IMG/VR virus record: IMGVR_UViG_3300042887_003107
Span: 1 to 21,277 of that record
Length of the DNA: 21,277 nucleotides
From: a virus
Reading direction: 5' to 3' (one strand)
Shown here: positions 1-21,277 of the stretch, piece after piece
How the letters are laid out: the number at the start of each line of letters is the position of its first letter
Numbering within the stretch: the first letter of the stretch is position 1
Program-made: the position numbers and the translations under genes
The notes under the pieces: generated by a model
Told to the model about the DNA's origin: nothing
Database searches by the model: none
Seen by the model: only the letters and a program-made list of their open reading frames with translations

Positions 1-725
1 TTGTTGCGCTGATAGTTAGTATGAAAGGTTGAATCGGACGGCATGGTGTTGGGATCTCGAATCCACTCCTCGAGTTTCTTGGTGAGGATGGGTTTCTGCC
101 TGCGACCTTCCACTAAGCAGTTATCATCAGACAGGATATTGGGGATCCCGTCTCCCGTATCTCCTCGAATGATATGCTCGATAACATAGGACTCTGGAGA
201 CCTTTCGGGTTTGACAAACTTCTTCTGAATGGGGCTGTACTGTGCCACATTCCTGTACTTTTGCAGTTGAATGAAGTCATGGTCACCCGAGATGATCAGG
301 AAGGGGTTGGGTTCCTCAAGCATACCTGACAAGTCATTGGTTTGCGACCACTCAGCAAGTGCAGCAATGATATCGTCAGCTTCTGCACCTTCCACACGGA
401 TAACAGGATAGGGAAAGACAGCGTTCAGTTCCTCACGGACAGCAGACAACGCCTCGAAAATCGCACTCCAGTCGTATCCCGACTCCTCTCGATCCCGCTT
501 CCTATTCGCCTTGTATTGAGGAAAGATTTTGCGACGCCAATAGTTTTGCCCGTCACAAGCAAGAACTAGATCGCCATACTTTGCGCCAAACTTATTCTTG
601 TAACCTCGAATAGTATTGATGATCATATGGCGAATCAGAGGCAGGTTGATATCTACATCCTTTCTGCCGCCGAGTTCAGCCATCAGGTTTGAGATGGCGG
701 TTTGACTGTAATCTACAACTATCAT
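1..725 (-). CDS. rnh: T4-type RNase H / 5'-nuclease (FEN family), C-terminus beyond window
   Basis: The protein matches the phage T4 RNase H / flap endonuclease family, which removes RNA primers and 5' flaps from lagging-strand fragments at the replication fork. The family's acidic metal-binding residues are visible in order: D5 (VVDYS), D58 in ACDGQNYWRRKIFPQYKANR, E115/D117/D118 in EGAEADDII, D148/D150 in SGDHDF, and D189/D192 in GDTGDGIPN. T4 RNase H is about 305 residues; 241 are visible here and the frame is open at base 1, so roughly the last fifth is missing. The ATG overlaps the TGA of the preceding gene by four bases (ATGA), indicating translational coupling. The family assignment is firm. 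The exact biochemical name (RNase H versus 5'-3' exonuclease) is taken from the T4 family. Confidence 0.9.
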   Translation of the reverse strand, partial: MIVVDYSQTAISNLMAELGGRKDVDINLPLIRHMIINTIRGYKNKFGAKYGDLVLACDGQNYWRRKIFPQYKANRKRDREESGYDWSAIFEALSAVREELNAVFPYPVIRVEGAEADDIIAALAEWSQTNDLSGMLEEPNPFLIISGDHDFIQLQKYRNVAQYSPIQKKFVKPERSPESYVIEHIIRGDTGDGIPNILSDDNCLVEGRRQKPILTKKLEEWIRDPNTMPSDSTFHTNYQRN

Positions 726-1780
726 TTAATAGCCCTTACGATTAGCGTGTCTGCATTAAGGCGACCATTAGGTTGTGAGTCAACTGCCTTGATGCCGTCC
801 ATGAACTTTCTTAGTTGCACTTTGCCTGCTTTGAGAAGGTCCTGTAGAACGATTTCTGGTTTACGAACTGTCTTTTGCACACTCTGCTCTGGTTCGTAGT
901 TCTGCAGCGTAGTGCCCTTGACTTGAATGCCTGAGGAACTTTCGGTGCGATATACAGCGAGCTTTCTCGTCTTGGTGTTGAACACCCACACCTGCATAGC
1001 ACCCACGATCTCGGTAGGTGACACAGAAGTGATCTTCAGCTGGTCATCCTGTGACTTGTACTTGAGATCCTTAACTTGCAAAGTAGGTGACTTCACTTTC
1101 TTAGCACGGGGCTTGCGATTCGCTTTCTTGAATGCAGAATACTTCTCTGCCTCTTCCAGGAACGAAGCAAGTCGCTTAGCGAAGGCAACCAAATCTTTCT
1201 TCTTGAAGTTTGAGTATCCCTCAATCAGATCCTTGTCTTTACCTTCGAGCACCTCAATAGGTTCACGTAGTTTGCTCTTGACCCATTCTCGAATCTCATC
1301 GCTGGATGCCTGTGGCATCTCATTCTTTTTCATATCGTCAAGCAAGGAGAATGGCGTCTTGGGATCTTTCGCCAGGTTGTCAATGACTCCTTCTAGCTCG
1401 CCAATGTAGGCAGCGATACGATTCTGAGTAGCTTCCTGAATGTTGACCTTGGGCGCCGTGACAATCTTCTGCACCTGTGGCAATGGTGTCAGTTTGTTAA
1501 GGTATCGGTTCAATGCCCGCTGATGATCAGTAGAAAGTTGTGCTCCTTTGAGCATCACACGGCAAACCCAACCCATGGTCAGATTGACTTCGCTATCCGT
1601 CAACGACCGAATAGGAATGTTGTGCTTCTTGCAATAGTCCTCAATGTACTTCCGTGCATCCTTTCGGTCCTTCTCAAGGTTGAACCAATTGAAAGCTAGC
1701 AGAAGTTTAAGCTGATATTCATCATCACCAAAGATAATCTCGGCGGCTACAGGTTCAGAGCTTACAACTGCCTTATTCAA
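722..1780 (-). CDS. Conserved-looking phage protein of unknown function, TTG start
   Basis: I do not recognise this 352-residue protein. It is mostly charged and helical in appearance: an N-terminal part (about 1-100), a central Lys/Glu-rich part (about 110-220) with a basic patch near 218-232 (KKANRKPRAKKVK), and a C-terminal part (about 235-352) that looks beta-rich. No membrane segment or catalytic motif is obvious. The start is TTG at 1778-1780. It is supported by GAGG about seven bases upstream, an 8-base overlap with the upstream stop, and the absence of an in-frame ATG for the first 68 codons. It is coupled by ATGA to rnh, so a DNA-transaction role is possible; that is context only. 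The basic patch could bind nucleic acid. Confidence 0.8.
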   Translation of the reverse strand: MNKAVVSSEPVAAEIIFGDDEYQLKLLLAFNWFNLEKDRKDARKYIEDYCKKHNIPIRSLTDSEVNLTMGWVCRVMLKGAQLSTDHQRALNRYLNKLTPLPQVQKIVTAPKVNIQEATQNRIAAYIGELEGVIDNLAKDPKTPFSLLDDMKKNEMPQASSDEIREWVKSKLREPIEVLEGKDKDLIEGYSNFKKKDLVAFAKRLASFLEEAEKYSAFKKANRKPRAKKVKSPTLQVKDLKYKSQDDQLKITSVSPTEIVGAMQVWVFNTKTRKLAVYRTESSSGIQVKGTTLQNYEPEQSVQKTVRKPEIVLQDLLKAGKVQLRKFMDGIKAVDSQPNGRLNADTLIVRAIK

Positions 1781-2063
1781 GTGTAAACCTCAATTGTTTG
1801 ATTGAATCAAACCGAATGCTGCGCCATTCGCCAATCTCAGTATCAACGACCGAGACAACCTCATCATTCGGGGCTCGGGTTCTTCCCGTCTTGTTGCCAC
1901 TTACAGGAATAGCATTTTCCTTAAGCGTAGCTTTCATCACTCGCTCAGTTCCATCTGCTTTTGTAAATGTAATGGTAACAACCTCAGTTGCCAATAGACC
2001 CTTAAGCCAAGTTTTGAGCGCCCCGCGCTCGTACTCAGTCATCGTATCCCACTTAGTATTCAT
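1773..2063 (-). CDS. Small Sm/SH3-like beta-barrel protein (WYL_2-like family)
   Basis: This 96-residue protein has the pattern VVTITFTKADGTERVMKATL followed by the end motif GEWRSIRFDSIKQL. The pattern is typical of a small phage family annotated as an SH3/Sm-like beta-barrel (WYL_2 type). A short N-terminal helix precedes a barrel core, with the conserved FTKxDGTxR turn at about residues 33-41. The function of the family is not established; related folds bind nucleic acid or regulate transcription. The start is ATG with GGAG seven bases upstream. The ATG overlaps the previous gene's TAA (TAATG), and the end overlaps the TTG-started gene downstream, so this is part of a coupled run of small early genes. 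The fold call is from remembered family patterns; function is unknown. Confidence 0.7.
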   Translation of the reverse strand: MNTKWDTMTEYERGALKTWLKGLLATEVVTITFTKADGTERVMKATLKENAIPVSGNKTGRTRAPNDEVVSVVDTEIGEWRSIRFDSIKQLRFTLE

Positions 2064-2326
2064 TATTTCACTCCAAAGTGTTCTTTGACTACTTCCTTGA
2101 AGTCGTACAGGGCTTCTTTCCCCGCATCATCGTCAAGGTATCCCAAACTGATGATCTGGTCGCCAATCAGGTCAAGGAATCGCTGCACCATGAGGTTGGA
2201 AAAAGTTTCCATCTCCTTGTCATATTGTGATGCCCAATCAATGATTGCACCATGAGGTTTCCAGGGCTCATCCTCCCAAAAGATAAACCCTGCACGCTTA
2301 GCAACTTGTAATATATTGTCGTTCAT
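2063..2326 (-). CDS. Small phage protein of unknown function
   Basis: An 87-residue acidic protein beginning MNDNILQVAKRAGFIFWEDE. Its layout (short N-terminal 'AKxAGF' segment, then a helical 'MVQRFLDLIGDQI' segment, then an acidic C-terminus) resembles the many small phage proteins of unknown function that start LAKxAGF. No catalytic motif is visible. The ATG has GAGG four to five bases upstream (GAGGTACAATG), and that Shine-Dalgarno lies next to the TGA that ends the GIY-YIG gene. The stop overlaps the next ATG (TAATG). It would be transcribed from the strong promoter at 2654-2681. Confidence 0.65.
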   Translation of the reverse strand: MNDNILQVAKRAGFIFWEDEPWKPHGAIIDWASQYDKEMETFSNLMVQRFLDLIGDQIISLGYLDDDAGKEALYDFKEVVKEHFGVK

Positions 2327-2332
2327 TGTACC

Positions 2333-2647
2333 TCACTGGGTGTTAAGGGCCGGACGAAGTTCAGCGATAAGTTCGCGCTCACGGGCATGGACCTCAGACT
2401 TGCCACGCACGACCTCGACGACCTGATAGGTGAAAGAGTCGGGACCGAACTTGCGGATCTCCTTGCAGAGTTTCCAGTCGAGGCCTTCGGTCAAAGCACG
2501 CCGAACATGCTTCTGCCAACGAATCTTGACAGCACGCAACTTAGCTTGCCCGATGGCGGCAGTGATGCCGATATAGGACCTACCATTGGCAGAGTTGGTG
2601 AGCTGGTAGATAACATGGTTTCTGTCGGAGCGCTTTTTTCGATTCAT
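2333..2647 (-). CDS. Compact GIY-YIG family nuclease-like protein, probably leaderless
   Basis: This 104-residue protein has a GIY-YIG-type start, HVIYQLTNSANGRSYIGIT (residues 11-29), a following basic helix with IRWQKHVRRAL that supplies the usual Arg, and REREL near residue 88 that may supply the usual Glu. The family includes free-standing Seg-type homing endonucleases and other single-domain nucleases. At this size there is no room for a separate DNA-recognition domain, so target specificity is unclear. The only plausible start is ATG at 2645-2647, which has no Shine-Dalgarno and sits six bases after a consensus -10 element. The predicted transcript would therefore begin at or next to the AUG. 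A homing role is an inference. Confidence 0.75.
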   Translation of the reverse strand: MNRKKRSDRNHVIYQLTNSANGRSYIGITAAIGQAKLRAVKIRWQKHVRRALTEGLDWKLCKEIRKFGPDSFTYQVVEVVRGKSEVHARERELIAELRPALNTQ

Positions 2648-2653
2648 GCTTAC

Positions 2654-2681
2654 ATTATACAGGAACTGGATAGAATGTCAA
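2654..2681 (-). promoter_or_regulatory. Consensus sigma70 early promoter P1
   Basis: On the minus strand TTGACA (2676-2681) and TATAAT (2654-2659) are separated by 16 bases; both hexamers are perfect. The spacer ends in CCAGTTCCTG, identical to the promoters at 2899 and 3151. An AAAACTTTTC stretch lies just upstream of the -35 and is shared with the promoter at 3151. The expected start is about 2647, the A of the GIY-YIG start codon. This is a typical host-polymerase early phage promoter. Confidence 0.85.
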
Positions 2682-2695
2682 GAAAAGTTTTAGAT

Positions 2696-2714
2696 GTTGT
2701 TTTTATGCAACAAC
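2696..2714 (-). promoter_or_regulatory. Hairpin upstream of promoter P1
   Basis: GTTGTT and AACAAC form a perfect 6-bp stem with a 7-base loop. The loop contains the stop codon of the 54-residue gene (2703-2705). It is the shortest of four related GTTGT/ACAAC hairpins in this region. There is no clear U-run after it, so a terminator role is uncertain; transcript-end protection or a protein-binding site are alternatives. Confidence 0.45.
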
Positions 2715-2867
2715 AGCGGAGTGGTAGATGTTATCAACAGCAAACTGAGGATAGAGGTCGTCCATGATCTCATAGGCTTCGTCTAGATCCGAGGCCTCGA
2801 TCTCTATGGTCAGAACCTGATTTCCAGGCAATTCTTCAGAGGTGTATTCAACAATGTAGGTATTCAT
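2703..2867 (-). CDS. Mini-protein of unknown function (54 aa), acidic
   Basis: A 54-residue open frame that I translated from the minus strand: it begins MNTYIVEYTSEELPG and ends DNIYHSAVVA. The layout (short beta strand 'TYIVEYT', then 'VLTIEIEASDLDEAYEIMDDLYP') resembles small phage ferredoxin-fold-like mini-proteins, but I recognise no specific family. The start is ATG at 2865-2867 with GGAAG four to eight bases upstream. It has its own consensus promoter (2899-2926) and a leader of about 25 bases. It is a member of the cassette array at 2650-3240. Function is unknown; small host-modulating early proteins are often arranged this way. Confidence 0.7.
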   Translation of the reverse strand: MNTYIVEYTSEELPGNQVLTIEIEASDLDEAYEIMDDLYPQFAVDNIYHSAVVA

Positions 2868-2898
2868 CTTTCTTCCAATCAATCATTCAACATAAACA

Positions 2899-2926
2899 AT
2901 TATACAGGAACTGGAAACTTTGTCAA
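2899..2926 (-). promoter_or_regulatory. Consensus sigma70 early promoter P2
   Basis: Minus-strand TTGACA (2921-2926) and TATAAT (2899-2904), 16 bases apart, with the spacer ending in CCAGTTCCTG as in the other two copies. The predicted start is near 2892. The leader contains TGTTGAATGATTGA, nearly repeated in the leader of promoter P3. It drives the 54-residue gene at 2703-2867. Confidence 0.85.
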
Positions 2927-2930
2927 GAGG

Positions 2931-2950
2931 GTGTTGTACAAAAACAACAC
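2931..2950 (-). promoter_or_regulatory. Hairpin upstream of promoter P2
   Basis: GTGTTGT (2944-2950, minus strand reading) pairs perfectly with ACAACAC (2931-2937) around a 6-base loop. It lies 8 bases after the stop of the 52-residue gene and 4 bases before the -35 of P2. The same 7-bp arm occurs at 3191-3213. Confidence 0.5.
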
Positions 2951-2958
2951 TCTTTCTC

Positions 2959-3117
2959 TCAGTCAACCAGACTTACTTCAACATCAGCCAGAACAATCGC
3001 AACTTCCCAAGCTTTTTTTGCTTTGAATGCCTTTGCAGCTGCTAGTTGTGCAGCGTAGCTAGTTGCAGCCATTACTACAATTTTCTGACCGCGGTAGAAA
3101 GCAACATAATTACGCAT
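2959..3117 (-). CDS. Mini-protein of unknown function (52 aa), Ala-rich
   Basis: A 52-residue open frame translated from the minus strand: it begins MRNYVAFYRGQKIVV and ends VLADVEVSLVD, with a central Ala-rich helix (ATSYAAQLAAAKAFKAKKA). The strand-helix-strand outline (YVAFYRGQKI / AAQLAAAKAFKAKK / WEVAIVLADV) is familiar from small conserved proteins of T4-like marine phages, but I know no function. The start is ATG at 3115-3117 with AAGGAA about six bases upstream. It is the first ORF behind promoter P3 (3151-3178), with a leader of about 27 bases. It and the 54-residue gene share leader sequence as well as promoter sequence, so the cassettes look duplicated although the proteins differ. 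Confidence 0.72.
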   Translation of the reverse strand: MRNYVAFYRGQKIVVMAATSYAAQLAAAKAFKAKKAWEVAIVLADVEVSLVD

Positions 3118-3150
3118 CTTTTTCCTTGTTTCAATCACTCAACAGAATTA

Positions 3151-3178
3151 ATTATACAGGAACTGGCAAGATTGTCAA
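3151..3178 (-). promoter_or_regulatory. Consensus sigma70 early promoter P3
   Basis: Minus-strand TTGACA (3173-3178) and TATAAT (3151-3156) with 16 bases between them, including the shared CCAGTTCCTG. The predicted start is near 3144. It shares the AAAACTTTTC upstream element with P1 and the TGTTGAGTGATTGA leader with P2. It drives 2959-3117 and probably reads on into the later cassettes. Confidence 0.85.
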
Positions 3179-3190
3179 GAAAAGTTTTAA

Positions 3191-3235
3191 GTGTTGTTGT
3201 ATCGACACAACACCTGTGTTGCACAGAAACAACAC
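3191..3235 (-). promoter_or_regulatory. Tandem hairpins upstream of promoter P3
   Basis: Two adjacent inverted repeats use the same arm sequence: GTGTTGT 3191-3197 with ACAACAC 3207-3213 (7 bp), and GTGTTG 3216-3221 with CAACAC 3230-3235 (6 bp). The second reaches into the TAG stop of the GIY-YIG gene (3235-3237). The 3118-3234 gap contains only this, promoter P3 and the leader. It may act as a terminator with a weak U-rich tail (minus-strand TTAAAACTTTTC) or as an operator. Confidence 0.5.
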
Positions 3236-3639
3236 TAATTTCTGAGGGTTTTTAGGTGAGAACCGTGGATTTTGCAGTAGATGAGGTTGTTGTACCACTG
3301 GTCGGGGTGCTCGAGGACTCGATTATCGATCTGCTCCCGAACCTCTAGGTAGGATAGTTCCCCCTTACCGAAGCATAGGTGAATGATCTCACGCTTGAAT
3401 TTTTCTTCTCCAAGTCGAACAACATCACCTCTAAGTTCCTCGGATGATGACCAATACTTCTTCCAATCAGATTCTGTTTTGACTCGCTTGACCTTTCCCT
3501 TGACTTGCTTTCGACGCATAGACCAGAACAACTTCTTGCCGATGTATCGCCGCCCTGTCTCGAGACAAGTTATCATGTAGACAAATCCAACTAACTTCTC
3601 ATTAGGACCTGGGTACTCCTGTCCTTCATATAGCCACAT
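3235..3639 (-). CDS. GIY-YIG family endonuclease of T4-like phages
   Basis: This 134-residue protein carries a GIY-YIG core: GFVYMITCLETGRRYIGKK (about 18-36), a basic WSMRRK helix, and a downstream 'YLEVREQ' that may supply the catalytic Glu. It ends with CKIHGSHLKTLRN. The pattern WLYxGxE...GFVYxIT...YIGKK...ESDWKxYxxSSEE...IHxSHxK is one I associate with a putative endonuclease family of T4-like phages, found near nucleotide-metabolism genes. It cuts DNA; whether it is a homing enzyme or degrades host DNA is not decided by sequence. The start codon lies in the stem of a 9-bp hairpin whose loop holds the GGAG Shine-Dalgarno (3636-3660). The stop overlaps the hairpins of the cassette array. 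Confidence 0.8.
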   Translation of the reverse strand: MWLYEGQEYPGPNEKLVGFVYMITCLETGRRYIGKKLFWSMRRKQVKGKVKRVKTESDWKKYWSSSEELRGDVVRLGEEKFKREIIHLCFGKGELSYLEVREQIDNRVLEHPDQWYNNLIYCKIHGSHLKTLRN

Positions 3640-3660
3640 ATTGACTCCAAATCAATATGT
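3636..3660 (-). promoter_or_regulatory. RBS-sequestering hairpin of the GIY-YIG gene
   Basis: In the mRNA, ACAUAUUGA (3652-3660) pairs perfectly with UCAAUAUGU (3636-3644), a 9-bp stem with the 7-base loop UUUGGAG that contains the Shine-Dalgarno. The AUG (3637-3639) is inside the 3' arm. The 5' arm includes the UGA stop (3652-3654) of the zinc-ribbon ORF, so a ribosome terminating there would open the stem and couple translation of the two genes. Confidence 0.7.
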
Positions 3661-3804
3661 ATCGTCATCTTCCTCATCCTCTTCATCATCTAGGCCTGCA
3701 CTACAGAATGGGCAGAACATCACTTCATAGTAGGATCGGTCAAGGTCGTGTCTTATCTTAAAGATGGCATCACATTCGGAGCAGGTATAAGACTTTGATT
3801 GCAT
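3652..3804 (-). CDS. Zinc-ribbon mini-protein with acidic tail (50 aa)
   Basis: A 50-residue open frame found by hand translation. Two CxxC knuckles, C8-x2-C11 (TCSEC) and C31-x2-C34 (CPFC), are about 20 residues apart, the classic zinc-ribbon spacing. They are followed by an extremely acidic tail of Asp/Glu from residue 39. Such phage mini-proteins often bind nucleic acid or a host protein; the actual role is unknown. The ATG (3802-3804) lies inside the end of the nucleotidyltransferase gene, a 52-base overlap. GAGGG sits about 12 bases upstream, within a 5-bp inverted repeat AGAGG/CCTCT (3808-3820). Its stop sits in the hairpin that covers the next gene's start. The overlap lowers certainty, but the cysteine pattern argues for a real gene. 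Confidence 0.65.
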   Translation of the reverse strand: MQSKSYTCSECDAIFKIRHDLDRSYYEVMFCPFCSAGLDDEEDEEDDDTY

Positions 3805-4235
3805 AGTAGAGGTTCCCTCTTTCGTTTTTCTGCCTCATACACTCGCAACCTTAAGTCAGAGCTGCTGAATGAGTGATCTCGGCTGTTGTAATAAATTTTT
3901 ATGCCTCGGTCAACACAGATTGTTTTTCCTGTGAACTCCTTGTCCTCATACTCTTTACCAAGAATGCGGACATCAATAGGAAGGGTCTTGAGCAGATCCT
4001 CGAGTTCTTTCTCGGTACTATAGATCACAACTTCATCCACATATCTACAAGCACGTACTTGTATTTGTCTCTCGACAATGCTTTGCACAGGTTTGTTCTT
4101 CGATGTGCGGTCAATGGTGGGATCTGTTTGAATGCCCACAATCAACTTATCACATTGTCGCTTAGCTTCTTCGAGCATAACTACATGACCTGCATGAAAC
4201 AGATCAAAGGTAGAACAGGTGAATCCTGTAATCAT
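3753..4235 (-). CDS. TagD-like cytidylyltransferase (HxGH nucleotidyltransferase)
   Basis: A 160-residue nucleotidyltransferase of the glycerol-3-phosphate cytidylyltransferase type. The HxGH motif is at residues 14-17 (FDLFHAGHVVML), the adenylyl/cytidylyl signature RTSKNKP follows at about 43-49, and FSSSDLR near 122-128 corresponds to the family's ISSTKIR-type motif. The size fits TagD-like enzymes (about 130 residues) plus a short C-terminal extension, PLLCNQSLIPAPNVMPSLR, that overlaps the zinc-ribbon ORF. The enzyme would join CTP or ATP to a small phosphorylated substrate; the substrate cannot be read from the sequence. It overlaps the dCMP deaminase stop by ATGA, so it is translated with the nucleotide-metabolism genes. 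A role in phage sugar, lipid or cofactor chemistry is possible. Confidence 0.85.
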   Translation of the reverse strand: MITGFTCSTFDLFHAGHVVMLEEAKRQCDKLIVGIQTDPTIDRTSKNKPVQSIVERQIQVRACRYVDEVVIYSTEKELEDLLKTLPIDVRILGKEYEDKEFTGKTICVDRGIKIYYNSRDHSFSSSDLRLRVYEAEKRKREPLLCNQSLIPAPNVMPSLR

Positions 4236-4699
4236 ATCTTCCTCACTTCAATTTTGCATTTTTCCAAGAATCGTATGCCATCCTCATTGCGATAACTGTT
4301 ACGGTAAAAAACACTATTAACACCAGACTGATATACCAACTTAGCACAATCAAGGCAAGGGGCATGAGTAACAAACAAAGTAGAACCAAGACCAGACTCT
4401 GTAGACCTCGCCAACTTAGATATAGCATTTGCTTCAGCATGAAGGACCTCTGCTTTTGTTTTAAGGTGTGTTATCTGCATGAGGTGCTCAGGACCGCCAT
4501 TGTCAATAACATAGGTTTCAGTCTTTGTCACTTCATCTTCGCAGTTGTTGTCCCAACCTGCAGGCATTCCATTGTAACCTATACTTATAATTCTGTCATC
4601 CTTCACCACGATAGCCCCAACTTGAAGTCTCCGAGCGTGAGACAACTTTGCATATGTTTCGGCGACTTGCATGTGGGCCTGCATCATCCTTTCATTCAC
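4232..4699 (-). CDS. cd: dCMP deaminase
   Basis: A zinc cytidine/deoxycytidylate deaminase that converts dCMP to dUMP, feeding ThyX. Counting from the in-frame ATG at 4711, the zinc ligands are H91 in HAEANA (with catalytic E93) and C119/C122 in PCLDCAK. The GYNGMPAGWDNNCE segment at 45-58 is typical of phage and eukaryotic dCMP deaminases. I place the start at the GTG at 4697-4699: GGAG lies six bases upstream, whereas the upstream ATG at 4709-4711 has no Shine-Dalgarno. With either start the gene overlaps the end of the preceding acidic-protein gene. The length (155-159) is normal for the family. The stop is coupled by ATGA to the nucleotidyltransferase. Confidence 0.92.
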   Translation of the reverse strand: MNERMMQAHMQVAETYAKLSHARRLQVGAIVVKDDRIISIGYNGMPAGWDNNCEDEVTKTETYVIDNGGPEHLMQITHLKTKAEVLHAEANAISKLARSTESGLGSTLFVTHAPCLDCAKLVYQSGVNSVFYRNSYRNEDGIRFLEKCKIEVRKI

Positions 4700-5105
4700 T
4701 AGCATCTCCATAACTTACATTGCCATGTTCATCTTCAAGGATCAGAGGACCTGTGAAGTATGTGTCTGTGTAAGACAGTCTCCACCCATCTTCCTCAAGT
4801 TCCTCATGATCCATTTCGTCTAGGCGAATACGATATTCTTCAGGAATGTTATCAGAGTAACGATAATCAGCCCAACAACCGTCATCCGCATCGTAATCCT
4901 GTACATCTTCTAGATCCTCATAAACATTAAACCCATGTTCATTTTTCAAATCAATATCGGGAGGTGTTTCAGACTCAAAGGTACAATGGGCCCAACGCCA
5001 ACCCGTTTCTCTTTCTATCCACATCTTCTCGCCATTCTCTTCTTTGAACCAGTTTTCAACATCACAGGCGGACTTTTTGTATTGCGGCGACAGTTTGTAA
5101 CGCAT
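4692..5105 (-). CDS. Acidic phage protein of unknown function
   Basis: A 137-residue, strongly acidic protein beginning MRYKLSPQYKKSACDVENWFK. It contains aromatic-rich runs (TGWRWAHCTF, DGWRLSYTDTYFTGP) and a D/E-rich middle (YEDLEDVQDYDADDGCWADYR). I recognise no domain; the composition could suggest a DNA mimic or a protein-binding inhibitor, but that is speculation. I chose the ATG at 5103-5105 because AGGAG stands seven bases upstream and is overlapped by the nrdB stop (TAGGAG). A longer frame to 5144 would run into nrdB without a better ribosome site. It is sandwiched between nrdB and dCMP deaminase, in the same operon. Confidence 0.75.
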   Translation of the reverse strand: MRYKLSPQYKKSACDVENWFKEENGEKMWIERETGWRWAHCTFESETPPDIDLKNEHGFNVYEDLEDVQDYDADDGCWADYRYSDNIPEEYRIRLDEMDHEELEEDGWRLSYTDTYFTGPLILEDEHGNVSYGDASE

Positions 5106-5113
5106 AATAACTC

Positions 5114-6109
5114 CTAAGCTGCTTTGCCCCACACCTCTTCCCAAGATCCTGACAATGCTCCTTTTGCATAGTCAGTAGCTTTGTTCTCAAAGAAGTTCGT
5201 ATGAATCGGGGCGTTGATAATTTCCTCAACCCAAGGGAGAGGATTCTTTTTAACTTTCATTATGCCCTTGAGGCCCAAACTAATAAGGCGGCGATCAGCA
5301 ATATAACGAATATAGCGTTTAACATCATCAGCAGATAGATCAGGCATACCGCCCATCCTAAATGATAGATCAATAAAACTATCTTCGAGTTCAACCATTC
5401 TTGTTGCAAGAGTGTAGATTTGAGATTTGAGATCGTCGTTCCAAATTTCTCTATTTTCTTCCACATATGTTCTAAACAGTTTGATCATGTTTTCGGCATG
5501 CATTGTCTCATCAACAATGCTCCAGGTTACAATCTGCCCCATGCCCTTCATCTTTCCATGGCGCGGAAAGTTCAACAGCATGATGAAGGAACTAAATAAT
5601 TGCATCCCTTCTGTAAAGGCACTAAACAAGGCGATGTTGCGAGCGATGCTTGTAGTATCAACTTTCATGTTCAATGGATCGTTTAGATATTCGTGCTTCT
5701 TACGCATCTCATCATACTGCATGAACTCGTTGTAGGTTGTTTCAGGCATGCCTAGCGTCTCAATCAGATGACTGTACGCCGCAACATGTAGAGCCTCCCG
5801 GGCAGCAAATCCTAGCAGCATCATACGCACTTCAGGTTGGGGGAAGTGAGGAAGATAGTTTCCCACATACCCGCCTGCTACATCTATGTCCCCTTGTGTG
5901 AAGAAACGAAAGATGTTCGTTAGAAAATACTTCTCATGTTCAGTCAGTTTGTTTTTCCAATCCTTCACATCTTCGATCATTGGAACTTCGGTATGTAACC
6001 AATGGGCCTGTTCGTGAGCTAACCACGCATCATAGGCCCAAGGATACGAGAAAGGTTTGTAGCTTGTTCTACTATCAGTTAGTTTTGCTTTTTGTTTTTT
6101 GGGTGCCAT
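5114..6109 (-). CDS. nrdB: Ribonucleotide reductase class I beta subunit
   Basis: The radical-generating small subunit of aerobic ribonucleotide reductase, partner of the alpha subunit at 7675-9471. With the ATG at 6107-6109 the product is 331 residues. The diiron ligands fall in order at D74, E105, H108, E167 (FTEG), E201 and H204 (DETMHAEN). The radical tyrosine is Y112 in REALHVAAY, so it looks like a tyrosyl-radical enzyme rather than a Tyr-less subclass. I preferred this start over the ATG at 6133 because AGGAG lies seven bases before it, and there is nothing comparable at 6133. It still overlaps the upstream unknown gene by 35 bases. The C-terminus (EEVWGKAA) is the part expected to dock to the alpha subunit. 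Confidence 0.95.
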   Translation of the reverse strand: MAPKKQKAKLTDSRTSYKPFSYPWAYDAWLAHEQAHWLHTEVPMIEDVKDWKNKLTEHEKYFLTNIFRFFTQGDIDVAGGYVGNYLPHFPQPEVRMMLLGFAAREALHVAAYSHLIETLGMPETTYNEFMQYDEMRKKHEYLNDPLNMKVDTTSIARNIALFSAFTEGMQLFSSFIMLLNFPRHGKMKGMGQIVTWSIVDETMHAENMIKLFRTYVEENREIWNDDLKSQIYTLATRMVELEDSFIDLSFRMGGMPDLSADDVKRYIRYIADRRLISLGLKGIMKVKKNPLPWVEEIINAPIHTNFFENKATDYAKGALSGSWEEVWGKAA

Positions 6110-6761
6110 ATGTTTTCTCCTTTTGGGTTTCATACATTACATCATCGGTATTGCCTAACGCCCATTTGGGATTCGTTTCTACGCGATAGGTCTTTGTACA
6201 AACCTTGAAGTCAGGGAACAGCAGTTTGGGCGGGTTAGATGCTGCATCAAGAAACAATGTCCGATTGTTGGGTTGTGCGGCATACTGTCCGTTGTCTAGT
6301 TGAATGAAGTTAAATGACTTATGATCCTCAGGCCATTCTGCATAAGTGGTATCAAGTGTATTGGGATCACTAAATCCGTTGTCAACCGTGAACAAATATT
6401 GCCCAGAATACCATTGCTTGTCTTTTGCAAAAAACTTCGCAGTTAGATTTCCTAAGAATGCTTTCTTGATCACAGTAACATCATGACTAAAACAATCCCA
6501 AATCTGTAAACTGTCTAGCGATAAAAATTTTTCAGTTTCTAGATCCTCGTTCCGAGACACATACGCATGAAGGGGTAGCTTATCGTACACAGCCCCGTAG
6601 TTGGGCAAGTATGATTCAATTCGAAATGCCTGACCTCGAATAGATTTGATGCTTACCCAAATACAAGGTTCGTATTCACCATGACCTCTTTGAAAGTCAT
6701 AGAGAAACTCCTTTCTAATGTAGCAATGGATAGGAGGAAGATTTGCTACCAAGTGCGCCAT
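6075..6761 (-). CDS. Conserved T4-like phage protein of unknown function
   Basis: A 228-residue protein beginning MAHLVANLPPIHCYIRKEFLYD, with GHGEYEPCIWVSIKSIRGQAFRIESYLPNYGAVYDKLPLHAYV in its first third broken into short strands and turns. I remember this N-terminal pattern from a conserved protein of T4-like marine phages with no assigned function. The middle (about 80-190) is aromatic and beta-rich, and the C-terminus is a basic Lys/Thr tail (EKTYGTQKTKSKTN) that overlaps nrdB. Its ATG overlaps the thioredoxin stop (TAATG). Sitting between thioredoxin and nrdB, it is co-expressed with RNR, which hints at but does not show a role in nucleotide supply. Confidence 0.78.
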   Translation of the reverse strand: MAHLVANLPPIHCYIRKEFLYDFQRGHGEYEPCIWVSIKSIRGQAFRIESYLPNYGAVYDKLPLHAYVSRNEDLETEKFLSLDSLQIWDCFSHDVTVIKKAFLGNLTAKFFAKDKQWYSGQYLFTVDNGFSDPNTLDTTYAEWPEDHKSFNFIQLDNGQYAAQPNNRTLFLDAASNPPKLLFPDFKVCTKTYRVETNPKWALGNTDDVMYETQKEKTYGTQKTKSKTN

Positions 6762-7000
6762 TATTGTTTAACCCACTGCTTGATTTTTTCTGAACTGTGA
6801 ACACCAACCAACCTTGCAATTTCTTTTTCTTCAAACAAAACTAAAGTGGGCACAGAACGAATACCAAACTCAATAGCCATTGCATCATGCATATCGATAT
6901 CAACTACTTCAATTGGAATGTCTAAGTTTGCTGCTTCTAAATTTTTCGCTAGCGCTTTGCAAGGTTGACACCAAGATGCTGTAAATCTAATTAGTTTCAT
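6761..7000 (-). CDS. Thioredoxin/glutaredoxin-like protein
   Basis: A 79-residue minimal thioredoxin fold. The redox motif is C11-Q-P-C14 after the conserved Trp (ASWCQPCK), and the cis-proline loop is SVPTLV with P51. It is shorter than E. coli thioredoxin (about 108), closer to phage thioredoxin/glutaredoxin proteins such as T4 NrdC (87). The likely job is to re-reduce the C-terminal CxxC of the phage NrdA. Location between nrdA and nrdB supports this. ATG has AGGAA about six bases upstream. The 39-base gap between the HNH gene and this start shows no strong promoter or terminator. Confidence 0.9.
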   Translation of the reverse strand: MKLIRFTASWCQPCKALAKNLEAANLDIPIEVVDIDMHDAMAIEFGIRSVPTLVLFEEKEIARLVGVHSSEKIKQWVKQ

Positions 7001-7039
7001 CTCACTTCCTGTGTTAGTTGTAGGGTGTTTACATTAATA

Positions 7040-7612
7040 TCATTTATGATTTGAATCTTTGCCATTTCTTTTTCGGGTATATGGTTTCATCCCCCTTACG
7101 TAACCCTCAGGAATTGTTTCATGCGGATACAAATATAAATTATCGACCCCGTTGTTATACCACGTCCTACCTTTTACAAAACTATTATTTAAAAATGGAT
7201 TTTTTTCTGGAAACTTTTTCATCGGATTTTCTTCTGATGACATTCTAACAAATGCTTTTTTTCTAGAATTTTCACTTTTTCCTGGATTTTCTATTTTTGA
7301 ATGCCATCGTTTAAATTCTGAATAATGAGTCTTAATGTTGTGAACCATCTTAGATGTTAGCTTTCTATTGCCGTGGGGGTCCCTTAGCATGCACAAAAAG
7401 GCGTAATGAATTTTAGGTTCTTTTGGATAGATTTTTGTGAGTAGCCAATGTGCAAGATAATGTTCTCGATATGTAAGAATAACTAAATTATCGCTGTCAT
7501 CAGTTCCTCCTAAACATTTAGGTAAAATATGATGTTTTTCACAGTATTCTGTATGTTCTAACCTAGATTTTCTTGTCTTTATAATATTATTATAGAGTTT
7601 TAAATAGTCCAT
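7040..7612 (-). CDS. HNH homing endonuclease (free-standing, in the RNR operon)
   Basis: A 190-residue HNH endonuclease. The nuclease core is EKHHILPKCLGGTDDSDNLV (about 25-44) followed by the His of TYREHYLAHWLL. The C-terminal part contains WYNNGVDNLYLYPHETIPEG, a short DNA-binding-type motif often attached to phage homing endonucleases. Such genes spread by cutting alleles that lack them; T4 carries MobE in the equivalent nrdA-nrdB interval. The gene is visibly more A+T-rich than the nrdA and nrdB genes beside it, a sign of separate origin. Its start codon lies in a 13-bp hairpin whose 5' arm is overlapped by a TATAAATA late promoter (7601-7641). The predicted effect is translation only from late transcripts. 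Confidence 0.88.
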   Translation of the reverse strand: MDYLKLYNNIIKTRKSRLEHTEYCEKHHILPKCLGGTDDSDNLVILTYREHYLAHWLLTKIYPKEPKIHYAFLCMLRDPHGNRKLTSKMVHNIKTHYSEFKRWHSKIENPGKSENSRKKAFVRMSSEENPMKKFPEKNPFLNNSFVKGRTWYNNGVDNLYLYPHETIPEGYVRGMKPYTRKRNGKDSNHK

Positions 7613-7639
7613 ATACCCTCCTTTGTTATGGACTATTTA
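7601..7639 (-). promoter_or_regulatory. RBS-sequestering hairpin of the HNH gene
   Basis: The two perfect 13-base arms are 7601-7613 and 7627-7639 (minus-strand 5' arm UAAAUAGUCCAUA), with the 13-base loop ACAAAGGAGGGUA holding the Shine-Dalgarno. The AUG (7610-7612) is in the 3' arm. Read-through RNA from nrdA would form the full stem and hide the start. RNA made from the overlapping late promoter would lack most of the 5' arm. Confidence 0.82.
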
Positions 7640-7641
7640 TA
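7634..7641 (-). promoter_or_regulatory. T4-type late promoter (TATAAATA)
   Basis: A perfect TATAAATA octamer on the minus strand, 22 bases before the HNH start codon. T4 late promoters have only this element and start five to seven bases downstream, here at about 7627-7629. It is embedded in the 5' arm of the hairpin that covers the HNH start. Confidence 0.75.
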
Positions 7642-7674
7642 TCCTTCACAAGTTTCAATTATCTGCGAAGGATA

Positions 7675-9471
7675 CTATTCGCAGGCTAAGCAAGCATCAC
7701 CTTCTGCAAGTGCCTTCAAATCTAGTTCTTGAATAACTTCTCGTTCGATCTTCTTAGAGACTTTATCTGCTTTTCCGATCTTTTCTGAACGGCAATAGTA
7801 TAAAGTCTTGAGTCCTTGTTTCCATGCTTGAAAGTGTACAGCGTGAAGATATTTTATGTTAGCGTCAGGCCTGAAAAAGAGGTTAAGGGATTGTGCTTGG
7901 TCAATGTAACTTTGTCGGTGACTTGCGTGCTCCACAATCCAGCGCTGGTCAATCTCCATAGCCGTTTTGAATACGTCCTTTTCCCAGTCAGATAGTATGT
8001 CAAGGTGCTGTACTGATCCGTCGTTAGCAATGATACTTGACCAGATATCTTGATAATCCAATCGTTTGTCTGCATCACACTTCTCCTTGATGATTGCGTC
8101 TAAGAACTTATTCTTGTTTAGATGAGCACCCGAGAGGGTGTCCTGTCGATAAGCATTAGCACGATAGGGCTCAATTGAAGGACTGGTGTTGCCCATGATG
8201 ATACTAGAAGATGCGTTAGGAGCAATAGCAAGCATGTGGCTAAACCTTTTACCGGTACCAACAGCGTCAGGTGCCTCACCTCTCTCCTTTCCAAGTTCGA
8301 TGTTTGCAACATCTAGACCTTCGCGGATGTGTTTGAACATCCTACGATTCGAACTGATTGCAAGAGGTGACTCCCAGGGAAGGTTTTTCTTGTGCAAGTA
8401 TGCATGAAACCCCAAAGCACCGACTCCGATAGAACGCTCTCGCATCGCTGAATACTTTGCCCTTTGCACAGGTTCGGGGGCATGATCAATAAAGTATTGT
8501 AACACATTATCTAGCATTTCTGCAATGTCCCGCAAAAAGTTTTTATCATTTTTCCACTCATCAAAGTATTCGAGGTTGACAGATGACAAACAGCAGACAG
8601 CAGTACGATCTTTGTCAGTGGGTAGAATGATCTCGCTACATAAGTTTGACTGTTTGATAGACAGACCCAACTTTTTTTGAAACTCAGGCATCTGACTATT
8701 GCTGGTGTCAATAAAATGTAGATAGGGTTCACCTGTGTGCATACGCATCTCAAGAATACGCTGCCAAAGCTCCTTAGCAGAAACTTTATCTCGAACTTGA
8801 CTGTTGTGTGGATCTCTCAGCTCCCATGTATCATCACAGTTAGGATCAAGCATGCACCTTTCAATGATCTGCATGAAGTTGTCGGTGATGTTTATACCAT
8901 GATGCAAGTTCAAACAACGCATGTTCTGGTCGCCCGTCGGTTTCCTCATTTCGAGAAAAATAAGAATATCAGGATGACTGATATCAAGATAGGCAGCGTA
9001 AGAACCTCTCCGAGTCCTGCCTTGCCTGTACGCCAACGAAGATGCATCATATGTCCTAAGATGAGGCATAACCCCAACTGACTTATCGTCAGCAGAACGA
9101 ATTCCAATTCCGATACCAATACCGCCTCCTAACATTGAGAGCCAATTTACTTCCGCCAAACAATCGACCAGACCCTCTGCACTATCGTGTAGATAAGGGA
9201 GAAAGCATGATATAGGAAGGCCGCGACTGCTACGCCCAAAACTGAGAATGGGAGTAGAATAACTGAGCCAATGACGACTGCTGTACTCATATAACCTTTG
9301 AGCATGTTCCTGCGAGGAAGAGAATACTTTTGAGACATAAGCAAACCTTTCTTGTGGTGAGTTTTCATCATCACGCATGTAAGATTCACGGAGCCTTTTT
9401 AACCCTAGGTCATCAAAAAGGGAATCTCTTGAAAAGTCTACAGCAACCCGATGCACAATATTTGTACCCAT
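7675..9471 (-). CDS. nrdA: Ribonucleotide reductase class I alpha subunit, short form
   Basis: The catalytic large subunit of ribonucleotide reductase, which reduces NDPs to dNDPs. Visible landmarks: C89 in ISCFLPYL (redox cysteine of the active site), the NLCSE catalytic loop with N276, thiyl C278 and E280, C293 in VCCLSSVNLE (the redox partner), the paired tyrosines Y558-Y559 in TLYYCRS for radical transfer, and the C-terminal C594/C597 of CLACE that thioredoxin re-reduces. At 598 residues it is much shorter than E. coli or T4 NrdA (about 750-760). The N-terminal ATP-cone domain is absent, so dATP feedback inhibition is probably lost. ATG has AGGG six bases upstream and follows the MazG-like gene by 11 bases. 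Confidence 0.95.
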   Translation of the reverse strand: MGTNIVHRVAVDFSRDSLFDDLGLKRLRESYMRDDENSPQERFAYVSKVFSSSQEHAQRLYEYSSRHWLSYSTPILSFGRSSRGLPISCFLPYLHDSAEGLVDCLAEVNWLSMLGGGIGIGIGIRSADDKSVGVMPHLRTYDASSLAYRQGRTRRGSYAAYLDISHPDILIFLEMRKPTGDQNMRCLNLHHGINITDNFMQIIERCMLDPNCDDTWELRDPHNSQVRDKVSAKELWQRILEMRMHTGEPYLHFIDTSNSQMPEFQKKLGLSIKQSNLCSEIILPTDKDRTAVCCLSSVNLEYFDEWKNDKNFLRDIAEMLDNVLQYFIDHAPEPVQRAKYSAMRERSIGVGALGFHAYLHKKNLPWESPLAISSNRRMFKHIREGLDVANIELGKERGEAPDAVGTGKRFSHMLAIAPNASSSIIMGNTSPSIEPYRANAYRQDTLSGAHLNKNKFLDAIIKEKCDADKRLDYQDIWSSIIANDGSVQHLDILSDWEKDVFKTAMEIDQRWIVEHASHRQSYIDQAQSLNLFFRPDANIKYLHAVHFQAWKQGLKTLYYCRSEKIGKADKVSKKIEREVIQELDLKALAEGDACLACE

Positions 9472-9482
9472 ACGAATCCCTA

Positions 9483-9854
9483 TTACTTTGTTAAAATTGT
9501 TTTAATATCTGGAGGTGAATATGTATCGGGTTTCAAAACCTTGCCATCTTCTCGTTTGATTAGCTTGCCATTGATACACTTAGACATGTTTGATCTTGCG
9601 ACTTCATCCCAAACTTTCTGCAATGGGATACCCAATGAGTGGCACAAACCTTCAATAACCCAAATGAGATCTGCACAAGCATCTGCTGTTTCAACCATAT
9701 CAAATTTTCTTATCGCCATTGCCAGCTCAAAAAATTCTTCTTTGATTAAATCGTGATACATCATAGCTTGCTGCGTGAAGGTACCCTGTAATTCATCGCT
9801 TACAGTGTGTTCAGCTGCAATCATAAAGTTTTTTACATCATCTCTTGTATTCAT
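9483..9854 (-). CDS. MazG-like / phosphoribosyl-ATP pyrophosphohydrolase-fold protein
   Basis: A 123-residue all-alpha NTP pyrophosphohydrolase. The metal-binding pattern E39-E-x2-E43 (IKEEFFEL) followed by E55-x2-D58 and D62 (VETADACADLIW) is the MazG/HisE superfamily signature. The C-terminal SKCINGKLIKREDGKVLKPDTYSPPD run is typical of the phage branch annotated as phosphoribosyl-ATP pyrophosphohydrolase-like. It would hydrolyse a nucleotide triphosphate; candidates are (d)NTPs for pool cleansing or ppGpp-like alarmones, as proposed for cyanophage MazG. ATG at 9852-9854 overlaps the thyX stop (TAATG) and has GGAG six bases upstream; a longer frame to 9911 lacks support. Confidence 0.85.
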   Translation of the reverse strand: MNTRDDVKNFMIAAEHTVSDELQGTFTQQAMMYHDLIKEEFFELAMAIRKFDMVETADACADLIWVIEGLCHSLGIPLQKVWDEVARSNMSKCINGKLIKREDGKVLKPDTYSPPDIKTILTK

Positions 9855-10537
9855 TATTGCTCCACAAAGGTTTGCATTAGGGGAAAGATACCTGCAATGA
9901 CCTTCGCACATTCTTTTGCAATGTCTGCATGTTCTTTCTGTGTCCCATTGCCGCTTCTAAGTTCAATGTAATGTACCCATGATCGTAATGTGCCATTCAT
10001 ATACAGGCGAGAGATAGTATTGCCTTCAGGCAGAACAGCCCTCGCCTGTTCTTTTGCTATTCCCTTTGATACTGCCCATTCATATACATTCTTGGCTTCA
10101 GTAATAACTCTAGTTTGCATCTGCTCCCATTGGTAAGCGATCTGCCTGTTTTTGTCGTCTGTCAAATCAAGAGAGACAGAGTTCTGTCTGTTCTTGTTGT
10201 CTTGATATCTTGCTTCTCGTAAAATGAAATCCAATTCCTTGGTGGGGTCCGCATACCGTTGACTGAATTCCTGAAAGCTAAAACTTCTATGGCGAAGAAT
10301 TTGTCTAGCGATATCTCGGGTAGTTTCAATCTCGAGACAGGCGGAGACCATTTCAAGGGGGCTCCAGTGCTTGTGTTTGACAAGGTAATGAATAAGTTTC
10401 TCAGACGTTTCGGTGTTAAACTGGTTTGAAGGATTGGACACACGGGCACAATACGCAATGAGTTCCTGTATGGCATAGAGACCTTCCTTCTGAATATCTG
10501 CTGAGGGCTTTGAATAACTAACTAATGTAACTTTCAT
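9854..10537 (-). CDS. thyX: Flavin-dependent thymidylate synthase
   Basis: Converts dUMP to dTMP using FAD and methylene-tetrahydrofolate. The ThyX signature RHRxxSxNExSxR appears as RHRSFSFQEFSQR at residues 82-94, with Gln in place of the usual Asn. The C-terminal half carries RAVLPEGNTISRLYMNGTLRSWVHYIELR, the nucleotide-binding end of the active site. The 227-residue product is normal for the family. The start chosen is ATG at 10535-10537: GGGAG lies four bases upstream and the previous gene's TGA ends one base before it. The longer frame to 10639 would overlap that gene by 100 bases. With dCMP deaminase it forms a complete dCMP-to-dTMP route. Confidence 0.95.
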   Translation of the reverse strand: MKVTLVSYSKPSADIQKEGLYAIQELIAYCARVSNPSNQFNTETSEKLIHYLVKHKHWSPLEMVSACLEIETTRDIARQILRHRSFSFQEFSQRYADPTKELDFILREARYQDNKNRQNSVSLDLTDDKNRQIAYQWEQMQTRVITEAKNVYEWAVSKGIAKEQARAVLPEGNTISRLYMNGTLRSWVHYIELRSGNGTQKEHADIAKECAKVIAGIFPLMQTFVEQ

Positions 10538-10538
10538 G

Positions 10539-10793
10539 TCACTCCCACTTATCGGTTTGCTCAAAACTAAGTTCTTGAATGGTTTTATCTTTAAATACTT
10601 TTCGAGGATTGCCACACATATGACACTTTGGATTACCACAGTTCATCACATGATGCTTGTGGTACCTATGAGGTTCCGTTATGTAAGTGTCGGGAGTGTG
10701 GTTTGTCTTTGCTATTTGTATTTGTCGTTTGATTGCTGCTTGTTCTTGGTGAAGTCGTCTCGACCTCCTCTCTTTAGTTTCTTCGTCGCTCAT
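10539..10793 (-). CDS. Small Cys/His-rich phage protein (putative zinc-binding)
   Basis: An 84-residue protein with a charged helical N-terminus (ETKERRSRRLHQEQAAIKRQ) and a compact C-terminal module RYHKHHVMNCGNPKCHMCGN followed by PRKVFKDKTIQE. Cys52, Cys57 and Cys60 with nearby His45/47/48 look like a small metal-binding knuckle. I remember the HxHHxxNCGxPxCxMCGNPRK pattern from many tailed phages, always without a known function. ATG at 10791-10793 overlaps the primase stop (TAATG) with GAGG six bases upstream, so the longer frame to 10808 is not needed. Its place between primase and thyX is consistent with a replication-linked role, which is inference. Confidence 0.8.
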   Translation of the reverse strand: MSDEETKERRSRRLHQEQAAIKRQIQIAKTNHTPDTYITEPHRYHKHHVMNCGNPKCHMCGNPRKVFKDKTIQELSFEQTDKWE

Positions 10794-11815
10794 TAGCACC
10801 TCTTCCAAGTAAAGAAGTTTGCCTTTGCCTGCAAATCTGCACAGGCGTTCTTGTCTATAATCGACTTAACTTGTGCTTTTGTTTTTCCTGCAAGTATGAG
10901 ATCGTTAATGTCTTTCTCTTTTTGACTCTGAGGCCAGATCACAATCCGATAACCTTTTGCAATCAGATCATTATATACCTTACATACTTCCTTGTTGCGA
11001 GGTTGATTGTCAACTATGACTGTCATGTCCTCTTTCTTGAAAGGTAGGAGTTCAAGTTTATTGAATCCTGTACCTGATACTGCAATGCAATTATCTATAA
11101 ACAAACTATCGATGGGGCCTTCTACCACATAGATATGCTTTGACTCATCAACTACATCCATACCAAACACTAGCAACTCGTCGCTTTTGATTTTGACTGT
11201 TATATATCGGAGCTGCTCATCTCCAAGTGCACGACAAGTCATTCCCGATAGCTGTAGATCCTTCGTGTAGAAAGGTAGCACCAGTCGAGGCTCTTCTGAC
11301 TTGATTCGATCCTTCATCTTCTCAGAGATCTGCTCTATGTTCTTGATGTTGTCAATGAAGAATAGTCGAGGCAGAACATCATCAGGAATCTTTCGCTTTG
11401 CACAAAACTGCCGGGCGATATGATCCTCAGGCAGTTCACTCACACGATCTAGCAAAGAATCAAGAATGGTTTTCTCTGTTTTGACTACAGGCTCTGTGAA
11501 CTTGAACTGAGGATCCTTATGTGCCTTGTTAGGAGCAGCACCTGTTGCATATCTTTCTAGAGCATACTGTGCATACAGTCCTTGATCGGTTTGCTTTAGA
11601 AAGGTCCCAAAGTGGATGGATACACTACAGTTGTGACACTTCATGAACATGTCACCTTTCATTCTAAAGAAGTACCCTCGCGCTTTATGTTTCTTTGATG
11701 CCGAGTCTCCGCAGATCGTACAACGAAAGTTAAAAAGGTAATCAGACTTCCTCTTGAACAACGGAAGTCGATTTGCAATAAGATTGATATACTTTAGATC
11801 AATGTACAGCGACAT
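10793..11815 (-). CDS. 61: DNA primase, T4 gp61 type
   Basis: Makes RNA primers for the lagging strand together with a T4 gp41-type helicase. Domains in order: an N-terminal zinc ribbon with C32-x2-C35 and C60-x2-C63; a linker; then a TOPRIM core with VVEGPIDSLF (E232, D236), VIVDN (D269) and KDINDLI (D302). The 340-residue length is almost exactly that of T4 gp61 (342). Its AUG is tucked into an 8-bp hairpin with the strong AAGGAGG Shine-Dalgarno in the loop (11814-11840), and a candidate sigma70 promoter lies across the same place. This gene opens the replication block after the virion genes. Confidence 0.92.
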   Translation of the reverse strand: MSLYIDLKYINLIANRLPLFKRKSDYLFNFRCTICGDSASKKHKARGYFFRMKGDMFMKCHNCSVSIHFGTFLKQTDQGLYAQYALERYATGAAPNKAHKDPQFKFTEPVVKTEKTILDSLLDRVSELPEDHIARQFCAKRKIPDDVLPRLFFIDNIKNIEQISEKMKDRIKSEEPRLVLPFYTKDLQLSGMTCRALGDEQLRYITVKIKSDELLVFGMDVVDESKHIYVVEGPIDSLFIDNCIAVSGTGFNKLELLPFKKEDMTVIVDNQPRNKEVCKVYNDLIAKGYRIVIWPQSQKEKDINDLILAGKTKAQVKSIIDKNACADLQAKANFFTWKRC

Positions 11816-11840
11816 GATAGGCCTCCTTGAAACCTATCAT
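11814..11840 (-). promoter_or_regulatory. RBS hairpin of the primase gene
   Basis: In the mRNA, AUGAUAGG (11833-11840) pairs perfectly with CCUAUCAU (11814-11821) across an 11-base loop UUUCAAGGAGG that contains a full Shine-Dalgarno. The first two bases of the start codon (11813-11815) are paired at the stem base. Read-through RNA from the virion block would carry the full hairpin, while RNA from the local promoter would start in the loop. Confidence 0.7.
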
Positions 11841-11864
11841 ATAACATAATCAAGATGAATGCAA
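11836..11864 (-). promoter_or_regulatory. Candidate sigma70 promoter before primase
   Basis: Minus-strand TTGCAT (11859-11864) and TATGAT (11836-11841) with a 17-base spacer. There are two mismatches in the -35 and one in the -10. It lies at the boundary between the late virion block and the replication block, where an early promoter is expected. The predicted start is about 11829. Confidence 0.45.
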
Positions 11865-11866
11865 TG

Positions 11867-12190
11867 CTACTTTTTCTTGGCTGTTGCTTTTTTCTTAGTA
11901 GGAGCACGCTTTTTCTTAGGTTCAGGAGCAACTTCTACAGTAGGTGCTTGAACAGTGACAGTAACTTCAGGTGCAGGCTCTTTAGTTTCTAACTTAACTT
12001 CTTGCTTAACGGGAAACTCTGCAGGGGGAAGAGGTGCGGGTTCTGGTTTTTTGACTTCCTCTGGTCGAATGAACATAGGAGTCACAATGATATCCGGCTG
12101 CTTTACAGGCTCTGGTGCAGGAGCAACAGGTGCAGATTCAATTTTGGGTCTACCGAAAAAGTAGTTACTTAATTTTTGCAAGAAGTTCAT
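11867..12190 (-). CDS. Pro/Lys-rich protein with histone-like basic tail, unknown function
   Basis: A 107-residue low-complexity protein. After a short hydrophobic/basic N-terminus (MNFLQKLSNYFFGRPK) come Pro/Val/Glu/Ala repeats (APVAPAPEPVKQP, EPAPLPPAEFPVKQE), then a Lys-rich tail, PKKKRAPTKKKATAKKK, like a histone H1 or phage basic DNA-binding tail. I know no family with a described function. The reading frame overlaps the end of the preceding gene by 26 bases, and its ATG has GGAAGAG a few bases upstream. No terminator follows it in the 51-base gap to primase, which holds the primase hairpin and candidate promoter. A DNA-binding or packaged role is possible but unproven. Confidence 0.65.
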   Translation of the reverse strand: MNFLQKLSNYFFGRPKIESAPVAPAPEPVKQPDIIVTPMFIRPEEVKKPEPAPLPPAEFPVKQEVKLETKEPAPEVTVTVQAPTVEVAPEPKKKRAPTKKKATAKKK

Positions 12191-12719
12191 TTGGTCTCTT
12201 CCTTCTAATCACAGTTGGTTTTCTACGAACCGGCGGGTCATCGGGAGGCAATCCTGCTATTCCGCCAGTAACAGCAGCATTGTTCGCGGGAGCTCCACCC
12301 AAAGCAGCATCCTCTAGGAACTGTTTGAATGTTTTTTGATATTTATCCGTAAGGAACTGCTCCACAAGAGTTGTGTCATGGGGCTGAGTAAGTGACTCTA
12401 GAAACTGCGACTCAAGATCGACAGGTTCTTGTCCTTTCTCATAATTTTCACGAATCAAAGCTAAAGCCGCTGCAAATGATAGAAACTTTTTATTTTCAAT
12501 TGGAACTTTTTCAATAATTCTTTTTAACCGAAACACTAAGCGATGTAGGAGTGTATAAGCGTTACGCTCTTCTGTTGTCCTTAGCTGCGATGTTCTCTTT
12601 AATAACTTACCTTTAGCGTCAATAATTCCCAATCTAAAAGCGTCTGTCTTGTCAAAGGGGGTGACAAGCATTCTTAGGATACGGTAAACTATTGCAGCGT
12701 CTATAAATCTGTTAGGCAT
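12165..12719 (-). CDS. Conserved T4-like phage protein, probable virion/assembly, unknown function
   Basis: A 184-residue protein beginning MPNRFIDAAIVYRILRMLVTPF. The segment YRILRMLVTPFDKTDAFRLGIIDAKGKLLKR...NAYTLLHRLVFRLKRIIEKVP is a pattern I associate with a conserved protein of T4-like marine phages placed among structural genes. The N-terminal 90 residues are helical and well structured in appearance. The last 50 are Ala/Gly/Pro-rich and then basic (RRKPTVIRRKRPNELLAKIK). No enzymatic motif is visible. It is tightly coupled: its ATG lies within the stop region of the gene upstream. A structural or assembly role rests on context only. Confidence 0.72.
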   Translation of the reverse strand: MPNRFIDAAIVYRILRMLVTPFDKTDAFRLGIIDAKGKLLKRTSQLRTTEERNAYTLLHRLVFRLKRIIEKVPIENKKFLSFAAALALIRENYEKGQEPVDLESQFLESLTQPHDTTLVEQFLTDKYQKTFKQFLEDAALGGAPANNAAVTGGIAGLPPDDPPVRRKPTVIRRKRPNELLAKIK

Positions 12720-13102
12720 TATATTCTTCTGAGTGTGTTAGCAATTTCCATATCTATAGGAATGTCTGACTCATTGACATTATAATACAGAACTACATTT
12801 TCAGGCATGATGTTTAGAAAAACTAAAAAAGTTTTTAGTGATGACCAATAAACTCTATCCATTTTATAGAATAACATGTTGACAGATGCTTCAGGACCAA
12901 AAAGGTTGTTAATAATGATGATGTGATTAAGAATCAATCTATCTTTGAGACCCTTGCCTGCATTATATCTACCCAGCAAGCGCTTAAGATACTTGAACCT
13001 TTTCATATCCTCATAAAACTCAGACAGTCCCTTACACCCTGAGTTGTCATAGTGTTTTATAGCATACATTAAAAAAGTATCTTCAGTCAAGTCAAAAGCC
13101 AT
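12719..13102 (-). CDS. Small conserved phage protein, unknown function (DUF7207-like)
   Basis: A 127-residue protein whose core, YAIKHYDNSGCKGLSEFYED then MKRFKYLKRLLGRYNAG and LILNHIIIINNLFG, matches a very common helical family of T4-like and other large phages. I recall it as DUF7207, a name given from memory. The C-terminal part LKTFLVFLNIMPENV is also typical. Its function is unknown. It is predicted to be all-helical and cytosolic; the hydrophobic LILNHIIIINNLF stretch is too short and too polar at its edges to be a convincing membrane span. It ends where the next ATG begins and starts one base after the stop of the structural protein upstream. Confidence 0.75.
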   Translation of the reverse strand: MAFDLTEDTFLMYAIKHYDNSGCKGLSEFYEDMKRFKYLKRLLGRYNAGKGLKDRLILNHIIIINNLFGPEASVNMLFYKMDRVYWSSLKTFLVFLNIMPENVVLYYNVNESDIPIDMEIANTLRRI

Positions 13103-13103
13103 T

Positions 13104-13373
13104 TTACCAAGTGCTAATAGCTACCCTCTTCCATACATTAGCAGAACCTGTGTAATCTGCAGTGCATATGTAGATGTAGTTAGTGTCAAATGCAATCATA
13201 CCTTTCTTATCACCTGCTGCACCAACACTAGCGGCAGGCGCTGTTTTCACCTGCGTTATTGCTGCAGTTAAATTGCCTGCAGTAATCTTTCTGCTGTTTC
13301 CTCCAGAAACTACATAGAGTAGATCGGAAGAAACAACAGAATTTGTTGCAGTTTGTTCAGTTAACTTGGGCAT
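13104..13373 (-). CDS. Small virion structural protein (fibre/adhesin-tip-like module)
   Basis: An 89-residue protein with Ser/Thr/Ala-rich N-terminus (LTEQTATNSVVSSDLLYVV) and a C-terminal motif GDKKGMIAFDTNYIYICTAD then NVWKRVAISTW. That motif, 'GDxxGMIAFDxxYIYxCTAxYxGxxxxWKRVA', recurs as a beta module at the ends of tail-fibre and other structural proteins of marine T4-like phages. Here it stands as a small protein of its own. It probably packs into a virion appendage or trimeric tip. It directly follows the 191-residue structural gene (two-base gap) and precedes the DUF7207-like gene. Confidence 0.72.
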   Translation of the reverse strand: MPKLTEQTATNSVVSSDLLYVVSGGNSRKITAGNLTAAITQVKTAPAASVGAAGDKKGMIAFDTNYIYICTADYTGSANVWKRVAISTW

Positions 13374-13375
13374 CT

Positions 13376-13951
13376 TTAGGCAGCGTTATCACGCACATCA
13401 GCGTCGTCGCTAGCGTCAATCTGCAGATTACCTGTAGTTGGTGACAATGAAAGATTAGCAGTGTCATCACGGTTAAAGTTCTTGGACATTGCAACCAATG
13501 TCTCTGTCTTAACACGGCGTGCACCGAAACCATCAGTGTAGACAATCTGATGCATCCAACCTGGCTGGTTGATGTTGTTTGCCTTGTTCATCGTGTTAGC
13601 AGCTTCGTTGCTGTCCACACCATAAATCTTCTGAATGGTGTAGGCATTGCCTCTTACATTCTCAACCACATTGATCACTTTAGGACCTTGCTGAACATTG
13701 GCTTTTCCATTTGCTGTGGAACCGCCGTAAGCAGTCGTAAGGTTCAATGCAACATTTGAAATAACATTCTGTACATAGTACTTAACTGTACTATTGCCGG
13801 TAACAGCTCCGAAAACAAAGTAGTCGCCAGGTTTAACTTCATTCAAGAAAATAGTGGCGTTACCTGTTGAATTAGCAACAGCTCTGCTACCACTGGTAAC
13901 AAGAACATTTGCTGTTATTTGTTTTGAGTCTAATTTGCCCCAACCTGACAT
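13376..13951 (-). CDS. Probable virion structural protein
   Basis: A 191-residue beta-rich protein with MSGWGKLDSKQITANVLVT at its start, Gly/Ser/Thr/Asn-rich strands through the middle, and a C-terminal QPGWMHQIVYTDGFGARRVK followed by TETLVAMSKNF. I associate the 'PGWxH...RxxxETLVAM' pattern with structural proteins of T4-like marine phages. There is no enzyme motif. AAGGAG sits eight bases before the ATG. It is transcribed with the other late genes. The exact place in the virion (neck, baseplate or fibre) cannot be told from the sequence. Confidence 0.72.
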   Translation of the reverse strand: MSGWGKLDSKQITANVLVTSGSRAVANSTGNATIFLNEVKPGDYFVFGAVTGNSTVKYYVQNVISNVALNLTTAYGGSTANGKANVQQGPKVINVVENVRGNAYTIQKIYGVDSNEAANTMNKANNINQPGWMHQIVYTDGFGARRVKTETLVAMSKNFNRDDTANLSLSPTTGNLQIDASDDADVRDNAA

Positions 13952-13982
13952 TTCTGTCTCCTTGTCTTAATATTCTGATAGC

Positions 13983-15044
13983 TTACGCTTCGTTAGTATC
14001 TTCAGGGGCTGCTTTGCCCATGTTTTGAGTAACTTTCTGATTGCCTTTGTAAGTTACCTTACGGCGAAGACCTGTGCCTTTATCCACATAGACATAGTAT
14101 GGTTGACCTTTATAGTCCTTTCCCATATCTTCAATCCTGTGTCCTGCCTTACGAAGTCTCTGAACAGTGTCGTTCATATCAGAGAGAGCTTCAGCCTCTG
14201 CAATGAAGGCAAGATCATTGTTTCTGAAGGCATCTTCCATCTCGCTGATTATATATTGCTGATCTTCTTCTGAAAGTTCAGAGAATGAATTGCATTCAGC
14301 AATAGTTAGGGCAGCTTTGATAAAGTCTTGGTAAGAAGGATGTTCAGGCAGTGCAAAGTTTAGATTTTCGATAAGCTCAAAATCTTCATTCTTCTTCTTA
14401 TCTTCAGTTGGCTTAGGTGCAGTTGGTGTAGGTTTAGGTGCAGGTGGAGCTTCTCTACGCCCACCGAGATCCAGGTAAGATGAACCGCGGGTAGAACCGT
14501 ATCTACCAATACGCTGCATTGCACTGTAGGGTCTGCCTTCAGACACAGTTTCATCTTCTTCCTTCACACCCGCCTCATCAACCTGTTCAGCTTCTTCTTT
14601 CTTTAAACCACCACGAGCTTCGGCGGATTTTAGCATATCGATACGGTCACGATAACCTGCAATACCTGGCTTAATATCTTTAGCAGCGGCTTTCTCGCCT
14701 GCTGTAGGATTAGGAATATGTTTCATTGTAGTTTTAGCTTGGCGTGATTGGTATTGTCTGTCTTTACGATCAGCATCTAAGTCGCTCATAGCGCCTTCCG
14801 CCACACCTTGCTCACCTAAAATATCTTTTAGTTTTGCAATATCCTCATCTGAAAGAGAGGATTCGTTCTTTGAAGATGCGATAGCTGCACTGATTGCTTT
14901 TCTACGCTTGTGCAGATACTTGTCTGTAGTGTCCACATCGCGGTCATTATCAATGTCTTTATCTTCCTGACCGACAGGATCCAGCTTAACAGCTGCTTCT
15001 TGCGTGAGCACTTTGCGTGCTTCTTCGAATAATTGTCTGCTCAT
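13983..15044 (-). CDS. Putative capsid-internal/prohead core protein with Ca-loop-like motif
   Basis: A 353-residue, charged, modular protein. Residues 30-41 read DIDNDRDVDTTD, which fits the dockerin/EF-hand Ca-binding loop spacing D-x-D-x-D-x2-V-D-x2-D, followed by KYLHKRRKAI. Later modules are separated by linkers with V-A-E83/G, V-D-E157/A and V-S-E169/G, which resemble prohead protease sites. A Pro/Lys spacer (about 200-218) leads to an acidic helical part and a C-terminal beta part (QPYYVYVDKGTGLRRKVTY). I recognise this class only as internal-looking proteins of T4-like marine phages; no function is established. SD GAGGAA stands before the ATG. Confidence 0.72.
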   Translation of the reverse strand: MSRQLFEEARKVLTQEAAVKLDPVGQEDKDIDNDRDVDTTDKYLHKRRKAISAAIASSKNESSLSDEDIAKLKDILGEQGVAEGAMSDLDADRKDRQYQSRQAKTTMKHIPNPTAGEKAAAKDIKPGIAGYRDRIDMLKSAEARGGLKKEEAEQVDEAGVKEEDETVSEGRPYSAMQRIGRYGSTRGSSYLDLGGRREAPPAPKPTPTAPKPTEDKKKNEDFELIENLNFALPEHPSYQDFIKAALTIAECNSFSELSEEDQQYIISEMEDAFRNNDLAFIAEAEALSDMNDTVQRLRKAGHRIEDMGKDYKGQPYYVYVDKGTGLRRKVTYKGNQKVTQNMGKAAPEDTNEA

Positions 15045-15059
15045 ATATTCCTCTATGTG

Positions 15060-15962
15060 TTAGCAATTCCAGCGGCGTAGAGCCTTGTTGATTGGGGAGT
15101 CAGGATCTCTTGAATTTTTTGCACTTGTAAGGCGACTCTTCATACCTTTCATTCTGCGGCAAAATGATAATCTTCTTTTTGCTCTTTTCCCTTTGGGATT
15201 CTTTTCAGTAACAGCAGTTTGTAAGTTTGAACCTGGGTTCTCACGGCGATATGCCTTAACTGCAGCGGGACTCAATCCATCTGTTTTATCCTGACGATTG
15301 ACTTTTTGCCAATCTTCATCAACCTTTGCTTCTGTCATTTCAGAAGTCATATAGTTAGCAACGGTTGAGATGTAATCTTCTGCAAGGGTGATTTTGGATT
15401 GAACCCATTCTGGTAGATTGTCAGCATCATCAAGCATATCATGCACCCTCTTAGCGTTTGCTATGATAGAGCGCAAATCAGATTTAGCCATATCACCTTC
15501 ACGGTCATATTCACCTTCATCGTACTTGTCTTTAACTGCTTCTGTTTGCTGTTTACGCTTTTTCCAATATGAGTCTGGCTTGATAGGCGACTTGCCTTTT
15601 ATTGGAGGGGTTCCTTGCTTAAATCGTTTGAGTGCCTTTTCATACTCAGGATCATCTGATTTAGCTTCCGCCACACCCTGCTTCTTGAGAATAGCAAGGG
15701 CGTCTTTTTCCATCTGCTTTACGGTAATAGATTTACCTGGTGCTTCCTTACCTGTGAAATAATCAGAACCTTTTTTATCTCTTGAACCATAGGTGCTGTG
15801 ACTTACTTTGCCATCACGACCTGGTTGTGGTGCCGACTTATCCATTTCATCTAATGTTTCTTCTTTAACACAAGAACCTTTAGAGTAAGCTGTCTTTCCT
15901 GGCGCAGGTTTATACCCGGGCCAGCATCTTTCTTGTAAATAATCTTTGAATGTTAAAGGCAT
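15060..15962 (-). CDS. Putative capsid-internal protein, modular, ends RRWNC
   Basis: A 300-residue basic/charged protein built of modules. The N-terminus MPLTFKDYLQER resembles the capsid-targeting peptide of T4 internal proteins (MKTYQEFIAEA). Next is the cysteine-containing CWPGYKPAPGKTAYSKGSC, then a QPGRDGKVSHSTYGSRDKKG module, a linker KKQGVAEA, a charged middle, and a C-terminal module DGLSPAAVKAYRRENPGSNL...KRAKRRLSFCRRM...ALRRWNC. I associate this last module with a widespread phage domain (DUF6321-like, name from memory). Cys13, Cys31, the Cys of SFCRR and the final Cys could bind metal or form disulfides. GGAG lies five bases before the ATG. Function is unknown; internal or prohead location is inference from the motifs. 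Confidence 0.72.
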   Translation of the reverse strand: MPLTFKDYLQERCWPGYKPAPGKTAYSKGSCVKEETLDEMDKSAPQPGRDGKVSHSTYGSRDKKGSDYFTGKEAPGKSITVKQMEKDALAILKKQGVAEAKSDDPEYEKALKRFKQGTPPIKGKSPIKPDSYWKKRKQQTEAVKDKYDEGEYDREGDMAKSDLRSIIANAKRVHDMLDDADNLPEWVQSKITLAEDYISTVANYMTSEMTEAKVDEDWQKVNRQDKTDGLSPAAVKAYRRENPGSNLQTAVTEKNPKGKRAKRRLSFCRRMKGMKSRLTSAKNSRDPDSPINKALRRWNC

Positions 15963-15980
15963 AAAAACTCCAATAAGTAT

Positions 15981-15988
15981 TATTTATG
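15981..15988 (-). promoter_or_regulatory. Possible late promoter variant (CATAAATA)
   Basis: CATAAATA on the minus strand directly after the TAA of the 382-residue gene, 19 bases before the start of 15060-15962. It differs from the T4-type octamer at one base. CATAAA also can pair with TTTATG at the downstream start (6 A/U-rich bp, 17-base loop), which may be chance. Confidence 0.35.
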
Positions 15989-17137
15989 TTATCTTGATTT
16001 TAATCTTTGTTGTTGGAGTTTGCGAACTTTTGTCATTAGCTTTTGAGCGAGGATGGTTTGAATACCCATCTTTTGTAATTGCGCGAGTCTTTGTTCGAGC
16101 ATATCTTTTTCTTGTGGAGACAGATCTTCTCTGTTTCTACCTTTCAAGAATCTCCGAGATAGCAATCTCCTTGCCGCCATCTTAGCTCTGTTTTCCAGCT
16201 GTTGTGTACTCGCAGGTCTGTTAAGTTTAAGTTTTCTTGCTATACCCCTTTTCGTACCTGTTCTGGCGAAGTCTCTGGCTTTTTTCAAACGGGTAGCAGG
16301 AGACAGAGCTTCTTTTACCTCTTCTTCCTCCTCTTCCTCTTCTTCATCAAACAAGTCTACAAGGTCATCCCCTTGTAAAGTGTTGACCATCTTATCTAGC
16401 TCGTCGTCTGAAAGATTTTCTTCTTTTGCTTCTTCGTGAAGATCTTTGTCTGCAGTATGGTAGGTTTTACCTTTGGTGATGTAAGAGTTGACTCTTGCCA
16501 TACCCCATTGCTGTGGAGTTGTTCCCGGGCGGTGACCTGTACGCCAAGCAGCCATACCTCTAGCATAGACTTTTCTTAGTGTACCTATAGATATTCCTGA
16601 CTTGGCTGCTTTTGCAGCGAGGCCTTTATCAGCAGCTTCATCAATCTGTACAAACTCTTCTGCTTGTACATCCTTGACACGCTCAAGCCCTTTATTTCTG
16701 CGAGCTAACAGATTTTTTGCTATGTCTTTATACTCGCCGCTTTCAGCTTCGGGTTCTAACTGTTTGACCTCAGCTTCAGCTTTTTTCTTGTAAAGCTGCT
16801 TTGCTTTCATGCTTATCTCATCAAGCTGGTAAGATTCCTCAACCTCTCCCGTTGCTGATTTCGGAGCATGTGTGAAAGGTAAATCAGCAAAAGTAGAATC
16901 ATCATGTCTTGCTAACTTTGCCATTATCTGAACATGTGACTGCATGTATGCTGCGTGGTTATCAATATCATCCAGCTGTGTCAATGCATCATGCGCCTTT
17001 GAGAGATAGAATGTAAAGTCATGGATGTCTTGCTGTGTAGCAAAACCATTTTGCTGAGCGTGTTTTTCGACACCCAAATAGGCGTCAGTTGCTCTTAGAG
17101 CAATGTCAATTAGATCTTGGCGAAGGACTGTATCCAT
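15989..17137 (-). CDS. Putative prohead core / internal protein with poly-Glu tract
   Basis: A 382-residue protein of at least four modules. Residues 1-100 are helical; 108-160 are basic-helical (ISMKAKQLYKKKAEAEVKQL). Residues 168-235 carry the distinctive RTGHRPGTTPQQWGMARVNS then KGKTYHTADKDL, known to me from many large phages and without function. After an acidic run of nine Glu (265-273) comes a very basic C-terminal module (277-382; SPATRLKKARDFARTGTKRG...AARRLLSRRFLKGR). Module borders carry L-D-E107, I-D-E167 and V-K-E276, which look like prohead-protease sites. Poly-acidic tracts are typical of T4 prohead core proteins. SD TAGGA precedes the ATG, and the Dps-like gene ends one base upstream. 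Confidence 0.72.
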   Translation of the reverse strand: MDTVLRQDLIDIALRATDAYLGVEKHAQQNGFATQQDIHDFTFYLSKAHDALTQLDDIDNHAAYMQSHVQIMAKLARHDDSTFADLPFTHAPKSATGEVEESYQLDEISMKAKQLYKKKAEAEVKQLEPEAESGEYKDIAKNLLARRNKGLERVKDVQAEEFVQIDEAADKGLAAKAAKSGISIGTLRKVYARGMAAWRTGHRPGTTPQQWGMARVNSYITKGKTYHTADKDLHEEAKEENLSDDELDKMVNTLQGDDLVDLFDEEEEEEEEEVKEALSPATRLKKARDFARTGTKRGIARKLKLNRPASTQQLENRAKMAARRLLSRRFLKGRNREDLSPQEKDMLEQRLAQLQKMGIQTILAQKLMTKVRKLQQQRLKSR

Positions 17138-17138
17138 A

Positions 17139-17576
17139 TTACTTTCCTACTGAGCGTAAAAACCACGCATGTTTTTGGTGTGCTTGAATGCGATCTTGAA
17201 GGAAGTTAGAAATACCTAACTCTCCGTGATCCTCAGCCATCTTATAACCTGTCATCAGCGTCGCCAGAACCTTGTTGTTGTCTATAAAGAGGTTCCTTGA
17301 CATTATAACAGGTGACGGTATAGTCTCATCTTCTACTACATTTGTTAAGTCTTTCAAGCGGGTTAAAGTACCAGGTGCGAATACATCAAGTGTCCGTATC
17401 TGTTCAGCAAGTTCATCAATAGAGCCGAACACTTCTTCATAAATTTCACCAAACATTTGATGAAACTCATAAAAGTCAGGTCCTTCTACATTCCAATGAT
17501 AGTTATGTGCTTTCAAGTAGAATGCAAATGAATCTGCTAAACATACCTTTAGTTGATTTGCCAATTCTTCTTTCAT
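17139..17576 (-). CDS. Dps/ferritin-like protein
   Basis: A 145-residue four-helix ferritin-like protein of the Dps type (DNA protection during starvation; iron oxidation and storage in a 12-mer). The core KAHNYHWNVEGPDFYEFHQMFGE...IDELAEQIR gives H27, H39, D54 and E58 at the spacing of the Dps ferroxidase residues. The position that normally holds Asp/Glu, four residues after the second His, is Gly43, with Glu44 beside it. There is no Lys-rich N-terminal tail for DNA binding. It sits between two putative internal head proteins in a late operon, so a packaged or late-acting role is possible. It overlaps the upstream gene's stop by TAATG-type coupling. Confidence 0.88.
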   Translation of the reverse strand: MKEELANQLKVCLADSFAFYLKAHNYHWNVEGPDFYEFHQMFGEIYEEVFGSIDELAEQIRTLDVFAPGTLTRLKDLTNVVEDETIPSPVIMSRNLFIDNNKVLATLMTGYKMAEDHGELGISNFLQDRIQAHQKHAWFLRSVGK

Positions 17577-18706
17577 TATAAACCTAAGTATTGTTTGAAT
17601 TGCATTTTACGAATGTGCTCGGGTTTTGCTTCGATACCTGATGAAACTGCAGAATGTAATTTTTTTGTGCTTTGCATCATCTTCATTTCAACATCACTTT
17701 GAGGGCCAATTAGTTTGGTGAAAGCTGCATATGCCTTGGGACATATATCAAAGTTTTGTGTCTTTATATTGAGGTAAGTTATCTGTTTGCTCGGAGAGTT
17801 CATCTCTGCAATCGCATCTTTCTGTTGTTTGTTCATTAATAAAAATGGAATTTTCATAGTTTCTTCTCCAAACCTTTCTCTGTACCTCTTGGTGTAAACT
17901 GACTCTTTTGTTTTTGCACCCACATCTCCTGGTGCTGGCGTATACGCAGCAGGATTATTGTCATCCATCGCGCTAGTTCTTTCCCAGTGTGCCTTTCTAG
18001 CAACTTGTGTGCTGTGTGAAAGATTACCCGAGTATTTCTTCGACAATCCAGAACGATTTCTTCTGTTCTTCTTATAAGCACCCGAACTTGTTCTATATTT
18101 ATTTTCCTGCAACCATGCTGAAAATGACTCAGCAAGGTTCATGCCCCCTCTAACATCATCAAACAACTCCTTTGCGTGTTTCTCCTGAACATGAGAAGGG
18201 ACACCCTTCTTGAATTCATTGAAGTCATTGTTCTTAGCATGTTCACGCATTTTTGACGCCGACATACCCTCTACACCTTCTGCATCAGGATCTCGTTCTC
18301 CTGCAGATACAACTTTGATTGACTTGAAGTTATACAGTTTGCCTTTACCCTCACCGTTGTACTGATGTAGCTTATTTTCATATTCATCAACACGATCAGA
18401 TCCTCCCACCATAATCAAATGATGAGTGCCTGATTTATGTAACTTAGCTGCATGCTGTAGGAATGTGGGGTGCTCAGAAGATGATACACTCAGTCTAGTA
18501 TTGGGGAAGAAGCGTTTACCATGCTTCAGTTTTTGTTGGGGACTCAGAGGATTTTTGTTTTTCTTGTCTTGAGTGTGTGACAAGACGATTAGATGATCAG
18601 CTTTATGATCAGAGGCAAGTTCTTTTACTTTGTTGACAAGTTTCTCATGCCCAACCGTTGGCGGATTCATACGCCCAAAGGCAAAAACTGTTGTTTTTTC
18701 TTTCAT
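17576..18706 (-). CDS. TxGH nucleotidyltransferase fused to phage internal-protein modules
   Basis: A 376-residue fusion. Residues 1-190 are a nucleotidyltransferase of the NMN/cytidylyl-transferase superfamily: FGRMNPPTVGH with T17-V-G-H20, VGGSDRVDEY at about 100-109 for substrate contact, and GMSASKMREHA at 147-157 as the ISGTxxR-like motif. After NLAESFSAWLQEN (190-202) comes a basic stretch, then NNPAAYTPAPGDVGAKTK (250-267), a module seen in related phage proteins, then a C-terminal helical part from 284 ending QFKQYLGL. The substrate is unknown; NMN adenylylation is one candidate. AAGG precedes the ATG, and the gene starts two bases before the ligase-like stop ends. It belongs to the late operon from the promoter at 19879. 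Confidence 0.85.
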   Translation of the reverse strand: MKEKTTVFAFGRMNPPTVGHEKLVNKVKELASDHKADHLIVLSHTQDKKNKNPLSPQQKLKHGKRFFPNTRLSVSSSEHPTFLQHAAKLHKSGTHHLIMVGGSDRVDEYENKLHQYNGEGKGKLYNFKSIKVVSAGERDPDAEGVEGMSASKMREHAKNNDFNEFKKGVPSHVQEKHAKELFDDVRGGMNLAESFSAWLQENKYRTSSGAYKKNRRNRSGLSKKYSGNLSHSTQVARKAHWERTSAMDDNNPAAYTPAPGDVGAKTKESVYTKRYRERFGEETMKIPFLLMNKQQKDAIAEMNSPSKQITYLNIKTQNFDICPKAYAAFTKLIGPQSDVEMKMMQSTKKLHSAVSSGIEAKPEHIRKMQFKQYLGL

Positions 18707-18707
18707 A

Positions 18708-19856
18708 TTATGCCTTTGAGAACCTAGGATTGTTCAGAATCTGATGCGAAACTTCTTTTGGTACTAATTTAGCAACAGGTCTTAGTCGTCTTTGCTGATC
18801 CCGCTTAAGAAGGACTACACCTTCTGTGTCTGCTGCCTTTCCATCAATCTTTGTGTCCATATCGGTGTGTTTGATACCCTTTAGGACATGCTCAGTGCCT
18901 TTTGAAAGGTGATGGTTGATCTGAAGCGTGTTCTCAAAGGCACTACGATTCTTCTCAACATGATCAGCCATACTTCTAAACTTGTTAATATGTGTTGCTT
19001 TGGCAGCTTCTGTTTTAACAGTACCTGCCTTCTTAACACCCTCTTCTTCCAAATGTGCTTTGTATCCATCTACTGAAGGTGTGGTTCCCTTCCTTGTAGT
19101 CCTATTCATATAGGTGGTAAAATGAGGTTGGTGTTCTTCAGTAAGGTGAGTGTGGTCAGGTTTTGATCCCATAAGAGCCTTTGCTTTCTGCAAATGCATC
19201 TCTGTTGCTTTCCTATCTTTTTCTGCATATGGATGCTTGTTTGGATCAAAGTCAAGATTGGGTTTGAAAACTTCTGAGTGCTGTGCGATAGCACCCTTTG
19301 ACGGTTTGTGTGCTATACCATTTGTTATTTCAGTATGAACTGCTATGCCCAACTTTGCAGGTGTTTTTACCTTATACTGTAGTCGGTTTGCATGTGCAGT
19401 AACAGTTGCACCCTTACGAATACCCTTATCATGCTCAGTGTAGAGTAAGTCACCTTGAACAGTATGACCTTTATTGACAATATGGTGAGCGTGTTCTAGG
19501 ACATTCTTCATAGATGCTGCATAGGAGGGTGCATGTCCAAAGTGCTCATCTATTTCTTCTTCTGTTCTTGCTACCACTCCGCGCCCATGACGGTGTTTGT
19601 CAGAGACGAAAGGACCTTTTTCATCATGTCCCACAACAACAGAAGCACCTCCATCTACCTTATGACTAGCAACAACTGAAGTTGGCTGACCCGTTCTAAG
19701 TTTATGAAACTCATGGATTAAATTGACGCCGTGTTCATGCCCAGGTCCTGGAAGTTCGTGAGGAAGGTCCTTGGCGTGTGTAAGATGTGACAATAATGCG
19801 GCATCCACAGATGTTTTAGTTTTAGCTTCTGTAAGGTAAGATTTTAATGATAGCAT
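18708..19856 (-). CDS. ATP-grasping ligase-superfamily protein (KxDG), putative internal head protein
   Basis: A 382-residue protein with the layout of the DNA/RNA ligase and capping nucleotidyltransferase superfamily. Motif I is K66-V-D68-G69 (SHKVDGGASVVVG), an acidic strand VQGDLLYTEHD lies near 133-143, motif IV is EGVVLLKRD (345-353), and motif V is probably K363 in RPVAKLVP. About 280 residues separate motifs I and IV, more than usual, so there is an insertion. It matches a phage family I remember as DUF6267-like. The N-terminus MLSLKSYLTEA resembles the T4 internal-protein targeting/cleavage peptide. His-rich composition is notable. A TATAAATA late promoter lies 23 bases upstream of the ATG. 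Confidence 0.78.
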   Translation of the reverse strand: MLSLKSYLTEAKTKTSVDAALLSHLTHAKDLPHELPGPGHEHGVNLIHEFHKLRTGQPTSVVASHKVDGGASVVVGHDEKGPFVSDKHRHGRGVVARTEEEIDEHFGHAPSYAASMKNVLEHAHHIVNKGHTVQGDLLYTEHDKGIRKGATVTAHANRLQYKVKTPAKLGIAVHTEITNGIAHKPSKGAIAQHSEVFKPNLDFDPNKHPYAEKDRKATEMHLQKAKALMGSKPDHTHLTEEHQPHFTTYMNRTTRKGTTPSVDGYKAHLEEEGVKKAGTVKTEAAKATHINKFRSMADHVEKNRSAFENTLQINHHLSKGTEHVLKGIKHTDMDTKIDGKAADTEGVVLLKRDQQRRLRPVAKLVPKEVSHQILNNPRFSKA

Positions 19857-19878
19857 AGCTTCCCTTGTTATGACTTTT

Positions 19879-19886
19879 TATTTATA
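19879..19886 (-). promoter_or_regulatory. T4-type late promoter (TATAAATA)
   Basis: A perfect TATAAATA on the minus strand, followed by AAAAG, with the ligase-like ATG 23 bases downstream. It overlaps the TAG-side end of the structural gene at 19882. Expected transcription start is about five to seven bases downstream. It would drive the six putative internal-protein genes as a late operon. Confidence 0.75.
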
Positions 19887-21099
19887 CTATTTCGTTCCAA
19901 CCAAGGATTGCACCAACGTCTGCACCCGGGGTATCTGTCAAAACACCGATTGTAAGAATGTCTGATACTCCATCAATCGTTCTACCTAATTGAAAGTTGA
20001 AATCGTCTAATGATCCAAAACTTAATGACCCACCTTTCGTGCCTGTAACAATATATCCTGAATTCAAATTTGTACCCCCAGACATACTAGTAGCTGAGAA
20101 ATCATATTGTACAGAACTACTCTCAGAAACATTTGCCCAGTTATTACCAGGTAAAGATGCATTTAGTCTTATTTGATATTTGTAGCTAGCATTATTTGTA
20201 ACACCCAGAACATCAGCTACGTCAGGTAGTATAATAGAATCTAATCTATCTGGTTTTAGTCTTATACTAAGTACAGGATATGTCACATTTGCGCTGGGAA
20301 GGTCACGAAGATTAGAAAAATCTCGTCCAACGGAATAGTTTAAACTTCTTGCTTGAAATCCGCCTTCGCTGTTCACTGTGCTGCAAATCTGGCGCATTTC
20401 ACTTGCAGTCGCAGTAGTTCCTGTATTTTCAAGTTCATATCGAATCGGTAAACATGCAGTGGTCATATAAGTTGAATCAATAACATTTTCATTATGAAAT
20501 GTGTGAGCTATAATAAATTCTCCCGCCGCCACAAACCCACATCGAACATCCCCTACACCTAACCACTCAATGTCTATCCAAAAAATATTAGATTTTGTAG
20601 GATCTAGAATTATACCCGAGGCACCGTTTCCATCAAATGTGTCGCCATCCCAAGTAGATTGCACAAATCTACGTGTATCACTCACTGCCCCACTTGTTTT
20701 TGATCTTAACACAAAAGCCAACTCAGTTCCATTTGCCTCAAAATAAATTCCATTTTCAGCCCCAAAGTACCCAACTCTTTGCCTTAAATTACTTTGAAGA
20801 TCACTGAAGGCAAAACTGTTCAGTGTTAGCAACGACTTCCCTGGTTGATAGGCAAAAACTCTTTTTGATTCACGTATAACTTTGTCGCCAGAGGCTGTTG
20901 TAGTTTTTAAAGACAATGAACTTTCATCAATATTATATTGAGTCGTTGCATTTCCTAATAGTTTAGTATCAAATTTTCCGTTTTCCTGATAACGTAGTTG
21001 ACATTCGAAAAGTGTAAATGGGTTCGATACTCGTAGCCGTTGAAATGCGTCAAGGTGTTTTTGTTTAAACGATACTCTATCTTCAAATAAATGTGACAT
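19882..21099 (-). CDS. Virion structural protein (tail/adhesin-like)
   Basis: A 405-residue beta-rich protein. The N-terminus MSHLFEDRVSFKQKHLDAFQ leads to RLRVSNPFTLFECQLRYQ, and the centre has FWIDIEWLGVGDVRCGFVAAG then GEFIIAHTFHNEN and TACLPIRYELENTG. I recognise this as a recurrent structural-protein pattern of marine phages whose carbohydrate-binding-like jelly-roll core is used in virion appendages. The C-terminus is a Gly/Ser/Thr-rich strand set. I start it at ATG 21097-21099: its A overlaps the TAA of the preceding gene (TAATG) and GGAG stands nine bases upstream, whereas the ATG at 21114 has no ribosome site. Exact virion position is unknown. Confidence 0.8.
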   Translation of the reverse strand: MSHLFEDRVSFKQKHLDAFQRLRVSNPFTLFECQLRYQENGKFDTKLLGNATTQYNIDESSLSLKTTTASGDKVIRESKRVFAYQPGKSLLTLNSFAFSDLQSNLRQRVGYFGAENGIYFEANGTELAFVLRSKTSGAVSDTRRFVQSTWDGDTFDGNGASGIILDPTKSNIFWIDIEWLGVGDVRCGFVAAGEFIIAHTFHNENVIDSTYMTTACLPIRYELENTGTTATASEMRQICSTVNSEGGFQARSLNYSVGRDFSNLRDLPSANVTYPVLSIRLKPDRLDSIILPDVADVLGVTNNASYKYQIRLNASLPGNNWANVSESSSVQYDFSATSMSGGTNLNSGYIVTGTKGGSLSFGSLDDFNFQLGRTIDGVSDILTIGVLTDTPGADVGAILGWNEIV

Positions 21100-21277
21100 T
21101 ATACTATTCTCCATCCATTTCTATTGACAAATGTTAGTGACCCCCAATCGATTGCAAGGTTAGCAGCGTTCTTACCGTCTATGTATAATCCATCATTTGT
21201 TCTAATTGTAATCCAACGATTTATTCCTGCACCACAATTTCCTGATTCGTCTTTGACTATTACAGATCTACCTGGTG
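21099..21277 (-). CDS. Tail/baseplate-associated structural protein, C-terminal fragment
   Basis: Only the last 59 codons are in the window. The visible part has PGRSVIVKDESGNCGAGINR, then WITIRTNDGLYIDGKNAANL, and ends LTFVNRNGWRIV. Beta-strand-turn repeats with the ending 'GSLTFVNxNGWRIV' match the C-terminal module of tail-fibre or baseplate structural proteins of T4-like marine phages. The frame is open to the window edge, so no start or total size can be given. Its TAA overlaps the ATG of the next structural gene by one base. Confidence 0.75.
   Translation of the reverse strand, partial: PGRSVIVKDESGNCGAGINRWITIRTNDGLYIDGKNAANLAIDWGSLTFVNRNGWRIV

Follow-up and report, generated by a model that had tools for sequence, protein, structure and literature searches.

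Production of a MobE-type HNH homing endonuclease in the early/middle nrdA–nrdB operon of a T4-like phage is very probably controlled by a switch in which a late promoter is placed within an RNA hairpin, as judged from predicted RNA structures. According to the proposed mechanism, the HNH start and the codons just after it would be paired with the leader in read-through RNA from nrdA, and this RNA would not be translated. Late in infection, a gp55-bearing polymerase would initiate at TATAAATA within the hairpin. The late RNA would lack the 5′ arm, the Shine–Dalgarno sequence and the AUG would be open, and the enzyme would be made.

Locus and anatomy of the leader

The window, i.e., the whole stretch of DNA analysed, was a record of an uncultured virus with a length of 21,277 bases. 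The genes of the operon were all located on the minus strand, in the order nrdA, HNH, thioredoxin, ferredoxin-like and nrdB. The genes and leader elements were as follows.

5114–6133, minus strand: nrdB
6075–6761, minus strand: ferredoxin-like gene
6761–7000, minus strand: thioredoxin gene, downstream of the HNH gene; it adjoins nrdA where relatives lack the HNH gene
7040–7612, minus strand: gene for a MobE-type HNH homing endonuclease (190 aa), an insertion that separates nrdA from the thioredoxin gene
7601–7613, minus strand: 3′ arm of the start-codon hairpin (TATGGACTATTTA), made up of the start codon and the codons directly following, with covariation in relatives
7614–7626, minus strand: hairpin loop of 13 nt, containing the Shine–Dalgarno sequence AAGGAGGG (7616–7623)
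7627–7639, minus strand: 5′ arm (TAAATAGTCCATA) of the start-codon hairpin; the late RNA would lack almost all of it
7634–7641, minus strand: T4-type late promoter TATAAATA, overlapping the 5′ arm over its first six bases
7640–7652, minus strand: candidate operator CTTGTGAAGGATA, which runs into TATAAATA and imperfectly repeats the 3′ end of nrdA (in relatives: CTTGCGAAGGATAA)
7640–7674, minus strand: second hairpin directly after the nrdA stop codon (arms 7640–7650 and 7664–7674), abutting the start-codon hairpin
7675–9471, minus strand: nrdA, ribonucleotide reductase large subunit (Pfam PF02867, E = 4.8e-106)

The gene upstream of HNH was nrdA, and its read-through RNA enters the HNH leader. 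In terms of its timing in T4, nrdA is an early/middle-transcribed gene. The HNH start was located 62 nt past the nrdA stop. At empty sites in relatives, the HNH gene was absent and nrdA was followed directly by thioredoxin or another gene. DNA similarity to named phages (60–80% identity) was almost solely confined to nrdA, and no close cultured phage was found among them.

The HNH protein matched the PHROG 655 homing endonuclease (E = 4.8e-40), T4 MobE (39% identity over 137 aa, E = 2e-27) and Aeh1 MobE (48% over 75 aa in the HNH part, E = 3e-18). In the tree, it was placed within a supported clade of mostly nrdA-linked relatives. T4 mobE likewise lies directly after nrdA, and Aeh1 mobE lies inside nrdA. 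The protein is homologous to both of these enzymes and is sited at nrdA; therefore, judged by its sequence, it is a MobE-type element in the classical location of mobE with predicted nuclease activity, not an unrelated enzyme. The preliminary description had regarded it as an unrelated HNH enzyme and a new convergence in the RNR operon, which fails for a MobE homologue when the Aeh1 mobE device has already been published (PMC2988022).

The inverted repeat 7601–7613/7627–7639 had arms of 13 nt with 100% complementarity and a 13-nt loop, the minus strand being the sense strand. The perfect 13-bp stem over the HNH start codon was exactly as described earlier, and the claimed positions of AAGGAGGG in the loop (7623–7616) and of TATAAATA overlapping the 5′ arm (7641–7634) were borne out by the coordinates. 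The HNH ATG (7612–7610) was within the 3′ arm, and the stem buried the start codon, codons 2–4 and most of codon 5. The predicted late RNA, whose start at approximately 7628 was derived from T4 promoter geometry, would retain about 2 of the 13 bases of the 5′ arm. With two matches in the window versus 0.78 expected, TATAAATA was not rare by itself; its position, rather than its rarity, is what counts.

The second hairpin had been overlooked in the preliminary description. It occupied the gap between the nrdA stop and the start-codon hairpin, and it resembled a hairpin that itself masks the ribosome-binding site (RBS) in other relatives. At the nrdA end (7640–7684, minus strand), a repeat CTGCGAA/TTCGCAG (7663–7669/7678–7684), lying across the nrdA stop, competed with the second hairpin, and the two were mutually exclusive. 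A terminator role for the hairpin was considered and rejected: no U-run followed it, and the terminator scan was negative at this site. The Rfam search of the whole window matched no known RNA family.

Predicted masking of the start codon and its conservation

Three perfect inverted repeats of at least 9 bp with loops of 3–20 nt were found in the whole window. Among 100 dinucleotide shuffles of the window, a repeat of 11 bp occurred in two and one of 12 bp in none. The sense RNA 7690–7570 folded at −31.2 kcal/mol (z = −5.2), a value as low as which was reached in 0 of 200 shuffles. The RNA from 7630 folded at −2.4 kcal/mol (z = +0.6) and was essentially unstructured in this region; all energies were calculated with a thermodynamic model for an assumed temperature of 37 °C. 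The cost of opening the ribosome footprint (−16 to +13) was 14.1 kcal/mol for the read-through RNA versus 2.2 kcal/mol for the late RNA. When the upstream part was shuffled, the cost was 7.3 ± 2.5 kcal/mol, and one of 100 shuffles was as high. When the narrow window from −16 to +3 was opened, this locus alone was not significant (32 of 200 shuffles) because the Shine–Dalgarno sequence sits in the loop. This sequence lies in an open 13-nt loop, and repression would therefore depend on concealment of the AUG and of the footprint downstream of it. The read-through RNA is predicted to mask the initiation region in this model. The earlier claim that read-through RNA hides the start and late RNA frees it agrees with these computed costs and with the compensatory changes of relatives, translation itself being the predicted part.

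The leader set consisted of 114 distinct leaders of this HNH family, taken from viral contigs and from the T4 and Aeh1 genes. The late motif was found in 42 of them. A late-type motif located 23–35 nt before the start was present in 20 of the 24 leaders following nrdA. The median occlusion lost in the late RNA was 10.6 kcal/mol for the 42 motif leaders versus 3.05 kcal/mol for the leaders without the motif, which were scored with a dummy start (P = 1.7e-10). Moreover, 37 of the 42 motif leaders and 18 of the 20 nrdA-adjacent ones were in the top ~5% of shuffles in the full-footprint test. The near-identical contigs (L001, L002 and L003/L092) had the same leader as the window and are no independent evidence. 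The exceptions were L191/L049, at the same site, in which the late motif was present and the hairpin weak, and L182, L184, L004 and L225, which followed nrdA and had no matching late motif.

Compensatory arm changes, proposed earlier as a check on homologous HNH loci, were found in related loci, as were wobble changes. In ten leaders of the same register, 3 of the 13 pairs were changed on both sides, and 88.5% of the cells were paired versus 27–39% with the arms slid; this set had been selected for the shared register, and its related rows are not independent. Other relatives held stems of 13–15 bp in shifted registers. When G–U and A–C were scored alike, the stems contained 25 G–U versus 3 A–C (P = 1.2e-5, an optimistic value because some G–U cells are shared among close relatives). 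This excess fits a sense-strand RNA, since duplex DNA would favour neither. At two loci (L187:4001 and L188:605), the start codon was GTG, and the hairpin was kept via a U–G wobble.

The same excess bears on a different reading, in which the palindrome serves as a DNA operator for a dimeric protein (perhaps the endonuclease) and the RNA hairpin is incidental. In its favour, the repeat overlaps the promoter, autorepression by I-TevI at a comparable place is known (PMC2988022), and sequences copied from the nrdA 3′ end, the likely target, recur in the leaders. However, the G–U pairs fit sense RNA, the register tracked the start codon and early codons with no fixed dyad, and motif-less leaders were without strong occlusion. 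The DNA operator is thus improbable as an explanation of the repeat.

The hairpins of the family had two layouts. In layout one (window, L110, L187, L245, L255, L258 and L181), the late motif overlapped or abutted the 5′ arm, and the start codon and the codons after it were part of the 3′ arm. The 15-bp stem of L178 and L319 was shifted to codons 2–7, with the AUG in the loop. In layout two (L175, L183, L192, L193 and, in effect, Aeh1), the 3′ arm covered the Shine–Dalgarno sequence, and the late motif was inside the loop or at its edge. The clade of the window (23 rows, support 97) comprised 12 rows of layout one, 7 of layout two and 4 without the motif, the automatic typing being rough for short stems. 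The number of layout switches is uncertain because the HNH tree was built from few columns and many of its forks are weak. The proposed mechanism is well supported; divergent relatives at this site after nrdA retain the late motif together with a predicted occluding hairpin, whose sequence, register and topology vary. The logic was kept while registers and topologies were rebuilt, which argues for steady selection to silence selfish nucleases early. In T4, no viability cost from the endonuclease was found upon deletion of the I-TevI hairpin (PMC2988022).

Late transcription and other endonuclease genes

A homologue of the late sigma factor gp55 was found in all eight of the long relatives (E below 1e-18). 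The motif TATAAATA also preceded the scaffold gene and several others in relatives. Its second copy in the window (19879–19886) was located 22 nt before a downstream gene starting at 19856, and CATAAATA preceded the window gene at 15962.

A survey of 3.9 Mb of sequence was carried out, in which 156 late-motif sites with a Shine–Dalgarno sequence and an open frame were scored. Strict TATAAATA combined with an occlusion of at least 8 kcal/mol was found in 4 of 5 endonuclease clusters versus 0 of 22 others (P = 0.0003), the labels of the non-endonuclease clusters being mostly read from sequence rather than searched. The four positive clusters were MobE-type HNH, PHROG 314, PHROG 10822 HNH and NUMOD4 HNH; the MobE cluster was enriched by design because the survey sequences were gathered partly via an HNH query, and the other three were not sought. 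Strict start-masking late-promoter hairpins occurred at endonuclease genes only, and none was found at structural genes in the 3.9-Mb survey. In these sequences, the device was absent from the structural late genes served by the same promoter type. With looser motifs, a few genes without an endonuclease match also scored high (L255 complement and L341). The L255 gene (895–1470, minus strand), which was not identified as an endonuclease, had CATAAATA and a predicted occlusion of 17.7 kcal/mol. The combination of TATAAATA with strong predicted occlusion of the start was also observed for endonucleases in L339 (553–1002), L058 (9260–9691), L151 (3479–4027) and L016 (7851–8480); the sequence pair of L339 was TATAAATAGACACTCC...GGAGTGTCTATG. 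The convergence put forward in the preliminary description holds in this wider sense, across several endonuclease families of the survey; it is not new, since I-TevI (GIY-YIG) and MobE (HNH) already implied it.

The placement of promoter and hairpin in relatives and in other endonuclease families is also relevant to the possibility that the hairpins terminate or process the nrdA transcript, as a terminator, 3′ stabiliser or RNase site, and are unrelated to the timing of endonuclease translation. The second hairpin begins right at the nrdA stop codon, and T4 mobE contains an internal terminator (PMC2988022). However, the same-strand operon continues through thioredoxin and nrdB and the promoter–hairpin placement is kept, which makes a role limited to the nrdA transcript very unlikely. 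Translational coupling has been proposed for T4 mobE, which overlaps the nrdA stop (PMC2988022), and another endonuclease of the window has a start hairpin overlapped by an upstream stop codon. Applied to this locus, with the start always hidden, expression by ribosomes arriving from nrdA and TATAAATA as a chance match, coupling is the least probable explanation given the 62 nt and the entire second hairpin between the nrdA stop and the HNH start, the recurrence of the late motif in distinct nrdA-adjacent leaders and the prediction of occlusion by motif presence.

Known devices and copies of the nrdA end

The late-promoter switch preferred here has experimentally tested precedents in the Aeh1 mobE and I-TevI devices (PMC2988022, PMC3014915). 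A late or own promoter within an inhibitory hairpin has been published for I-TevI, I-TevII, I-TevIII, segB and the Aeh1 mobE in nrdA (PMC2988022; PMC3014915). Aeh1 mobE (Gibb and Edgell, 2007, 2009, as described in the review PMC2988022) encodes a homologous HNH enzyme, is located in nrdA and has a late promoter within a hairpin that masks the RBS. However, it splits nrdA mid-gene, whereas the window HNH follows nrdA. According to that review and the Aeh1 sequence itself, the Aeh1 3′ arm is wholly before the AUG and covers the Shine–Dalgarno sequence, whereas the 3′ arm of the window is mostly coding and the Shine–Dalgarno sequence is in the loop. For T4 I-TevI, I-TevII and I-TevIII, the hairpin is likewise formed in the early/middle read-through RNA, the promoter (late for I-TevI) is inside it and the RBS is open in their own RNA; unlike the window HNH, these enzymes are intron-encoded with the RBS itself in the stem, and I-TevI is a GIY-YIG enzyme. 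T4 mobE is a homologous HNH gene immediately after nrdA, but its promoters are upstream of nrdA, it overlaps the nrdA stop, it has an internal terminator and no late promoter has been described for it (PMC2988022). In the T4 segB and gene e leaders, a late promoter also drops the 5′ half of an inhibitory hairpin (PMC2988022, PMC3014915); unlike the window HNH, segB encodes a GIY-YIG enzyme in the tRNA region, and e encodes lysozyme and is not a mobile gene.

The principle is therefore already published. Pairing of the Shine–Dalgarno sequence in the stem, which is true of the described cases and perhaps not essential, was absent in the window, and the layout with an open Shine–Dalgarno sequence and a coding 3′ arm is new. 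Also new are the family-wide conservation with structural turnover, in which two hairpin types interchange in one MobE clade, the link to several families of endonuclease, and the presence of nrdA-end copies in leaders. Previously described for about five T4/Aeh1 endonucleases, the device is now seen in dozens of uncultured phages and several families.

The copies of the nrdA 3′ end were evaluated in two classes of leaders. For 17 leaders whose nrdA ended in C..CEG or similar, the mean match was 12.2 versus 8.9 ± 0.2 for shuffled sequences and 9.5 against the nrdA ends of the other class. For nine leaders whose nrdA ended in C..CKL, the corresponding values were 15.0, 10.7 ± 0.4 and 8.6; the rows within each class are related. 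Individual copies were significant in some loci only, and the pooled class-swapped test was significant. The I-TevI operator has 15 of 20 positions in common with the homing site and lies over the late promoter (PMC2988022). The nrdA-end copy at the late promoter resembles this operator, which is proven for I-TevI and only suspected here. An insertion scar, or a duplicate of the nrdA end serving as RBS, could account equally well for the copies. At the empty sites, the nrdA end apparently provides the following gene with its RBS. Two-layer control, in which the nrdA-end copies next to the late promoter act as an autorepression operator and, when inverted, additionally form the hairpin that prevents translation of the early RNA, is a tentative and rather doubtful reading of the leader. 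If true, this design would have had separate origins next to nrdA genes with two different ends and been continually rebuilt.

A second homing endonuclease gene of the window, belonging to another family, was the SegE-like GIY-YIG gene (3235–3639, minus strand), which had its AUG in a perfect 9-bp hairpin (3636–3660) with GGAG in the loop. It had no late motif, and the stop codon of a small upstream ORF was located in the 5′ arm, which suggests coupling instead of a late promoter. Furthermore, three perfect TTGACA-16-TATAAT promoters (2654–2681, 2899–2926 and 3151–3178, minus strand) were found. Each preceded a small gene and was part of a recurring, similar cassette that contained TGTTGT...ACAACA repeats; the last cassette preceded a GIY-YIG gene (2333–2647). 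By their sequence, these cassettes look like repeated early promoters.
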